From Ignavibacteria bacterium (GTDB lineage Bacteria; Bacteroidota; Ignavibacteria; Kapaibacteriales; UBA2268): 63,905 nt of DNA. Location: NCBI GenBank assembly GCA_012518115.1, contig JAAYTD010000032.1, positions 1 through 63,905 on the forward strand, given 5' to 3'. A program made the translations under genes and the position numbers. Below, one piece after another: positions 1 through 63,905 of the stretch (positions are counted from its first letter, which is position 1; each line of letters opens with the position of its first letter). The notes under the pieces were generated by a model. The model worked only from the letters and a program-made list of their open reading frames with translations, had not been told where the DNA came from and searched no databases.

Positions 1-439
1 CAATATCGGTCGCCATCGGAATTCCCCAACCCGCGCTAGCTTCGCCTGTTGGGTTTAGAGAGATATAAATGACAGCAGGTACTAACATTCCCCCAATAGC
101 CGCGCCAATAGGTAAAATAGCTTTTTTCGGGTTAGAAAGTTCTCCTGCTACAAATTCCCGTTTCAGTTCCAAACCTACCACGAAAAAGAAAATAGCCATC
201 AAGCCATCGTTTATCCAATGCTGTAAGTTATAGTTTAAGAAGGGCTTGCCATTAAATTGAAATCCTATAGTGTTATTAAGGACAGATAAATACTCGTCCG
301 ACCAAGATGAGTTTGCAAGTATAATAGCCACAATCACACTAATAGCAAGTATGATTCCGCCTGACTGTTGTAGTCTTAAAAATCGCCGTAAAGGTTGAGC
401 TACAACTTCGATAGTTTTTTTTGAATTGTTATTTATCAT
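1..439 (-). CDS. nhaA: Na+/H+ antiporter NhaA, N-terminal part (cut by window edge)
   Basis: Inner-membrane antiporter exchanging sodium for protons. Only the first 146 codons are present; the gene continues past position 1. From the ATG at 439 the protein has a short charged N-terminus, a hydrophobic helix followed by ILANSSWSDEY (about residues 39-49), then HWINDGLMAIFFFVVGLEL (74-92), and the last visible residues are GWGIPMATDI. These are conserved NhaA segments; the TDI at the end corresponds to the ion-binding Thr-Asp region of helix IV in E. coli NhaA. The remaining helices, including the essential Asp pair, lie outside. A mosaic repeat sits just upstream (479-725). Family assignment is firm; function is inferred from family. 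Confidence 0.9.
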   Translation of the reverse strand, partial: MINNNSKKTIEVVAQPLRRFLRLQQSGGIILAISVIVAIILANSSWSDEYLSVLNNTIGFQFNGKPFLNYNLQHWINDGLMAIFFFVVGLELKREFVAGELSNPKKAILPIGAAIGGMLVPAVIYISLNPTGEASAGWGIPMATDI

Positions 440-478
440 TGTTTATTAAGTTTATATTTTCTGTTTATTATTTATGTT

Positions 479-725
479 ATACCATTTTAAATAACAATTT
501 GCCCAAAATGTAGTAGGCAAATTCTCCTCTTGAGAGGAGTACCTGCGTAGCAGGGGAAGTATGGGACTACCCCGTCAAGTTTCGCCTGCCACCCCTTCGT
601 TCCGAAGGGGAATTTGCAGCCAGACCTTCAGGGAAGTGAAATTTTAAACATCACATAAATCATATAAATCAAAAAATCACAGTTCAGATAATGGAAATGG
701 ACTAATATATAATTCAAAATGGTAT
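479..725. repeat. Mosaic palindromic intergenic repeat, copy A
   Basis: Fills most of the gap between nhaA and coaD. It is bounded by inverted ends ATACCATTTT (479-488) and AAAATGGTAT (716-725). Inside are successive hairpins: CTCCTC/GAGGAG (524-529/534-539), CCTGC-GTA-GCAGG (542-554), CCCCTTCG-TTC-CGAAGGGG (592-610), and an outer GCAAATT/AATTTGC pair (517-523/611-617). Positions 519-557 are identical to 55803-55841 in copy C, and 675-692 match 36968-36985 of copy B in reverse at 16 of 18 bases. No gene is visible in 440-740. Whether this is mobile is not shown by the sequence alone. Confidence 0.75.
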
Positions 726-740
726 TATAGTACTTAAGAA

Positions 741-1220
741 TTATTTTTCCATTTTATCCATTAATTTTTTAGCAATAAATTCAGGTACTAAACTTGTAAC
801 ATCTTGTCTGAAGCTAGCTAGCTCTCTTACTAAGGAAGAGCTCAGGTAAGAGTATTTTTCGTTAGGTAGCATAAACAAGGTATGTATTTTCGGTTCTAAT
901 TTTCTATTAATTAAAGCGATTTGGAATTCATAATCAAAATCAGAAATAGCACGCATACCACGAATTATAGCTATAGCATTCATTTCTTTTGCAATTTCAA
1001 CGGTTAAACCGTCGTGAGTTATAACTTCGCAATTTTCAATATGCTTTAGGGCTGTTTGTGCCATTTCCAGCCTTTCTTGACTTGTAAATATAGTGTTTTT
1101 CTTTGTGTTTTTGCCTACAACGACGACAATTTTATCAAAAATTGTACTTGCTCGTTCAATGACATCTATATGTCCATAAGTTATTGGGTCAAAAACTCCG
1201 GGATAAACTGCTGTTTTCAT
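741..1220 (-). CDS. coaD: Pantetheine-phosphate adenylyltransferase
   Basis: Transfers AMP from ATP to 4'-phosphopantetheine to give dephospho-CoA, the penultimate step of coenzyme A synthesis; cytosolic hexamer in characterised relatives. 159 aa, the usual length. The nucleotidyltransferase TxGH motif is present as TYGH (residues 14-17) right after the typical start YPGVFDPI, IIRGMRAISDFDYE lies in the middle, and SSSLVRE (127-133) is the C-terminal ISSSxVRE-type signature. It is last in a minus-strand run behind DUF3098, era, a thioesterase, a GNAT protein and an endonuclease (13 bp after the last), so it is probably co-transcribed with them. Confidence 0.97.
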   Translation of the reverse strand: MKTAVYPGVFDPITYGHIDVIERASTIFDKIVVVVGKNTKKNTIFTSQERLEMAQTALKHIENCEVITHDGLTVEIAKEMNAIAIIRGMRAISDFDYEFQIALINRKLEPKIHTLFMLPNEKYSYLSSSLVRELASFRQDVTSLVPEFIAKKLMDKMEK

Positions 1221-1233
1221 TTTATTTATTTAT

Positions 1234-2091
1234 TTAATTTATACTTAATTGCAAGCTAATTGGGCAATGGTCTGATATTTGTTTTGTTTCTCTATCTGTT
1301 AGTGAAGAATAGAAGTTATAAATAAAGACACTACCTTCTCTAAATCGTTTTTTTGTTGTAGAACTTAGTACGATATGATCTATAGCTAACCATAGCGGGT
1401 TGGAACAACTTCTTTCATTTTCTGTCATAAAATGTAGATTTGGATTTTCTATAATAGGAGTTAAAGTTGCATTATTTTTTCGTGTTGGGAAATCGTTAAA
1501 ATCGCCTAAAATAGCAAGTTCCATTTTTCCACATTTTCCCATCATAGAATCAGCCCAATGAGATATTATTTCTGCTTGCGTTTTTCGCATTTCTCGTGAT
1601 AATTCCTTTAATTCAGCAGTAGAATCATATCTTGAAGTTGATTTTAGATGTACGACCATAGCATCAAATTCAAAGTTATTAATTTTCGCAGTAAATGCAA
1701 GTCCCGGACGACTTCTTCCGTCCATCATCAAAGGTTCATATTCGTTTATATTTGTAATTTCGATGTTGTTTTTATATATAACTGCGACATTTTGTTTGTT
1801 GTACAGATTTGAGACATAAGATTTATAATTAGGAAGATGTTTAGTTATTTTATTTAGTGCTTCCTGATTTTCTATTTCTTGTAGAGCAAGTATATCAACA
1901 TCTGTCGAAGCTATTATATTTGCAATTTCAGCGATTTCATTGTCAGTTCTTGTTTTTTGGTCATCTATTCCGTCGCCTAACCACTGAATATTAAAAGTTC
2001 CAATGGTTATAAAATCTTGTGATAAGTCTTTATCAGTATTACAGCTTACTAATAAAATAAAAAATGATGTTAATAGTATTATTCTTCGCAT
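1234..2091 (-). CDS. Endonuclease/exonuclease/phosphatase-family lipoprotein
   Basis: 285 aa. The N-terminus MRRIILLTSFFILLVSC is a lipoprotein signal with the lipobox Cys at residue 17, so the product should be anchored outside the cytoplasm. The rest is an EEP (DNase I-like) fold: TFNIQWL, the metal-binding Glu in LALQEI, the His in VVHLKS, the catalytic LGDFNDF, IDHIVLS and the C-terminal SDHCPI. Secreted EEP enzymes cleave nucleic acids or phosphoesters; the substrate here is unknown. It overlaps the upstream GNAT gene by 13 bp, which supports co-translation. Family call is firm; an extracellular nuclease acting in nutrient scavenging is only a guess. Confidence 0.88.
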   Translation of the reverse strand: MRRIILLTSFFILLVSCNTDKDLSQDFITIGTFNIQWLGDGIDDQKTRTDNEIAEIANIIASTDVDILALQEIENQEALNKITKHLPNYKSYVSNLYNKQNVAVIYKNNIEITNINEYEPLMMDGRSRPGLAFTAKINNFEFDAMVVHLKSTSRYDSTAELKELSREMRKTQAEIISHWADSMMGKCGKMELAILGDFNDFPTRKNNATLTPIIENPNLHFMTENERSCSNPLWLAIDHIVLSSTTKKRFREGSVFIYNFYSSLTDRETKQISDHCPISLQLSIN

Positions 2092-2618
2092 TTATAAACC
2101 TCTTTTCTTATAATTTTTTTACAATTTTCAATTTCTTTTTTTGTCATTTTTTCCTTAGCTAGTAGCAATAATGGAATTCCGTTTCCGTATTTTGAGTAAG
2201 TTGGTTGTATGTAATTTTCATCAACAACTTCAAAACCATATTTTTGGTAGAATTTTTTCCGTCGTATATTTATTTCATTTGTAGGATGTTCAATTTCGCC
2301 TACTATGTTTTTTCCTTTATGTTTATCTAAAAAGTATTCTATTGTTTTTGAGCCTAAATTGGTATTTCGCATATTTTCAAAAATTGCGAAATGTTCTACA
2401 AAAATAAAATCTTCAAAATTCCAAAAAACTAATAGTCCAACTATTTCTTGATTGAACATTATAGCAGAGAAGTTCATTAAATTTTCTTTTTCAACTAATT
2501 CAAGTAAAATATCATAGTTGCGTCTTTCTACTTCAGGAAAAGCTTGTTCGTAAAGTTCATATAGTTTTTTGAATTCTAATAAAGAAGTATTATTTATTTT
2601 TTTCAGATCTATCATCAT
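2079..2618 (-). CDS. GNAT-family N-acetyltransferase
   Basis: 179 aa. The central part reads as a GNAT acetyl-CoA-binding region: a beta-strand FVEHFAIFENMRNTNLGSKT (the RxxxxG/A loop is here RNTNLG), followed by VGEIEHP and the late GNAT segment RRKKFYQKYGFEVVDENYIQ. Substrate is not deducible. It starts 4 bp inside the preceding thioesterase gene (ATGA overlap) and its end overlaps the endonuclease gene by 13 bp, so it is an internal operon member. The final 30 residues are Lys/Glu rich and probably a C-terminal helix. It could modify a small molecule or a protein N-terminus. Confidence 0.82.
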   Translation of the reverse strand: MMIDLKKINNTSLLEFKKLYELYEQAFPEVERRNYDILLELVEKENLMNFSAIMFNQEIVGLLVFWNFEDFIFVEHFAIFENMRNTNLGSKTIEYFLDKHKGKNIVGEIEHPTNEINIRRKKFYQKYGFEVVDENYIQPTYSKYGNGIPLLLLAKEKMTKKEIENCKKIIRKEVYKCEE

Positions 2619-3367
2619 TTTCGTTTTTTGTACATTATTTCAATTTCAGCAGCACTTTTATTTGTATTTAGATTAAGAAAGCGGAAGCTTGAAATTTCTG
2701 TATTTTTTTTACTTTCTAAAATCACAAATTCTTGATTGTATTTTAGTTCGGATAGATATTTTATATATAAATTAGTTATAATGTTTTCTGTGTTGAATTT
2801 TTCGCCGAGTGCATCTAATAAGAAAGCAAGATAGTTAGTGTTATTTACATGTCTATTCCAATCTATATCGCTAAAATGGATTTTTCTTTTATCTATTTCA
2901 TTTAATGGTTCGTTAAATTCTATCTTTGTAGTTATATTATCCATAATATTTTTGGGATATATATACTTCATCATATCATTATATATTTCGGGTCTTTTCG
3001 GTTTGCGTGTATTTATGTCAATAATGAACCAATTTGATGAGCCGTGTCCTAATAGTTCATATTTATTGGAATAGAATTCAAAATCACGTGCTGCAAAAAT
3101 TCTTCTAATTCCACAGAACCATGTTCGCACAATTATTTCTTCTTGCCATTTTGGATAGCGAAAAATTTCTAATTTCAAGTCAGATAAAACCCAAGCAAGA
3201 TTTTTTTTAGCTAATAAATCACTACCATAATTTAATTTTTCTGCATGTAGCCAAGCAGCTTCTTGAAAAAATTGTACTAATGTTTGTATACTAGCTTCTT
3301 GCAGAGCGTTTGCATTAAATGACAATACATTGAGTTTTAGTTCTAATTGATTTTCAGCATTTTTCAT
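2615..3367 (-). CDS. Acyl-ACP thioesterase (FatA/FatB-like hot-dog protein)
   Basis: 250 aa, the length of bacterial acyl-ACP thioesterases with two hot-dog domains. N-terminal domain: a long helix FFQEAAWLHAEKL, the WVLSDLKLEI strand and VRTWFCGIRRIFAARDFEFY. C-terminal domain: HFSDIDWNRHVNNTNYLAFL, which contains the Asn/His residues (DxNxHxNN-like, here DWNRHVNN) characteristic of the family. It hydrolyses acyl-ACP to free fatty acid during lipid synthesis in characterised members; the chain length is not predictable. Lies 24 bp downstream of era and overlaps the GNAT gene by 4 bp. Confidence 0.9.
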   Translation of the reverse strand: MKNAENQLELKLNVLSFNANALQEASIQTLVQFFQEAAWLHAEKLNYGSDLLAKKNLAWVLSDLKLEIFRYPKWQEEIIVRTWFCGIRRIFAARDFEFYSNKYELLGHGSSNWFIIDINTRKPKRPEIYNDMMKYIYPKNIMDNITTKIEFNEPLNEIDKRKIHFSDIDWNRHVNNTNYLAFLLDALGEKFNTENIITNLYIKYLSELKYNQEFVILESKKNTEISSFRFLNLNTNKSAAEIEIMYKKRK

Positions 3368-3391
3368 AGCTTTTATTATTGTGGCAAAGAA

Positions 3392-4312
3392 CTAATAACC
3401 AAAAGAGCGTAGCATACTAGGTTTATCTCGCCATTTATTTCTTACTTTAACAAAAACGTCAAGATATATTTCTTGTTCTAAATGTTCTTCTATATTTTTC
3501 CTAGCTCGTTCTAAAACTGTTTTTAATTTTTCGCCGTTGCTACCTATTATAATTTTCTTTTGAGTTTGTTTTTCAACTATAATTTCAGCATTTATGTACC
3601 ATTTACCGAAATCGCGTTCTTTGAAATCAACTATATGTACCTCAGTTGAGTATGGTATTTCTTCGTGATAAGATAGTAAAATTGCTTCACGAATTATTTC
3701 AGAAACAAAAAATCGTTCGGGCTGCGTGCTAATTAGTTCTTTGTCATAATAAAAATGAGATTTAGGTATATATTCAGAGATGACAGGAATTAATCTTTTT
3801 TCTAAGTCGTTTTCTTTCAGTGCAGAGACAGGAATTATATCGGCAAATAGTTGCATTTTATCGAAAGTAGCTATTATAGGTAGCGTTTCTTTAACATCTT
3901 TCAGCAAGTCTATTTTATTTAGAATTAAGATAGTTTTTTTTCTTATGTCTTTGAAGAATACAAGAAGTTCTTCAGGTATTGGATCAAGTTGATTAAATTT
4001 TGTAATATCGTATATTAGAATTAAGCAATCAGCTTCTTCTATAGAATTTCTAACATATCTCATCATTGTTTCTTGCATTTCATACTTAGGAGTTAGCACT
4101 CCCGGCGTATCTAAAAACACTATTTGTGTGTTTCCTTCTGTATAAATGCCAAGTACACGTTTTCTTGTAGTTTGTGGTTTATGTGTGATGATAGATAAAT
4201 TAGCACCTATTAACGAGTTCATAAGTGTTGATTTACCTGCATTAGGTTTGCCTATAATTGCAACATAACCCGCTTTAGTTTCTATAGCTTGATTGTTAGC
4301 TTTCGTTTCCAT
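3392..4312 (-). CDS. era: GTPase Era, 30S ribosome assembly factor
   Basis: 306 aa, standard Era length. G1 P-loop GKPNAGKST at residues 21-29, switch I around KPQTTRKR (45-52), G3 DTPG at 68-71, G4 NKID, and G5 in the VSALKEND stretch. The C-terminal KH domain is complete, with the GxxG loop in IIIGSNGEKL, and ends in DVFVKVRNKWRDKP. Era binds the 3' end of 16S rRNA through this domain and acts as a GTP-dependent checkpoint in small-subunit maturation. Its start overlaps the DUF3098 gene by 17 bp, so translation of the two is probably coupled. Confidence 0.97.
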   Translation of the reverse strand: METKANNQAIETKAGYVAIIGKPNAGKSTLMNSLIGANLSIITHKPQTTRKRVLGIYTEGNTQIVFLDTPGVLTPKYEMQETMMRYVRNSIEEADCLILIYDITKFNQLDPIPEELLVFFKDIRKKTILILNKIDLLKDVKETLPIIATFDKMQLFADIIPVSALKENDLEKRLIPVISEYIPKSHFYYDKELISTQPERFFVSEIIREAILLSYHEEIPYSTEVHIVDFKERDFGKWYINAEIIVEKQTQKKIIIGSNGEKLKTVLERARKNIEEHLEQEIYLDVFVKVRNKWRDKPSMLRSFGY

Positions 4313-4613
4313 TTTTATCTCGATTACTTTTTCGGCGAGTAAAAAATTGCATTAGTGCTAACGGAATTATAACTAAATATCCAATTACAAGTAAAACAGG
4401 TGCTACATCTACCGCCCAAAAATTTTTCCAAACTCCGTCTTCTGTTGCCGGTGCTTCAGTAATTCCTGTAGCTAGTAAAATATAACCTAATGCAACTACA
4501 CCAACTCCTATCAAAACCCAGATAAAATCTTTTTTTGTTAATGGAAAGTTCCATTCAACGGATTTTTTTTGACTTAAATCCTTTTTTCCGATATTCCTTG
4601 TTCTTGTCTTCAT
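4296..4613 (-). CDS. DUF3098-like small membrane protein
   Basis: 105 aa with two predicted transmembrane helices: about residues 31-50 (IWVLIGVGVVALGYILLATG) and 68-90 (AVDVAPVLLVIGYLVIIPLA). The N-terminus is basic (about residues 1-20) and the C-terminus ends in a Lys/Arg/Asn-rich cytosolic tail, positive-inside at both ends. Two-helix proteins of this form, common in Bacteroidota, carry the DUF3098 label; no function is established. First gene of the operon that runs to coaD. The start ATG is the only plausible one and lies 48 bp from a good -7 element at 4661-4668. Confidence 0.7.
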   Translation of the reverse strand: MKTRTRNIGKKDLSQKKSVEWNFPLTKKDFIWVLIGVGVVALGYILLATGITEAPATEDGVWKNFWAVDVAPVLLVIGYLVIIPLALMQFFTRRKSNRDKNGNES

Positions 4614-4660
4614 AACAGTAGTTGTTCGTAAAAATATATTTTTTATTAAAAAAGTAACTA

Positions 4661-4668
4661 CAAATATA
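4661..4668 (-). promoter_or_regulatory. Bacteroidota -7 element for the DUF3098-era-coaD operon
   Basis: Reads TATATTTG on the minus strand, an exact TAnnTTTG match, 48 bp before the DUF3098 start. No TTTG is seen at the expected -33 distance. Confidence 0.5.
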
Positions 4669-4675
4669 CTTAAAA

Positions 4676-4749
4676 AAAATGATTTTAACTGTTTTAAAAA
4701 TGAAAAAAAGCAAATAAAATGATTTTAATTGTTCTAAAAATGAAAAAAA
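4676..4749. repeat. Direct repeat, two 34-bp copies with a 40-bp period
   Basis: Copies at 4676-4709 and 4716-4749 differ at two positions only. They lie in the 308-bp divergent gap (4614-4921) between the DUF3098 gene and the peptide transporter; apart from this repeat and the -7 element the gap is very A+T rich and holds no gene. Confidence 0.7.
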
Positions 4750-4921
4750 AACACTATTTGTAAATAATAATTAGAAAAGTTTGTAAAATTTACTTATATT
4801 GTAAAGTTATTTTTTTCATTAAAATACTTAAATATTCGTTAAACAAGAGAAACTAAGTATAACATATATTATATAAATTTAGATTTTTTTTTAACTTTTT
4901 TAAATAATAAGGTAAAATTAT

Positions 4922-6445
4922 ATGTTTAAAAATCATCCCAAGGGACTTTTAGGAGCAGCTCTTGCCAATATGGGAGAACGTTTTGGCTTCTACGTAATGA
5001 TGGCAATTTTGCTCTTGTTTCTGAACAACAAGTTTGGATTTTCCGGCTCAGAAGGAGCTATTATCTATTCGATTTTTTATGCCTTAATCTACGTCTTAGC
5101 ATTAGTTGGTGGATTAATTGCCGACAGAACTAAAAACTACAAAGGCACCATCATGATAGGTTTGATATTAATGACGATAGGATATGTCCTTATTGCCATT
5201 CCTACAGAAACACCGGTGCAAAACTTTCCGTTGATTCTTGGTTACACTTGTTTCGGACTGTTTGCCATAGCTTTTGGTAATGGTCTATTTAAAGGTAACT
5301 TACAAGCTGTTGTAGGTCAACTCTACGATAATCCTCAGTATGCCGACAAGCGAGAAACAGGTTTCCAAATTTTCTACATGTTTATTAACGTGGGTGCAAT
5401 GTTTGCTCCTATCATGGCAGTAGGCTTAAGAAACTGGTGGGTACAACATAATGGTTTCAAATTTAACGCAGACTTACCTGCTCTTTGTAATCAGTTTTTG
5501 AATGGAACAATTACAACCGATGCTCAGGCAAGATTATCTGAATTAGCAGTTCAAGTAGGATCTGCGACAAGCGATTTAACTGTTTTTGCTAAGCAGTATT
5601 TGAATGTTTTCATGGAAGGATATCATTATTCTTTTGGTATTGCAATATTCGCAATGCTTATTTCATTGACAATATTCTTGATAAATAGAGCCAAACTGCC
5701 TGATCCAGCAGCAAAATCTCTTGATGTAAAACAAAACGCTCAGGAAGTAGAAATGGATGCAAAAGAGATAAGACAACGTATGTATGCGCTATTTGCTGTT
5801 TTTGGCGTTGTTATTTTCTTCTGGTTCTCTTTCCATCAAAATGGACAAACTCTTACACTGTTTGCCAATGACTATACGAGAATGATAAATATTAACTTAG
5901 GCTTTACCACTTTGCAAGGGGCAGAAGTGTTCCAAGCATTTAATCCTATTTTTGTTGTTACACTTACACCAATAATCATCGGACTGTTTGGTTGGATGCG
6001 TAATAAAGGTTGGGAAGTATCCACTCCTAAAAAAATTGCAATCGGTATGGGAATTGCTGCTTTAGCTTTTGGAATAATGACAATAGGCTCAATTGGATTA
6101 CCTGACGCTGCAACTAGAAAAGCAATGGGCGGACTAGATGAAGCTATGCGTGTTTCGCCACTTCTATTGATTGTTACCTATCTTGTTTTGACTGTTGCAG
6201 AGTTATTTATTTCTCCATTAGGTATTGCTTTCGTATCGAAAGTTGCGCCACCAAAATATCAAGGTGTTATGCAGGGAGGTTGGTTAAGTGCTACTGCTTT
6301 AGGAAATCAACTACTCTTTATCGGTGTGATTTTCTATAATAGCATTCCTGTGTGGGCAACATGGATGATCTTTGTTGTAGCGTGTCTCATCTCTATGACC
6401 ATAATGCTATCAATGCTCAAATGGCTTGAAAAAGTAGCTAAATAA
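4922..6445 (+). CDS. POT/PTR2-family proton-dependent oligopeptide transporter
   Basis: 507 aa major-facilitator protein with about 12-14 membrane helices. The N-terminal GERFGFYVMMAILLLFL (residues 18-34) is the POT ExxERFxYY-type motif of helix 1, where Glu and Arg couple protons to peptide transport; GNGLFKGNLQAVVGQLYD is the family segment after helix 4, and FWFSFHQNGQTL corresponds to the helix 7 signature. A longer cytosolic loop (about residues 240-290) separates the two halves. Imports di- or tripeptides with protons. It is monocistronic: own upstream region, and a strong terminator immediately after it. Confidence 0.93.
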   Translation: MFKNHPKGLLGAALANMGERFGFYVMMAILLLFLNNKFGFSGSEGAIIYSIFYALIYVLALVGGLIADRTKNYKGTIMIGLILMTIGYVLIAIPTETPVQNFPLILGYTCFGLFAIAFGNGLFKGNLQAVVGQLYDNPQYADKRETGFQIFYMFINVGAMFAPIMAVGLRNWWVQHNGFKFNADLPALCNQFLNGTITTDAQARLSELAVQVGSATSDLTVFAKQYLNVFMEGYHYSFGIAIFAMLISLTIFLINRAKLPDPAAKSLDVKQNAQEVEMDAKEIRQRMYALFAVFGVVIFFWFSFHQNGQTLTLFANDYTRMININLGFTTLQGAEVFQAFNPIFVVTLTPIIIGLFGWMRNKGWEVSTPKKIAIGMGIAALAFGIMTIGSIGLPDAATRKAMGGLDEAMRVSPLLLIVTYLVLTVAELFISPLGIAFVSKVAPPKYQGVMQGGWLSATALGNQLLFIGVIFYNSIPVWATWMIFVVACLISMTIMLSMLKWLEKVAK

Positions 6446-6464
6446 ACATAGATTTTTTTTAATC

Positions 6465-6502
6465 AAAGCAACTTAGTCTGAAAAGATTAAGTTGCTTTTT
6501 TT
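6465..6502 (+). terminator. Rho-independent terminator after the POT transporter
   Basis: Perfect 11-bp stem AAAGCAACTTA (6465-6475) and TAAGTTGCTTT (6488-6498), 12-nt loop, followed by a T run. Confidence 0.9.
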
Positions 6503-6570
6503 ATGTGAAAATGTTTTATTCTAAAATAAATCGGCTTTATAATCGTTTAGAAAATAATAGGAGTAACGCT

Positions 6571-7167
6571 ATGAGAATCATATTAGTTATTATTGCAATT
6601 TTTAATTTCTCTTGTTTATTTTCGCAAGATAAATGGGAACTTGAAAAACAGAAAGACAATATATCTGTTTATTTACGTAAAGCTGCTAATTCGAATATAA
6701 AAGAAACAAAAGCTTTTACGGTAATTCAAGCATCTATGCAAAGTATTTGTGATGTTATCAAAGATGGGGATGAATATAAAAATTGGGTAGATCAAATTTC
6801 ATATTCTAAAAAACTTAAAGAAACAGGGAATGTTACTTTTATTTATTATTGTTTAAAATTACCTATAGGTTTTAAAAATCGTGATTTGGTTTTGAAAACA
6901 ACTACGGAAAATATAAATAAAACAAGTATTAAATTGACGGTAGAATCGGCGTGGAAATCGTATCCTGAACAGAGTAAGTATTTAAGAATAAAGGAAGCAG
7001 GTGGTTATTGGTTGTTAAATGAAGTGCAAAAAGGTAAAACGGAAGTTACTTATCAATTTCATGTAGATCCGGGAGGCAATATACCGTCTTGGCTTGTAAA
7101 CTTATTTATTGTTGACGGACCGTTTGACACTATGAAGAACTTGCGAGCTAAATTTCATAAAAAATAA
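6571..7167 (+). CDS. Secreted START-domain (lipid-binding) protein
   Basis: 198 aa from the ATG at 6571. This start is preferred because it gives a clean signal peptide (MRIILVIIAIFNFSCLFSQ) and has a TAGGAG ribosome site about 9 bp upstream; an in-frame GTG at 6505 would overlap the preceding terminator. The mature part reads as a START-like helix-grip fold: WELEKQKDNISVYLR, FKNRDLVLKTT, YWLLNEV, VTYQFHVDPGGNIPSWLVN and a C-terminal amphipathic helix. Bacterial START proteins bind lipids or other hydrophobic ligands; the ligand is unknown. The Cys at residue 15 could alternatively act as a lipobox. Confidence 0.8.
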   Translation: MRIILVIIAIFNFSCLFSQDKWELEKQKDNISVYLRKAANSNIKETKAFTVIQASMQSICDVIKDGDEYKNWVDQISYSKKLKETGNVTFIYYCLKLPIGFKNRDLVLKTTTENINKTSIKLTVESAWKSYPEQSKYLRIKEAGGYWLLNEVQKGKTEVTYQFHVDPGGNIPSWLVNLFIVDGPFDTMKNLRAKFHKK

Positions 7168-7208
7168 AATGAAACTACAGATTTGCAGTAGCTTCATTTT
7201 ATTTTTTT
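7161..7208. terminator. Bidirectional terminator between START protein and LOG gene
   Basis: Stem AAAATAAAATGAA (7161-7173) with TTCATTTTATTTT (7193-7205), extended inside by CTAC/GTAG with one mismatch; T-rich on both strands. Sits between two convergent genes. Confidence 0.85.
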
Positions 7209-7231
7209 ATTGATGTTAAAATAAGAAAATT

Positions 7232-8077
7232 CTATAAATTGTGATATTCCGTAAGTTTTTTAGTTATATATTCAAAAGCTTCATCGGGAGTAGAGCAATA
7301 CTCATATAAGAATAAATCTTCATGACCAATCATTCCAATTTCAGCTAAGTATTCAAAGTTAAATGACTTACGCCAAAAATCTTCTTTGTACAAAACTACT
7401 GGCATTTTTTTAACAACTTTTCTTGTTTGAATTAAAGTAAATTGTTCTATAATTTCATCAAAAGTACCAAATCCGCCCGGCATTGCAATTAATGCTTCTG
7501 CTAAGCTGCTGAACCAGAATTTTCTCATAAAGAAATAATAAAATTCGAAATTCAAGTCTTTGGAAATATATGGATTAGGTAATTGTTCATAAGGCAATGA
7601 AATATTTAATCCTATGTTAGGTGATTTTTGATTATAAGCGCCACGATTTGCGGCTTCCATAATACCTGGTCCGCCGCCAGTGCAAATATAAAAACGTTTT
7701 TCTTTAGGTAGCTTCATACTCCATTGACAAAGCATTTCAGTCAGTTGTACACATTCTTCATAAACTAAAGAAAACTCATACTTTGATTGATGGACTTTAA
7801 TATCGTTTGCTAATCGTTCTTTTATTGTACCAGTTGAATCTTCAAATTTACTTTTCAGTTCTTTATCTTTTTTTGTCCATTCTTCAAGTGGTAAAATCCG
7901 TGCTGAACCGTAAATGTTAATTGTTCTGGATATTTTCTTTTTTGCAAGTTGATGTTCAGGATATAGATATTCCGCAAGTATTCTTATTTCTCTTGCAGCA
8001 TCACTGTTTAAGAAATCTATGTCATGATAAGTTAAAGGCATTTTAATAGCTTCTAATTCTTCTTTTTCTTGTTTCAT
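7232..8077 (-). CDS. LOG-family protein (Rossmann fold, lysine decarboxylase-like motif)
   Basis: 281 aa. Carries both LOG hallmarks: TGGGPGIMEAANRGA and MPGGFGTFDEIIEQFTL (PGGxGTxxE), which bind the phosphoribosyl nucleotide in cytokinin-activating LOG enzymes and related nucleotide phosphoribohydrolases. A large N-terminal extension of about 125 residues precedes the first motif, so it belongs to the longer bacterial group whose best studied members cleave AMP-type nucleotides to base and ribose 5-phosphate. The exact substrate cannot be read. It follows hpt by 85 bp on the same strand, consistent with a nucleotide-salvage role. Confidence 0.82.
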   Translation of the reverse strand: MKQEKEELEAIKMPLTYHDIDFLNSDAAREIRILAEYLYPEHQLAKKKISRTINIYGSARILPLEEWTKKDKELKSKFEDSTGTIKERLANDIKVHQSKYEFSLVYEECVQLTEMLCQWSMKLPKEKRFYICTGGGPGIMEAANRGAYNQKSPNIGLNISLPYEQLPNPYISKDLNFEFYYFFMRKFWFSSLAEALIAMPGGFGTFDEIIEQFTLIQTRKVVKKMPVVLYKEDFWRKSFNFEYLAEIGMIGHEDLFLYEYCSTPDEAFEYITKKLTEYHNL

Positions 8078-8162
8078 AGCTTTTGTTTTTATAAGTAAAT
8101 TTAGTAAAACAATCTGTAAATATAATAAAAAATAATTTAATTTGTGTTAATATCAATAGAAT

Positions 8163-8711
8163 TTATTCTTCTAAGATGTATATTCCCGATAAGTTTCGTC
8201 CTTTTTCGTCAAAATCTAAACCACTTCCTATGACGAATTGCGCTGGAATATTAAATCCTAAGTAATCAATTTTTATATCAACACAAGCTTTTTCGGGCTT
8301 TGCAAGCAATGAAGCTATAGCTACACTTCTTGGGGACGTTTTTTGTATAACTGATAATACTTTTTCCATAGTATAACCTGTGTCAATAATATCTTCAATT
8401 ATAATTACATCGCGATTTTGTAAATTTAATTCTTCTGCTTTTATCATTACATCCCCGCTACTTTCTAATTGACTTCCATAGCTTTTGGCTGATATAACAT
8501 GAATTTCGCAATTTAGATTTATGTTTTCTAACAACTTAACAGCAAAAAAAACAGCACCTTTTAGCGTGATTAAAAAAACAGGTGTTGAGTTTTTGTAATC
8601 AAAATTAATCTGTTTGCTTATTTCTAAAATTGCATTATCTACTTCGTTCTTTGATATAAATGGTATAAAATTTAAGTTGTTAATTTGATAACGTTCAGGA
8701 GTAAAACTCAT
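8163..8711 (-). CDS. hpt: Hypoxanthine phosphoribosyltransferase
   Basis: 182 aa, typical length. Converts hypoxanthine or guanine plus PRPP to IMP or GMP in purine salvage. The PRPP-binding loop is VIIIEDIIDTGYTM (about residues 103-116); the flexible-loop region AKSYGSQLESSGDV precedes it, and the C-terminal base-binding segment KIDYLGFNIPAQFVIGSGLDFDEKGRNL is intact. Transcribed away from gltX; the 138-bp gap between them is A+T rich and contains the gltX promoter. No recognisable riboswitch upstream. Confidence 0.95.
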   Translation of the reverse strand: MSFTPERYQINNLNFIPFISKNEVDNAILEISKQINFDYKNSTPVFLITLKGAVFFAVKLLENINLNCEIHVISAKSYGSQLESSGDVMIKAEELNLQNRDVIIIEDIIDTGYTMEKVLSVIQKTSPRSVAIASLLAKPEKACVDIKIDYLGFNIPAQFVIGSGLDFDEKGRNLSGIYILEE

Positions 8712-8796
8712 TTTTTTATGAAATAGTTTAATTATAATATTTTTTAAATATAAGGTATTTTTTGATAAGAATAATAAGAATATGATTTTTTTTTTG

Positions 8797-8804
8797 TATT
8801 TTTG
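8797..8804 (+). promoter_or_regulatory. -7 promoter element upstream of gltX
   Basis: TATTTTTG, an exact TAnnTTTG match, 45 bp before the gltX start. No convincing -33 TTTG at the right distance, the region being a T run. Confidence 0.5.
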
Positions 8805-8849
8805 CTTTCATAAAAAGTATAATAAAAACATAGGAAACGGAATAAAAAT

Positions 8850-10301
8850 ATGTCAGTAAGAGTTAGATTTGCACCGTCACCTACAGGATATTTGCATGTA
8901 GGAGGTTTAAGAACAGCTTTATATAATTATCTTTTTGCTAAACATCATGGCGGTAAGTGCGTTTTAAGAATAGAAGATACAGACAGAACACGTTTTGTTG
9001 AAAACGCTCAAGAAAACTTAATTAGTTCTTTACGTTGGGCAGGAATAGAATTTGATGAAAGCCCAGAAGTAGGCGGAGATTATGGACCATATATTCAGTC
9101 GGAACGCTTTGATTTATATAAGAAATACGGTAAAGAGCTAGTAGAAAATGGTTCAGCTTACTATGCTTTTGATACGAGTGAAGAATTAGATGCTATGCGT
9201 GAGCGTCAGCAAAAAGCAGGAATTCCGCCTAAATATGATCGCACCGTTATGCGAAATGAATTTACTCTTGGCAAAGAGGAAACTGAGCGTTTAATTGCGG
9301 AAGGAGTAGATTATGTTGTACGTTTGAAAGTGCCTACAACAGAAGATATTCGTTTTTCAGATTTGATTCGTGGCGAAGTTGTAGTAAATGGTAAAGATGT
9401 GGACGATCAAATCCTGTTGAAATCAGATGGTTTCCCAACTTATCATTTAGCTAATGTTGTAGATGACCATTTGATGGCTATTTCGCATGTTATTCGTGGC
9501 GAAGAATGGTTGCCGTCAACTCCGAAACATGTGTTACTTTATAAAGCTTTCGGTTGGGAATGTCCGACTTTTGCTCATTTGCCACTACTTTTGAATAAAG
9601 ATAAAACTAAACTAAGTAAGCGTCAAGGAAGTGTTGCAGTGGAAGATTTTAGAGAACAAGGTTATTTCAAAGAAGCTTTTGTTAATTTTGTTGCTTTGCT
9701 TGGTTGGAATCCTACTGCTGACAGAGAAATCTTTGATATGCAAGAACTTATTGATAATTTCAATTTAGAAAAAGTTAATAAAAGTGGGGCAGTTTTTGAC
9801 GTTCAGAAATTAGAGTGGATGAACGCACAATATGTGAAAACGTTACCTTTGGATTATATGACTGATATGCTAATGCCCGAAATGGCAAAATATGATTTCA
9901 ATAATGTATCTAAAGAATATCTTGCAAAAGTTATTGATTTATTTAAGGAAAGAATAACTTTTTTGAAGCAAATCCCTGTTTTTGCTAACTATATGTTTGA
10001 AAAACCAACTGAATATGAAGAAGAATATCTTCAAAAACATTGGAAAGAAAACACAAAAGAAATTATGTTGCCACTTGTGGAAAAATTCAAAGCTATAGAT
10101 GATTGGACACACGATGCAACTTACGGTGCAACAAAAGAATATGTTGAAGCAAACAATATGAAACTAAAAGATGTTATCCATCCAATTCGTTTGATGGTTA
10201 CAGGGAAATCAGTAGGCGCTGGTATGTTTGAAACGATGGAAATTTTAGGTAAAAAAGAGTCTATTGAACGATTAGAGTTCTTTCTAAATTCACAAAAATA
10301 A
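8850..10301 (+). CDS. gltX: Glutamyl-tRNA synthetase
   Basis: 483 aa class I aminoacyl-tRNA synthetase charging tRNA-Glu (and tRNA-Gln in organisms using the amidotransferase route). The HIGH-type signature is APSPTGYLHVGG (residues 8-19) and the KMSKS loop is KLSKR (254-258). RIEDTDRTR and HLANVVDDHLMAISHVIRGE are the expected Rossmann-domain segments. The C-terminal anticodon-binding domain is present. The znuA-like gene starts 6 bp after the stop, so gltX leads a three-gene operon with it and folC. Confidence 0.97.
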   Translation: MSVRVRFAPSPTGYLHVGGLRTALYNYLFAKHHGGKCVLRIEDTDRTRFVENAQENLISSLRWAGIEFDESPEVGGDYGPYIQSERFDLYKKYGKELVENGSAYYAFDTSEELDAMRERQQKAGIPPKYDRTVMRNEFTLGKEETERLIAEGVDYVVRLKVPTTEDIRFSDLIRGEVVVNGKDVDDQILLKSDGFPTYHLANVVDDHLMAISHVIRGEEWLPSTPKHVLLYKAFGWECPTFAHLPLLLNKDKTKLSKRQGSVAVEDFREQGYFKEAFVNFVALLGWNPTADREIFDMQELIDNFNLEKVNKSGAVFDVQKLEWMNAQYVKTLPLDYMTDMLMPEMAKYDFNNVSKEYLAKVIDLFKERITFLKQIPVFANYMFEKPTEYEEEYLQKHWKENTKEIMLPLVEKFKAIDDWTHDATYGATKEYVEANNMKLKDVIHPIRLMVTGKSVGAGMFETMEILGKKESIERLEFFLNSQK

Positions 10302-10307
10302 TTTTTT

Positions 10308-11249
10308 ATGAAAAACATTACCAAGTATATAATTGGAATATCTATTTTAGTTTTTGGGTTTGTAGCTTGTTCTCAAAAAGAAAATAATGAAGCTACGCAA
10401 ATTGATAAACCTAAAATAGCTGTTTCAATTTATCCGCTTAAAGCAATATTAGCGGAGCTAGTCGGTGATAAAATGGAAATAGAGGTAATTGTTCCACCGA
10501 ATGCTTCGCCACATACATTTGAACCTACGCCGATAGATATACAAAAAATAGAAAAAGCTGATGCTATTTTCTATGTTAATAGGCACTTAGATAGTTGGCT
10601 TGTAAAACCGTATAACGATAAGTCTGTTCCTGTTCTAAAAATGATAGATAGGAACTTAATTGAAAATACTTTGCATCATTGCACTGGCTGTGGAAATGAA
10701 CATCATAATGAAATTGAAGCGACTAATGAATATGAAAGTATTGATCCACATTTTTGGACTTCGCCGAAATTAGTGAAAAATATTTTACCTAAATTAGTAG
10801 AAATTCTAATAAAAATTGATGCTGAAAATGCCGAATTTTATCGTTCAAAAGAAAAAGAATTTTCCGAAGCGCTAGTAAATTTAGATGAAAAAATAAAAGC
10901 ACAACTTCAACATTTGAAAAATTATAAAATCTTTACTTTACATAACTCTTTTTCTTACTTTATTAACAACTTTGGATTAACTTACGGAGGAGCTATAGAA
11001 GAAAAAGCAGGACAAGAGCCAAGTACTAGATATTTTTATGACATTGCTAAACAAATCAAAGAAGCGAAAATTGCGGCTATTTTTTCCGAAGCACAGCTGA
11101 AGTCTAACATAATGGAAAATTTAGCAAATGAGTTAGGTGTAAAAGTCTTTGAACTTGATCCAATAGGCGGAAAAGATTCATTGACAACTTATTTTGATAT
11201 AATTACATATAATGCAAATGTTATTGAAAAAGCATTTGGAATAAAATAG
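10308..11249 (+). CDS. ZnuA-like metal ABC transporter substrate-binding lipoprotein
   Basis: 313 aa. The N-terminal signal ends in FGFVAC, a lipobox with Cys at residue 21. The remainder is a cluster A-I (TroA/ZnuA) binding protein: PPNASPHTFEPTP with the first metal His, a short metal-rich loop containing HHCTGCGNEHHNE (about residues 124-136), DPHFWTSPKLV with the second His, TLHNSFSYF with the third, and FSEAQLKSNI. It should capture zinc or manganese outside the inner membrane. No znuB or znuC partner lies in the window; instead it sits between gltX and folC in one operon, which is unusual. The metal is inferred from the His-rich loop. Confidence 0.88.
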   Translation: MKNITKYIIGISILVFGFVACSQKENNEATQIDKPKIAVSIYPLKAILAELVGDKMEIEVIVPPNASPHTFEPTPIDIQKIEKADAIFYVNRHLDSWLVKPYNDKSVPVLKMIDRNLIENTLHHCTGCGNEHHNEIEATNEYESIDPHFWTSPKLVKNILPKLVEILIKIDAENAEFYRSKEKEFSEALVNLDEKIKAQLQHLKNYKIFTLHNSFSYFINNFGLTYGGAIEEKAGQEPSTRYFYDIAKQIKEAKIAAIFSEAQLKSNIMENLANELGVKVFELDPIGGKDSLTTYFDIITYNANVIEKAFGIK

Positions 11250-11263
11250 CTATAAAAGATCAT

Positions 11264-12595
11264 ATGACCCTAAAAAATATAAACTTATCGGAAAAAAACA
11301 CAAATTCATCGGAGCAAAAATTGCTTGATTATCTTTTTTCGTTAAATAGGCGAGATATTAAACCGGGTTTAGAACGAATAAATACACTTTTAGAGTTTTT
11401 AGGAAATCCGCAAAATTCTTATCCTACCATTCACATAGCAGGGACGAACGGTAAAGGAAGTGTTGCTGCATTTATTGCTTCTATATTAATGGAAAGTAAT
11501 TTAGATGTTGGACTTTATACATCACCGCATATTTTCAAATTTGGTGAACGAATTAAAGTCAACAATAAAATGATTGATTACGCAACACTTGCTGAAATTT
11601 ATGAAATGATTAAAGATAAAGCGGTAGAAATTTCGGCTACTTTTTTTGAAATTACAACAGCAGTAGCTTTTTATTATTTCAAAGATAAAGTTGATATTGC
11701 AGTTGTTGAAACGGGAATGGGCGGAAGATTTGATGCAACAAATGTTTTGCAACCGCTAGTGTCTGTTATCACCAAAATAGGAAAAGATCATTTTGATTAT
11801 TTAGGAAAATCTTTGCAAGATATAGCTAAAGAAAAAGCAGGAATTATTAAATCTAACATACCTGTTGTAAGTGCTAACAATCAAAAAGATGTAAATGACA
11901 TACTAGCTAGTAAAGCTTATGAAGTAGGAACGGAAATTTACATTCTAAATAATGAAATTAAAAACGAAAATATCTTCTATACAAATGATATGAATATGGA
12001 AGTGTTTGTCGAAATTGATGGTGAAAAAGTAAAACTTATCTCGCCATTGATAGGGGAGCAACAAGTAGAAAATATAAATATTGCTATTAAGGCAATTCAA
12101 CTATTAAAAGATAAATATAAAATTACCAATGAAGCTATTGTTTCAGGTGTAAAAAATGTTGTTAATAATACACTTTTGCATTTCCGCATAGAGCTCATTG
12201 ACGATAAGTTGCCTATAATTATTGATGTTGCACATAACGAAGACGCTTTGAAAGTTCTTGTTTCTACTATAAAGCAAGCTACTTCTATTGAAAAGTGGGA
12301 CATAGTTTTTGGAGCTATGAAAGATAAAGATACTAAAAGTATGTTAAGTGCTATTAGTCCTATTTGTAAGAACTTAATTATAATGCAACCGACTACAGGT
12401 CGTGCTGAAGAAGCGGAACAACTTGTTAATCTAGCTAGTAACTTAGAGTTTGAAAATATAATTAATGCTGAAACAGCTGAAGTAGCAGCACAAATTATCA
12501 AACAAAATGCTAATCCTACGATTATATGCGGCTCTTTCTATACTGCAAACGAAATGTTTGAAGCATTATATACAAAACAAACTTCAGACGAGTAA
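11264..12595 (+). CDS. folC: Folylpolyglutamate synthase / dihydrofolate synthase
   Basis: 443 aa Mur-ligase family enzyme that ligates glutamate to folate or dihydropteroate with ATP. The ATP loop GTNGKGS is at residues 60-66, followed by LYTSPHIFKFGERIKVN, VETGMGGRFDATN, KDHFDYLGKSLQDIAKEKAGIIK (the Mur-ligase His/Lys segment), IIDVAHNEDALKVL in the C-terminal domain and ICGSFYTANEMFE near the end. All motifs are intact. It is 14 bp downstream of the znuA-like gene. The next gene, pyrB, has its own promoter, so the operon probably ends here. Confidence 0.95.
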   Translation: MTLKNINLSEKNTNSSEQKLLDYLFSLNRRDIKPGLERINTLLEFLGNPQNSYPTIHIAGTNGKGSVAAFIASILMESNLDVGLYTSPHIFKFGERIKVNNKMIDYATLAEIYEMIKDKAVEISATFFEITTAVAFYYFKDKVDIAVVETGMGGRFDATNVLQPLVSVITKIGKDHFDYLGKSLQDIAKEKAGIIKSNIPVVSANNQKDVNDILASKAYEVGTEIYILNNEIKNENIFYTNDMNMEVFVEIDGEKVKLISPLIGEQQVENINIAIKAIQLLKDKYKITNEAIVSGVKNVVNNTLLHFRIELIDDKLPIIIDVAHNEDALKVLVSTIKQATSIEKWDIVFGAMKDKDTKSMLSAISPICKNLIIMQPTTGRAEEAEQLVNLASNLEFENIINAETAEVAAQIIKQNANPTIICGSFYTANEMFEALYTKQTSDE

Positions 12596-12625
12596 AATTT
12601 AATACTTGAAATTAATAATACATTA

Positions 12626-12659
12626 TTGTAAATAACAATAGTTTTTAATAATATTTTTG
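12626..12659 (+). promoter_or_regulatory. Promoter of pyrB
   Basis: -7 element TATTTTTG (12652-12659) 40 bp before the pyrB start; a TTG at 12626-12628 lies 23 bp upstream, a little wider than the usual spacing. Confidence 0.5.
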
Positions 12660-12699
12660 CAATAGCTATTTTTTTTGATTATAAATAATAAGAAATTTT

Positions 12700-13632
12700 A
12701 TGGATAACGTACTATTTAAGCCTTATTTGCATAGTGCTGAAGATTTAACTTTGGAGCAAGTAAATGCAATATTTGATAAGGCACAATTTTTTATAGATAA
12801 TTATAATCCTAAAGAAAAATTTAAAGATTTATTAGGTGTAACTGTCGCACTTGCTTTTTTTGAGCCTTCTACTCGCACTAGATTATCTTTTGAACTAGCT
12901 GCTAAGCATTTGTCGGCAGATATATTAATTTTCAAATCAATTGGTTCAAGCATCGTAAAAGGAGAATCGTTTGTAGATACGATAAGAACAACTGATGCGA
13001 TGAACGTGAAAATGTATGTAGTTCGTAGTGTTTTTGCAGGTGTTCCACAATTAATTACACAAAAAACAGGTAAGATTGTAATTAATGCGGGAGACGGAAA
13101 ACACGAACATCCTACACAAGCTCTGTTAGATGCATTAACTTTGAAACAGCATTATAAAACATTTGCCGGCTTAAAAGTCTGTATTGTTGGAGATGTTTTG
13201 CATAGCAGGGTTGCCCGCTCCAATATAACAATTTTAAGACTATTAGGAGCTGAAGTAAGACTTATAGCGCCGGGCACTTTGTTGCCGCGATACTTAAAAC
13301 CTTGGAATATAGAGATATTAGAAACTATTGATGAAGCGATTGATTGGGCTGATGCTCTTATTGTTCTAAGATTACAAAAAGAAAGAATGGAAAATGGGGT
13401 GTTGCCTTCTCTTTCTGAATTTGTAAAGTTTTATCAAGTTACTTACGAAAAATTTACTAAAAAAGATAAAATTGTTTTACTGCATCCCGGTCCCGTAAAT
13501 TATGGTATTGAACTTGATTATAAGTTAAGTGATTTAAGTAACTGTTTAATTAATAAGCAAGTTACAAATGGTGTATTTATACGAATGGCAGTAATGTCTT
13601 TGTTGCAGAACAATTCAGTAAAATGTGAATAA
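12700..13632 (+). CDS. pyrB: Aspartate carbamoyltransferase, catalytic chain
   Basis: 310 aa. Joins carbamoyl phosphate and aspartate in pyrimidine synthesis. The carbamoyl-phosphate site FEPSTRTRLSFELA is present (STRTR at 57-61), followed by the conserved GESFVDTIRT and HEHPTQALLDALTL in the first domain and HPGPVNYGIEL in the aspartate domain. Length and motifs are complete. The regulatory chain gene pyrI is not in the window, so the enzyme may be the unregulated type or pyrI may be elsewhere. Stands alone, with the type I restriction operon beginning 140 bp downstream. Confidence 0.96.
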   Translation: MDNVLFKPYLHSAEDLTLEQVNAIFDKAQFFIDNYNPKEKFKDLLGVTVALAFFEPSTRTRLSFELAAKHLSADILIFKSIGSSIVKGESFVDTIRTTDAMNVKMYVVRSVFAGVPQLITQKTGKIVINAGDGKHEHPTQALLDALTLKQHYKTFAGLKVCIVGDVLHSRVARSNITILRLLGAEVRLIAPGTLLPRYLKPWNIEILETIDEAIDWADALIVLRLQKERMENGVLPSLSEFVKFYQVTYEKFTKKDKIVLLHPGPVNYGIELDYKLSDLSNCLINKQVTNGVFIRMAVMSLLQNNSVKCE

Positions 13633-13772
13633 ATGTGCAATATAAACTTAAATAGTTCAGATAATCTTATTTATTTATTGACATAACAAATATTTTGAGT
13701 TAAATGTTTAAGAAAGTTGTATATTATGTTTCATAAATTAATATATTAGCAATAAGTGTAAAAGGACAATAA

Positions 13773-15566
13773 ATGAAAAATTTTAAAGAAAAGGCAGACC
13801 TGATTTGGCGTGTGGCAGATCTACTTAGAGGCGATTATAAGCAATCTGATTATGGAAAGGTAATACTTCCAATGACTGTACTGAGACGATTAGATTGTGT
13901 ACTTGAACCAACAAAACAAAAAGTCTTAGATTATTTACCACAGGTTGAAAAACTTGGAGAAATTGCCAAAGATTTAGCACTCAATCAATTAGCAGGTTTT
14001 AATTTTCATAACAGAAGTCAATTCAATTTCGACAAACTGGTTGCCGACCCAGACAATATAGCAATAAATCTGAAGAACTTTATAAATGGTTTTTCTGCAA
14101 GTGCGCGGGAAATCATTGAGTACTTCAGTTTTGATTATCAAATAGACCGCATGGACGACCCAAAAACAGATTTGCTTTATCGTGTGGTAAAAGCTTTTCA
14201 GGAGATTGACCTTACTGATATGGAAAGCATGGAAATGGGTTACACTTTTGAAGAACTTATTCGTAAATTTTCTGAGCAGTCTAACGAAACGGCAGGAGAA
14301 CACTTTACCCCAAGAGAAGTTATTCGCCTGATGGTAAATATATTATTTATCAAAGATGAAGAAATATTGACTACAGAAGGAATAATAAAAACGCTTTATG
14401 ACCCAGCTTGCGGAACTGGCGGAATGCTTTCTGTTGCTGAGCAATATTTAAAAGAACTAAATCCTAAAGCTGAACTGAAAGTATTTGGACAAGAAAGCAA
14501 CCGTGAATCATATGCCATTTGTAAATCAGATATGTTAATAAAAGGGCAAGATCCAAGCAATATCAAATTTGGAAACACTTTTACAGTTGACGGATTAGAA
14601 GATGAAAAATTTGATTATATGCTTTCTAATCCGCCTTTTGGAGTGGACTGGAAAAAAGCCGAAAAAACTATTAAAGCCGAAGCAAACAGCAGAGGAATGA
14701 GCGGACGTTTTGGTGCAGGTTTACCAAGAATCAATGATGGTTCTTTGCTTTTCTTGCAGCATATGATTTCGAAAATGAAACCAGATGGTACTCGAATTGG
14801 AATTGTCTTTAATGGTTCGCCATTGTTCACCGGTGCTGCCGAAAGCGGTGAAAGCAATATTCGCAGATGGATTATTGAAAACGACTGGTTGGAAGCTATT
14901 ATCGCTTTGCCCGACCAACTTTTCTACAACACAGGCATAGGCACCTACATTTGGATAATAACCAACGAAAAATCTGCTGAACGAAAAGGAAAAATTCAAC
15001 TAATTAACGCTACAGGAGCAAAAGATGAAGAACTGGTAAAAGAGGGTAAATTGGAATTTAACCGCTTCTGGGAAAAAATGGACAGAAGTCTGGGTAACAA
15101 ACGAAAAAAGATAGCCGAAAACGGCAATGAAAAAGGAATAGGCTTTATCACTCAGCTTTACGGTAATTTTGAAGAAAATGAGTTTTGCAAAATCCTGCCC
15201 AACGAATTTTTCGGCTATTGGCGTATCACGGTAGAGCAGCCACTGAAAGAAGATGGAAAAGTAGTAAAAACCAAAGGGAAACCCAAACCCGATACAGCTT
15301 TGCGTGATTATGAAAACATCCCTTTTCTGGTAAAAAACAACGATGGTAAATTGGTGCCACAAACCATAGAAGAATATTTCAAGCGAGAAGTAACACCGCA
15401 TCTGCCCGAAGCATGGATTGATCACAGCAAAACAAAAGTGGGTTACGAAATCAACTTTACCAAATACTTCTACGAGTTTAAGCCACTTCGTTCTTTAGCA
15501 GAGATACGAGCCGATATTTTGGCATTGGAACAAAAAACCTCTGAGACACAGATTTTTAATGATTAG
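13773..15566 (+). CDS. hsdM: Type I restriction-modification system methyltransferase subunit
   Basis: 597 aa. N6-adenine methyltransferase of a type I system; it works in a complex with HsdS for modification and with HsdS plus HsdR for restriction. An N-terminal helical HsdM domain (about residues 1-150) precedes the SAM-binding motif I DPACGTGG (210-217) and the catalytic NPPF (286-289). GGEHFTPREV-type sequence (here AGEHFTPREV) before motif I is typical. A ribosome site AAGGA lies a few bases upstream of the ATG. The stop codon is directly followed by the hsdS ATG, so the two are translationally linked. Confidence 0.96.
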   Translation: MKNFKEKADLIWRVADLLRGDYKQSDYGKVILPMTVLRRLDCVLEPTKQKVLDYLPQVEKLGEIAKDLALNQLAGFNFHNRSQFNFDKLVADPDNIAINLKNFINGFSASAREIIEYFSFDYQIDRMDDPKTDLLYRVVKAFQEIDLTDMESMEMGYTFEELIRKFSEQSNETAGEHFTPREVIRLMVNILFIKDEEILTTEGIIKTLYDPACGTGGMLSVAEQYLKELNPKAELKVFGQESNRESYAICKSDMLIKGQDPSNIKFGNTFTVDGLEDEKFDYMLSNPPFGVDWKKAEKTIKAEANSRGMSGRFGAGLPRINDGSLLFLQHMISKMKPDGTRIGIVFNGSPLFTGAAESGESNIRRWIIENDWLEAIIALPDQLFYNTGIGTYIWIITNEKSAERKGKIQLINATGAKDEELVKEGKLEFNRFWEKMDRSLGNKRKKIAENGNEKGIGFITQLYGNFEENEFCKILPNEFFGYWRITVEQPLKEDGKVVKTKGKPKPDTALRDYENIPFLVKNNDGKLVPQTIEEYFKREVTPHLPEAWIDHSKTKVGYEINFTKYFYEFKPLRSLAEIRADILALEQKTSETQIFND

Positions 15567-16835
15567 ATGATGAATATGAAAAAATACGAATCATACAAAG
15601 ATAGTGGCATCGAGTGGATTGGAGAAATACCAAGCCATTGGGAAGTGAAGAAGCTAAAAAGGCTTGCTAAAATTGGTAATGGGCAAGATCATAAGAATGT
15701 TTGGGACCAAGATGGAGATTATCCAATTTTAGGCACAGGTGGTGAATTTGGAAAGGCAAATGCTTATTTGCACAGCGGACCTTCAGTTATTTTAGGAAGA
15801 AAAGGAACAATTGATAAACCGCAATTTGTTGAAACACCTTTTTGGGTAGTAGATACTGCTTATTATACAGAAATAATTCAGAATGTTGACGCTAAACTTT
15901 TCTATTATTTGTGTACTACTATAAATTTTGATTTATATAAATATGGCTCGGCAGTTCCAAGTATGACACAGGAAGTGCTAAACCAAATTCCGTTTGTAAT
16001 TTCCACTTCATTAAAAGAACAAACCGCCATTGCCGCTTTTTTAGACCGCAAAACCGCCGAGATAGACCAACTGATAGCTGATAAAAAACAGTTGCTCGAA
16101 CTTTACCAAGAGGAGAAAACAGCTATTATAAACCGGGCAGTTACCAAAGGCATCAATCCCGATGCAAAAATGAAAGAGAGCGGTATCGAATGGCTGGGAG
16201 AAATACCAAGCCATTGGGAAGTGAAGAGATTAAAGTTGTTGGTTTCAAAAATAGGAAGTGGAGTAACACCATCTGGTGGTGCATCTGTGTATTTAACAAC
16301 CGGTATCCCATTATTAAGAAGTCAAAACATTCATTTTGACGGCTTAAAGCTTGATGATGTAGCTTATATTTCTGAGGAAATTAATGAAGGAATGAGTAAC
16401 AGTAAAATTCAAGAAGGTGATGTGCTACTGAATATTACAGGTGCGTCTATTGGAAGATGTTTCTATGTGCCTAATGGTTTTGGAAGAGGGAATGTTAATC
16501 AGCATGTATGTATTATTCGTCCTATTGTAGATATAATAGACACAATTTATTTGTATTTGCTTTTACGTTCAGAAATAGGACAGCTACAAATAAGATATCA
16601 ACAAACAGGCGCTAATAGAGAAGGATTAAATTTTGAACAATTGAAGAATTTTTCCCTACCATTTCCAACAAATATCGAAGAACAAAAATCTATCGTAGAA
16701 TTTATTGAAGCCAAGAGCAAAAAAATAGATGCCAAAATAGCGCGTACCGAGAAACTGATAGAACTACTGAGCGAATACCGTAGCACATTAATCAGCGAGG
16801 TAGTAACGGGGAAGGTAAAAGTTGTAGAGGATTGA
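15567..16835 (+). CDS. hsdS: Type I restriction-modification system specificity subunit
   Basis: 422 aa DNA-recognition subunit with two target-recognition domains (about residues 20-150 and 215-370), each followed by a long coiled-coil spacer (FLDRKTAEIDQLIADKKQL and FIEAKSKKIDAKIARTEKL). Both halves begin with nearly the same segment, SGIEW-I/L-GEIPSHWEVK, encoded by an exact 31-bp direct repeat at 15621-15651 and 16197-16227. The recognition sequence should be bipartite but cannot be predicted. A start at either of two adjacent ATGs (15567 or 15570) is possible. No second hsdS or recombinase gene is nearby. Confidence 0.95.
   Translation: MMNMKKYESYKDSGIEWIGEIPSHWEVKKLKRLAKIGNGQDHKNVWDQDGDYPILGTGGEFGKANAYLHSGPSVILGRKGTIDKPQFVETPFWVVDTAYYTEIIQNVDAKLFYYLCTTINFDLYKYGSAVPSMTQEVLNQIPFVISTSLKEQTAIAAFLDRKTAEIDQLIADKKQLLELYQEEKTAIINRAVTKGINPDAKMKESGIEWLGEIPSHWEVKRLKLLVSKIGSGVTPSGGASVYLTTGIPLLRSQNIHFDGLKLDDVAYISEEINEGMSNSKIQEGDVLLNITGASIGRCFYVPNGFGRGNVNQHVCIIRPIVDIIDTIYLYLLLRSEIGQLQIRYQQTGANREGLNFEQLKNFSLPFPTNIEEQKSIVEFIEAKSKKIDAKIARTEKLIELLSEYRSTLISEVVTGKVKVVED
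15621..16227 (+). repeat. 31-bp direct repeat inside hsdS
   Basis: Identical copies at 15621-15651 and 16197-16227, 576 bp apart, in the same reading frame at the start of each target-recognition half. Confidence 0.9.
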
Positions 16836-16895
16836 GAATGGAATAGATATTTGGCAGAAAAAAAGAAATAAAAAAGAAAAATAAAAAAGAAAATT

Positions 16896-19880
16896 ATGAA
16901 CATAACAACAGAAAACACATTTGAAGCTGCTTTAGTGCAATCGTTAATAGAACAAGGCGGTTATTTTGCAGGCAATGCAGCAGATTACAGCCCTGAATTG
17001 GGCATGTTTAAATATGAAGTGATTAATTTTTTAAAAGAATCACAACCAAAACGTTGGCAGAAATTGGTTAACATTTACGGTGCAGAAGCCGAAGATAGAG
17101 TGATTCAACGACTTTACAAAGAGTTGGATTTGAGAGGCAGTCTGGATGTATTGCGCAATGGCTTCAAAGATTATGGGGTCGGTTTTCAAATGGCCTTTTT
17201 TCAGCCGGTTTCCGGATTAAATCCTGATGCGGTAGATTTATACAATAAAAACAGTCTGAAAGTTTATCGCCAAATATATTACAGTAACAAAAATAGAAAT
17301 TCGGTTGATGTTTTGCTTTCTTTAAACGGAATTCCTGTTGCTACATTAGAACTCAAAAATCAATTTACTGGTCAAAATGTTGGAAATGCCTTGAAACAGT
17401 ACAGCAGTACAAGAGATAATAGAGAACTACTTTTTGCTTTTAAAAAGCGTTGTTTAGTTCACTTTGCTGTTGATCAAGACGAAGTGTTTATGACAACTAA
17501 ATTAGATGGAACTAAAACCTATTGGCTACCATTTAATAAAGGAACAAATAATGGAAAAGGAAATCCACAAAATCCTAATGGCTATCGAACAGCTTATTTA
17601 TGGGAAAATATTTTGCAAAAAGATAGTTGGATGGAAATCATTCAACGATTTGTGCATTTACAAACTGAAAAAATTGAAGTTGAAGGCAAAATCTACACGA
17701 AAGAAAAACTGATTTTTCCAAGATACCATCAATTAGATGTAGTTAGAGAAATTAGCAAAGATGTACTGAAAGTTGGAGCAGGTAAAAATTATTTAATTCA
17801 GCATTCAGCTGGTTCAGGAAAAAGTAATTCCATTGCTTGGTTAGCTTATCGCTTATCGAGTTTACACAATGCAGCGAATGAGCGAATTTTTGATTCTGTC
17901 ATTGTAGTAACTGACAGAAAAGTATTAGACCAACAATTGCAAAACACAATATATCAATTTGAGCATAAAACAGGCGTAGTTCAAAAAATTGACAAAGATA
18001 GTTCTCAATTAGCTGCCGCATTGGGTTATGGCACAAACATTATAATAACTACTTTGCAAAAGTTTCCTTTTGTTGTGGACAAAGTAGGTGAATTACCAGA
18101 ACGAAAATATGCGGTAATTGTAGATGAAGCTCACAGTTCTCAAGGAGGTGAAGCAAGTAAAAAACTGAAAGAAGTTTTAGCTTCAAAAACATTGGAACAA
18201 GCTATTGAAGATGATACTGACGACTACACAGGAGACGACTTTATTAGAGAGCAAATTGAAAGATCGGCAGCAATAAGAGGACAACAACCAAATATTTCAT
18301 TTTTTGCATTTACAGCAACACCAAAATATAAAACTTTACAAGTTTTTGGAGAAAAAGATGAAACAGGAAAACCTAAAGCCTTTCATTTATATTCTATGCG
18401 TCAAGCCATTGAAGAAGGTTTTATTTTAGATGTATTGCAAAACTACACCACCTATGAACTTTATTTTAAATTAACAAAAGCTATTGAAGAAGACCCAAAT
18501 CTTAACAAGAAAAAAGCAGCCAAAGCAATAGGCAAGTTTGTTTCCTTACATCCGCATAATTTAGCACAGAAAACAGAAATAATGATTGAACATTTCAGGG
18601 ATATTGTTTCTAAAAAAATTGGAGGAAAAGCAAAAGCTATGGTGGTTTGTGGTTCAAGACTTCATGCCAAACGTTACTATGAAGAATTTAAAAAGTACAT
18701 CAAGAATAAAGGATATGAAAATGAAATTAAAATATTGGTAGCTTTTTCAGGAAAAGTAGTTGACGACAATGCACCCGATGGAGTTTCTGAACCTGAAATG
18801 ACAGGCTATAGCGAAAAAGAATTGCCAATAGTTTTTGAAAGGATTGAATACAAAATTTTGATTGTAGCAGATAAATATCAAACAGGTTTTGACCAACCTT
18901 TATTGCATACAATGTATGTAGATAAAAAATTGTCAGGAGTTAAAGCTGTTCAAACACTTTCACGTCTGAACAGAATACACCCAGGCAAGGAAGATACTTT
19001 TGTTTTAGATTTTGTTAACGACCGACAAACTATTTTAGACTCGTTTCAGCCATATTATGAAGTAACTTCTGTAACAGAGGAAACAAATATTAACCATTTG
19101 TATGACTTAAAAGCACGATTAGACGAGTTTCAAGTGTATTGGACACAAGAAATAGAAGGCTTTGCCAATGTATATTTCAACCCAGAAACAAAATTAAATA
19201 ACCTAAAACATCAAAAAAAATTATATGCTTTTACCGATTCAGCAGTTGACAGATTTAGAGCCATTGAAGAAGAAGAAAAACGAGATGAATTTAAAAAAGG
19301 CTTGCGTTCTTGGACAAATTTATATGCTTTTCTTTCTCAAATAATGTCTTTTATTGATTCTGAATTTGAGAAGTTTTATGCTTATGCTAAACTATTACAA
19401 ACTCGACTTCCAAAGAGAGATCTTTCAGAATCTTTGCACTTAGACGACGAGGTGGCATTGGAGTATTATCGCTTGCAGAAAATAAAAGAAGGCTCAATAG
19501 CACTACAAAAAGGAGAGGAAGGCGAATTGAGTGGTACAAAGGAAGCTGGCTTGAAGCGAACAAAAGATGAAGAAGCACCACTTTCTGAAATAATCCATGT
19601 GTTAAATGAACGTTTCGGAACAGAATTTGAAGAGGCGGATAGGCTCTTCTTTGAGCAGATTGAAGCAGAGCTGATAGAGGATGAAATATTGCAAAAGCAA
19701 GCCAAAGTAAATAAGCTGGATACATTTAAATTATCTTTCAACGAGATATTTATTGAAAAACTAATCGGGCGAATGGATCAAAATCAGGAAATTTATGAAA
19801 AAATACTAGAAGACACACAGTTTGGTAACTTAGTAAAAGAATTAATGATGAAAAAAATATATAAACAACTGAACGCATAA
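16896..19880 (+). CDS. hsdR: Type I restriction enzyme, endonuclease/translocase subunit
   Basis: 994 aa motor and nuclease subunit. The N-terminal PD-(D/E)xK nuclease shows Asp138 followed by E152-L-K154. The superfamily 2 helicase follows: motif I GSGKS (306-310), DEAH at 410-413, motif III FAFTATPK, and motif VI QTLSRLNR. A C-terminal helical region of about 250 residues ends the protein and would contact HsdM. All catalytic residues visible, so the system looks functional. Separated from hsdS by 60 bp of A-rich sequence. Together hsdM-S-R interrupts an otherwise housekeeping region and may be horizontally acquired. Confidence 0.96.
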   Translation: MNITTENTFEAALVQSLIEQGGYFAGNAADYSPELGMFKYEVINFLKESQPKRWQKLVNIYGAEAEDRVIQRLYKELDLRGSLDVLRNGFKDYGVGFQMAFFQPVSGLNPDAVDLYNKNSLKVYRQIYYSNKNRNSVDVLLSLNGIPVATLELKNQFTGQNVGNALKQYSSTRDNRELLFAFKKRCLVHFAVDQDEVFMTTKLDGTKTYWLPFNKGTNNGKGNPQNPNGYRTAYLWENILQKDSWMEIIQRFVHLQTEKIEVEGKIYTKEKLIFPRYHQLDVVREISKDVLKVGAGKNYLIQHSAGSGKSNSIAWLAYRLSSLHNAANERIFDSVIVVTDRKVLDQQLQNTIYQFEHKTGVVQKIDKDSSQLAAALGYGTNIIITTLQKFPFVVDKVGELPERKYAVIVDEAHSSQGGEASKKLKEVLASKTLEQAIEDDTDDYTGDDFIREQIERSAAIRGQQPNISFFAFTATPKYKTLQVFGEKDETGKPKAFHLYSMRQAIEEGFILDVLQNYTTYELYFKLTKAIEEDPNLNKKKAAKAIGKFVSLHPHNLAQKTEIMIEHFRDIVSKKIGGKAKAMVVCGSRLHAKRYYEEFKKYIKNKGYENEIKILVAFSGKVVDDNAPDGVSEPEMTGYSEKELPIVFERIEYKILIVADKYQTGFDQPLLHTMYVDKKLSGVKAVQTLSRLNRIHPGKEDTFVLDFVNDRQTILDSFQPYYEVTSVTEETNINHLYDLKARLDEFQVYWTQEIEGFANVYFNPETKLNNLKHQKKLYAFTDSAVDRFRAIEEEEKRDEFKKGLRSWTNLYAFLSQIMSFIDSEFEKFYAYAKLLQTRLPKRDLSESLHLDDEVALEYYRLQKIKEGSIALQKGEEGELSGTKEAGLKRTKDEEAPLSEIIHVLNERFGTEFEEADRLFFEQIEAELIEDEILQKQAKVNKLDTFKLSFNEIFIEKLIGRMDQNQEIYEKILEDTQFGNLVKELMMKKIYKQLNA

Positions 19881-20005
19881 TATAAACGTTTCATATTTGT
19901 AACATTACAAGCTAGTTAAAATAACAAACAGAACAGATAAAATATAAGTGGAGCCCAGAACTCACTAAAAAAAACGAATTGACATCAAAAAAAGAAGTAA
20001 AAAAA

Positions 20006-21703
20006 ATGAAATTAACCAAACATTTTAAGTGGGCAGCATTACTATTAATAATGCTTTTGCTTTTTAATAATAATTCTTTTGCTCAATCGGCAGACATTGA
20101 TACTGCAAATGTTTTGTTTCCTCGATACAACACTAATAAGAAGCTGATTGAATATGGCTGGAATTATCCGAATGTAGATTTTTTACTAAATAATATGAAC
20201 TCACTCGGAAAACGTCCATTTCAGGGGGTAGTTTTTAAACCATATTGGCCCGAATACCACCCAGGATATTTAGAAAATATTTTTTATCCCTACGATGTGA
20301 GTGAAAGTTATATGCAATTAGATAAACTTGCAACAATAAAATGGGCAAGTACACTCACAGATAATTTTATGAAATTCTGGGTTGCTGGACGTGCTTATGC
20401 TGATTGGTTTAACGATGAGCAATGGAAAATTGTTGATATCAACGTGAGGCGGATTTCAAAAGCAGTGGTGTATGCCAATGCTAAAGGCATTTTCTGGGAT
20501 ACTGAACATTATGGAAGCAATATCTGGAAATATGACACAACACTTTATCCTAATCACACGCTTGCCCAAGTTCAGGCAAAAGTAAGGCAACGAGGTTTTG
20601 AATTTATGCAGGCATTGTCTTCTTACAAAACAGACATTACGGTTATTGCTACAGGTTTGTGGATGTTTCCGGCTTGGGATGCAAGAGGTAACATTGACAG
20701 CATTCAAAACTCAAACTATTGTCTACTCAAGTCATTTGCTGATGGAATGCTTGAAGCTGCAACCGAACAGCAAAAAATAGTTGATGGAAATGAAATTTCC
20801 TATTATTGGCCCAATACCATTAATTGGCATTACTCGCAGGGTGCTTATGATTTGGTATCTAATGGATTCAATTTCGTTGATCCTGCCTTGATGAGCAAAA
20901 ATGATACTTTCAAGCAAGTTGGACAATCTGTTTATTACACAAATTACAAGCCCATTTCAAGCATTACTAAACAACGAAAGCTTGAACATAATGTTTATAA
21001 TTCACTGCTTTCATCAGACGAGTATGTTTGGTTTTATTCGGCAGAAAACGCTTCGTGGTGGACTAACCCTTTTCCTGAAGAAGCCGATTCTGCCATTCGT
21101 TCAGGATATAATAAATTAATGCAAGGACGAGCTCTTGGTTTCACAATCGGCAAAGACAGCATTATAACTTATTCAAATGATTTGCAAATTATATCTCCTG
21201 TCCAAAATCAGGTTTTTAATGTGGGTGACACCATTGAATTTAAAATTCAAATGGCAGATGGAATAAATTATATCAACTACTTTGCGAGCTATAATAAGTT
21301 ACCGGGATTTTCAAATCCGCCCGCTTCAAAAAAATTGCTGGCTGTTTATCCGGGGACATATCTTGTTTACGCCTATTCAAACAGTTGGGAAAAACTTTCC
21401 AATCCTGTTACTTATTACGTAAAAGATAGTTCTTCAAGGATTGAACAATTTGAAGAAAAAAGAAACTCTTTGGTGTTTCCAAATCCGTTCACTTCTTTCG
21501 TAACGATTCAGTTTCCATATACACTCAAAAATGCAGAAATAAACATTATTAACCTATCAGGAAAGGTAGTAAAACAGGTAGAAAATATTTCAGGTGAGGA
21601 AGTTACTTTACAGATTGATAATCTGCCGAGCGGACTTTATTTAATTCGTCTGACACAAGACAACAACACTATTATTACAGACAAGGTGATAATCTACGAC
21701 TGA
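20006..21703 (+). CDS. Secreted protein with T9SS sorting domain; possible TIM-barrel glycosidase-like
   Basis: 565 aa from the ATG at 20006, chosen because it gives a normal signal peptide (hydrophobic core ALLLIMLLLF, cleavage near FAQS); an in-frame TTG lies at 19979. The central 350 residues are rich in Trp/Tyr with segments such as GIFWDTEHYGSN, TVIATGLWMFPAWDARG and EYVWFYSAENASWW, resembling a glycoside-hydrolase-like barrel. A short beta domain (about residues 390-470) follows, and the last 80 residues are a type A sorting domain: VFPNPF, INIINLSGKVV, LPSGLYLIRL. It should be exported by the type IX system. Substrate and family not recognised. Confidence 0.75.
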   Translation: MKLTKHFKWAALLLIMLLLFNNNSFAQSADIDTANVLFPRYNTNKKLIEYGWNYPNVDFLLNNMNSLGKRPFQGVVFKPYWPEYHPGYLENIFYPYDVSESYMQLDKLATIKWASTLTDNFMKFWVAGRAYADWFNDEQWKIVDINVRRISKAVVYANAKGIFWDTEHYGSNIWKYDTTLYPNHTLAQVQAKVRQRGFEFMQALSSYKTDITVIATGLWMFPAWDARGNIDSIQNSNYCLLKSFADGMLEAATEQQKIVDGNEISYYWPNTINWHYSQGAYDLVSNGFNFVDPALMSKNDTFKQVGQSVYYTNYKPISSITKQRKLEHNVYNSLLSSDEYVWFYSAENASWWTNPFPEEADSAIRSGYNKLMQGRALGFTIGKDSIITYSNDLQIISPVQNQVFNVGDTIEFKIQMADGINYINYFASYNKLPGFSNPPASKKLLAVYPGTYLVYAYSNSWEKLSNPVTYYVKDSSSRIEQFEEKRNSLVFPNPFTSFVTIQFPYTLKNAEINIINLSGKVVKQVENISGEEVTLQIDNLPSGLYLIRLTQDNNTIITDKVIIYD

Positions 21704-22004
21704 CTAAACAGAAGCAGAGGATTAACAGATTGTGTTTTATTGACAATTCAGAATACTGAAATATTGAGAATCATCAATAATCAATTTCAAAATAAAATAC
21801 TTTTGATTTTTTCTATTTCGTGTTATAGTTTCGTGAATTGTGGTATTGCACTTGTTAGGGAATTAAATACCTTATATTATAATTTTCTAAAAAACTCCAA
21901 CTTTTAAAACTTAGACAAGTTTTCAGATGAAAAATGAAACCTTGTTTTTAAAAATACGTTAAAGCAGTATGTATTAATGTTAAAGATTTTAAGATTTTGA
22001 AAAT
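21704..22004. other. 301-bp intergenic region
   Basis: A+T-rich spacer between the secreted protein and the nitroreductase. I see no open frame of note, tRNA, clear terminator or repeat. The start of the region (21717-21735) loosely resembles the GATTAACAGGATT-like stretch of repeat copy B. Confidence 0.4.
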
Positions 22005-22571
22005 ATGGATACTTATGAATTAATTAAATCAAGACGTAGCCCGAGAAGCTATTCTGATAAAGCTATTAGTGCTGAAGATTTGGAAAAAATGTTTGATGCT
22101 GCTCGTTGGGCTGCTTCTGCATACAATCTTCAACCTTGGCGTTTTATATATGCTGACAAAGAAAAAAATCCTGAATTATATAATAAGATTTTAGGTGTAA
22201 TGGTTGAGTTTAATCAAAGATGGGCTAAAGCTGCTCCTATTTTAATAGTTACTTTGGTTAATACAAAAAATCCAAGAACTGGTGATGCTTTGAGCCATGC
22301 AAGATATGATTTAGGCTTGGCTGTAGGAAATATGATGATTATGGCTACATCATTAGGAATTTCTTTACGCAATATGAGTGGGTTTGATGCAAACAAAGCG
22401 CGAGAGGTATTAAATATACCTGAAAACATGGAAGCTGTAACAATTATTGCCGCAGGCTATCGTGGCTTGCCTGAAAATCTGCCTCCCGACATGTATAAAA
22501 TGGAAACTATGCCACGTGAAAGATTGGAATTAAGTGAAATTGTTTTTAATAAAGTATTCGATAAAGAATAA
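22005..22571 (+). CDS. Nitroreductase-family flavoprotein
   Basis: 188 aa FMN-dependent oxidoreductase. The N-terminal RRSPRSYSDKAIS (residues 10-22) holds the FMN-phosphate Arg pair, AARWAASAYNLQPWRFIY (about 33-50) is the classical second FMN segment, and AAGYRGLPENLP near the end is the conserved GY/RxP region. Homodimeric enzymes of this family reduce quinones, nitro compounds or flavins with NAD(P)H; the physiological substrate is unknown. Monocistronic, closed by a strong terminator shared with the convergent gene. Confidence 0.9.
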   Translation: MDTYELIKSRRSPRSYSDKAISAEDLEKMFDAARWAASAYNLQPWRFIYADKEKNPELYNKILGVMVEFNQRWAKAAPILIVTLVNTKNPRTGDALSHARYDLGLAVGNMMIMATSLGISLRNMSGFDANKAREVLNIPENMEAVTIIAAGYRGLPENLPPDMYKMETMPRERLELSEIVFNKVFDKE

Positions 22572-22600
22572 AAAAACTTATAGCTTCATGCAGAAATAAA

Positions 22601-22637
22601 AAATTCCATTGTAAGTTAACTTCTTACAATGGAATTT
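22601..22637. terminator. Bidirectional terminator
   Basis: Perfect 15-bp stem, AAATTCCATTGTAAG (22601-22615) with CTTACAATGGAATTT (22623-22637), 7-nt loop, T-rich on both sides, between convergent genes. Confidence 0.92.
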
Positions 22638-22639
22638 CT

Positions 22640-24118
22640 TTACTTTTTAATAAATTTTTCTACTTTATCGTTTATTTTCATATAATAAACACCAGTGGGC
22701 AAGCTATGTATGTCTATTCTATTAGTTGCAGGTAGTTGCAGAATTTTGTTGCCCAAAACACTATGTATTTCTATATCGTTACTGATATTTTCAATATTTG
22801 TAATGTTAATATAATCAACGGCAGGGTTAGGAAACAATATGTTTTCAACACTATTAGATCCTATTATATTTAATTGTTCTTTAAAAAATATCTCAACTTC
22901 ATGTATTTTGTTGCTCCACTCTAATGGTGAAAAAGCATATTCGTTTCCTGCTTCATCACAAAGAGAGGTTTCTTTTATATCTAATCCCCAAGTTTTATCT
23001 CTATGATTATAAACTTCATTTTTTATGCCGACCAATTTTCCTTTATAGTATTTGTATGAAGTTCTATTGCGATCATACCAATTTACTGTATCGGGCATCA
23101 AATGTGTTTTTTCTTTGATAACAATCAGATTGTCATCTTCATTGTAAAAATAATTCGTAATCATAGTCTCTTTAAATGGTTTGTTATCTTCTTGTACTTG
23201 AGTAACTATTGAATCAATTTTATTCGTATTCGCTCTGTAGTAATATGTATGTATATCACAGAATGGTAAGCCACTAGCAGTAATGACATCAACATGTCTA
23301 ATATGCCTAAACAACAAGTCATCTTTGTATTCAAATATATCTTTTTTTACATCTAATAACTTGTTGTTTGAAGTAGGGGTTGTAACTTTTTGATGTTTTA
23401 GGGTAATACGTCCTTTTTCATCATATTCATAAATTGTTTGAGCTTTTTGTTCCCAATTGTTATTTTTCCAAGCATAACTGTTTCTATTTATTAAAGAGTC
23501 TTGAGTATTGTATGTATTTTCTGTTTTTGCATAATTTACAAATCCTACATCTTCTTTATATTTTTGTGATACTTCTTCAGTAACATTGTTGTTATTATCA
23601 TACTTATATGTAATTTTTGTATAGGGTACAAAATTACTTGTTATACCATTTTTATAGTATGTTATAAATGTTTCGATTAGATCGTGGACGTTATAAGTTA
23701 ATATAATATAGTGGTCATTCCATAGAGTATAATCTGGTTCTAGTTTGTAAAATATTTGTTTTGTAATACGATTTTTTTCGTCAACTTCGGTAAGATACTT
23801 GTTTGTTTCTTTCCATTCGCCATTTATATTCATATGCGAAGAAAATTCTTTGAGAGTTACACCGTCATCAAGATATTTGTTGTTTCTACGTTCAACAAAT
23901 TGCCATTCGTTATTTGTTTCTTCATAAGTAATAATTTCTGTAGGCTTGCCTTTTGTATTAAATTCATAGTTAAATTTATACTTATAGTAGCCACCATAAA
24001 TAAGATATCCACTAAGAGTAGATTCTACAGGTAAATTCAATTCTGCATTTAGCGGGGCTGCAATTATTGTAAATAAAGTTAAAATTGCAATAGATATAGA
24101 TTTTTTAGAAACGTTCAT
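22640..24118 (-). CDS. Secreted YD-repeat-like protein with T9SS sorting domain
   Basis: 492 aa. Signal peptide (hydrophobic core IAILTLFTIIAAPLNA), then about 380 residues of degenerate beta repeats built on the pattern NNWEQK.. / YEYDEKGRI.. / YKYDNNNNV.. ; examples are NEWQFVERRNNKYLDDG, IYEYDEKGRITLK and TNYFYNEDDNLIVIKE. The repeats resemble loose YD/RHS-type strands. The final 70 residues form a type A sorting domain: LFPNPAVDYINI, IEIHSVLGNKIL, LPTGVYYMKI, VEKFIKK. Predicted to be exported by the type IX system and displayed or released. Function unknown; no toxin or enzyme domain is visible. Confidence 0.8.
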   Translation of the reverse strand: MNVSKKSISIAILTLFTIIAAPLNAELNLPVESTLSGYLIYGGYYKYKFNYEFNTKGKPTEIITYEETNNEWQFVERRNNKYLDDGVTLKEFSSHMNINGEWKETNKYLTEVDEKNRITKQIFYKLEPDYTLWNDHYIILTYNVHDLIETFITYYKNGITSNFVPYTKITYKYDNNNNVTEEVSQKYKEDVGFVNYAKTENTYNTQDSLINRNSYAWKNNNWEQKAQTIYEYDEKGRITLKHQKVTTPTSNNKLLDVKKDIFEYKDDLLFRHIRHVDVITASGLPFCDIHTYYYRANTNKIDSIVTQVQEDNKPFKETMITNYFYNEDDNLIVIKEKTHLMPDTVNWYDRNRTSYKYYKGKLVGIKNEVYNHRDKTWGLDIKETSLCDEAGNEYAFSPLEWSNKIHEVEIFFKEQLNIIGSNSVENILFPNPAVDYINITNIENISNDIEIHSVLGNKILQLPATNRIDIHSLPTGVYYMKINDKVEKFIKK

Positions 24119-24199
24119 AATAATGTGTAAATGCGATTGATTATTAAAAGATAATGTTAAGTTTTTTATTTGATAATGTCTTACTGTCTTTATTCTAGT

Positions 24200-24230
24200 A
24201 AAAAAAAAGAGATTTCCTAAAAAAATCTCT
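24200..24230 (-). terminator. Terminator of the 24240-24677 gene
   Basis: On the minus strand an 8-bp stem AGAGATTT/AAATCTCT with a 7-nt loop is followed by nine T residues. Confidence 0.75.
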
Positions 24231-24239
24231 CTTTAATTT

Positions 24240-24677
24240 TTATCTAAACATTTCTTTAATCATTCCCCAAGTTCTTTTTACGCTACTCATACTATGCGTA
24301 ACAATGACTTCGTCGCTGAACTTATAGGAATTATCTTTATAAATTATTTTCAATCTATATGTTATAGCATTTTTTGCTAGCAACTCATTTGTCGGTATAG
24401 TTTTGAAAAAAGTATCGCTATCGCAAAATGTGTAGCTAGAAGGATATCCTTTAGCTTTTTGGTATGCTATTGTTTTAAAGTTGTTGCCCGATGTTGCACG
24501 TTCTATTTCAAAGCGAACTACATTTGTTTCGGATTGAGTACGCCATTCAATATCTACTTTATCGTTATTAGAAACGGCTTTAAAAGTTTGAATAATTTGA
24601 TCGCTTGCTAATAATAATGGAAGCGTAAACAAAACGCATACGCTAATTACAATAAAACTAAACATTCTCTTTTTCAT
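24240..24677 (-). CDS. Small exported protein with fibronectin-like segment
   Basis: 145 aa. Signal peptide or N-terminal anchor (FIVISVCVLFTLPLLLAS). The mature part contains VDIEWRTQSETNVVRFEIER and a later ITYRLKIIYKDNSYKFSDEV, a pattern common just before sorting domains in Bacteroidota secreted proteins (an Ig/Fn3-like strand arrangement). No sorting domain is present: it ends in a short basic helix. Its promoter -7 element lies immediately before the ATG, so the mRNA would be almost leaderless; the alternative start Met5 would leave about 13 nt. Function unknown. Confidence 0.7.
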   Translation of the reverse strand: MKKRMFSFIVISVCVLFTLPLLLASDQIIQTFKAVSNNDKVDIEWRTQSETNVVRFEIERATSGNNFKTIAYQKAKGYPSSYTFCDSDTFFKTIPTNELLAKNAITYRLKIIYKDNSYKFSDEVIVTHSMSSVKRTWGMIKEMFR

Positions 24678-24682
24678 ACATA

Positions 24683-24714
24683 CAAAGATAATATTTTTTT
24701 ATAAATAAAACAAA
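24683..24714 (-). promoter_or_regulatory. Promoter with full -33/-7 match, near-leaderless
   Basis: On the minus strand TTTG (24714-24711), 20 bp, then TATCTTTG (24690-24683), an exact Bacteroidota promoter. The -7 element ends only 5 bp before the ATG of the 24677 gene. Confidence 0.75.
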
Positions 24715-24899
24715 ATAATTATGAAAAATTTTATAATGTTTTGCTAAAAACAGTAAAATTATACATAATGTGTAAAAAAAACTATGTATTTTTAATGATT
24801 TATTAACAATAATTGTGTAAATTCGTAATTAACTTTATAACACATATTTTATAATTTTATTCACATATTATTTATAATTTTATTTAAAAAACTAAAACT

Positions 24900-27686
24900 A
24901 TGGCAAAAACAAAAAAAACTATGACAAAAACAAAAAAGTATGTTTATTCGTTTGGTGGCAAGAAAGCTGAAGGTAAAGCGGATATGAGAAATTTATTAGG
25001 TGGGAAGGGTGCAAATCTTGCGGAAATGTGTTTATTAGGATTGCCGGTTCCTGCCGGATTAACAATTACAACAGAAGCTTGTACAGATTATTATGCAAAT
25101 AATTGCAAATTACCTTCCGGTTTGATGGACGAAGTATGGGAAGGAATGAAAAGTGTTGAAAAAGTTATGGGATTAAAATATAATTGTTCTAACAACCCGC
25201 TTTTACTTTCGTGTCGTTCGGGAGCTCGTAGTTCTATGCCGGGAATGATGGATACTGTTTTAAATATTGGACTTAGTTCCAAAACTATACCTGGCTTGAT
25301 TAAAAAGACTAACAACCCACGTTTTGTTTACGATTCTTATCGCAGACTAATAATGATGTATGCTGACGTTGTTATGGAAAAATCTGAAGGTGTTGAACCG
25401 GAAGATGGTAAAGGAATACGTAAAATTTTAGATGATATGTTTGATGATTTTAAACGCAAACGTGGCTATAAATTAGATGTTGAAGTTACTGCTGATGAGC
25501 TTAAGCAGCTATCAATTGATTTCAAAGCGAAAATTAAAGAAGTGCTTGGAAAAGATTTTCCAGACGATGCTAAGGAACAATTAGAAGGTAGTATTAAAGC
25601 AGTTTTCAAGAGTTGGAACGGAAAAAAGGCTGTTGCTTATCGTAGAATAGAAGGAATTCCTGATGATTGGGGAACAGCTGTAAATGTTCAAGCTATGGTT
25701 TTTGGTAACATGGGTGATAGTTCTGCAACTGGTGTAGCATTTACTCGTAATCCAGCGACTGGCGAAAATCAATTCTATGGTGAATGGTTAATAAATGCAC
25801 AAGGTGAAGACGTAGTTGCAGGTATTCGTACTCCAAATCCGTTAAATGATGATACTAAGAACGAACAAAATAAGCATTTACACTCAATGCAAGAGTTAAT
25901 GCCGAAAACTTATAAAGAGTTATGCGATATTCGTAAAATTTTAGAGAAAAACTATAAGGATATGTTAGATATAGAGTTTACAATTCAAGATGGTACTCTC
26001 TATATGTTACAATGTCGTGTAGGTAAAAGAACTGGAGTTGCAGCTATCAATATGGCTCTTGATATGTGCAAAGAGAAATTAATTAAAGAGAAAGATGTTG
26101 TTCTTAGAGTTACACCTGCTCAATTAGACGAGCTCTTGCACCCAATATTAGATGCTGCTGATGAAGCTAAACATGAAGTTATAGCTAAAGGTTTACCTGC
26201 AGGTCCGGGCGGAGCTTTTGGTAAAATTGCATTAACAAGTGAAAAAGCTATGGAATATAACGCAGCAGGAATAAAAAATATTCTTGTACGTGAAGAAACT
26301 AATCCTGAAGACGTAGAAGGTATGCGCGCTGCTTACGGAGTTTTAACTGCTCGCGGTGGAATGACTTCTCACGCTGCATTAGTTGCTCGCGGTTGGGGAA
26401 AATGCTGTATAGTTGGTTGCGAAGCTTTACATATTGATTTAGAGAAAAAACAAATAAAAATTAATGATAAAATTTATAAAGAAGGCGATATTTTAAGCTT
26501 GAACGGAACAAGAGGTTGGGTGTACGATAAAGAAATAAAAATGATTGACGCTACTGAAAACCCACGTTTCCAAGAGTTTATGAAAGTCGTTGATAAATAT
26601 CGTAAGATGGGAGTTCGTACAAATGCTGATACTCCTGAAGATGCTCAAAATGCTATTAATTTTGGTGCTGAAGGTATAGGTTTGTTTAGAATTGAACATA
26701 TGTTCTACGGACAAGATAGTGAAAAACCATTGGCTAAACTTCGTAATATGATTTTAGCAAATAATACTGAAGAACGTGTTGCTGCTTCAAAAGAATTAGA
26801 ACCGTTTATAAAAGCAACGGCTAAAGGAACTTTGAAAGTTATGGACGGCAAACCGCTTACTTTCCGTTTAATAGATCCGCCTTTACATGAATTCGTACCA
26901 CAAACAGAAGATAAACAACGCGAGCTAGCTAAAGAACGTAAAATGAGCTTTGAAGAACTTCACAAACGTATTGAAGCTTTACATGAAGTTAATCCTATGA
27001 TGGGGTTACGTGGTGTGAGAGTTGGAATCGTATATCCTGAAATTACAGAAATTCAGTTCCGCGCGCTATTTGAAGCTACTGCTGAATTGATGAAAGAAGG
27101 AAAAGATCCACAATTAGAAATAATGGTACCTCTTACAATTTCAGTTAAAGAGCTAAAACACCAAAAAGAAATCGCTGATAGAGTACAAGCAGAAGTTGAA
27201 AGTAAATTTGGAGTTAAAATTAAGTATCTATACGGAACAATGATAGAAGTTCCACGCGCTACTTTAGTTGCTGATGAAATCGCTGAAGTTGCTGACTTCT
27301 TCTCCTATGGAACAAATGATTTAACTCAAATGACTTTTGGTTTCTCAAGAGACGATGTAAACTCTATTGTCAATAATTATATTGATAATGGAATTATTGA
27401 TAACGATCCATTTAACACTTTAGATCAAGAAGGCGTTGGACAATTAGTTAGATTAGGTACAGAGCTCGGACGCCTTACTAAAAAGAAATTGAAAGTTGGT
27501 GTGTGTGGAGAACACGGAGGCGACCCTGCTTCAGTTGAGTTTTTCTTTAATACAGGTTTTGATTATGTGTCTTGCTCTCCATTTAGGGTACCTGTTGCAC
27601 GTTTAGCAGCTGCTCAAGCTTCTATTAAAGCTATGCCTGAAAAAAAGGAAGAGAAACCTAAAAAAACTTGCAAAAAGAAAAAATAA
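24900..27686 (+). CDS. ppdK: Pyruvate, phosphate dikinase
   Basis: 928 aa. Interconverts pyruvate, ATP and phosphate with phosphoenolpyruvate, AMP and pyrophosphate; it can run in the glycolytic direction in anaerobes or in gluconeogenesis. The N-terminal nucleotide-binding domain starts YSFGGKKAEG and has SCRSGARSSMPGMMDT; the phosphohistidine domain has GGMTSHAAL with the catalytic His491; the C-terminal PEP/pyruvate barrel ends with GVCGEHGGDP, whose Cys869 is the catalytic acid. The extra C-terminal tail (about 15 residues) is Lys-rich, KKEEKPKKTCKKKK. A short Lys/Thr-rich N-terminal repeat precedes the domain. Confidence 0.97.
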   Translation: MAKTKKTMTKTKKYVYSFGGKKAEGKADMRNLLGGKGANLAEMCLLGLPVPAGLTITTEACTDYYANNCKLPSGLMDEVWEGMKSVEKVMGLKYNCSNNPLLLSCRSGARSSMPGMMDTVLNIGLSSKTIPGLIKKTNNPRFVYDSYRRLIMMYADVVMEKSEGVEPEDGKGIRKILDDMFDDFKRKRGYKLDVEVTADELKQLSIDFKAKIKEVLGKDFPDDAKEQLEGSIKAVFKSWNGKKAVAYRRIEGIPDDWGTAVNVQAMVFGNMGDSSATGVAFTRNPATGENQFYGEWLINAQGEDVVAGIRTPNPLNDDTKNEQNKHLHSMQELMPKTYKELCDIRKILEKNYKDMLDIEFTIQDGTLYMLQCRVGKRTGVAAINMALDMCKEKLIKEKDVVLRVTPAQLDELLHPILDAADEAKHEVIAKGLPAGPGGAFGKIALTSEKAMEYNAAGIKNILVREETNPEDVEGMRAAYGVLTARGGMTSHAALVARGWGKCCIVGCEALHIDLEKKQIKINDKIYKEGDILSLNGTRGWVYDKEIKMIDATENPRFQEFMKVVDKYRKMGVRTNADTPEDAQNAINFGAEGIGLFRIEHMFYGQDSEKPLAKLRNMILANNTEERVAASKELEPFIKATAKGTLKVMDGKPLTFRLIDPPLHEFVPQTEDKQRELAKERKMSFEELHKRIEALHEVNPMMGLRGVRVGIVYPEITEIQFRALFEATAELMKEGKDPQLEIMVPLTISVKELKHQKEIADRVQAEVESKFGVKIKYLYGTMIEVPRATLVADEIAEVADFFSYGTNDLTQMTFGFSRDDVNSIVNNYIDNGIIDNDPFNTLDQEGVGQLVRLGTELGRLTKKKLKVGVCGEHGGDPASVEFFFNTGFDYVSCSPFRVPVARLAAAQASIKAMPEKKEEKPKKTCKKKK

Positions 27687-27702
27687 AAATTAGTTTATAA
27701 CA

Positions 27703-27743
27703 AAAAAAATAGGCTGTTCAAAATTTTGGATAGCCTGTTTTTT
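27703..27743 (+). terminator. Terminator of ppdK
   Basis: A-run then stem AGGCT (27711-27715) with AGCCT (27732-27736), lengthened by A/T pairs outside, followed by a long T run. Confidence 0.85.
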
Positions 27744-27828
27744 TTTCTATATTTTGAAAAGAAACAGATAGTAGCTGTCAGTGATAGCTTTAGCTTATCG
27801 ATAAAAAATATAAACTAAGATATAATTT

Positions 27829-28803
27829 CTAAAATAACGTATTTTCAGACTGATTTTTTTGTTGTGAAAGAATTTTAGAAATAGAAAAATATCCACGTCC
27901 AAATTTTTCAGATAAAAGTTCTATTACATTTTTTTTAGTATAGCCAGATTTATAGTAATTATTATATTCTTCTACAATATCTTTTATTTCTTTATCACTT
28001 AACGGCTTACCTTGTTGAAATAATTTATTATTAGGGACTTTTCGCAGCGTTTCTATAAGTTCACCTTTTTTTATTTCTTTCATAATCTCAATTTGATAGT
28101 CAAACGCATTTTTATTTATTTCAAATCCGCAAGCATTGCGACCTAATCCAATAGCTACTTTAGCAGTAGAAAAACTTCCGAGAAAAAAATCACATACCAT
28201 ATCGTCAGGATTACTTGAATACATTATGATTTTCGTTAGCAAAGATTTAGGTAATTCATTTTTATTTTTGATTTGTCCCGGTTTATATTCTCTATTTATT
28301 ATCCAAACATCTTCTCGGTCTTGATAGTTCAGCGAACCGCCTGCTTTATCTTTTTCGCTATCTGCATAAAAAGCATAAGTGTTAAATGTAACTTTTCCAA
28401 AAGGTTTAGTATAATATAAAATATGATAATGAGAGGAAACATATTTTGTTTTCGTGTAAACTCCAAAATTATATTTCCAAATAATATGGTTTCTTTCCTC
28501 TAAACTTGTTTCAGCTAAAGCATTTAGAATATGGCGTAAATGTGTGTAACCTGAAACAATATATATACTTCCACCGGGCTTTAAAACGCGTTCCGCTTCT
28601 TTTATCCAAGCCAATGAAAAATTAGGGTAATCTGTTTCTGCTACTTCAACATAACCTGAAATGACATTATCTTCGTTTCTATTGTAATGCTTATCTAATT
28701 TATCACCACTAATACCATAAGGTGGATCTGTAACTATTAAATCAATAGAATTATCTGCTAAATATTTTTTAGCACCTGATATACAATCTTCGTTATAAAA
28801 CAT
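27829..28803 (-). CDS. DNA methyltransferase, beta-type (N6-adenine or N4-cytosine)
   Basis: 324 aa site-specific methyltransferase. The catalytic motif IV DPPYGISG comes first (residues 26-33) and the SAM motif I, VCDFFLGSFSTAKVAIGLGR (203-222), comes late, which is the beta-class order. EAERVLKPGGSIYIVSG and IIWKYNFGVYT lie between. Motif I has Phe where FxGxG members have the last Gly. After about residue 240 there is a Lys-rich region and a helix-turn-helix-like end (GYTKKNVIELLSEKFGRGYF). It starts on the stop codon of the adjacent nuclease-like gene (TAATG overlap), so the two form a candidate type II restriction-modification unit. Recognition site unknown. Confidence 0.92.
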   Translation of the reverse strand: MFYNEDCISGAKKYLADNSIDLIVTDPPYGISGDKLDKHYNRNEDNVISGYVEVAETDYPNFSLAWIKEAERVLKPGGSIYIVSGYTHLRHILNALAETSLEERNHIIWKYNFGVYTKTKYVSSHYHILYYTKPFGKVTFNTYAFYADSEKDKAGGSLNYQDREDVWIINREYKPGQIKNKNELPKSLLTKIIMYSSNPDDMVCDFFLGSFSTAKVAIGLGRNACGFEINKNAFDYQIEIMKEIKKGELIETLRKVPNNKLFQQGKPLSDKEIKDIVEEYNNYYKSGYTKKNVIELLSEKFGRGYFSISKILSQQKNQSENTLF

Positions 28804-29453
28804 TATATTTCTAAAATGTGAGTTTCAAAATAATTAATTCGTTCTAAATCAAGTACATATTTCTCTTTGCGGGGCATTCCGTTTGAGTTTCTTCCTTGTC
28901 GCATAATATCCAATATTTCAAGATTATCAGCTTTAATGACCAAAAAAATAATTTCTGTTAACACCGCTTGTGTTTTTCTATATCTTGATATTGATGTTCT
29001 TTTCTTTCTTTCTTTTTCGTATTGTGACATACCGCCTTTTAATTCAGTATGCCATTTTTGAAAGCTTCTGTCTTTGTCATTATATTCAACATCACATAAA
29101 GCAATTATTTCGCCATGATAGCCATATTTTTCTATAGCTTGTTCCATTGCGTTTATATCGTTTAATATAATTTTATGGAGATGGCTTTTTATAGCTGATG
29201 CTTTTAAGTCCCAATTAATATGACCTTTTAAGTCAAAAACAACATTATCAAATTTGTCGCCTGGAAATTGAAAATACTTTTCTAATAATTGTTTGGCTTT
29301 AAATTCAAAATAAAAAGCCCACCATTCCATTTGTCGCCAATTATAATCGGCATCTTTAAGTTCTAAAATGCAAGATTTTCCGTCCCAAGCTACAGGCAGA
29401 AATTTTAATTTATCATTAAAGATTTCAATATCTTTTGTATAAAATGCACACAT
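28803..29453 (-). CDS. Candidate type II restriction endonuclease
   Basis: 216 aa. I do not recognise a named family. A PD-(D/E)xK-like arrangement is visible: E50 in YFEFKAKQLLE, D74 in VVFDLKG and D82-L-K84 in NWDLKA. A strand GEIIALCDVEYNDKD and a basic segment KERKKRTSISRYRK (148-160) follow, which could contact DNA. The decisive argument is context: it is directly upstream of, and overlaps by one base, a beta-class DNA methyltransferase. It follows guaA by 39 bp on the same strand. It could instead be an accessory protein of the methyltransferase; nuclease role is an inference. Confidence 0.65.
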   Translation of the reverse strand: MCAFYTKDIEIFNDKLKFLPVAWDGKSCILELKDADYNWRQMEWWAFYFEFKAKQLLEKYFQFPGDKFDNVVFDLKGHINWDLKASAIKSHLHKIILNDINAMEQAIEKYGYHGEIIALCDVEYNDKDRSFQKWHTELKGGMSQYEKERKKRTSISRYRKTQAVLTEIIFLVIKADNLEILDIMRQGRNSNGMPRKEKYVLDLERINYFETHILEI

Positions 29454-29492
29454 AACAAATCTATTTTCTATTTTCTATTTTCTATATTTAAT

Positions 29493-31031
29493 TTATTCCC
29501 ATTCAATTGTTCCGGGCGGTTTGCTTGTAATATCGTAAACAACGCGATTAATGCCACGAACTTCGTTAATAATTCTGCTTGATATTTTACTCAATATATC
29601 ATGTGGAATAGGGTAGCAATCTGCGGTCATTCCGTCAATAGAACGTACTGCACGGATAGCACAAGTGTTTTCGTAAGTACGCTCATCGCCCATTATGCCT
29701 ACGCTTTTAACTGGCAAAAGTACAGCAAAAGCTTGCCAAATTTCATCATAGATATTAGCATTATGGAGCTCTTCTAAAAATATTGTATCGGCTTTTTGTA
29801 GTATCGCAACTTTTTCTTCAGTTACATCACCGATAATTCTAATAGCTAGTCCTGGACCAGGAAAAGGATGTCGCTTTATAAACCATTCGGGAACTCCAAG
29901 TTCTATTCCTATCTTGCGGACTTCATCTTTAAATAATTCGCGAAATGGTTCTAATACTTTTAAGTTCATTTTTTCGGGTAATCCGCCAACATTATGGTGA
30001 GATTTTATAGTTTGTGAAGGTCCTTTTACCGATACAGATTCAATTACGTCAGGATAAAGAGTTCCTTGTGCTAGCCACTTGCAATCTTTGAACTTAGCAG
30101 CTTCTTTTTCAAACAATTCTACAAAAAGGTTTCCAATGATTTTACGTTTTCTTTCAGGATCAGTAATATTTTTTAATGCGTTTAGAAAATCTTCTTGTCC
30201 GTTAATTATGTCAATTGATATGTCAAAATTTTGTTTAAAAAGTCGCATAATCGTTTCACTTTCATTAGCGCGCATTAAGCCAGAATCTACATGAAAACAT
30301 ATCAATTTATCGCCGATAGCTTTATGTAAAAGTACTGCTAAAACAGTGGAATCAACGCCGCCACTAAGAGCACATAAAACACGGTCTTCACCAACTGTTT
30401 TGCGGATGTTTTCAATACTTTCGTTAATAAAATGAGTTGAAGTCCAATTCTTTTTGCATTGACAGATGTTAATTACAAAATTTTCAAGAATTTTTTTGCC
30501 AAATTCTGAATGATTAACTTCAGGGTGAAACTGTACGCCATATATTTTCTTTTCTGTATTGCGAATAGCTGCAACAGGGCAAGTCTTTGATTTTGCAATT
30601 AGTTCAAATCCTTCAGGAATTTTAGAAACGGAATCACCATGGCTCATCCAAACAGTACTGTTATTTTCAACATCTTTAAGTAAGTCATCGTTTATTAAAA
30701 TAGATAACTCAGCTTTGCCATATTCGCGATGTTCCGTTAGATTTTTAACTTCACCGCCTAAACTAAAAACAGTATATTGCAAGCCATAGCAAATACCAAG
30801 AATAGGTACATTTAGCTCGTAAAAATTAAAACTTGGATAAGGTGCATCTTTTTGATATACACTTGAAGGACCGCCTGAAAAAATTATTCCTGTCGGTGCA
30901 ATTTTCAAAACATTTTCTTTGCTGATATTAAACGGATGTATTTCAGCGTAAACTCCTATTTCACGAACTCTTCGTGCAACTAATTGAGTATATTGAGAAC
31001 CAAAATCAAGAATTAAAATTTTATCGCTCAT
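29493..31031 (-). CDS. guaA: GMP synthase (glutamine-hydrolysing)
   Basis: 512 aa, full length. Converts XMP to GMP using ATP and glutamine. N-terminal class I amidotransferase with the catalytic Cys in LGICYGLQYT and His/Glu in VQFHPEVNHSEFG; ATP-pyrophosphatase domain with the P-loop ALSGGVDSTV; and the C-terminal dimerisation domain ending RVVYDITSKPPGTIEWE. All catalytic residues are present. A -7 element at 31066-31073 lies upstream. The two restriction-modification genes follow on the same strand after 39 bp and may be read from the guaA promoter. Confidence 0.97.
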   Translation of the reverse strand: MSDKILILDFGSQYTQLVARRVREIGVYAEIHPFNISKENVLKIAPTGIIFSGGPSSVYQKDAPYPSFNFYELNVPILGICYGLQYTVFSLGGEVKNLTEHREYGKAELSILINDDLLKDVENNSTVWMSHGDSVSKIPEGFELIAKSKTCPVAAIRNTEKKIYGVQFHPEVNHSEFGKKILENFVINICQCKKNWTSTHFINESIENIRKTVGEDRVLCALSGGVDSTVLAVLLHKAIGDKLICFHVDSGLMRANESETIMRLFKQNFDISIDIINGQEDFLNALKNITDPERKRKIIGNLFVELFEKEAAKFKDCKWLAQGTLYPDVIESVSVKGPSQTIKSHHNVGGLPEKMNLKVLEPFRELFKDEVRKIGIELGVPEWFIKRHPFPGPGLAIRIIGDVTEEKVAILQKADTIFLEELHNANIYDEIWQAFAVLLPVKSVGIMGDERTYENTCAIRAVRSIDGMTADCYPIPHDILSKISSRIINEVRGINRVVYDITSKPPGTIEWE

Positions 31032-31065
31032 TGTTTTACCTGCTAATTATAAATAAATTAATTTA

Positions 31066-31073
31066 CAAATATA
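31066..31073 (-). promoter_or_regulatory. -7 promoter element upstream of guaA
   Basis: TATATTTG on the minus strand, exact TAnnTTTG, 35 bp before the guaA ATG. -33 box not evident. Confidence 0.5.
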
Positions 31074-31225
31074 CGACTTTTTTAATATACTTAAATAAAC
31101 GAAATAATTATGTTGAAAAAAAATATCGGTATAGTTTTTGTTAATTGTTTTTAAAACTCTTAATATTATTGTTATTTTGCCGATAAATATTAGGTATTTT
31201 TAATTTTATTTTATATATTTTGAGT

Positions 31226-33112
31226 ATGATAGAAATAATAAAAAAATATAATATATTTTATATAGTTTTGCTGACATTAGCATTTTTTTCTTCTTGTAAA
31301 ACGGTTGATAAATGTGCTGAAAATCCTGAAATAGGTAATCTTGGTAGTATTTTAAATAGTAATCTTGACGAGCATTCGCCAAGTATTTTAGTTTTGCCTG
31401 AAGAAGTTAAAACTGCTTTTCCTAATGTAGATACAAAAGATTATTTATATTATACAACTACTCGTTATGATCAAGGTTCAAACGAGGCTGTTTACCGTGC
31501 AAAACTTATGGAACTCAATGATGGAATAGAGCTAGTAGATGATCCAAATTTCCCTATAAATGATACATTAAATTTTCGTAATGCTGGTTTGCCAAGTTTT
31601 TTCTATAATGAGACTAGCGGAAAATTAGAACTTTATTTTGCTGCTTTACCTAAGAAAGGTAGATTAAGTCGTGATATTTTCTTTTCGGAGTTTAATTTTG
31701 AGGAAAACGCTTGGAGCGAGGCAAAAAGTCTTTCGGATATAAATTCATCTCACTATGAATCGCATCCAGCTATTTCGCCCGACGGAAAAATCCTTGTATT
31801 TTCTTCTGATAGACCGGGTGGTTTAGGTGATATTGATTTGTGGTATTCAGTAAGAAATGATACTGCTTGGAGTACTCCCGTGAATTTGGGAGAGGGAATA
31901 AATACAAAATCTACTGATTATACGCCGTCATTTTTGCCGAATATGGATTTACTTTTTGCTTCAAATGGTTTTGAGAAAGATAGAACTGATTTTGATATTT
32001 TTGTAGCAAAATTTGTACAAGATACTGAAGAAAGCGTTGAGCCCGCTGAAGTTGATACTTTAGTGGAAAATGAAAGTTTATCTAAATCTCTCTGGGAAAA
32101 TCCAACACCTTTTAATTATCCAATTAATTCCGAATTTGATGAGACTGGTCCTGCCGTACACAATAACACTGTTTATTTATCTTCCAATAGGCGAGGTGGT
32201 TGTGGTGGTAAAGATATTTATGCTTTTCATCTTTGCGGTCCTGTTTTTCTAAATGGTACTATATTTTCATTGGAAGATAATATATTGCTTGAGGGCGATA
32301 TATTTTTGAAAAATGAGGCGGGCGAAGTGCTTGCACATTCTGAAGTTTCCGCAAATGGTACATTTGATTTAGGTGCAATTTTGCCAAACAATAATTATAT
32401 TGTTGATTATAAAAATCGTTGTTTTCCTTTGAGACGTAATATATATGATTTTTCTGCTCCTTGTTCGGACAGTAGCGTGGTTGTTGTTACTTTGCAAATG
32501 GGTTTGCCTGAAAAAAATGCTGAATTAGAACTTACTGAAGTAGAAATCCCTTATTTCGTTACAGGTTACTATAAACCAAATACGGAAATGAATCTTGATG
32601 CACTTAGATTAAAATTTACATATAATCTTTTTGGAAACAGTCAAAAAACAAAATATATTGAAAATCCGGGTGAAAATTATAATAATTTCACTTCACAAGT
32701 TGAAGCGGGCTTAAACGATGTTGTTAATTATATAGCTAATATGATAGGAAGTATTAGAAATTTATGTCTGCCTGAAGAAGAGCGTGGGGTTTTGAAAATT
32801 CATGTTCAAGGTTGGGCGGATCCGCGTCCGATTTCAGCTAATTCGGAATATGCTGATGCTGATATTAACGATACAGTTTTTAATCTAAATGTCAAAAAAG
32901 GCGCTTCAATGGATAATTTGTTGTTATCAAAATTACGCGCTTACTATACTGCAAAATACTTTCAAGAAGAACTAGCTAAAGTTTATTCGTTAGAAGAAAT
33001 TGAAAAAGGAGTTCTGTGGTCAATAGAAGGAATGGGGATTGACACTACAGAAAATGTTGATTTAGAATTAAAACGCAAAGTAAAAATATTTTTGGAATAT
33101 ATAGAAAAGTAA
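31226..33112 (+). CDS. OmpA/PD40-like outer-membrane lipoprotein
   Basis: 628 aa from the ATG at 31226 (an in-frame TTG is at 31220). Signal with lipobox FFSSC. The first half contains WD40-like/PD40 beta-propeller strands typical of T9SS-associated OmpA proteins: ESHPAISPDGKILVFSSDRPGGLGDIDLWYS, then another NNTVYLSSNRRGGCGGKDIYAF. The middle has a carboxypeptidase-regulatory-like strand region. The last 170 residues resemble a diverged OmpA-like peptidoglycan-binding domain: KIHVQGWADPRP and LLSKLRAYYTAKYFQEEL. Likely an outer-membrane or periplasmic protein tethered to peptidoglycan; exact role unknown. Confidence 0.82.
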   Translation: MIEIIKKYNIFYIVLLTLAFFSSCKTVDKCAENPEIGNLGSILNSNLDEHSPSILVLPEEVKTAFPNVDTKDYLYYTTTRYDQGSNEAVYRAKLMELNDGIELVDDPNFPINDTLNFRNAGLPSFFYNETSGKLELYFAALPKKGRLSRDIFFSEFNFEENAWSEAKSLSDINSSHYESHPAISPDGKILVFSSDRPGGLGDIDLWYSVRNDTAWSTPVNLGEGINTKSTDYTPSFLPNMDLLFASNGFEKDRTDFDIFVAKFVQDTEESVEPAEVDTLVENESLSKSLWENPTPFNYPINSEFDETGPAVHNNTVYLSSNRRGGCGGKDIYAFHLCGPVFLNGTIFSLEDNILLEGDIFLKNEAGEVLAHSEVSANGTFDLGAILPNNNYIVDYKNRCFPLRRNIYDFSAPCSDSSVVVVTLQMGLPEKNAELELTEVEIPYFVTGYYKPNTEMNLDALRLKFTYNLFGNSQKTKYIENPGENYNNFTSQVEAGLNDVVNYIANMIGSIRNLCLPEEERGVLKIHVQGWADPRPISANSEYADADINDTVFNLNVKKGASMDNLLLSKLRAYYTAKYFQEELAKVYSLEEIEKGVLWSIEGMGIDTTENVDLELKRKVKIFLEYIEK

Positions 33113-33124
33113 CTATTAGTTACT
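33108..33124. other. 17-bp hairpin spanning both stop codons of convergent genes
   Basis: AGTAACT-ATT-AGTTACT; the plus-strand stop is in the left arm and the minus-strand stop overlaps the loop. No T run follows, so termination here is uncertain. Confidence 0.5.
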
Positions 33125-33793
33125 CAATGCCCATACAATAATATTTACACCAAATTGCATAGCTAGCTCTCGCTTATCTTCAGGGTTAGGATGGACTTCT
33201 TTATCAGCCCAGCCATCACTTGGATTTGATTCATAGGTATAAAGTACGCATAATCTTCCATTGCGAAACAATCCAAATGTTTGTGGAACTTTAGAATCGT
33301 GTTCGTGAATTTTTGGGACACCTTTTTCAAATTTGAAATGAGAGTGGAAAATACCATGTGAATATGGCAATTCTACAAATTTGTCGTCAGGAAAAACAAC
33401 TTTCATCTCTCGTCTAATAAAGTTGTCTAATCCATAATCATCATCTACATATAAAAAACCGCCATTATCTAAATAAGCACGTAAGTTCCTTACTTCACGG
33501 TCAGTTAGTTTCATATTTCCATGTCCTGTTAAGAATAATATCGGATATGAAAATAAATTATCAGAAGCTAAATCAACATATTCATAGACAGCAGCAACAG
33601 GAATATTAGTATTTTTTTTGACATAATTTAATAAGTTTACTTCTGAAGATGGATCAACATACCAATCGCCACCACCAGAATACTTTACTCTAGCTAGTCT
33701 TATCAAACTACTTTCTTTATTTTCTTTTTGTTGTGAAAAAGTAGGTAACGTGGATATAATAAATACTATTAGTAATAAAGTGATTTTTTTCAT
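33116..33793 (-). CDS. DUF4159-domain exported protein
   Basis: 225 aa. Signal peptide (LLLIVFIISTLPTFSQ). The mature part matches the DUF4159 pattern: RLARVKYSGGGDWYVDPSSEVNLL at the start, PILFLTGHGNMKLTDREVRNLR, the GGFLYVDDDYG motif, then SHGIFHSHFKF and FRNGRLCVLYT (shown in parts). The fold is related to glutamine-amidotransferase-like domains without a catalytic triad that I can see. Function unknown. Overlaps hflX by 4 bp (ATGA), so it is the last gene of the rpe-prenyl synthase-hflX operon; the plus-strand lipoprotein ends 3 bp away. Confidence 0.85.
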   Translation of the reverse strand: MKKITLLLIVFIISTLPTFSQQKENKESSLIRLARVKYSGGGDWYVDPSSEVNLLNYVKKNTNIPVAAVYEYVDLASDNLFSYPILFLTGHGNMKLTDREVRNLRAYLDNGGFLYVDDDYGLDNFIRREMKVVFPDDKFVELPYSHGIFHSHFKFEKGVPKIHEHDSKVPQTFGLFRNGRLCVLYTYESNPSDGWADKEVHPNPEDKRELAMQFGVNIIVWALSN

Positions 33794-35067
33794 TTTTTAA
33801 TAATGTAATTTGAAAAATAATTGTTGAAATAATTTAAGAGTTCTTCTTTAACTTTGATTAACAATCGTGTTCCGTCATCTTCATCGTTTCTTTCTATAAT
33901 TTCAAATTTATCGTATATTTTTCCAAGTACTTGTGTATCGGAATATGGGATAAATAGTTGTAACTCTGAACAATTTTTATCAGCTAGAGTTTGAAATACC
34001 GTTAGTAAATTAGATATGTTTATTCCGCGTTTTGCTCCAATAAATACGGAATTAGGATATTCTTTAGCAATTGCTGTTGTGATTTCCATATCTTCCAAAA
34101 GATCTATTTTATTAAAAACCATTATTGTTGGTTTATCAGATATTTTAAGATAATCTAAAGTTTCTTCAACTGCTTTTATTTGTTCTCTGAAAGATGGATG
34201 CGATATGTCTATAACATGAACTAAAATATCAGCTTCACGTGCTTCAGCTAAGGTACTGCGGAAAGAAGCTATTAAATGAGTAGGGAGCTTTCTTATAAAT
34301 CCAACTGTATCGGAAAGTAGGGCAACAGTTCCTGAAGGCAATTCAAAAGCGCGCACAGTCGTATCTAACGTAGCAAACAATTGATCTTCAATATAAACAG
34401 CTTCGTTTGTTATCGTTTTCATTAATGTAGATTTTCCAGCATTTGTGTAGCCGATTAAAGCAAAACGCGGGAAATTATCTCGTCCTTTTCTTTGCTGTGT
34501 TTTTTGTATTTCAATATCTTTTATTTTTTCTTTGAAAATTTGGATACGCTCTCTAATAAGTCGTCTATCGGTTTCGATTTGAGTTTCACCGGGTCCGCGT
34601 AAAGATCCAATACCGCCAAATTGTTTAGACAAGTGTGTCCAAAGTCGTGTCAAACGTGGAAGAATATATTGCAGTTGCGCTAGTTCTACTTGTAATTTAG
34701 CTTCTTGTGTTTTTGCACGTGAAGCGAAAATATCTAATATAATTCCACTTCGGTCAAGGACTTTTACATTTAATTCGCGCACAAGATTTCTATTTTGCAT
34801 AGGGGTTAAATCATCATCAAAAACTACTAAAGTGATTTCCTTCTCTTCTATAATTTCTTTGATTTCTTTTATCTTGCCCGAGCCAATACAAGTTGCATGA
34901 TTTAATTTTGGGAGCTCTTGATAAACTTTATATACAACATCAGCACCGGCAGTTTTCACAAGAAATGCTAATTCTTCAAGATGTTCTTTAGCTTCTTCGC
35001 GATTTGTCCCTTTGACATTCACAGAAATAAGCATTGTTTTTTCTGCAGCTTTTTCTACTTCGTACAT
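33790..35067 (-). CDS. hflX: GTPase HflX
   Basis: 425 aa ribosome-associated GTPase that splits or rescues stalled 70S ribosomes. The N-terminal HflX domain has the Gly-rich SLRGPGETQIETDRRLIRERI and a preceding coiled region; the G domain has GYTNAGKSTLM (G1), DTVGFIRKLPTHLIASF (G3 and switch II), NKID (G4), and a C-terminal subdomain of about 70 residues. Middle gene of the operon starting at rpe; three bases separate it from the prenyl synthase gene and it overlaps the DUF4159 gene. Confidence 0.96.
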   Translation of the reverse strand: MYEVEKAAEKTMLISVNVKGTNREEAKEHLEELAFLVKTAGADVVYKVYQELPKLNHATCIGSGKIKEIKEIIEEKEITLVVFDDDLTPMQNRNLVRELNVKVLDRSGIILDIFASRAKTQEAKLQVELAQLQYILPRLTRLWTHLSKQFGGIGSLRGPGETQIETDRRLIRERIQIFKEKIKDIEIQKTQQRKGRDNFPRFALIGYTNAGKSTLMKTITNEAVYIEDQLFATLDTTVRAFELPSGTVALLSDTVGFIRKLPTHLIASFRSTLAEAREADILVHVIDISHPSFREQIKAVEETLDYLKISDKPTIMVFNKIDLLEDMEITTAIAKEYPNSVFIGAKRGINISNLLTVFQTLADKNCSELQLFIPYSDTQVLGKIYDKFEIIERNDEDDGTRLLIKVKEELLNYFNNYFSNYIIKK

Positions 35068-35070
35068 ATT

Positions 35071-36063
35071 TTAATAAACTCGTTTGTTAAGAGAATTAAC
35101 AAAATGCTTTAGCATTTCATAGTAATCGTTTTGTACGGAGTTTTGTATATTTTGAATATAAGAATTAGCTTTGTTTATATATTCATCTATAATTTTTTGT
35201 CCGATTTCAAAGATATTTAGATTGTCAAAAATTTCTTTAAATTGTGGAATATATGTTTCTGGAAGTCCATTTTTTGTGTGCATATATTTTTGTAATAATG
35301 CGATATCTTTTTCTTCAGTTGCAAGTTCTAAAGCTTTTAGGATAATAAATGATTTCTTTCCTTCAATAATATCTTGTCCAATCTTTTTCCCAAATTTTAG
35401 TTGGTCTGCCGTCATGTCTAACATATCATCTTGTATTTGGAAAGCTATACCTAAATTAAGTGCAAAGTTATCTAAGGCATCATATTGTTCTTTGCTGCAA
35501 TTTCCGATAAGAGCTCCTAATCTGACTGAACAACGCAACAAAGCCGAAGTTTTGAGTTTAATCATTTCTATATATTCATCTATCGTTACATCTGAACGAG
35601 AGTTGAACTCCATATCAAATTGCTGTCCTTCACAAACATCAACTAGCGCAGTATTTAGTTCTTCTACTAATTCAGCATAACGAGGTGCAGAAGTCGGCAA
35701 CATTCTATAAGCCCAACCAACCATCATATCGCCTGTTAAAATTGCAGTAGATTCGTCCCACTTAATATGAACAGTTTCTCTGCCACGTCTTATGGAAGAA
35801 TTGTCCATAATATCATCGTGTACTAAAGTGAAATTATGTATAATTTCAATAGCTAGTCCTGCTGAAACTGCATGCTGTGGTTTGCCAGTTAAAAGAGCGC
35901 AAGCTAACATTGTTAAAACAGGACGAATACGCTTACCGCCCGCAGTCATAACGTAGTTAAATGCGCTATAAAGAGCTTCGGGCTGTTTTTGTGGAATAAT
36001 TTCTGTTATTTTTTCTTCAATAAGATTTAAAAAAACTTGATTTTCTTTTTCGTAATTCAACAT
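35071..36063 (-). CDS. Polyprenyl synthetase (short-chain trans-isoprenyl diphosphate synthase)
   Basis: 330 aa. Condenses isopentenyl diphosphate onto allylic diphosphates. First Asp-rich motif in LVHDDIMDNSSIRRG, second in FQIQDDMLDMT, and the KKSFIILKAL segment. The residue five before the first motif is aromatic (Phe in HNFTLVHDD), which in characterised enzymes limits product to C15-C20, so farnesyl or geranylgeranyl diphosphate is more likely than a long quinone side chain; this is inference. The substrate-binding Lys-Arg in GGKRIRPVLTMLA is present. Twenty-two bp downstream of rpe. Confidence 0.92.
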   Translation of the reverse strand: MLNYEKENQVFLNLIEEKITEIIPQKQPEALYSAFNYVMTAGGKRIRPVLTMLACALLTGKPQHAVSAGLAIEIIHNFTLVHDDIMDNSSIRRGRETVHIKWDESTAILTGDMMVGWAYRMLPTSAPRYAELVEELNTALVDVCEGQQFDMEFNSRSDVTIDEYIEMIKLKTSALLRCSVRLGALIGNCSKEQYDALDNFALNLGIAFQIQDDMLDMTADQLKFGKKIGQDIIEGKKSFIILKALELATEEKDIALLQKYMHTKNGLPETYIPQFKEIFDNLNIFEIGQKIIDEYINKANSYIQNIQNSVQNDYYEMLKHFVNSLNKRVY

Positions 36064-36085
36064 AATATTTCTATATTTATTAAAG

Positions 36086-36775
36086 TTATACTAAAGTGGT
36101 TTTGTTGTTAAAATTAGCGATAATTTTTTGAAATTCTTTGACATTTTCAAAAAGATTTCCTGAAAATAAACCGGAACCGCTAACAATCATATTAGCGCCA
36201 GCTGATAAGACTTCATGTAAATTATCTTTTTTTACGCCACCATCTACTTCAATTTCAACATTTTTCAGATTATTGTTGTCTAAAAATTTTCGTAAAGTAT
36301 TGCAACGTCTTAAAAATGACGGAATAAATTTTTGTCCACCAAATCCGGGATTTACAGACATTAATAAGATAAAATCTACAAATTCTGCTATTTCATAAGC
36401 ATATTCTAAAGGGGTGGCAGGATTTAGCGCTACACCTGCTTTTATACCATAATCTTTTATCATACTGATTGTGCGATGTAAATGCTTATTTCCTTCTACA
36501 TGAACAGAAATTAAATCTGCACCAGCTTTAGCAAAATCAGGAATGTATTTATCAGGATTTTCTATCATTAAATGACAATCAAGAGGTAATTTAGAATATG
36601 GCTTGATTGCTGCGACAACTATAGGACCTATTGTAATATTGGGAACAAAATGTCCGTCCATAATATCAATGTGGAGTAAGTCAGCTTTAGCTTCATTACA
36701 TTTTTCTACTTCGCTTTGTAATTTAGAAAAATCAGAAGAAAGAAGAGATGGAGCTATTTGTATTTTATTTAACAT
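36086..36775 (-). CDS. rpe: Ribulose-phosphate 3-epimerase
   Basis: 229 aa from the ATG at 36775, which puts IAPSLLSSDF at the usual distance from the N-terminus; a second in-frame ATG is at 36796, only about 10 bp from the -7 element. Interconverts ribulose 5-phosphate and xylulose 5-phosphate in the pentose phosphate pathway. Catalytic and metal residues are visible: HIDIMDGHFVPNITIGP (His, Asp, Asp), CHLMIENP, MSVNPGFGGQKF and VEIEVDGGVKKDN. First gene of a four-gene operon with a full promoter at 36806-36837. Confidence 0.96.
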   Translation of the reverse strand: MLNKIQIAPSLLSSDFSKLQSEVEKCNEAKADLLHIDIMDGHFVPNITIGPIVVAAIKPYSKLPLDCHLMIENPDKYIPDFAKAGADLISVHVEGNKHLHRTISMIKDYGIKAGVALNPATPLEYAYEIAEFVDFILLMSVNPGFGGQKFIPSFLRRCNTLRKFLDNNNLKNVEIEVDGGVKKDNLHEVLSAGANMIVSGSGLFSGNLFENVKEFQKIIANFNNKTTLV

Positions 36776-36805
36776 AAGTTGCCTATCATAATTCATTATA
36801 ATTTA

Positions 36806-36837
36806 CAAAAATAAGGAATTATTAGATATTTTTCAAA
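36806..36837 (-). promoter_or_regulatory. Promoter of the rpe operon
   Basis: Minus strand: TTTG (36837-36834), 20 bp, TATTTTTG (36813-36806). Exact match to both Bacteroidota promoter boxes. Confidence 0.75.
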
Positions 36838-36879
36838 AATTATTTATTAATAGTTGTAAGAAATTTGGTTTAAGTGAGG

Positions 36880-37206
36880 TTTGATACGCCCTTTTTTTAA
36901 AAATTCCCCTTCGTCGAATGTCGGGGTGTCACGACACGCCCTACGAAGTCTGACGGGGTAGTCTATAATTGTCTGAACCGTGATTAACAGGATTAAAGGA
37001 TTAGCAGGATTATTGAAACATGTGCCGTAGGCACAAAATTTCGGTAAAAGAAATATAATCTTACTCATCTCGTCCCGTACGGGACGAAACATAAGCAAGT
37101 ATAAGTTTTTACCGATATTTAATTCCTACGGGATTTTATAAGGATATATATTTCATAACCACCTCGCCTGCTTTGCAGGCACTCCTCTACAAGCAGAGAA
37201 TTTTAG
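36880..37206. repeat. Mosaic palindromic intergenic repeat, copy B
   Basis: Occupies the 487-bp gap between rpe and the NifU-like gene. Hairpins: GTGTC/GACAC (36926-36937), TGTGCC-GTA-GGCACA (37021-37035), the perfect 18-bp palindrome TCGTCCCGTACGGGACGA (37070-37087) and GCCTGC-TTT-GCAGGC (37166-37180). On the minus strand it carries, in order, a module like 519-557 of copy A, then the module of A 675-692, then the ACTACCCCGTCA module. An open frame across 36847-37098 is just repeat sequence, not a gene. Confidence 0.75.
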
Positions 37207-37220
37207 AAAAGTAGTAATAA

Positions 37221-37268
37221 TAAAAAATATAAGGTACGACTTGTTATCTTTGTTTTGCCGTACCTTAT
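37221..37268 (-). terminator. Terminator of the pheT-rpoN-NifU operon
   Basis: Perfect 10-bp stem ATAAGGTACG (37229-37238) with CGTACCTTAT (37259-37268), 20-nt loop; on the minus strand it is followed by a T run. Lies 15 bp after the NifU-like stop. Confidence 0.85.
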
Positions 37269-37283
37269 AAAAAATTGTTCAAA

Positions 37284-37529
37284 TTATAAAGCTAGTCTTA
37301 CTTCTATGTCAGGTGATATCTTTTCACGTAAAATGCGTTCTACGCCACCTTTTAATGTAAAAGCTGCTCCACTACAGCCTGCACAAGCTCCTGCTAAAGA
37401 AACAAAAACTGTTTTGTTTGTTTCATCTACATCTTCTAACGCTATTCGTCCTCCATCAGCTTCGATGAAAGGTCTGATGTCTTCTGCAATAACATCGTTA
37501 ACTTTTTTTAAAAATTCTTCTTTGTTCAT
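37284..37529 (-). CDS. NifU-like Fe-S cluster carrier (Nfu-type)
   Basis: 81 aa, the size of a stand-alone NifU C-terminal domain. VNDVIAEDIRPFIEADGGRI and the cluster-binding CAGCSGAAFTLKGGVE with the CxxC motif (Cys about residues 51 and 54) are intact. It carries and delivers [4Fe-4S] clusters to apo-proteins in characterised homologues. Last gene of the operon that starts at the response regulator, 29 bp after rpoN and just before a terminator. The pairing with nuoI in the same window is only circumstantial. Confidence 0.93.
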   Translation of the reverse strand: MNKEEFLKKVNDVIAEDIRPFIEADGGRIALEDVDETNKTVFVSLAGACAGCSGAAFTLKGGVERILREKISPDIEVRLAL

Positions 37530-37558
37530 GTTTTTACTTTTATGTTTTGTTTATAAAA

Positions 37559-39373
37559 TTATATTTCTTTTCTTAGTCGTGCAACAGGTATTTTTAATGT
37601 TTCTCTATATTTTGCAATAGTTCGTCTTGCAACATTTAATCCTTCATCTTTTAATATCTGCGACAACTTTTCATCACTATACGGCTTGTCCTTAGGTTCT
37701 GTTTCAATAATGCTTTTAATTCTATCTTTTATAACCGTTGTAGATATTTCTTCTCCTTCGTCATTAGGTAAGGCTTCACTAAAAAAGTATTTTAATTCAA
37801 ATGTTCCGATATGTGAGAGTACATATTTATTGTTGACAATTCGGCATACAGTTGAAATATCTAAGCCGGTATCGTCAGCTATATCTTTATATATCATAGG
37901 TTTTATGTTTTTTTGGTCATCAATGAAGAAGTCTCTCTGTCTATGTGCAATAGCGGTCATAACCATAAGCATTGTAATACTTCTTTGTCTTACTGCTTGA
38001 ATGAAAAAGCGTGCATTTTCATATTTTTCCCGTATCCATTCTTTAGTTTCTTTGTTATATAATTTATTGTTTTTTGCTTCTTGTCTAATCTTTTCGTAAG
38101 TAGAATTTACTCTCAAGTTAGGAATATTAGTGTCATTTATATTAATAATAAGATCATCGTTTTCTTCGTCATATTTAACAATAAAATCAGGAATTACAGT
38201 ATTAGTTGCACTTACAAAGTCAGTTCCACCCGGTTTGGGGTTCAGAGTTCTAATTTCATCAAATACATCTTTGAGCTCGTCTTCAGAAATATCTAAACTT
38301 TTCTGCAATCTAGCAAAGTGCTTTTTAGAAAAAGCATCAAAATGTTCAGTTAAAATAGTAAGAGCTAGCTTTTGAATTTCAGTTAAATTATGTTTTGCAT
38401 TTAATTGAGCTATTAAGCATTCTTGTATATTACGCGATGCAATTCCGGGCGGATCTAATTTTTGTATTTGTTTAAGTACTTTTTCAGCATTTTCTATAGA
38501 TATATGATTTAAGATTTTTTCATTGCTGTTTTTTTGTAAATATGATTTAAAAAGAGAATTGTTATCAATTTCTTTTTTTAAATCAGGTGCTAATTCGATA
38601 GCTTCTTTTAACATATATACATTGTGCGAATTAAGAGCAAACTTATTAGCTATGTTTTCATTGCTATTTTTATCGATTTTGTTTAATTTTTCATATTGCT
38701 CGCGCTGTATATTAAAATTATGTTCAGCGATGATAGAGTTAGTTTCATTTACAATTTCTTGCAAGTCTCTTCTTAAGTATCCAGAATCATCTATGTTACC
38801 GATTATATTTTCAGCTAATAAACTTTCTTCTAGTGTAAGATTAAGTAAATTGATTTGAAATAATAGATCTTCATAGAAAGAGTTTTCTGCTTTTACTTGG
38901 AATGGTTCAAAATCTTTATCGTAATCATTTATTTTCCTTGGAGTAAATTCAGCATCATCTTCCCAATTAGTAGAATAATAGTCGAAAGAATCATCTTCTT
39001 CAAGTTTACGGTTTTTCAAATCTTCCGTAAAAACAGTTTCATTTGCCTCTGAAGAAAAAGCTTCGGAATGTTCTGTATTTTTATTAGTTAACTTTTCAGA
39101 AACATTAGAAGTATGAATGTCAAAATCATTGTTTACTGTTTCTTTCTGCGATATATTCTGTTGATCTGGTGCTGGAGCAAAAACATCATGTGCAGCAAAT
39201 TCCGAGAAATCCTCTTCGTCAGTTTCTTCCAAGAAAGGATTAGTCTCAATCTCTTGCTTTATCGACTGTTCTAATTGAATAATCGGTAATTGCAATAGCT
39301 TAAGATATTGAATTTGTTGTGGTGTTAACGTTTGTTGCAAGGTTGTTTTTGGCACCAACCTTGGTTTCATCAT
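37559..39373 (-). CDS. rpoN: RNA polymerase sigma-54 factor
   Basis: 604 aa, about 100 longer than usual. Region I is the Gln/Leu-rich activator-interaction segment (QQTLTPQQIQYLKLLQLPI, residues 14-32). An acidic region II spans about 50-160. The core-binding domain follows, with an extra 60-70 residues between GYLRRDLQEIV and VLKQIQKLDPPG compared with the usual layout. The DNA-binding HTH DISTVCRIVNNKYV and the RpoN box ARRTIAKYRE are complete, so the factor should recognise -24/-12 promoters. No enhancer-binding protein lies in the window. Co-transcribed with pheT and the NifU-like gene. Confidence 0.95.
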   Translation of the reverse strand: MMKPRLVPKTTLQQTLTPQQIQYLKLLQLPIIQLEQSIKQEIETNPFLEETDEEDFSEFAAHDVFAPAPDQQNISQKETVNNDFDIHTSNVSEKLTNKNTEHSEAFSSEANETVFTEDLKNRKLEEDDSFDYYSTNWEDDAEFTPRKINDYDKDFEPFQVKAENSFYEDLLFQINLLNLTLEESLLAENIIGNIDDSGYLRRDLQEIVNETNSIIAEHNFNIQREQYEKLNKIDKNSNENIANKFALNSHNVYMLKEAIELAPDLKKEIDNNSLFKSYLQKNSNEKILNHISIENAEKVLKQIQKLDPPGIASRNIQECLIAQLNAKHNLTEIQKLALTILTEHFDAFSKKHFARLQKSLDISEDELKDVFDEIRTLNPKPGGTDFVSATNTVIPDFIVKYDEENDDLIININDTNIPNLRVNSTYEKIRQEAKNNKLYNKETKEWIREKYENARFFIQAVRQRSITMLMVMTAIAHRQRDFFIDDQKNIKPMIYKDIADDTGLDISTVCRIVNNKYVLSHIGTFELKYFFSEALPNDEGEEISTTVIKDRIKSIIETEPKDKPYSDEKLSQILKDEGLNVARRTIAKYRETLKIPVARLRKEI

Positions 39374-39403
39374 TTTTATTTCCCCTTAAAAATAAAGTAG
39401 TTC

Positions 39404-41824
39404 CTATGCTTTTCTTAATTCAGCTTCATAAAAAGTTTCTATTGTATTTATAATTTTATTAATATCTTCTTCGACTTCTGCATCTGTTAGAGTTCGTTCA
39501 TTACTTGAAAATAGTAAGTTAAATGCAATACTTCTTTTATCAGAGTCAATATTTTTGCCTTGGTAAACATCAAAAACTTCTACACTTTTTAACAAATCAC
39601 TTGCTTTGTCTTTTATAGTCTTACATATTTCATCAGAATAATATTTCTTGTCAATTATAAAAGCTAAATCCCGAGACATAACAGGATAAGGTGAAATCGG
39701 AGTGAATTTCGGGCGCGTAAATTCTATTTCACTAAGAGCAGTCATATCTATAACTGCTAAAAACACAGGGATTTCAATATCATATTTTTTTAGAATTGCA
39801 TTTGAAACACTTCCTATGTGTCCAATAAACTGCTTATTTATAACAATTTTTACTACTTCCGAGTTGAAAACGCTAGTTTTTTCTTCTTGTTTTATCTTGT
39901 AATCTTTTATTTTTAAGAAGTTGAACATATCTTCAACTATACCTTTTATATCAAAAAAATCAAAAGGTTCTTCTTTAGCTGTCCATTGACGCGGAGCTCT
40001 ATTTCCACAAATAGCTAGAACAAGCTGTTCTCTTTCATCTATACCTTCTATAAAAGAATTGGCAATATTATTATAAGGTAAGAATATTTTTCCTGTTTCA
40101 TAAAGTTTAAGATTTTGGCTACCTTGATTTATGTTAAATGCAATTGTTTTTAGCATTTGAGTAATCATAGAAGGACGCATTTTTGACATTTCTTCACCAA
40201 GCGGATTTGCTATAGTTATAGGTTTATCCGTAAATAATTCTGCTGAATATGGATCAACAATATTATATGTCATTAACTCACAGAAACCATTGTTAGATAA
40301 ATAGTTCCTAAATTTATTGCGTATTTTTAACGGTTTTAATACATCAGGTAGTTCAAACTTGTTAAAATCAATATGTGAAGTAAAAATCGGTTCTATACTA
40401 TTGTAGTTAATAAACCTTGCAACTTCTTCAACTAAATCAATATAAGATGAAATATCATTACGTCTATGTGGAATTTCGACAATTATGTTTTCTTTAGAAA
40501 ATTGTATTATGTTAAATCCTAAAGAGTTGAATATAGATTTTATCTCGTCGGCAGATATTTTCGTTCCTATAATTTTTCTTGCTTTTTCAAAATCTAAATC
40601 TAATACAAGTGGCTTATGTTTTTTAGGATAGAGCTCTATAGGTTTACCAATTATTTCACCACCTGTTAGTTGAGCAATTAGAGAAGCAGCTCTATCTAAA
40701 GCATAAGGTACCATATCAATATCAGTTCCTCTTTCAAAGCGATATGAAGCATCAGTAGAAATCATAAGTTTTTTAGAGGTTCTACGTATAGATGTAGGAT
40801 TGAAATAAGCGGATTCTATTACAACATTTTTTGTTTCGTTTGTAATTTCGGAATTCTCTCCGCCCATAACTCCAGCAATGGCTATAGGTTTTTCAGCATC
40901 GCAAATCATCAACATATCTTTTTCAAGAGTTCGTTCTTTGCCGTCTAAAGTAGTGAATTTTTTATTTGCAAAACCAGTTTTAACACGGATTTTATTTCCT
41001 TGAATTTTATCTAAGTCAAAAGCATGCAGAGGTTGTCCGTATTCCATAAGTACTAAATTAGTAACGTCAACAACGATGTTAATAGGTCTAATTCCAATTT
41101 TTAACAATTCGTTTTTTAACCATGTTGGTGATTTGCCATTAGAGATATTTCGTATTATTCGAGTTGAATATCTTGGACATAGATTAGCATTTTCAACATC
41201 AACTTGAAACAAATTGTCAGTAGGGTCTGCATTTTCTTTTATTTCTTCTAACTTAGGCAGTTCTAATTCTGAACGTTTATAAACCGCTAATTCTCTTGCT
41301 ATTCCAAAATGGCTAGCGCAATCACTTTTGTTTGGTGTCAAACTAATATCTAGAATAATATCATTTATTTTAAGATAATCAGCTAAACTTTCGCCTATAG
41401 GAGCATCATCTGGTAATACCCAAATTCCTAAATTATCTGCACCTAATTCTAATTCTGCTTGACTACAAATCATTCCTTCAGAAAGATGATCGCGAATAAT
41501 TCGATGTTCTATTTTTAATTTATTTGCTGGAACTACTGCACCTATAGTTCCTAAGACAATTTTTTGACCAATTGCTATATTATCAGCGCCGCAGATAACT
41601 TGTAAATCTTCTTTGCCTGCATTTACTCTACAAATTTTAAGAATTTCAGAAGTCGGATGTTTCTCTAAATCTTTTATTTCTCCAACAAAGAAACAATTAT
41701 ATTTTTGTTTAAGTACTTCATAGTGCTCAACTTCTATTCCAAGCATTGTTAAAATATTTATCAATTCTTCAACAGTATAGTTGAAGTTAATATAGGTTTT
41801 TAACCAATTGTAAGAAATTTTCAT
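39404..41824 (-). CDS. pheT: Phenylalanyl-tRNA synthetase beta subunit
   Basis: 806 aa, usual length. N-terminal tRNA-binding OB domain (EDLQVICGADNIAIGQKIVL and GMICSQAELELG), B1/B3-B4 editing domain (DASYRFERGTDI), B5 domain, the catalytic-like fold and the C-terminal anticodon-binding FDX-ACB domain (PVMSRDLAFIID through AFNLLFSSNERTLTDAEV). Works as an alpha2-beta2 tetramer with PheS, whose gene is not in this window. Lies 30 bp after a response-regulator gene and 30 bp before rpoN, a mixed operon. Confidence 0.97.
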   Translation of the reverse strand: MKISYNWLKTYINFNYTVEELINILTMLGIEVEHYEVLKQKYNCFFVGEIKDLEKHPTSEILKICRVNAGKEDLQVICGADNIAIGQKIVLGTIGAVVPANKLKIEHRIIRDHLSEGMICSQAELELGADNLGIWVLPDDAPIGESLADYLKINDIILDISLTPNKSDCASHFGIARELAVYKRSELELPKLEEIKENADPTDNLFQVDVENANLCPRYSTRIIRNISNGKSPTWLKNELLKIGIRPINIVVDVTNLVLMEYGQPLHAFDLDKIQGNKIRVKTGFANKKFTTLDGKERTLEKDMLMICDAEKPIAIAGVMGGENSEITNETKNVVIESAYFNPTSIRRTSKKLMISTDASYRFERGTDIDMVPYALDRAASLIAQLTGGEIIGKPIELYPKKHKPLVLDLDFEKARKIIGTKISADEIKSIFNSLGFNIIQFSKENIIVEIPHRRNDISSYIDLVEEVARFINYNSIEPIFTSHIDFNKFELPDVLKPLKIRNKFRNYLSNNGFCELMTYNIVDPYSAELFTDKPITIANPLGEEMSKMRPSMITQMLKTIAFNINQGSQNLKLYETGKIFLPYNNIANSFIEGIDEREQLVLAICGNRAPRQWTAKEEPFDFFDIKGIVEDMFNFLKIKDYKIKQEEKTSVFNSEVVKIVINKQFIGHIGSVSNAILKKYDIEIPVFLAVIDMTALSEIEFTRPKFTPISPYPVMSRDLAFIIDKKYYSDEICKTIKDKASDLLKSVEVFDVYQGKNIDSDKRSIAFNLLFSSNERTLTDAEVEEDINKIINTIETFYEAELRKA

Positions 41825-41854
41825 AAACTCAGCTTTTAAATTTTGTAAAAAAAA

Positions 41855-42484
41855 TTACTCTACCAAACGGTTTTTAATAACATAATGAGCTAGTTCAGTA
41901 GTGTTATTTAATTTTAATTTTTCTAATATTCTTATTCTGTAAGTACTAACAGTATTAACACTTAAACCTAATTCATTTGCTACTATTGTAGGAGTTTTAC
42001 CTTTAGCTAACATACACATAACTTGAAACTCTCTATCTGATAAAGTTTCATGTAAAGGTAATTCACCACTTTCTAGATTATTAATTAGTATTTCTCCCAA
42101 TTGAGGAGAGATATACTTTAATCCTTTTGAAACTCGCTCAATTGCTTTTAAAAATTCGCTAGTTTCACAATCTTTATTTAAATAACCGGAAGCACCTGCT
42201 TTGAGTAAGCGTATAGCGTATTGATCTTCAGGATATATTGAAAAAACTAAGACAGGTGTATCAGGAGATATTTGTCTTAATTCTTTAATTGTATCAAGTC
42301 CGTCCTTACCGGGCATAGATATATCAAGAATTACAATATCATACTTATTAGTTTTTACTTTTTCTAAAAGTTCGTTACCAGAGGACGCTTCGTCAATCTG
42401 ATAAAAATTTAAATTATCTGCTATCATTTGAATGACACCTTTTCTTACGACAGCGTGGTCATCTACTATAATAATATTTATCAT
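41855..42484 (-). CDS. NarL/FixJ-family response regulator
   Basis: 209 aa. Receiver domain (1-120) with the acidic pair VDDH, the phospho-acceptor Asp in IVILDISMPGKDG (about residue 55), the Ser/Thr in VFSIY, and Lys in GYLNKD; then a linker and a LuxR-type HTH (TLSDREFQVMCMLAKGKTPTIVANELGLSVNTVSTYRIRI, shown in part as family hallmarks LSDRE and ANELGLSVNTV). It should be activated by a histidine kinase not in this window. First gene of the operon with pheT, rpoN and the NifU-like gene. Confidence 0.94.
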   Translation of the reverse strand: MINIIIVDDHAVVRKGVIQMIADNLNFYQIDEASSGNELLEKVKTNKYDIVILDISMPGKDGLDTIKELRQISPDTPVLVFSIYPEDQYAIRLLKAGASGYLNKDCETSEFLKAIERVSKGLKYISPQLGEILINNLESGELPLHETLSDREFQVMCMLAKGKTPTIVANELGLSVNTVSTYRIRILEKLKLNNTTELAHYVIKNRLVE

Positions 42485-42541
42485 TACTCAACTACCTTTT
42501 TATTTGACAATTATTTTCTAAATCATTTTAATTTATGATAA

Positions 42542-42573
42542 CAAATATAATAAAAAAATACATTATAATCAAT
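42542..42573 (-). promoter_or_regulatory. Promoter of the response regulator-pheT-rpoN operon
   Basis: Minus strand -7 element TATATTTG (42549-42542), 57 bp before the ATG; 20 bp further upstream is ATTG (42573-42570), a TTG-core -33 box. Confidence 0.6.
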
Positions 42574-42762
42574 TAATTTAGTTTAGATTTGTATAAAAAA
42601 AACAATACTATTAGGCAATTATAAGTAACATTTAACAAGTATATTTTTATTCAACAAATTGATTTGGTATTTTGTTAAAAAAAATGTAAATTAGTCTTTC
42701 ATATTTTTAGGTGGTGTTAAAAGAATACACTGTGGACATAATTTATAATTATAGTTTTAAGA

Positions 42763-43416
42763 ATGAAAAGAATAGTTGTTTTTGATTTAGACGGTACTTT
42801 GTTAAATACTATTGGAGACCTTACATTGTCTGTAAACTATGCTTTGAATAGCTTCGGTTGGCCATCTCATTCGCCAGATGATTATAAGCGATTTGCAGGC
42901 AATGGAGTTAATAAGCTTTTAGAACGTGCTATACCTCAGGAGGAAAAGAACGAAACGAACTTATTGAAATTAAGACAGAAGTTTATCGAACATTATGAGA
43001 AACATGCTGTAGATGAGACAGAGCCTTTCCCAGGTATACCTAGTTTATTAGATAGCTTGCAGGAATTAGGAATAATGATAGCTGTAGCTTCTAATAAGTA
43101 TCACAAAGCGACAGTAAAGGTAATAAAACATTTTTTTCCATCTATTAATTTTGTAGCTATTTATGGCGCTAGGGAAGAAGTTCCTATGAAACCAAATCCT
43201 CAAGTAGTTTTTGACATATTAGAAAAAGCTAATATATATGATAAATCGGAAGTTTTATATGTAGGTGATTCTGGAGTAGATATGCAGACAGCTGTAAATG
43301 CAGGCGTTGAAGCTTGTGGAATAACCTGGGGATTTCGATCACGTAGTGAATTGGAAGAACACAATCCGCTTTATATAGTTGATAAGGCAGAAGAAATACT
43401 GAACATTGTAAAATAA
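42763..43416 (+). CDS. HAD-family phosphatase, phosphoglycolate phosphatase-like
   Basis: 217 aa HAD hydrolase. Motif I VFDLDGTLLNT (residues 5-15) holds the nucleophile Asp and acid Asp; motif II is in IAVASNKYHKA; the Lys of motif III in EVPMKPNPQVV; motif IV is YVGDSGVDMQTAVNAG. A small helical cap (about residues 16-80) makes it the Gph/PGMB-like subtype. Phosphoglycolate is the usual substrate but pyrophosphate or sugar phosphates are possible. Monocistronic, ahead of the tRNA-Leu unit. Confidence 0.88.
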   Translation: MKRIVVFDLDGTLLNTIGDLTLSVNYALNSFGWPSHSPDDYKRFAGNGVNKLLERAIPQEEKNETNLLKLRQKFIEHYEKHAVDETEPFPGIPSLLDSLQELGIMIAVASNKYHKATVKVIKHFFPSINFVAIYGAREEVPMKPNPQVVFDILEKANIYDKSEVLYVGDSGVDMQTAVNAGVEACGITWGFRSRSELEEHNPLYIVDKAEEILNIVK

Positions 43417-43419
43417 ATT

Positions 43420-43451
43420 AAATAATTTTCAAAAGTTTTTTGAAATTATTT
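43420..43451 (+). terminator. Possible weak terminator after the HAD gene
   Basis: Nine-bp A/T stem AAATAATTT (43420-43428) with AAATTATTT (43443-43451) and a short T-rich tail; it overlaps the -33 box of the next promoter. Confidence 0.4.
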
Positions 43452-43480
43452 GTCTTTTATTGAAATTTTGTTTATTTTTG
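43449..43480 (+). promoter_or_regulatory. Promoter of tRNA-Leu (and probably tig)
   Basis: TTTG (43449-43452), 20 bp, TATTTTTG (43473-43480): exact match to both boxes, 95 bp before the tRNA. Confidence 0.75.
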
Positions 43481-43574
43481 TATTCTTAATTTTTGCCGAT
43501 ATATAAAAATCATAATTAACTGTGTATGTTAGTTGGCTAGTTGGCAAAATATAAGAATAGAAAAGACAATTTTT

Positions 43575-43658
43575 GCGGGCGTGGCGAAATTGGCAGACGC
43601 ACTAGACTTAGGATCTAGCGGGGTTAAACCTGTGGGAGTTCGAGTCTCCCCGCCCGCA
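43575..43658 (+). tRNA. tRNA-Leu (anticodon UAG)
   Basis: 84 nt class II tRNA. Acceptor stem GCGGGCG pairs with CGCCCGC (43651-43657) with discriminator A; D arm GGCGAAATTGGCAGAC; anticodon stem CTAGA/TCTAG with loop CTTAGGA, giving anticodon UAG for CUA codons; long variable arm; T loop GTTCGAGTC. The CCA end is not encoded (ACA follows). Only tRNA seen in the window; it lies 31 bp before tig, so the two may share a transcript. Confidence 0.97.
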
Positions 43659-43689
43659 CATTTTAGTAATTATTGAAATTAGGAAAAAA

Positions 43690-45075
43690 TTGAGTACAGT
43701 AGTATTAAACAATATAAGTGATTGTAAACGAGAATTATTAATTACCGTTTCTGAAGAAGAATTTTCAAAATTCTACAAAGAAGTTATTTCAAAGTATCAA
43801 AAAAAAGTTAAGATGCCTGGATTTCGTCCTGGTAAAGTTCCGTTTAATATTATAAAAAATGCTTACGGTGATTCTATCCAGATGGAAGCAGAAGAAGCTA
43901 CCGTTAGTAGTTTTTTTAAAGAATATGTTCAACAAAATGATGTAAATATTGTAGGACAACCGGAATTAATTGAGGTACAAAAGTCCGATGATAATAAATC
44001 TCATACTTATAAACTTAATTTTGATGTTTTACCTGAATTTGAATTAGGTGATTATAAATCTTTTGTTTTAAAAGAACCTGTTTATAGGGTAACGGATGCT
44101 GATATAGATAAAGAAATAAATTTACTAGCTAGATCTATTGGAACGAAGGAAAAAGCAGAGCAGATAACAGACTATGATATGCAAGTAGTTGTTGATTCTT
44201 ATAAAGTTGATCCGGAAACAAAGGAAGCTTTGCTAGATGACGATCCAGTAAAAGATATTGCTATAGATTTGTCACGTGTTACTGCTCCTAAATTAAAAGA
44301 ATCACTTTTAAACTTAAAGGTTTCAGATGAATTCTTGTACGAGCCAGATGCTCAAGAAAATAATTTTCAGTCCGAATATATTGTTATAAAAGAAATTTAT
44401 CGTATAATTCTTCCTGCAATAGACGATGAATTTGCTAAGAAAGCAACGCAAAATAGATTAGAGACCTTAGAAGATTTTAGACAAGAAATTGGTTTTGCTA
44501 TCCAAAAGCAATGGGATGATAGAACACGTCAAGAGCTAGAATCACAAATTTCTGATAAGTTAATTGAAATGCATAAAGATTTCGATGTTCCAGTTGCTTT
44601 ATTATCACTGGCGGAAGAACAAATTATAAATAATTTGAAATCAAGAAAAGCAGATTTAGAAAATCCTCATGTTAAGGAATATATAAAAGATCAATCTGAA
44701 AAATTGGTTAGATTAGAAATCATTCGTGATAAGATTATAGAAAAAGAAGAATTAAAGGTAGAAGATTTTGATATCGATAGATTTGTAGAAAACTATTTTA
44801 ATTCTCATTTACAAGAGAAAAGCGATACTGTTTCGCGAGAATCACTTGCCGGGTTTGTTAAAAATGATGAACGTACAATGCAAGCTTTGTTGAATCAAAA
44901 ACTAACGGACTTCTTACTTGATTTCGCTAAAACAGAAGAAGTTGATTTTGAAGAATATACTAGAAAAATTGACGAAGAAATTGAACAAGAGATAGCAATG
45001 CAAAAAAATACTGATGCTACTGAAACTGTAACTGTAACTGTAACAGAGACAGAAGATACAGATATTCCAAAATAA
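43690..45075 (+). CDS. tig: Trigger factor, ribosome-associated chaperone
   Basis: 461 aa. Starts with TTG at 43690, supported by an AGGAAA ribosome site just upstream and by the N-terminal alignment STVVLNNISDCKRELLITV to other trigger factors; no ATG is near. The ribosome-docking signature GFRPGKVP is intact (about residues 42-49). The middle PPIase-like domain is present but diverged, lacking an obvious FKBP active site. The C-terminal helical arm is about 200 residues and ends in a Thr/Val/Glu-rich tail (ATETVTVTVTETEDTD). Binds nascent chains at the exit tunnel. Confidence 0.92.
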   Translation: MSTVVLNNISDCKRELLITVSEEEFSKFYKEVISKYQKKVKMPGFRPGKVPFNIIKNAYGDSIQMEAEEATVSSFFKEYVQQNDVNIVGQPELIEVQKSDDNKSHTYKLNFDVLPEFELGDYKSFVLKEPVYRVTDADIDKEINLLARSIGTKEKAEQITDYDMQVVVDSYKVDPETKEALLDDDPVKDIAIDLSRVTAPKLKESLLNLKVSDEFLYEPDAQENNFQSEYIVIKEIYRIILPAIDDEFAKKATQNRLETLEDFRQEIGFAIQKQWDDRTRQELESQISDKLIEMHKDFDVPVALLSLAEEQIINNLKSRKADLENPHVKEYIKDQSEKLVRLEIIRDKIIEKEELKVEDFDIDRFVENYFNSHLQEKSDTVSRESLAGFVKNDERTMQALLNQKLTDFLLDFAKTEEVDFEEYTRKIDEEIEQEIAMQKNTDATETVTVTVTETEDTDIPK

Positions 45076-45078
45076 AAA

Positions 45079-45109
45079 TTGTGATTGTTATAACTAATAA
45101 ATATATTTG
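45079..45109 (+). promoter_or_regulatory. Promoter of the receiver-protein operon
   Basis: TTG (45079-45081), 20 bp, TATATTTG (45102-45109), 38 bp before the ATG at 45148. Confidence 0.65.
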
Positions 45110-45147
45110 TAAATACTAAAAACATAAATTGTTTAACAGGAAAAACT

Positions 45148-45561
45148 ATGAAAAAACCTTTGATAATGGTTGTAGATGATAATAAAATTACAACTAAATT
45201 ATTGCATAGATATTTAGATGCAAATGGTTACGAAGCTGTTGAAGCATACGATGGGCAAGAATGCTTAGATAAATTAAACGATTATTCACCGGATGCTATT
45301 GTTTTAGACGTAATGATGCCTAGACTTGATGGTTATCAAACAGTAGAAAGAATAAAAGCATCAGATAAAACAAAACATATTCCGGTTGTTATTGTTACTG
45401 CACTTAATGATGTACAAAATCAGATTAAAGCTATAGATGCAGGAGCAGATGATTTTTTAAGTAAACCAGTAGAAGAAAAGCTTCTTATTGCAAAAGTTAA
45501 ACTATTATCGAGCTGGAAACTTGCATGCGATAAATTAAAAGAATATGAAAGTGGGAAATAA
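45148..45561 (+). CDS. Single-domain response regulator (CheY/PleD-type receiver)
   Basis: 137 aa consisting of one receiver domain: acidic pair VVDDNK, phospho-acceptor Asp in IVLDVMMPRLDG (about residue 52), Thr in VIVTALND and Lys in DFLSKPVEEK. No output domain; the last 20 residues are a Lys-rich helix. Sequence style (MMPRLDGYQT, HIPVVIVTA) is like PleD or CheY-like proteins that act by protein contact. No kinase is in the window. The following lipoprotein gene starts 15 bp later, suggesting one operon. Confidence 0.92.
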   Translation: MKKPLIMVVDDNKITTKLLHRYLDANGYEAVEAYDGQECLDKLNDYSPDAIVLDVMMPRLDGYQTVERIKASDKTKHIPVVIVTALNDVQNQIKAIDAGADDFLSKPVEEKLLIAKVKLLSSWKLACDKLKEYESGK

Positions 45562-45576
45562 TTGATTTTTTTATAT

Positions 45577-46197
45577 ATGAAAAAAATAAAAACTATACTT
45601 ATCTTTCTTTCTTTTTTATTACTATTGAATAGCTGCAATACTATAAAAGGGTTATTTACTTCGTTAGATGATTTCTCCAACCTAAAATTTAAGCTAGGAA
45701 AGGTTGAAAACTTTAAAGTTAGTACTATTGATATATCAAATATCAGTAGTACTAATTCTATTTCGGCGACAGATGTTTTAATACTAACAAAATCTATTCT
45801 CAACAAACAACTTCCTGCAGAATTTACTTTAAATCTTTTAGCTAATAATCCTACTAATAATAATGCTAAAAAGCAAAGTAAAGCAATCATAGAAAATTTA
45901 TCTTGGATATTATATATTGATGATAAAGAAACTATAAATGGAATAGTAAACACTCCTATACAAATTTTAACGGGAGCGACTTCTGAAATTCCTGTTCAAA
46001 TCAACTTAGATTTATATAAATTCTTTTCTGATAAAGGATATGATGATTTGATGAACATGGCTTTAGCAATAGGCGGAGCAAATGGTTCTTCTTCTAGATT
46101 AAAACTTAAAATCAAACCTACGGTGCAAATAGCTGGTGTTTCTTTTAAGTATCCTAACTATATCACGGTTGTAGAAAAAGAATTCCGTAGTAAATAA
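45577..46197 (+). CDS. LEA type 2-like lipoprotein
   Basis: 206 aa from the ATG at 45577 (an in-frame TTG is at 45562). Lipobox LLLLNSC with Cys at residue 19. The mature domain shows the LEA14/WHy pattern: ISATDVLILTKS, FTLNLLANNPTNNNAK (the NPN-type turn), LSWILYIDDKETINGIVN and EIPVQINLDLYKFF. Such domains occur in envelope lipoproteins of many Bacteroidota; no defined biochemical role. Located between a receiver protein and a CBS membrane protein. Confidence 0.75.
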   Translation: MKKIKTILIFLSFLLLLNSCNTIKGLFTSLDDFSNLKFKLGKVENFKVSTIDISNISSTNSISATDVLILTKSILNKQLPAEFTLNLLANNPTNNNAKKQSKAIIENLSWILYIDDKETINGIVNTPIQILTGATSEIPVQINLDLYKFFSDKGYDDLMNMALAIGGANGSSSRLKLKIKPTVQIAGVSFKYPNYITVVEKEFRSK

Positions 46198-46261
46198 ATC
46201 TTATATTCTTAATTATATACCATTATATTCATTTTTTTTATATATTCGTTTTTTCTATTCA

Positions 46262-47299
46262 ATGTTTGTAATTATTGTTATTTGTTTGTTATTGCTTGGG
46301 CTTTTAACTATGTTTATGAATGGTGTTGTTGCAAGTTTTACCCAAGAACAATATAATTTCATAATAGAAACAAATCCTAACTCTATCATTAAAAAAATTT
46401 GGCAACAATACGATGCAATTATATATTCTCTCCTTGCTATAGATGCGATTTTAGTATTATTTGCACTATTTATTTATGGAGTAAGTGAATCCACTACAGC
46501 GCCATTGCAATTTATAATATTTGCTAAAGCATTTATGTTAATTGTAATAGTTATTATAGCTCACTTGTTTACATTTTACTTAGGTAAAAGATTGAGTGAA
46601 AAACTCCTATTGAAGTGGAGTAGAATGATTTATATTGTTGCTATGCCACTTGTGCCACTTACAAAACGTTTTCTTTCTGTAGTTATAAAAATTTCAGGAA
46701 AAGAAAAAGATGATATTACTATAGAAGAAATTACAGATTTATTTGAAGAAGCTAGAGAAGAAGGTAGTTTAGACGATGAAGAATATCGTTTGTTGAAAAA
46801 TGTGATGAACTTTAACGACGTATTAGTTTCTGACGTGATGACTCCGCGAATAGTCTTGTTTTCTTGTGAAGCTAATGTAACTGTTGCTGAAGCTATAGAA
46901 ATGCCAGAGTTACAAATGTATTCACGTTTTCCTATATGGGAAGGTGATTCGTTAGATGATGAAATTTTAGGTTATGTTACAACGAAAGAAATATTTAGTG
47001 CTGCCTTAAGTGGTAAATTAGATAGTAAATTAAAATCTTTTTCGCGAAAAATAAGTTTTATTCCTGAAAATTCTGAACTTGGAAAAACATTAGAAACATT
47101 TTTAGTAAATAAGCATCAACTTTCATTAGTAGTTGATGAGTATGGTGGCGTTGAAGGCTTGATTACTATGGAAGATATTATAGAGACAATGCTTGGTGTC
47201 GAAATTGTTGATGAAGCTGATAAGGTAGTTGATTTACGTGTCTTAGCTAAAAAACGTCGTGAAATACGTTTAAGAGAAAATTATAACTTTGAGGAATAA
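46262..47299 (+). CDS. CBS-domain membrane protein (CNNM/CorB-like)
   Basis: 345 aa. An N-terminal membrane domain of about 155 residues with four hydrophobic segments (starting VIIVICLLLLGLLTMF, then IYSLLAIDAILVLFALFIYG, FIIFAKAFMLIVIVIIAHLF and IVAMPLVPLTKRFL), a linker helix (EEITDLFEEAREEGSLDDEEYRLL), and a tandem CBS pair (VSDVMTPR through VVDEYGGVEGLITMEDIIE). The C-terminal CorC/HlyC transporter-associated domain seen in many relatives is missing: the protein stops about 30 residues after the second CBS. Probably a magnesium or other metal transporter or its regulator. Directly followed (4 bp) by the LCP gene. Confidence 0.88.
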   Translation: MFVIIVICLLLLGLLTMFMNGVVASFTQEQYNFIIETNPNSIIKKIWQQYDAIIYSLLAIDAILVLFALFIYGVSESTTAPLQFIIFAKAFMLIVIVIIAHLFTFYLGKRLSEKLLLKWSRMIYIVAMPLVPLTKRFLSVVIKISGKEKDDITIEEITDLFEEAREEGSLDDEEYRLLKNVMNFNDVLVSDVMTPRIVLFSCEANVTVAEAIEMPELQMYSRFPIWEGDSLDDEILGYVTTKEIFSAALSGKLDSKLKSFSRKISFIPENSELGKTLETFLVNKHQLSLVVDEYGGVEGLITMEDIIETMLGVEIVDEADKVVDLRVLAKKRREIRLRENYNFEE

Positions 47300-47303
47300 A
47301 TAA

Positions 47304-48653
47304 ATGACAGATAAAGAGAATGGAAGCAAATCTAAAAAAAATATTTATATTATAATAATACTCTTACTAATACTTTCGGCCGGCGTTTTTTCTGTATATA
47401 AAGTATATCATAAAGAACCCGGTAAAATTATTGAAACAGAAGAAAACCCAATAGAGACTGAAAATAAAGAACAAACACAAGATACTTTAGAAGAACCAAT
47501 AGATGGAATTGAAGTACAAGCAATTAATTCAATAGCAGATGAAGAAGAAAGTATAAGACTTAGTGAACCACCAAAGAATTATAAGGGTGAAATAGTAGCA
47601 GAAAGGTCGTTAGAACCAAGATATACAATTGATGATACGGCAGGGGCAAGTCGAAAAACTACTTTTACAGGACGGAGAATAAATGTTGCTATTACAGGTA
47701 TAGATGGACGGTTAGGAACGCGATCACGACATGCTGATGCAAATCATGTACTTTCTATATTGCCAGAAACAGGCGAAATTGAAATTACATCTATTCCACG
47801 TGATACTTATTGTGATTTAGGGTATTCTGATTCAACAGGATTGAACAAACTTACAATCTGTAGGTCAAACAAAGGTAGAACTCGTTATTTACAAGAAGTT
47901 GCAAGGATTGCTAGATTAGATAGGATTCATTATTATGTTGAATTCGGTTTTTCGCAAGCTATGGGAATTATTGAGTTTTTAGGATATAAAAACACTTCAG
48001 GGACATTGCAAGTATTGCGTTCTCGTAAAGGCTTTGGTGATGATTATCAAAGAACTTATAATCAAGGACAATTCATTCGGCAAGCTATACTAAGTCATTT
48101 TAATAAATTTACAGGAACTTTTGGAGGAGTTTTTCTGCGTGGTGCATTACTTTTTGTTGAAACAAATTTAACTTTTGACGCAGCTTCTGATATAATTGAG
48201 AAATTGGAAAAAAGAAATTTTCCTAAAAGTAATGATGATGTTGTTGTTAGAGTAAGACCAATCACACGGATAAAATATAAAAACTATGATTTTACAGACG
48301 AAGAAAATATAAAGAATTTAGAGCGTAAAATAGAAAGATTTAATAAAAGCCGATTTGATAGAGAATTAGATACTCCTCAACCGAAAGTAGATGTAGCTCG
48401 CAGATTAAATAATGTCATTGAAAAAGCGAAACAGGATTCTGCTAAACGTCCAACACAAGTTATTTCAAAGATGACAAATTATTTTAACCAGCGCGCTTGG
48501 ATGCAAGTCAAAGATACGGCAGAGCGTAGGAAAATACGAGATGAGTTTGGAACTTTACTTTATGATGCTTATATGAAGAAAAATCAGCCTAAAAAAGCAG
48601 AAGAGATTAGAGAAATTATAGAAACAGAAAAAGCTATGTTTGGGGTAAAGTAA
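47304..48653 (+). CDS. LytR-CpsA-Psr (LCP) family protein
   Basis: 449 aa, single N-terminal anchor (IYIIIILLLILSAGVFSVY). After an acidic linker, the LCP domain (about 125-300) is recognisable: NVAITGIDGR, RSRHADANHVLSILPETGEI, ITSIPRDTYC, LNKLTICRSNKGRTR and VLRSRKGFGDDYQRTYNQGQFI, where the conserved Arg residues would bind the polyprenyl-pyrophosphate donor. LCP enzymes attach anionic glycopolymers to the cell wall in Gram-positives; in diderm bacteria their role is little known. A further C-terminal region of about 130 residues is Lys/Arg-rich. Downstream of the CBS protein and closed by a strong terminator. Confidence 0.82.
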   Translation: MTDKENGSKSKKNIYIIIILLLILSAGVFSVYKVYHKEPGKIIETEENPIETENKEQTQDTLEEPIDGIEVQAINSIADEEESIRLSEPPKNYKGEIVAERSLEPRYTIDDTAGASRKTTFTGRRINVAITGIDGRLGTRSRHADANHVLSILPETGEIEITSIPRDTYCDLGYSDSTGLNKLTICRSNKGRTRYLQEVARIARLDRIHYYVEFGFSQAMGIIEFLGYKNTSGTLQVLRSRKGFGDDYQRTYNQGQFIRQAILSHFNKFTGTFGGVFLRGALLFVETNLTFDAASDIIEKLEKRNFPKSNDDVVVRVRPITRIKYKNYDFTDEENIKNLERKIERFNKSRFDRELDTPQPKVDVARRLNNVIEKAKQDSAKRPTQVISKMTNYFNQRAWMQVKDTAERRKIRDEFGTLLYDAYMKKNQPKKAEEIREIIETEKAMFGVK

Positions 48654-48673
48654 AGTTTTCATTCTATAAAAAT

Positions 48674-48713
48674 AAAAAAACACGACATTTTTATTAGAAT
48701 GTCGTGTTTTTTT
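48674..48713. terminator. Bidirectional terminator
   Basis: Perfect 16-bp stem, 48674-48689 with 48698-48713, core CACGACATT/AATGTCGTG flanked by A and T runs, 8-nt loop; between convergent LCP and lysine transaminase genes. Confidence 0.93.
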
Positions 48714-48730
48714 GTATGAGAATTTTATCC

Positions 48731-50065
48731 TTACAAGCTTTGTAAGACTTTCTTTATTATTACCATTGTTTCGTCTATTTCTTGTTTTCTTACATCAAGT
48801 GCTGGACGGAAGCGAATCGAATTAGTTCCGCAAGGTAAAATAAGTAATCCGTTTTTACTGCACTCACTTAAGAATTTAGAGCGAGTATTAGGATCTTTAT
48901 TTATAAAGTCAAAAGCACAGAATAAGCCACGGCCACGTACAGCAGTAATTTTATTAGGAAGTTCTTTCTCTAAATTAATCAAGTTTTCTTTTAGATAATT
49001 ACCCATGTTTTTTGCATTTTCAACTAACTTGTCTTCTTCTATAATTTCAAGATAGCGAGTAGAACGTACCATATCAATGATATTTCCGCCCCAAGTTGAA
49101 TTTATACGACTTGATTTTTTGAATACGTTATCAGGAACTTCATCAACGCGTTCGCCTACAAGGATTCCGCAAACTTGCATTTTCTTACCAAAAGCCATAA
49201 CATCAGGGTTAACGCCATAATGTTCGTGTGCCCACATTGCACCTGTAATGCCAAGTCCGCATTGTACTTCGTCAAAAATTAAAAGAGCTTCGTTTTCATC
49301 TGCTATTTTACGCAAAGCTTTTAAAAATTCAGGACGGAAATGGTTATCACCACCTTCGCCTTGTATTGTTTCTACAATAATTCCAGCTATTTCGTCAGGA
49401 TTATTTTTGAATGCTGCCATAATTTGATCTATTGCAACTTTTTCTGCTGCGATAGTTTTTTTTGTATTTTCCGGTGTTTCAGGGAAAATAATTTTAGGGT
49501 TTTCGATGCGTGGCCAATCAAATTTAGCGAACAATTCAACTTTATTAGGATCTGTATTTGTCAAAGACATAGTGTAACCTGTACGACCATGGAAAGATTC
49601 TTTGAAATGAATAATTTTAGTTCCTTTTTCGCCTTTGCCAGCAGCCATATTTTTGCGTACTTTCCAGTCCATAGCAGTTTTAAGAGCGTTTTCAACCGCT
49701 AAACCGCCACCTTCAATGAAAAATGCATACTTAAAATGTGAAGGAACAGCAACTTTAAAAAGTGTATTAACATAAGTTGCAAGAACATCAGTATATATAT
49801 CAGAGTTAGCAATTTTATTAATTGCTAATTTTCCAATATAATTAACAAATTCAGGATTGTCCATCTTTGGGTGGTTCATTCTAACAGGAATGGAAGCAAA
49901 GCTTGTGAACATGTCAATATATTCTTTGCCTGTACGTGCATCAACTAATTTAGCGTTACTTTTAGCTAAATCTAGCACAATGTCAAATCCATCAACGAGC
50001 ATATGATTTGATAAAGTTTGTCTTGCTGCGTTTGCATCTACATAATATTTTGGTTTGTAACCCAT
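48731..50065 (-). CDS. lat: L-lysine 6-transaminase
   Basis: 444 aa class III PLP enzyme. The sequence fits lysine epsilon-aminotransferase (LAT) rather than ornithine aminotransferase: FFIEGGGLAVENALKTAMDW, HFKESFHGRTGYTMSLTNTD, IFDEVQCGLGITGAMWAHEH and AFGKKMQVCGI, where the PLP Lys is 294 or 295. LAT moves the epsilon-amino group of lysine to 2-oxoglutarate, giving alpha-aminoadipate semialdehyde (cyclising to piperideine-6-carboxylate), the first step of one lysine breakdown route. A strong ribosome site (CGGAGGT) precedes the ATG. No semialdehyde dehydrogenase is in the window. Monocistronic. Confidence 0.88.
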   Translation of the reverse strand: MGYKPKYYVDANAARQTLSNHMLVDGFDIVLDLAKSNAKLVDARTGKEYIDMFTSFASIPVRMNHPKMDNPEFVNYIGKLAINKIANSDIYTDVLATYVNTLFKVAVPSHFKYAFFIEGGGLAVENALKTAMDWKVRKNMAAGKGEKGTKIIHFKESFHGRTGYTMSLTNTDPNKVELFAKFDWPRIENPKIIFPETPENTKKTIAAEKVAIDQIMAAFKNNPDEIAGIIVETIQGEGGDNHFRPEFLKALRKIADENEALLIFDEVQCGLGITGAMWAHEHYGVNPDVMAFGKKMQVCGILVGERVDEVPDNVFKKSSRINSTWGGNIIDMVRSTRYLEIIEEDKLVENAKNMGNYLKENLINLEKELPNKITAVRGRGLFCAFDFINKDPNTRSKFLSECSKNGLLILPCGTNSIRFRPALDVRKQEIDETMVIIKKVLQSL

Positions 50066-50440
50066 AATAAAACCTCCGAGTTATATAAATTGTGATAAAA
50101 AATATATTTTAAAAATCATTATAAATTAAATGGATTTTTTTTTATAATGCATAATAGTAAAAAAGGTTAGTTTGGTTTTGTAAAACAACTAGTATAAATA
50201 TGATAAAAAGCTAATAATTAAAAGGTGGGTTGGTAGTGTATTTTTTTCATAAAAATCAGTGCAGAACGTAAGCAGCAGATAGATAGAAAGCCGCCGCCCC
50301 GAATAGTTCCTGTGGAAGTTCCACAACTTATTGCACGTAAATTTTGTATTCTCATAAATACAATATACGAAAAAAAAACAAATTTCTTGCATGTTATTTT
50401 TTTTTTATTTAATTTATGTTTTTAATTTAAGAAAATAAAT
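50066..50440. other. 375-bp intergenic region with a possible 45-codon ORF
   Basis: Divergent gap between the lysine transaminase and cupin genes. On the minus strand 50218-50355 is an open frame of 45 codons starting MRIQNLRAISCGTSTGTIRG and rich in Gly and Cys; its middle contains the hairpin TGTGGAA-G-TTCCACA and a locally G+C-rich CGGGGCGGCGGC. It has no clear ribosome site. It could be a leader peptide, a small RNA or chance. The rest is A+T-rich spacer. Confidence 0.35.
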
Positions 50441-50770
50441 ATGGAAAAAAGAAATATTTTTGTACATAATATCATAGAAAGTAAAGAAGAAGTATTTGAG
50501 AAAATAATTTCTGATAAGAACTTTTTTGTTGAAAGAATTATTTCTTCAGGGCAGAGAAGTGCAGAAGGATTTTGGTATAATCAAGAGCAATCTGAATGGG
50601 TTATAGTTTTACAAGGTAATGCAAAAATAGAGTTTGAAGATGATGTGATTTTAGAATTGAATGTTGGTGATTATGTTTTAATTCCGCCACATAAAAAGCA
50701 TAGAGTTATAGAAACATCGCAAATAGAAAAAACAATTTGGCTTGCAATTCATTATTTTACAGATAAATAG
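50441..50770 (+). CDS. Small cupin-domain protein
   Basis: 109 aa, single cupin barrel. Motif 1 is degenerate (SEWVIVLQGNAKIEFEDD, with Glu and without the usual HxH) and motif 2 reads NVGDYVLIPPHKKHRV, with two His. A metal site of three ligands is possible. Small cupins of this type are annotated only generally; role unknown. The RqcH-like gene follows 12 bp later, so the two are probably co-transcribed. Confidence 0.78.
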   Translation: MEKRNIFVHNIIESKEEVFEKIISDKNFFVERIISSGQRSAEGFWYNQEQSEWVIVLQGNAKIEFEDDVILELNVGDYVLIPPHKKHRVIETSQIEKTIWLAIHYFTDK

Positions 50771-50782
50771 GATTGTTTTTAG

Positions 50783-52417
50783 ATGATACGTGATTTTTAT
50801 ACTTTAATAAAATTAAAAAATGAGTTCCAAAAACTTATAGGAATGAAAATAATAGAAGTATATTCGCAAGAAAAAGATGTTTTTATTATTTCCTTGTTTG
50901 ATGGAGCTAGTGAATATCCTCTTGTGTTGTCTGTAATGCCAAATAATTCATCTATTTACATAAATAAGAATTTTGCAAGAGCTAAGAGTAATGTACTTGA
51001 TAAGTTCAAAGATATTTTAGGTGATGTTTTACAAAAAGTAGAAATTGTTGAAAATGACAGGATCTTAAAATTTGAGTTTATCAATCATAATTTATATTTT
51101 TGTGCTTTTGGTGGAAATAATGCGAATTTATTTATAAGTAGTAAAAAAACTGATAAGATAAAATATGCTGTGAAACAAGCTGATAGATATGTTAATGAAA
51201 AAGTAGATTTTGAGATAAAAGAAAATATAGATTTTTTAGAATATGATAAGCAAGTCGCTATTTTTGAAGCACTTACAAAATCAAATTTGCGGTTAAATAG
51301 ATATTATGCTGATGAGTTTTTATCTGAAATAAAAATTTCAACAGATGAATTACTTCGCAATTTAGACATAAAAAAAATTTATACAGAAGCTTTGAATTTT
51401 ACTTTAGACTTAGTCAAACATTCTAATTGTTATATTTTTTATAATGCAGACAATCAATTATTTCTTTCGCTAATTCCTTTGAAAAAATATGAATTATATA
51501 AAGAAAGTACTTCGTTAAATGAAGCTATAAAAAATGTTTATGTTGCAAGAATAATTGAAACGAAGCGAGCAAAGATCTTAAAAGAAGTTTTGCCTAAGTT
51601 AGAGCGAGATGAAAAAAAACTTATAGCTACAATTAGAATTTCAGAAAATTTTGATGATGTTTTGGAGCGTGCAGATAAGTATCGTAATTATGCAGAGATA
51701 TTGATGGCACAAACTAATTTGAAATCAAAAAGTGGAGATAAAATTTTGCTTAAAAATTGGGTGGGTGAAGATGTTGAAATTAAGTTAGATCCTAAAAATA
51801 ATTTACTTGAAAATGCACAAAATTATTTTAAAAAAAGTCGTAAGGCTTTAGAAGATGCGGAAATGAAGCAAAAACGTTTGCCAATTTTAAAAGAAAAACT
51901 TAATGAAATTCAATCAGCAATTTATGAAGTGAAAAATGCAAAAACTATAAAAGAGTTAGAAAATATACAAAAAAAATTAGAAAGTAAATCATTAATAATT
52001 ATGCAAGATAAAGAAAGACCAATAGAGACAAAGTTTCGTAAGTTCCAATTAGGCGAAGGTTACGTTTTATATGTTGGAAAAAATGCTGCAAATAACGACG
52101 AGCTCACTATGCGTTTTGCTAAACCTTATGATATTTGGTTACATGCGCGTGGTAGCAGCGGTTCTCATTGCGTTATAAAATCTGAAAGCGGCAAAAAGGA
52201 CGAGAAAGTACCTAAAACGATTTTAAAAGCGGCGGCTGAAATTGCTGCTTTTTATTCCGGTGCGAAAAATGCAAAATATACGCCTGTTTGCTATACGCAA
52301 AAAAAATATGTGCATAAACCGAAAGGTGCAAATGTAGGAGCGGTAACTTTGCAACGCGAAGATATTATTATGGTTGAGCCGCGACAACCTGCTGCTGAGA
52401 TGGAAGAAAAAGAATAA
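50783..52417 (+). CDS. rqcH: NFACT-family protein RqcH (ribosome quality control)
   Basis: 544 aa. N-terminal NFACT-N domain (about 1-230), a long helical coiled-coil middle (about 250-430, e.g. LERDEKKLIATIRISENFDD) and the C-terminal NFACT-R domain with YDIWLHARGSSGSHCVIKS, the DxWxHxxxxxGSHV signature, followed by AAAEIAAFYSGAKNAK and the KPKGANVGAVT stretch. RqcH binds stalled 50S subunits and recruits tRNA-Ala to add an alanine tail that marks the nascent chain for degradation. The last residues are an acidic tail. Co-transcribed with the cupin gene. Confidence 0.92.
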   Translation: MIRDFYTLIKLKNEFQKLIGMKIIEVYSQEKDVFIISLFDGASEYPLVLSVMPNNSSIYINKNFARAKSNVLDKFKDILGDVLQKVEIVENDRILKFEFINHNLYFCAFGGNNANLFISSKKTDKIKYAVKQADRYVNEKVDFEIKENIDFLEYDKQVAIFEALTKSNLRLNRYYADEFLSEIKISTDELLRNLDIKKIYTEALNFTLDLVKHSNCYIFYNADNQLFLSLIPLKKYELYKESTSLNEAIKNVYVARIIETKRAKILKEVLPKLERDEKKLIATIRISENFDDVLERADKYRNYAEILMAQTNLKSKSGDKILLKNWVGEDVEIKLDPKNNLLENAQNYFKKSRKALEDAEMKQKRLPILKEKLNEIQSAIYEVKNAKTIKELENIQKKLESKSLIIMQDKERPIETKFRKFQLGEGYVLYVGKNAANNDELTMRFAKPYDIWLHARGSSGSHCVIKSESGKKDEKVPKTILKAAAEIAAFYSGAKNAKYTPVCYTQKKYVHKPKGANVGAVTLQREDIIMVEPRQPAAEMEEKE

Positions 52418-52540
52418 AAACATAGTTTATGAAGCTTGTTTTCTTTTTTTTACTAAAACAAAATATTTTATTCATATTTTTGTGTATAAATTCTTTTATT
52501 TATAATTATAAAAAAGGTAAATATTCTAAAATAATTTTAG

Positions 52541-52548
52541 TATATTTG
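52541..52548 (+). promoter_or_regulatory. -7 promoter element upstream of nuoI
   Basis: TATATTTG, exact TAnnTTTG, 39 bp before the ATG; another match TATTTTTG lies at 52475-52482. -33 boxes not clear. Confidence 0.5.
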
Positions 52549-52587
52549 TGCTTTATAGTTTAGATAATAAATTAGTACCAAATATTT

Positions 52588-53160
52588 ATGCTACAATACT
52601 TTAAAAATATCATTTCTGGATTAGTAACTCCGTTACAAGGTATAAAAATTACTACGGACCATATTTGTAAGCCGAAAGTAACGAGGCGTTATCCTGAACA
52701 ATTTGATCCATATCCGATTTTGCCTGAAACGGAGCGTAATCGTCTTGATGTGAATATGACAAAATGTACGGGTTGTCAGATGTGTGCAAAAAGTTGTCCT
52801 GTAGGTTGTATCAAAATAGAAACAGTAAGAGCTGTTCCTACTGATACTAATGTTCCACTTGATGAGAATGGTAAGCCTAAGAAACTACTTGTAACGCAAT
52901 TTAATATTGATTTTGCGTTGTGTTGTTTTTGTGCTCTTTGTGAGGAAGCTTGTCCGACAGGAGCTATACATAGGACACCGATATTTGATTACAGTAGCTA
53001 TTCACGTGAAGATTTAATATATAATTTCTCTACATTTTCTCCTGAAGAAGTAGAAGAAAAAAAAGAATTGCTTGATAAATTTAATGCAGAAAAAAAAGCT
53101 AAAGAAGATGCAGCTAAGAAGGCGGCAGAAGAAGCAAATCCTGCGGTTCAAGATGAATAA
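52588..53160 (+). CDS. nuoI: NADH-quinone oxidoreductase subunit I
   Basis: 190 aa membrane-associated ferredoxin-like subunit of complex I. Two [4Fe-4S] motifs are intact: CTGCQMCAKSCP and CCFCALCEEACP, each CxxCxxCxxxCP. The N-terminal amphipathic helix (FKNIISGLVTPLQGI) docks to the membrane arm. The C-terminus has an unusual Lys/Ala/Glu tail, EKKAKEDAAKKAAEEANP. Only nuoL follows; other nuo genes are elsewhere, so the complex I genes are scattered or split in this genome. Confidence 0.95.
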   Translation: MLQYFKNIISGLVTPLQGIKITTDHICKPKVTRRYPEQFDPYPILPETERNRLDVNMTKCTGCQMCAKSCPVGCIKIETVRAVPTDTNVPLDENGKPKKLLVTQFNIDFALCCFCALCEEACPTGAIHRTPIFDYSSYSREDLIYNFSTFSPEEVEEKKELLDKFNAEKKAKEDAAKKAAEEANPAVQDE

Positions 53161-53217
53161 ATAATATTTTTATTTATATTAATTAATTTTGAAGAAAAAC
53201 GATAAAAATACAAGATT

Positions 53218-55308
53218 ATGAGTTTTGATAGTTTATTAATGATGTCGGCAGTTGTTTTAATTCTGCCACTTATCAGTTTTATACTGATTATTTTCAATCA
53301 AAAGCGACTTGGACGTGGAGCCGGTTGGCTTGGTTTAACATCTTTAACAGTTACTTTGGTTCTTTCATGTATAATTGCTTATAACAAGCTGTTTGTATAT
53401 CCTGCTGAGCCGATGTTACAATGGAAATTCGATTGGTTTTCTTTAGGGAATAGTGCGATTAAACTTGGAATAGGTGTTGATAATTTAACAGCTATAATGT
53501 TGATAGTTGTTTGTCTTATCAGTACTCTTGTTCATTTGTTTTCTACGGAATATATGCGAGACGATAAGCGTTATCCGCGTTTTTATGCTTATTTAAGTCT
53601 CTTTGTTTTTTCAATGTTAGGAATAGTACTTGCGAATAACTTTTTAAATATGTATATATTTTGGGAGCTTGTAGGTATTTCTTCTTATCTGTTGATAGGT
53701 TTTTGGTATGAAAAAGATAGCGCTGCTAATGCGAGCAAGAAAGCTTTTATTGCCAATCGTGTAGGTGATTTCGGTTTTTTAATCGGTATTTTAATTTGCT
53801 TTTTCACCTTTGGAACTTTGATGTATGACGATATTTATGCTCAAATAGGATTAGGCAATTTACCTTTTGATAGTGGAACAGTTTTAACTGTTTTAGGTAT
53901 TTGTTTGTTTATGGGAGCTATTGGCAAGTCGGCACAATTTCCTTTGCACGTTTGGTTGCCTGATGCTATGGAAGGTCCAACGCCTGTTAGTGCACTTATT
54001 CATGCAGCTACAATGGTTGCAGCGGGAGTATATTTAACAGCGAGGATATTTCCGATATTATCGGCTGATGCTTTAGTTTTTGTTGCTTATACGGGAGCTA
54101 TCACTGCATTTTTAGCAGCTACTATAGCTATAACTCAAAATGATTTCAAAAAAGTTTTAGCTTATTCAACGATTAGTCAGCTTGGCTATATGATTATGGG
54201 AATTGGAGCAGGTGCTTGGTCACTTGGTTTCTTTCATCTTGTTACTCACGCTTGGTTTAAAGCTTGTTTGTTCTTGACTGCAGGTTCTGTAATACACGCG
54301 ATGCACATTTCTATGCACCATGCAAATAATCATACTTTGGATCCACAAGATATTCGCAATATGGGTGGTTTAAGAAAAACAATGCCTATAACTTACATTA
54401 CATTTTTAATTTCTACGCTAGCGATTTCTGGTGTTCCTTTAACTTCTGGGTTTTTAAGTAAAGATGGAATATTAGCCGGAACACTAGCTTTCGGTAATTT
54501 AAGTGGGCATTGGTTCATTCCTATTGCAGGTTTTACGGCAGCATTTATGACCGCTTTTTATATGTTCCGTCTTACTATCGTTTCTTTCCATGGTGAAGCA
54601 AGAACAGATATTGCAAGCCATGCCAAAGAAAATAAATTTCCTATCGTGTTTCCGCTTATCGTTTTAGCAGCACTTTCTTTCTGGTTCGTATATTCGCCAA
54701 ATCCATTAAATGCTGATGCAGGCTGGTTCCTTGATAGAGTGCAAACTCCTGCAAGTGTTGTTCCTGCGGAATATCAATTTGATTTTATGGTGCCATTAGC
54801 GCCTAATTCGATTGATGGACACCATGCAGGAAATATATTTCAAGAAGAAATGCATCATCAACATACTCCAGCTATGATTTTATCGTTGTTAATAGCTGGC
54901 TGTGCTATCTTACTAGCTTTTGTTGTTTATCAGTGGAAGAAAATTGATGCAGATAAAGTGGCAAATGCTATTAAACCACTATATAATTTGTCTTATAATA
55001 AATGGTATATTGACGAAATTTATGATAAAACAGCTATAGGTGGAACGGTATTATTCTCTAAAGCTATATCATGGTTTGATACATATATTGTTGATGGAAT
55101 AGTCAATGGAGCGGCTAAATTAACAAGAATGGTAGGGGCTTTTATCGGGCATTTTGATAATATTATTATTGACGGAATTATTAATGGTATCGCTAAATTA
55201 GTCGGAGCTCTTGGACAAATGGGACGCAAAATGCAAACAGGAAGAGTGCAAACTTATATTGCTTTGTCAATTATCGGACTAATGGCACTGATTTTTTTCG
55301 TAGTATAA
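53218..55308 (+). CDS. nuoL: NADH-quinone oxidoreductase subunit L
   Basis: 696 aa antiporter-like membrane subunit of complex I, about 16 helices. The Proton_antipo_N and M domains are recognisable: FWELVGISSYLLIGFWYEKD, MGAIGKSAQFPLHVWLPDAMEGPTPVSALIHAATMV (parts: KSAQFPLHVWLPDA, TPVSALIHAA), and SQLGYMIMGIG. The essential helix-7/8 Lys and Glu are present. After the last antiporter helix the long C-terminal lateral helix region contains two repeated amphipathic stretches, IVDGIVNGAAKLTRMVGAFIG and IIDGIINGIAKLVGALGQMG (given as the start of each). 57 bp after nuoI. Confidence 0.95.
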   Translation: MSFDSLLMMSAVVLILPLISFILIIFNQKRLGRGAGWLGLTSLTVTLVLSCIIAYNKLFVYPAEPMLQWKFDWFSLGNSAIKLGIGVDNLTAIMLIVVCLISTLVHLFSTEYMRDDKRYPRFYAYLSLFVFSMLGIVLANNFLNMYIFWELVGISSYLLIGFWYEKDSAANASKKAFIANRVGDFGFLIGILICFFTFGTLMYDDIYAQIGLGNLPFDSGTVLTVLGICLFMGAIGKSAQFPLHVWLPDAMEGPTPVSALIHAATMVAAGVYLTARIFPILSADALVFVAYTGAITAFLAATIAITQNDFKKVLAYSTISQLGYMIMGIGAGAWSLGFFHLVTHAWFKACLFLTAGSVIHAMHISMHHANNHTLDPQDIRNMGGLRKTMPITYITFLISTLAISGVPLTSGFLSKDGILAGTLAFGNLSGHWFIPIAGFTAAFMTAFYMFRLTIVSFHGEARTDIASHAKENKFPIVFPLIVLAALSFWFVYSPNPLNADAGWFLDRVQTPASVVPAEYQFDFMVPLAPNSIDGHHAGNIFQEEMHHQHTPAMILSLLIAGCAILLAFVVYQWKKIDADKVANAIKPLYNLSYNKWYIDEIYDKTAIGGTVLFSKAISWFDTYIVDGIVNGAAKLTRMVGAFIGHFDNIIIDGIINGIAKLVGALGQMGRKMQTGRVQTYIALSIIGLMALIFFVV

Positions 55309-55343
55309 ATTAATTTTTCTTAAATTAAAGAATTAGATGTTTT

Positions 55344-55376
55344 GTCGCATATAGTTTTTATAAAATTATATGCGAC
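55344..55376 (+). terminator. Probable terminator after nuoL
   Basis: Ten-bp stem GTCGCATATA (55344-55353) with TATATGCGAC (55367-55376), 13-nt loop; only a mild T-rich tail. An ATG at 55370 falls in the right arm, so it is not the start of the next gene. Confidence 0.6.
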
Positions 55377-55393
55377 TTAATTTTAATAGGGAA

Positions 55394-55738
55394 ATGAAGA
55401 ATATGGAATTAGCAAAAAATGAAAATAACTTTTACGCTGAAATTGGTGATTTGCTCAAACAGGCAAGAAATAGTGCTTATAAAGCTGTGAATACACTGTT
55501 GGTACAAACTTATTGGCAAATAGGTAAGCGCATTGTAGAACAAGAGATGCAAGGAAAGAGTAAGGCAAATTATGGTGATTATCTCATTACAAACTTGTCA
55601 AGGCATTTAACTGATACATTTGGAAAAGGATTTTCGGAAGCTAATTTATGGAATATGAGACAGTTTTATCAAACATTTCCTGAATTTGAGCAATTCTCTA
55701 CGCACTGCGTAGAGAATCTAAGTTGGACAAATTTGTGA
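55394..55738 (+). pseudogene. DUF1016 (YhcG-like) gene, truncated after the N-terminal domain
   Basis: 114 codons from the ATG at 55394. KQARNSAYKAVNTLLVQTYWQIGKRIVEQEMQGKSKANYGDYLIT (shown for position) and LSRHLTDTFGKGFSEANLWNMRQFYQTFP are the DUF1016 N-terminal domain. The intact family has a C-terminal PD-(D/E)xK nuclease domain reached through LSWTHYRLL; here the frame stops at LSWTNL just before repeat copy C. Upstream of that, FSTHCVEN is encoded by a perfect 25-bp palindrome. The gene is most likely a remnant; the family is linked to mobile or defence-related loci. Confidence 0.78.
55693..55717. repeat. Perfect 25-bp palindrome within the DUF1016 remnant
   Basis: 12-bp arms ATTCTCTACGCA and TGCGTAGAGAAT around a single C, in frame, encoding FSTHCVEN. 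Confidence 0.9.
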
Positions 55739-55752
55739 TGTGGTTTTTATTA

Positions 55753-55942
55753 ACTACCCCGTCAGGCTTCGCCTGCCACCCCTTCTGGGAAGGGGAATTT
55801 TAAAATTCTCCTCTTGAGAGGAGTACCTGCGTAGCAGGGGAGGTGTGGTTATTTGGTCGTTGAGTGGAGCCGAAATAACTACCGTCAGGTTTCATCTGCC
55901 ACCCCTTTTGGAAAGGAAAATTTATATAATTCCAAATGGTAT
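55753..55942. repeat. Mosaic palindromic intergenic repeat, copy C
   Basis: Begins with the ACTACCCCGTCA module and hairpins CAGGC-TTC-GCCTG (55763-55775) and CCCCTT/AAGGGG (55779-55795), then a 39-bp stretch identical to 519-557 of copy A (55803-55841), then a GTTATTT...AAATAAC pair enclosing GGTCGTTGAGTGGAGCCG, a decayed second ACTACCGTCA module, and the end ATATAATTCCAAATGGTAT (55924-55942), 18 of 19 identical to A 707-725. Lies between the DUF1016 remnant and mtgA. Confidence 0.75.
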
Positions 55943-55962
55943 AAAATTAAATTTTATAAAAA

Positions 55963-56667
55963 ATGAAGAAATTTACAATAAGGTTAATTTTCAAAATAAT
56001 ATCTTACGCGCTTATTCTTTTTATTTCTCTTAGTTTATTAGGAGTTATAGCTTATAAGTTCATAGATCCATTTATAACTCCTTTAATGGTTATTAGATGT
56101 ATTGAAGGTTTTACAGACGGTAATTCTGTTGGAATAGATAAAGAGTGGCGAGATTATGATGAAGTTTCAAAGAATGTTTTCAGAGCTTGCATAGCTGCTG
56201 AAGATGCGAGGTTTTTGCGTCATAATGGAATAGATTGGCGCGCTGTAGAGCAAGCAAAGCGTTATAATGAAATACATAAAGGTAAAAAAATGCGTGGCGC
56301 TAGTACGATAACGATGCAAACGGCAAAAAATGTTTTTTTGTGGAATGGACGAAGTTTTTTACGCAAAGGCTTAGAAGTATATTTTTCTTATTTGATAGAA
56401 ATTGTTTGGGGAAAAGAACGGATATTGGAAGTATATGTAAATGTTATTGAATGGGGCAGTGGTATATATGGCGTAGAAGCGGCATCGCAGGCATATTTTG
56501 GCAAGTCATCTTCAAAACTAACTAATAGGCAAGCTGCATTACTTGCGGCGGTCCTTCCTAATCCGCGAAAATTTTCGGCTAAAAAACCGTCGCCGTATAT
56601 CCAAAAACGCGCTGGTAATATCCAAAAACGTATGCGTAGTATTGCTTTACCTAAACCTAAAAAATAG
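55963..56667 (+). CDS. mtgA: Monofunctional peptidoglycan transglycosylase
   Basis: 234 aa GT51 enzyme polymerising lipid II into glycan chains. One N-terminal membrane helix (IISYALILFISLSLLGVIAY), then the glycosyltransferase motifs: AAEDARFLRHNGIDW (catalytic Glu), GASTITMQTAKNVFLW, RKGLEVYFSYLIEIVWGKERILEVYVN (shown by LEVYFSYLIE and ERILEVYVN), EWGSGIYGVEAASQAYFGK. No transpeptidase domain, so it is the monofunctional type. It begins 20 bp after repeat copy C, which therefore borders its promoter. Confidence 0.95.
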   Translation: MKKFTIRLIFKIISYALILFISLSLLGVIAYKFIDPFITPLMVIRCIEGFTDGNSVGIDKEWRDYDEVSKNVFRACIAAEDARFLRHNGIDWRAVEQAKRYNEIHKGKKMRGASTITMQTAKNVFLWNGRSFLRKGLEVYFSYLIEIVWGKERILEVYVNVIEWGSGIYGVEAASQAYFGKSSSKLTNRQAALLAAVLPNPRKFSAKKPSPYIQKRAGNIQKRMRSIALPKPKK

Positions 56668-56699
56668 TATTTGTTAGCTTGTTTTTGAAAAATTAAGAA

Positions 56700-57608
56700 T
56701 TATTTTTTTTTGAAAGCGACTTTGTTTTTTTTATTAGTTACAAATTTCAATTGAAAAATTGATATAGCGATTAGAATAAAGAATAAGAAATAAGCTATAG
56801 CTGCTGCATATCCTAAAGCGTCTGTTTTTTCAAAAGCATTTGTAAATACCATATAAACTAAGGTAGTAGTTGAGTGTAGCGGTCCTCCTTTTGTCATTAT
56901 ATAGATTTCCATAAATACTTGAAAAGATTTTATCGTATTTAAGATTATCACAAAAACAATAGTTGGTTTTATTATTGGGATTGTAATTTTTCTTAGTGTA
57001 TATACTCGTGGAGCTCCTGCAAGCTTAGCTACATCATATAAGGAGTTCGGCACTGCTTGCATTGCTGCTAAGAAAATCACCATATAATAACCGCAAGAAG
57101 ACCAAATATCCATTACCATAATCGACAGTAGTGAAGTTTTTGTATCTAAGAGCCAGCCAAGCTCGGAAGTCGGTAATCCTAAAGTTTGTAGAATAATATT
57201 TATATATCCATCTTTTGCATATAAGTTCATAAAAATTAAAGAGATAACAACTAATGAAGTTACAGCAGGCAAAAAGAATGAAGCACGAAAGAAGTTTTTA
57301 AATCTGATAAATTTTTCATTCAAAATACTAGCTAGTAAAAGTGCGATAGTAATTGTAAAAGGTACAGTTCCAACAGTAAAAAATAAAGTGTTTTTCAATG
57401 CTTTCCAAAATATTTTATCATTAAACATATTTTTATAATTATCTAACCCGATAAATTCTACAGAGTTAGTTAATGTTTTATATTCTGTAAAGCTAATAAC
57501 TGCTGTATAAATAATTGGATATAGCCAAAATACTAAGAAGATGATAATCCAAGGAATTAGCATCACATAAGTATTTACTTTATTTTGAGTTAGCTGTTTA
57601 GTCTTCAT
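56700..57608 (-). CDS. ABC transporter permease, MalF/UgpA-type
   Basis: 302 aa, six membrane helices typical of carbohydrate-type importers: IPWIIIFLVFWLYPIIYTAVISF, then the binding-protein-dependent transport loop with EEA-like motif YDVAKLAGAPRVYTLRKITIPIIKPT, which docks to the ATPase. Sugar, glycerol phosphate or a related solute is likely. No second permease, substrate-binding protein or ATPase gene adjoins; it instead overlaps the methyltransferase gene by 11 bp at the end of the ftsK operon. Either partners are elsewhere or it is an orphan. Confidence 0.85.
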   Translation of the reverse strand: MKTKQLTQNKVNTYVMLIPWIIIFLVFWLYPIIYTAVISFTEYKTLTNSVEFIGLDNYKNMFNDKIFWKALKNTLFFTVGTVPFTITIALLLASILNEKFIRFKNFFRASFFLPAVTSLVVISLIFMNLYAKDGYINIILQTLGLPTSELGWLLDTKTSLLSIMVMDIWSSCGYYMVIFLAAMQAVPNSLYDVAKLAGAPRVYTLRKITIPIIKPTIVFVIILNTIKSFQVFMEIYIMTKGGPLHSTTTLVYMVFTNAFEKTDALGYAAAIAYFLFFILIAISIFQLKFVTNKKNKVAFKKK

Positions 57609-58857
57609 TTATTTTAGTAGTTATTAAAATTTTCAATTTGTCATCAATAGTTGTAGTAGCAAATATATAAATATTTCCGCCTTCTTTCAAGCCTAATTTT
57701 TTATAAATTTCTTGTGTGCTATATGGAAAATTTCGTACTGTTACATTTGCTTTTTTGTCATTTCCAATATGTTTTAGAACCTCTTTTTTATTAAAATTCT
57801 CTATAGCTATAACTTCAAATTTTCGTCCGTAAAAGCTTTTAATTAAATGATTTGCTGTAAATAAATGAGAATTTTTGTGAAGTTTCTCTAAATTATATTT
57901 GTCTGCTAAGTCGCTCCAAAATGCAAGTTTCATTAAGGAAGAATTAGGTTCATAAATATATTTTTGAGGCATATTGTAAGATATTTTACTTTCTTGATTT
58001 TTTTCAAATTTGACTATATTTTGTATAATTTTATTCTCTTCATCTTTTATCAAATTGACGGCAAAATATTTTATATTTTCAGCGTTTTCATTTATTAGTA
58101 CAAGCAATTCTTTACATTCATTTTCTACAGAAACTATATGTATTTCAGCTATATTTTTAAGTTCTTTTTCTGTTTTTGTTATGTCAAACAAAGGCGAGAG
58201 CTTGATTAAAATATTTTTCCCGTGTTTAAAGAAAACATTTTGCAGTTCTAACAAATTAGGTTGCAGGTCTTCAAGTAAAAAAAATCTTTTATTGTTTTTT
58301 CTGCGGTCGGGATCAAGATAAATAATGTCAAACTTTGTTAAGTTGTTTTGATTTGTAGCAAAAAAATCTTCAGCCGAACAGTTAATAATTTTAATATTTT
58401 CTATTTCAAGATTATTTACATTTTTTTCAAAATAGCTACATAGATTTTCATTAACTTCAAGATAATAATGAGCTTGTGCTTTTTTAGCAAACGCCAAAGA
58501 ATCAACTCCTAATCCTCCTGTTAAATCTATAGAAGTCTTATAGTTAGTTAGTATATTAGCTTTATATTCTGCGGTGTATTCGGAAGAAGCTTGTTCGCAA
58601 TTTAAGCGACTATGGAAAATAAAATCAAAATTTTTTGTTAAAGTTGGAAACTTATGTTTGAATTTCTGTCTTAAAAAAATTTGTTCAACGGCAAAATTAA
58701 AAGCATCTTGATTTTGTGAAAAAATATCAGATTGACTAATCTTTTCTTTTTTAAAGATTAGCTTTGTAGTATCTGCTGTTATATTTTCTTTGATAACAGG
58801 TAGTAAATTGTGATACATATCTAATATATTTTCAGTGTTATTTTTTATATTTTCCAC
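57598..58857 (-). CDS. THUMP-like class I SAM-dependent methyltransferase
   Basis: 419 aa. SAM-binding motif I is DLTGGLGVDSLAFAKKA (about residues 113-129), the acidic motif II-like LEVNENLCSYF, and the catalytic-region motif YLDPDRR where many nucleic acid methylases have NPPY/DPPY. A helical N-terminal region and a C-terminal THUMP-like domain (about 330-419) flank it. The set matches a Bacteroidota-typical THUMP-domain methyltransferase whose target is probably RNA; the target is unknown. 14 bp after ftsK and overlapping the permease gene. Confidence 0.85.
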   Translation of the reverse strand: MENIKNNTENILDMYHNLLPVIKENITADTTKLIFKKEKISQSDIFSQNQDAFNFAVEQIFLRQKFKHKFPTLTKNFDFIFHSRLNCEQASSEYTAEYKANILTNYKTSIDLTGGLGVDSLAFAKKAQAHYYLEVNENLCSYFEKNVNNLEIENIKIINCSAEDFFATNQNNLTKFDIIYLDPDRRKNNKRFFLLEDLQPNLLELQNVFFKHGKNILIKLSPLFDITKTEKELKNIAEIHIVSVENECKELLVLINENAENIKYFAVNLIKDEENKIIQNIVKFEKNQESKISYNMPQKYIYEPNSSLMKLAFWSDLADKYNLEKLHKNSHLFTANHLIKSFYGRKFEVIAIENFNKKEVLKHIGNDKKANVTVRNFPYSTQEIYKKLGLKEGGNIYIFATTTIDDKLKILITTKINED

Positions 58858-58871
58858 TACTTAAAGATAGT

Positions 58872-61784
58872 TTATAATATTTTTTCTAAATCTGCAACTG
58901 AATCTAATAATACTTCTCTTGGTTTGCTACCTTGTTCTTTTCCTACAATTTTTGCGTTTTCAAGTTGAAGTATAATTCTTTTTGCTCTTTGGTGCCCAAT
59001 TTTCAAAAAAGTTTGTAGCATAGAACCTGAAGCTTGTTGTTGCTCAATTACGATTTCGGCTGCCTTTCTAAATAACTCATCAACATCAGCTAAGACTAGT
59101 CCGCTTTCTGTAGCTTCTTCAAAAGTTGAAGGTAGCATATATGGTTCAGAATATCCCGTTTGGTTTCCTATAAAATTGCATATTTTATCAACTTCATCGG
59201 TAGAAAGGAAAGGATTTTGTAATCTTAGCGGATTTGGTTGATTTGATGGTAGAAATAACATATCGCCATTTCCTAATAAAGTTTCGGCACCCGATCCATC
59301 TAAAATAGTACGTGAATCCACTTTCTGTGCTACAAGATAAGCAATTCTTGCAGGGAAGTTTGCTTTTATTATTCCTGTTATAACATCAACAGAAGGGCGT
59401 TGTGTAGCTACAATTAAATGAATGCCAGTAGCGCGTGCCATCTGTGCTAATCTTACGATTGGAGTTTCAATTTCTTTTTTTCCTGTCAGCATTAAATCTG
59501 CAAGTTCATCTATGATGACTACAATATAGGGGAGCTCGCGATGATCATAATCTGTGTTGTTTTTCAATTTACCTTCTCGTACTTTCAAGTTGTACTCTTT
59601 TATATTTTTCTGACCTGCATTTGCGAAAATCTCAAGTCGTTTTTCCATTTCTAAAACAGCAGCTTTAAGAACCGTTACAGCATCTTGTGGCTCTGTAACA
59701 ATATCAGACTCTATATCAGGCGAAATAGCTAAAAAATGATTTGCTAAACGTGAATACTGTTGGAGCTCAACCTTTTTAGGGTCAATAATAATAAATTTCA
59801 GTTGTCTTGGATGCTTTTTGTAAAGTAAAGAGTTTATTATAGTGTTGATACCTACGGATTTACCTGAACCTGTTGAACCTGCTATAAGCAAATGTGGCAT
59901 TCTTGTCAAGTCGGCAACAAACGGTTTGCCTGATACAGTTTTTCCCAGAGCTAGTGGTAGTTCAAAGTGACTATTTGCAAATTGTTCAGAAGAAACAACA
60001 CTTCGGAAACGTACAATTGACGGCTTAGAGTTCGGAATTTGTACTCCAACAGTTCCTTTTTCTGGAACAGGTGCTAAAATTCTAATACTTTTTGCTTTTA
60101 GTGCCATAGTCAAATCATCAGCTAAGCCTTCAACTCTGCTGACTTTTATGCCGTCTGCAAGTTCAAATTCATATTGAGTTACTACTGGTCCACGTGTTAC
60201 TGCAAGATTAGATATTTCTATATTGAAAGTTTTCAATTTTTCTTGTAAAATTTGTCCGTTTCGTTTGAGCTCATCCTCATCAGCAAAAACTTCATCTCCT
60301 TTATCTAATAATTCAATTTGAGGAGAAGAGTATTTAATATTTTCTTCAAGTGAAGCTACGCTTAATGGGTTTTTAAGTTCTTTATTACCTGAGGAGTTAA
60401 TAGTTATTTTTTCCTGTTCTATTTTTCTGATTTCTTCTTTGGCATACATAGCAGGAGTATCAACATCTAAAGTAAGTTGATCTTTTGGTTTTCCTTCATT
60501 TTCTGTAAGTGAAGCTAGTTCAACATCAAGCGGTGAATTACTTTTGATAGAAAAATTATTTGACGCTTCAGGAATATATTTAGTTGGTTCGGATAATTTT
60601 ATATTATCGGCAGCGATGTTGATGTTTTCATCATCGTTAACTATATTATTATCTTGTGTGTTAAGAGTTTCATCTACAATTTTTATTTGAGTTTTATTTC
60701 TGAATTTTTCTAATAATTCATCTTCAATATTTAAGTTTGAGTTTTTGTTTTGCAGTTTAGTTGCTATAGTATTAGTAGGGTTAATGAAGTTATTTTCAAC
60801 TTCTTGACTATCAAAGATATTTATTACAGGCTGAACTTCTTTGCTTGGTTCAGCAAAATCATTATCAAGAGTAGTAATTTCTATTGTAGAATTTTTTGTA
60901 TTTATTTCGTTTTGTTGCTTATCGTTAGATATAGTTTTTTTACTTACATTTTCTTTTGGAATTACATTTGGAGTTACAGTAGCATAGTTTACGTTATTAT
61001 TTGTACTTTTTTCTTCATCTGGTTTATTAAGTGAATCGTTTAATTTAGCGATAAGAACTTTAATATTAAAAGGCTTAATTATATTTTTGAATGTTTGTTT
61101 TACTCCAATTTTTTTAATACTTGTAAATTTATAAATAAGTAGAGCTAAAAATAGCAGAGAAAATACAAGAGCTCCTATAGGTGAAAAAATTTTGGCGAAC
61201 ATTGAGGGAATAAACAGTCCTATAGTTCCGTAAAATTCTTTAGGTATGTCAGCAAAAGGTGAAAATAGAGTAAGCGTGGCAATAAAAAATGAAATTGCTA
61301 TGCTAAAAATTATATAGATATTAGTATTTGTTATAATTTTTTCAGGGATCTCACCGGTTTTATATAAATTCCACGCCCAAATCAACAGAAAAATCGGCAC
61401 TCCTATAATTAGATAGCCAATCGTTCTATTGATAAGAAAATTTGAAATATATGCACCGAGCAATCCTAATAAGTTTTGTGTTGTATCAAACTTAAATTTA
61501 ATTACTGGATCATCAGAAAACATACTGAATAGATCAAAAAAACTTATTTGAGCATTTGCTTCATCTTGTGGAGTGTAGGAAATTAACGCTATAAAAAGCA
61601 AAGCGGAGAAACACATTAATAAAATAGCAAAAACTTTAGTTTGAAATTTTATATTGAAATAAAACTTTTCTGCTGGCTTTACTTGTTCTGCTTGAGAATC
61701 GTTTGTTTCTTGATTTGGATTGTTATCTTCAAAATGTTCTTTATGGTTAATTATAACATTGTCGTCATTATAATTTTTATTCAT
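58872..61784 (-). CDS. ftsK: DNA translocase FtsK
   Basis: 970 aa septal DNA pump and divisome protein. N-terminal four membrane helices (about residues 48-215), a 250-residue Asn/Thr/Glu-rich linker (about 240-480), then the alpha-beta motor: Walker A GSTGSGKSVGIN, Walker B IVVIIDELADL, and FIIIDPKKVEL. The C-terminal gamma winged helix (LKIGHQRAKRIILQLENAKI) that reads KOPS and contacts XerD is present. A GGGGGAA ribosome site precedes the ATG. First gene of the operon with the methyltransferase and permease. Confidence 0.95.
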   Translation of the reverse strand: MNKNYNDDNVIINHKEHFEDNNPNQETNDSQAEQVKPAEKFYFNIKFQTKVFAILLMCFSALLFIALISYTPQDEANAQISFFDLFSMFSDDPVIKFKFDTTQNLLGLLGAYISNFLINRTIGYLIIGVPIFLLIWAWNLYKTGEIPEKIITNTNIYIIFSIAISFFIATLTLFSPFADIPKEFYGTIGLFIPSMFAKIFSPIGALVFSLLFLALLIYKFTSIKKIGVKQTFKNIIKPFNIKVLIAKLNDSLNKPDEEKSTNNNVNYATVTPNVIPKENVSKKTISNDKQQNEINTKNSTIEITTLDNDFAEPSKEVQPVINIFDSQEVENNFINPTNTIATKLQNKNSNLNIEDELLEKFRNKTQIKIVDETLNTQDNNIVNDDENINIAADNIKLSEPTKYIPEASNNFSIKSNSPLDVELASLTENEGKPKDQLTLDVDTPAMYAKEEIRKIEQEKITINSSGNKELKNPLSVASLEENIKYSSPQIELLDKGDEVFADEDELKRNGQILQEKLKTFNIEISNLAVTRGPVVTQYEFELADGIKVSRVEGLADDLTMALKAKSIRILAPVPEKGTVGVQIPNSKPSIVRFRSVVSSEQFANSHFELPLALGKTVSGKPFVADLTRMPHLLIAGSTGSGKSVGINTIINSLLYKKHPRQLKFIIIDPKKVELQQYSRLANHFLAISPDIESDIVTEPQDAVTVLKAAVLEMEKRLEIFANAGQKNIKEYNLKVREGKLKNNTDYDHRELPYIVVIIDELADLMLTGKKEIETPIVRLAQMARATGIHLIVATQRPSVDVITGIIKANFPARIAYLVAQKVDSRTILDGSGAETLLGNGDMLFLPSNQPNPLRLQNPFLSTDEVDKICNFIGNQTGYSEPYMLPSTFEEATESGLVLADVDELFRKAAEIVIEQQQASGSMLQTFLKIGHQRAKRIILQLENAKIVGKEQGSKPREVLLDSVADLEKIL

Positions 61785-61864
61785 ACTTTTTCCCCCGAAA
61801 ATATAAAAATTATTATATATTTTTTAAAATAAGAATTAATAGTTGAGTTGATATTTTAATATTA

Positions 61865-61872
61865 CAAATATA
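61865..61872 (-). promoter_or_regulatory. -7 promoter element upstream of ftsK
   Basis: TATATTTG on the minus strand, exact TAnnTTTG, 80 bp before the ftsK ATG; no -33 box seen. Confidence 0.45.
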
Positions 61873-62001
61873 ATCAAAATTTTTTAGTCTTGGAAATCAT
61901 TTTGAAAAAAAACTATAATATTATAACTTTATAAGTACTAAAAATACAATATGTTTTTGAGTTGTTAATAAATTCTTTTTTTTTTTATATTGAATTATTG
62001 A

Positions 62002-62009
62002 TATTTTTG
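62002..62009 (+). promoter_or_regulatory. -7 promoter element upstream of pyrG
   Basis: TATTTTTG, exact TAnnTTTG, 44 bp before the pyrG ATG; T-rich upstream without a clear -33 box. Confidence 0.5.
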
Positions 62010-62053
62010 TCTTATATTTTTCTTTTCTTTAATCTTATATTTTATTTGATGCT

Positions 62054-63676
62054 ATGGCAAAACTTACTCATTCGAAATATATTTTCATTACAGGTGGAGT
62101 TATTTCATCGTTAGGTAAAGGAATTACCTCAGCAGCTCTCGGTTATTTATTGCAACAGAGGGGCTATTCTGTTACGATACAAAAATTTGATCCGTATTTG
62201 AACATTGATCCCGGCACAATGAGCCCTATGCAACATGGCGAAGTATTTGTTACTGATGATGGAGCCGAAACAGATTTAGATCTTGGACATTATGAGCGTT
62301 TTTTAGGTCATTCGTTACATAAAAAAAACACTCATTCGGCAGGGCAAGTTTATTTTGAAGTAATAAAAAAAGAGAGAAAAGGCTCTTATCTTGGGAAAAC
62401 TGTACAAGTTGTTCCGCATATTACTAATGAAATTAAACGCAGAGTAAAACTTTATGATGGCGAATATGATTTTATTATAATTGAAATAGGTGGTACAGTC
62501 GGTGATATAGAATCAATGCCTTTTTTAGAGACGCAACGCCAAATCTGTTATGAATTGCCAACTGAAGATGTATTAAATATACATTTAACTTACGTGCCTT
62601 ATATTAAAGCTGCACACGAACTAAAAACTAAACCGACACAACATTCTGTACGCACTTTAATGGAATATGGAATACGTCCTGATATTTTATTGTGTCGCGC
62701 AGAAATGAAGCTTAATAAAGAAATTCGTCAAAAAATAGGATTATTTTGTAATGTAGATGAAAATTCTGTTATTGAAGTTCGCGATGCAGCTTCTACAATT
62801 TATGAAATACCTTTAAGTTTTCAGAGAGACGGTTTAGATAAAATTATTTTAGAAAAAATGAAATTACCAGTAGGTGATATTGAAATTAGCGAATGGAAAA
62901 AGTTTGTTTCGAATATTAAAAATCCTAAGTATGAAGTTACTATTGGGCTTATAGGTAAATATACAAATCATGAAGATAGCTATAAAAGTATATTTGAAGC
63001 ATTTATTCACGCTGGTTCTATAAATAATACTAAAGTTAATGTGGAGCTAGTTAACGCAGAAGAACTTAATTATGATAATATTGATGAAATTTTATCAGGT
63101 TTAGACGGAGTATTAGTAGGACCGGGCTTTGGAAATCGCGGAATAGAAGGAAAAATTTTAGCAGTAGAGTATGTACGTAAAAACAATATTCCTTTCTTTG
63201 GAATATGTCTTGGAATGCAATGTGCTTGCATAGAGTTTGCTCGCAATGTATGTAATTTACCTTTAGCAAATACTAGAGAATGCCAAAAAGAAGGAGAAGA
63301 AGGTGATTATGTAATTGACTTAATGGATAACCAAAAAGAAGTGAAAGAAAAGGGCGGAACTATGAGGCTTGGTGCTTATAAATGTATTATTACGGGAAAA
63401 GATACACTTGCATTCAAAGCTTACAAGAGTTTAGAAATAGAAGAGCGCCATAGACATAGATACGAATTTAACAAAGACTATAGCGAGCTCTTTATCGAAA
63501 ACGGAATGCGTTTTACAGGGACTTCACCTGACGGTAAGCTAATAGAAATTATTGAATTAAAAGACCATCCTTGGTTTGTTGGCGTGCAATTCCATCCGGA
63601 ACTGAAATCAAGAGCAGTAACGGGACACCCACTTTTCATTGCTTTTATTAAAGCGGCGCTAGGGGATAAGAAGTAA
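62054..63676 (+). CDS. pyrG: CTP synthase
   Basis: 540 aa, normal length. Aminates UTP to CTP with glutamine and ATP. Synthetase domain: GGVISSLGKGITSAALGYLL (P-loop near residues 13-24), FDPYLNIDPGTMSPMQHGEV and ETDLDLGHYERF. Amidotransferase domain: oxyanion GPGFGNRG, nucleophile Cys in FGICLGMQCA, and the His-Glu in VGVQFHPELKSR. All residues needed are present. Own promoter (62002-62009); diverges from ftsK. Confidence 0.97.
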   Translation: MAKLTHSKYIFITGGVISSLGKGITSAALGYLLQQRGYSVTIQKFDPYLNIDPGTMSPMQHGEVFVTDDGAETDLDLGHYERFLGHSLHKKNTHSAGQVYFEVIKKERKGSYLGKTVQVVPHITNEIKRRVKLYDGEYDFIIIEIGGTVGDIESMPFLETQRQICYELPTEDVLNIHLTYVPYIKAAHELKTKPTQHSVRTLMEYGIRPDILLCRAEMKLNKEIRQKIGLFCNVDENSVIEVRDAASTIYEIPLSFQRDGLDKIILEKMKLPVGDIEISEWKKFVSNIKNPKYEVTIGLIGKYTNHEDSYKSIFEAFIHAGSINNTKVNVELVNAEELNYDNIDEILSGLDGVLVGPGFGNRGIEGKILAVEYVRKNNIPFFGICLGMQCACIEFARNVCNLPLANTRECQKEGEEGDYVIDLMDNQKEVKEKGGTMRLGAYKCIITGKDTLAFKAYKSLEIEERHRHRYEFNKDYSELFIENGMRFTGTSPDGKLIEIIELKDHPWFVGVQFHPELKSRAVTGHPLFIAFIKAALGDKK

Positions 63677-63765
63677 GAAGTCTTTGAATAATTATAAATC
63701 CCCCACTAGCTAGTTTTTGTAATTTGTAGGAATTTATTTATTTATCTAACAAAACGGACAATAAA

Positions 63766-63905
63766 ATGAAAAAGAAAGTATTTGATATTATTGTGATAGT
63801 TGTAATCGCACTTTTTTTGCTAACTCTTAGTGAATTTGATTTATTAGAGAAATCAGCAAAATTTATGTTTATACCTATCTTAGCATTTTACTTTATCGGT
63901 CAATG
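63766..63905 (+). CDS. N-terminus of an unidentified membrane protein (cut by window edge)
   Basis: 46 codons to the right edge. Starts MKKKVFDIIVIVVIALFLLT, a membrane-spanning or signal helix, followed by a second hydrophobic segment (FMFIPILAFYFIGQ). Too short to identify; probably a small integral membrane protein. 89 bp downstream of pyrG with no clear terminator between. Confidence 0.5.
   Translation, partial: MKKKVFDIIVIVVIALFLLTLSEFDLLEKSAKFMFIPILAFYFIGQ

Follow-up and report, generated by a model that had tools for sequence, protein, structure and literature searches.

A 27-bp dyad within the coding sequence of DUF1016/YhcG nuclease genes as a likely binding site of the protein that each gene encodes

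The analyzed window comprises 63,905 nucleotides from an Ignavibacteria bacterium (GenBank assembly GCA_012518115.1, contig JAAYTD010000032.1). At positions 55370-55738, on the forward strand, it contains a truncated open reading frame of 122 amino acids which matches the DUF1016_N profile of the YhcG family (PF17761, E-value of 1.8e-32, profile positions 1-96 of 137). Translation probably starts at the ATG at 55403, judging from the intact homologous gene L033, which shares 90% amino acid identity with the window frame across 111 residues. Inside this frame, positions 55693-55717 read ATTCTCTACGCA-C-TGCGTAGAGAAT, a 25-bp palindrome with two perfect arms of 12 bp around a single central base at 55705. 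The in-frame codons of the palindrome yield FSTHCVEN and are followed by LSWTNL (55718-55735, forward strand) and a stop codon at 55736-55738. Comparison with LSWTNIRQIM in L033 indicates that the counterpart of ParB helix alpha-6 begins with LSWTNL. The earlier note's description of a perfect in-frame palindrome ahead of LSW, within the N-terminal region of a DUF1016 gene, is borne out by the sequence and the PF17761 match. Upstream, the codons of FSEANLWNMRQFY (55631-55669, forward strand) specify the presumed counterpart of the ParB recognition helix alpha-4, based on the AlphaFold2 helix 87-99 and on the hhalign register given below. Among homologues, residues 86-92 of this segment co-vary with the palindrome, as seen from both odds ratios and the sister-pair combinations 88/+7 and 92/+5 (residue positions follow the numbering of the homologue L047 throughout).

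The protein encoded by L033 continues through LSWTNIRQIM into the nuclease domain, while the window frame ends six residues past the palindrome. With Pfam profiles, the C-terminal PD-(D/E)XK domain (PF06250) was detected in L047, L033 and YhcG of E. coli K-12; in the window frame it was not found, and PF17761 alone matched. Because the frame ends after LSWTNL, where the intact L033 runs into its nuclease, the gene in the window is a remnant, dead but with its site retained, and this copy of the palindrome is a relic. The break at LSWTNL removes residues 115-117 of the code described below together with the entire nuclease; since the reader of the window gene has been cut off, its site may now be inert. 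Directly behind the truncated gene, and adjoining the break, positions 55745-55930 hold inverted repeats (ACCCCGTCAGGCTTCGCCTGCCACCCCTTC...) of a REP-like dispersed element, for which 61 matches were counted in the same genome, including the gene's own place and the palindrome.

Taken by itself, the window palindrome is only moderately unlikely to have arisen by chance. It ranks fourth among the longest perfect inverted repeats of the window (loop of at most 20), and an arm of at least 12 occurred in one of six simulated windows generated with a second-order Markov model. No perfect inverted repeat in the window is longer than the one at 48674-48713 (16-bp arms, 8-nt loop, runs of A and T), which looks like a bidirectional terminator.

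Palindromic DNA that is read in frame has been described for the palindromic elements of Rickettsia (PMC4316617), and the earlier note raised the possibility of a comparable element here, with FSTHCVEN as a possible insertion. Such an element would agree with the in-frame position, the length-variable loop and the occurrence of tandem copies. However, a search of the own genome (2.48 Mb) with up to three mismatches allowed returned the palindrome at one place, on the basis of which a dispersed element was rejected. Moreover, nearly all homologues from many phyla possess a palindrome of unrelated sequence at the same place, and FSTHCVEN is therefore no private insertion. Homologues with conserved residues but no palindrome at this position were looked for; what was found instead were palindromes of other sequence encoding other residues, or a closely similar palindrome in a different frame. 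While the Rickettsia elements are dispersed and 100-150 nt long, the DUF1016 dyad measures 27 bp and occupies one place in one gene family. An inserted selfish element of this type is thus improbable in the extreme.

For the family-wide comparison, DUF1016 genes were obtained from a genome collection, from genomes of the same phylum and of other phyla, from viral contigs, and from plasmid, phage and E. coli records. Inverted repeats were scored with +1 for each match and -2 for each mismatch, and the best one between the anchors MRQFY and LSW was retained. The first scan covered 163 genes with both anchors (from 186 distinct genes) and the final set 255 such genes (from 280 aligned; 289 genes). 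Tandem copies were analyzed in 210 of 229 aligned genes, whereas mismatches, odds ratios, distant pairs and code tables were derived from the 175 genes whose frames comprised 280 amino acids or more.

An inverted repeat with a score of at least 6 was present between the two anchors in 239 of the 255 genes, and 210 reached at least 8; in the remaining 16 genes the site was weak or absent (score below 6). A score of at least 6 was reached in 129 of 134 genes of the own phylum, 43 of 48 from Pseudomonadota, 28 of 33 from other phyla and their genomes, 30 of 31 from viral contigs, all 8 from plasmid and phage records, and yhcG of E. coli K-12 (1/1). This repeat was also the top one of the entire gene in 138 of 163 cases in the first scan and in 214 of 255 in the final set. 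By comparison, equally sized control windows taken from the 3' portion of the genes reached a score of at least 8 in 19 of 1409 cases (first scan).

When codons were redrawn synonymously in 210 genes, the mean site score fell from the observed 10.07 to 4.44; for 195 of these genes, no more than 5 in 100 redraws reached the observed score, and for 151 none did. The palindrome is therefore not a by-product of the protein sequence. Chance, which the window alone leaves only moderately unlikely as an explanation, was rejected on the basis of these family-wide redraws. Complementarity across the dyad amounts to 0.74-0.97 at offsets 1-13 and drops to 0.35 at offset 14 and 0.26 at offset 15, where 0.26 is expected (239 genes). 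Since the symmetry stops abruptly past offset 13, the site measures 27 bp. The window copy accordingly spans 55692-55718 with its center at 55705, perfect over 55693-55717 and mismatched in the outermost pair; its half-site reads T-GCGTA-GAG-AAT from the center outward.

Among the main sites, the 5-mers of the right half-site come in 57 different forms. The dyad center coincides with the first base of a codon in 200 of 210 genes, while in the subfamily of the window gene the center has moved by one base, whereby closely similar DNA codes for FSTHCVEN in the window gene and L033 and for ILYSVRREL in L042. As the site sequence varies by gene and this subfamily uses another reading frame, it is the DNA and not the protein that is conserved here. 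In nearly all DUF1016 genes examined, a 27-bp dyad thus occupies a fixed place, independent of the protein sequence.

Two or three sites were present in 34 of 210 genes, mostly spaced by 36-42 nt, and in most of these genes the copies have a common core with differing flanks. The yhcG gene of E. coli K-12 contains three sites, all of the form CAGAC-RNY-GTCTG, and other E. coli alleles contain one or two. The related genes L052 and L058 have in common a second palindrome, TCTCCGCTTTGCGGAGA, which lies 38 nt upstream of the main site in a different frame.

Another explanation would be that the palindrome acts as a hairpin in mRNA or single-stranded DNA, for example in translation control, mRNA processing or recognition of single-stranded DNA. 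The arms, which reach up to 16 bp, would indeed fold strongly, and the flanks of tandem copies remain palindromic even though they differ. The mismatched pairs in 192 sites, however, lack a wobble bias (22 G-T, 30 A-C and 46 other pairs), the pair adjacent to the center, which cannot form in any hairpin, is complementary in 74%, and an Rfam search gave no match. Furthermore, the bases of the site co-vary with residues of the DNA-reading helices, as fits double-stranded DNA. The selection for a hairpin considered in the earlier note hence agrees poorly with the data, and we judge a role as hairpin to be very unlikely.

To place the palindrome in the protein, an AlphaFold2 model of L047 was used, in which helices at residues 62-80, 87-99, 112-119, 124-136 and 141-149 were predicted with good confidence; the palindrome codes for the turn at approximately residues 100-111. 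Residues 40-155 of the model match the DNA-binding domains of ParB, Noc and Spo0J, which occupy the top 11 rows with Z-scores of 8.4-10.1 over 94-103 residues at 2.4-3.4 Å (for 7nfu, Z of 10.1 and 3.0 Å over 99 residues), while residues 196-324 match PD-(D/E)XK nucleases. The predicted fold of DUF1016_N is thus that of the domain with which ParB and Noc bind parS-type sites. The sequence kinship is weak: hhalign aligned the family to ParB with a probability of 17.5% (P of 0.0014), the HTH_ParB profile reached 16.3 bits at residues 107-149 of L047 (E-value of 0.011), below its cut-off of 22.6, and among solved structures a sequence search for relatives returned 3zi5 as the sole match, with an E-value of 0.54. 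Pfam gave no match to the ParB CTPase domain in L047, L265 or L033. The hhalign register is nonetheless sensible: FSxxNLWNMRQFY coincides with the recognition helix of ParB, LTWSHYKAL with LTMGHARAL, and WSTRALDRQI with LSVRQTERLM. ParB reads parS through its recognition helix alpha-4, which inserts into the major groove, with additional contacts from alpha-6 and alpha-8 (PMC7383237).

Co-variation between residues and site was measured in 412 gene pairs with at least 60% identity outside the site, by comparing residue differences with core differences at equal overall identity. High odds ratios were obtained for residues 113 (14), 115 (13.5), 116 (6.8) and 117 (18.6) and, up to 8.3, for residues 85-92, in contrast to values near 1 at the neighboring positions 114 and 118-121; the odds ratio of 10.5 at position 45 depends on few, rare changes. 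Across the 175 genes, specific residues accompany specific bases. S113 occurs with T at +3 in 51 of 70 genes and never with A, T113 with C or A in 54 of 63 and never with T, and G113 with G in 23 of 23. Likewise, R116 occurs with G at +4 in 43 of 46 genes, K116 with G or A in 15 of 16, and L, V, I or C at 116 with T or C in all 95. At +5, T accompanies Y92 in 49 of 51 genes and Q92 in 10 of 10, whereas G or A accompanies R92 in 41 of 41.

Comparison of 85 disjoint sister pairs (2493 tests) gave the strongest associations for 88/+7 (P of 2e-9), 113/+3 (3e-8) and 141/+3 (5e-7), followed by 116/+3 (2e-6) and 92/+5 (7e-6). When residue 116 was classed as basic or not and the base at +4 as purine or pyrimidine, 11 of 13 changes in residue class were accompanied by a change at +4 (P of 4e-10); among all genes, a basic residue 116 coincides with a purine in 58 of 62 cases and any other residue with a pyrimidine in 109 of 110, with 3 genes in neither class. 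The rules were fixed from the contingency tables of the 175 genes, a training set rich in Bacteroidota, before any held-out gene was inspected. Six of the 51 new genes lacked an anchor; 40 of the other 45 scored at least 6, and 22 of these 40 shared no more than 80% identity with any training gene. In these 22 genes, the rules were right in 51 of 52 applications, compared with 27.1 expected from base frequencies and 44 in the best of 20,000 permutations. The dyad is tied by a transferable code to the DNA-facing residues of the protein itself. The longer, second DUF1016 gene of the own genome (L266, G000:C39:11200-13600) contains the palindrome AAATTGGCAACAAGTTGTTGCCAATTT with the core TGTTG and fits the code with G113, L116 and Y92; its protein also has a similar repeated motif, WQQVVANL and WQQAVANL.

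Among distant pairs (20-50% identity), columns 56, 65 and 82, which lie outside the DNA-facing helices, rank above 113, and subfamily history therefore confounds this test. A mutational origin was also considered, in which template switching perfects chance palindromes and local gene conversion links nearby residues to them. The palindromic flanks do vary freely between tandem copies, and pairs with differing cores show a slight, broad increase in synonymous divergence, namely 0.49-0.51 compared with 0.40-0.43 over residues 88-135 outside the site and 0.43-0.46 compared with 0.42-0.44 over residues 190-320. As this rise is merely mild and broad, a short conversion tract does not account for the co-variation, and local gene conversion was rejected as its source. 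In addition, a mutational process would leave without reason the fixed place and the 27-bp edge of the site, the column-specific code, the pairing of R or K with purine, and the copies in promoters; such an artefact is highly improbable.

The reading we favor, and consider likely, is that each of these proteins binds the palindrome in its own gene: since the DNA-reading helices change in step with the palindrome, each protein seems built to bind the gene that encodes it. In DUF1016/YhcG proteins, a helix-turn-helix domain of predicted ParB/Noc type (DUF1016_N) is combined with a PD-(D/E)XK nuclease domain, and the 27-bp dyad is formed by the codons of the turn that connects the recognition helix (FSxxNLxxMRQFY) to the DNA-facing helix after it (LSWSHYxxL). 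Reading of the dyad in the major groove would involve two copies of the domain, like ParB on parS. Each gene has its own half-site, with reader and target changing jointly (116/+4, 113/+3, 92/+5 and 88/+7). In the model, we take the co-varying residues 85-92, 113-117 and 141 to fall on the counterparts of ParB alpha-4, alpha-6 and alpha-8. Binding, dimer formation and major-groove reading are what we infer from these patterns.

With ParB/Noc/Spo0J and their parS or NBS sites, the family has in common the predicted DNA-binding fold and a palindromic site, presumably read by the same elements alpha-4, alpha-6 and alpha-8. One B. subtilis parS lies inside spo0J. Unlike DUF1016, ParB and Noc possess CTPase and dimerization domains in place of a nuclease domain, and parS is nearly invariant, whereas DUF1016 has dozens of half-sites, located in nearly every gene in the codons of the reader's own turn. 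A second known case is PurR, which binds the intragenic operator purRO2 in its own coding sequence and thereby holds down its gene. The proposed DUF1016 regulator would likewise bind its own coding sequence, and as in an intragenic operator the site lies within the gene and appears specific to the gene's own protein, a specificity read solely from co-variation. PurR/purRO2, however, is one case of fixed sequence outside the codons of a DNA-binding turn, with no co-evolving site across phyla. The specificity of ParB and Noc can be changed through a few residues (PMC7383237), a likeness to the small number of co-varying residues in DUF1016. For the YhcG family (COG4804; PF17761 and PF06250), a PD-(D/E)XK nuclease with a helical N-terminal domain of unknown fold has been described, and the family description names no palindrome, DNA site or ParB likeness (PMC1189080). 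Searches of the open literature listed no paper linking DUF1016/YhcG to ParB or to a palindrome in its own gene, and none that contains both DUF1016 and ParB. The parts, i.e., a ParB-like domain, a nuclease and an intragenic operator, are known, while their arrangement was not found in that literature.

If self-recognition holds, protein and target would be linked in a novel manner, in which the codons of the DNA-reading turn are themselves the DNA that is read. With its more than 50 half-sites that change along with the reading residues, the pattern would constitute a natural data set for a protein-DNA code, and would offer a first handle on the function of a nuclease family present in many phyla and listed as a phage-defence candidate. 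E. coli K-12 yhcG with its three sites allows a direct test.

Regarding the purpose of such binding, autoregulation, in which the bound protein holds down its own gene, would be the likeliest and simplest, while nuclease action directed at the own gene would be the boldest. A search beyond the main segment for further exact copies of each gene's own core gave 13 in the gene or within about 215 nt of it (0.32 expected) and none in 384 kb farther out (0.85 expected), which points to cis action on the own gene. Because the site lies in the coding sequence, an autoregulatory block would move along with a mobile gene. Counting against autoregulation, exact upstream copies (within 155 nt) were present in merely 4 of 210 genes, at -17 (L099), -46, -148 and -155; overall, we give this purpose slightly less than an even chance. 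In E. coli K-12, one of the 13 copies belongs to a long non-coding palindrome with the yhcG core, AATTCTGCAGACAGTGTCTGCAGAATC, situated about 24 nt behind the yhcG frame and before nanQ (L265, 4965-5000).

Alternatively, the palindrome could be bound in order to act on DNA carrying the own gene, for copy control, for exclusion of incoming relatives, or for cutting that drives gene conversion or duplication. Several observations are consistent with this. The site is nearly private to the gene, and models of the PADLOC phage-defence candidate PDC-S02 matched all four homologues tested (L047 with E-values down to 3.4e-148). DUF1016 genes often reside on plasmids or prophages, or beside integrases, restriction genes or hsdM/hsdS. 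A genome contains up to 14 DUF1016 matches, and E. coli alleles have one to three copies of the site, the third of which is interrupted by breaks in some alleles. An E. coli yhcG deletion has been reported as synthetic lethal with dnaB, dnaN and parE hypomorphs (PMC2672614). Autoregulation, too, has to accommodate the defence assignment, the mobile surroundings, the copy numbers and this lethality, along with the phage resistance described for 59.0% of the 39 carriers in a panel of 100 P. aeruginosa strains (PMC10855318).

On the other hand, a gene with an intact site would be exposed to cutting by its own product, and no self-protection was found. The breaks in E. coli yhcG are linked to IS elements: in alleles L356 (4001-4406) and L357 (3985-4189), the break falls within the third palindrome or at its edge, and it is followed by a transposase frame in L356 and preceded by IS1 in L357. 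The palindromes may be insertion targets. In viral contigs, 13 stretches matched two 19-mers, none of them in a DUF1016 frame and several terminator-like; a 23-mer matched two stretches, both in DUF1016 genes on contigs already in the set. Since the phage contigs with 19-mer matches lacked the gene in the stretch examined, no target class was seen. In 14 genomes that have a CAGAC-type gene, a search for CAGACRNYGTCTG gave 31 sites, and in 14 genomes with other types it gave 2. By coordinates, 20 of these 31 sites are in the gene, 1 is just upstream and 10 are elsewhere (7 of them in G218); the 20 in-gene sites follow from the choice of genomes, so no clear target set emerges.

A reprogrammable DUF1016/YhcG nuclease family whose members act only on DNA holding their own gene seems rather doubtful. 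If it did exist, about 120 bp would hold both the reader helices and the target, the private address would move with the gene, and one exchange could switch specificity while keeping the match. The targets would then be rival copies, related mobile elements or, as a check on copy number or replication, the own replicon.

Paralogues within one genome have a core in common in 2 of 92 pairs, compared with 5.2% between genomes, which is only suggestive. The Bacteroidota genomes G235, G327, G337 and G260, of one genus (g93), have 13-14 DUF1016 matches each, and the cores mostly differ among those examined. N-terminal DUF1016 fragments seemingly often end near the palindrome, as judged by eye and confounded by long loops. 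On a plasmid of Deinococcus aquaticus (L307), a DUF1016 gene is flanked by a DNA methyltransferase gene and a gene for restriction subunit S; the gene ends overlap, as though DUF1016 had taken the position of the restriction subunit.
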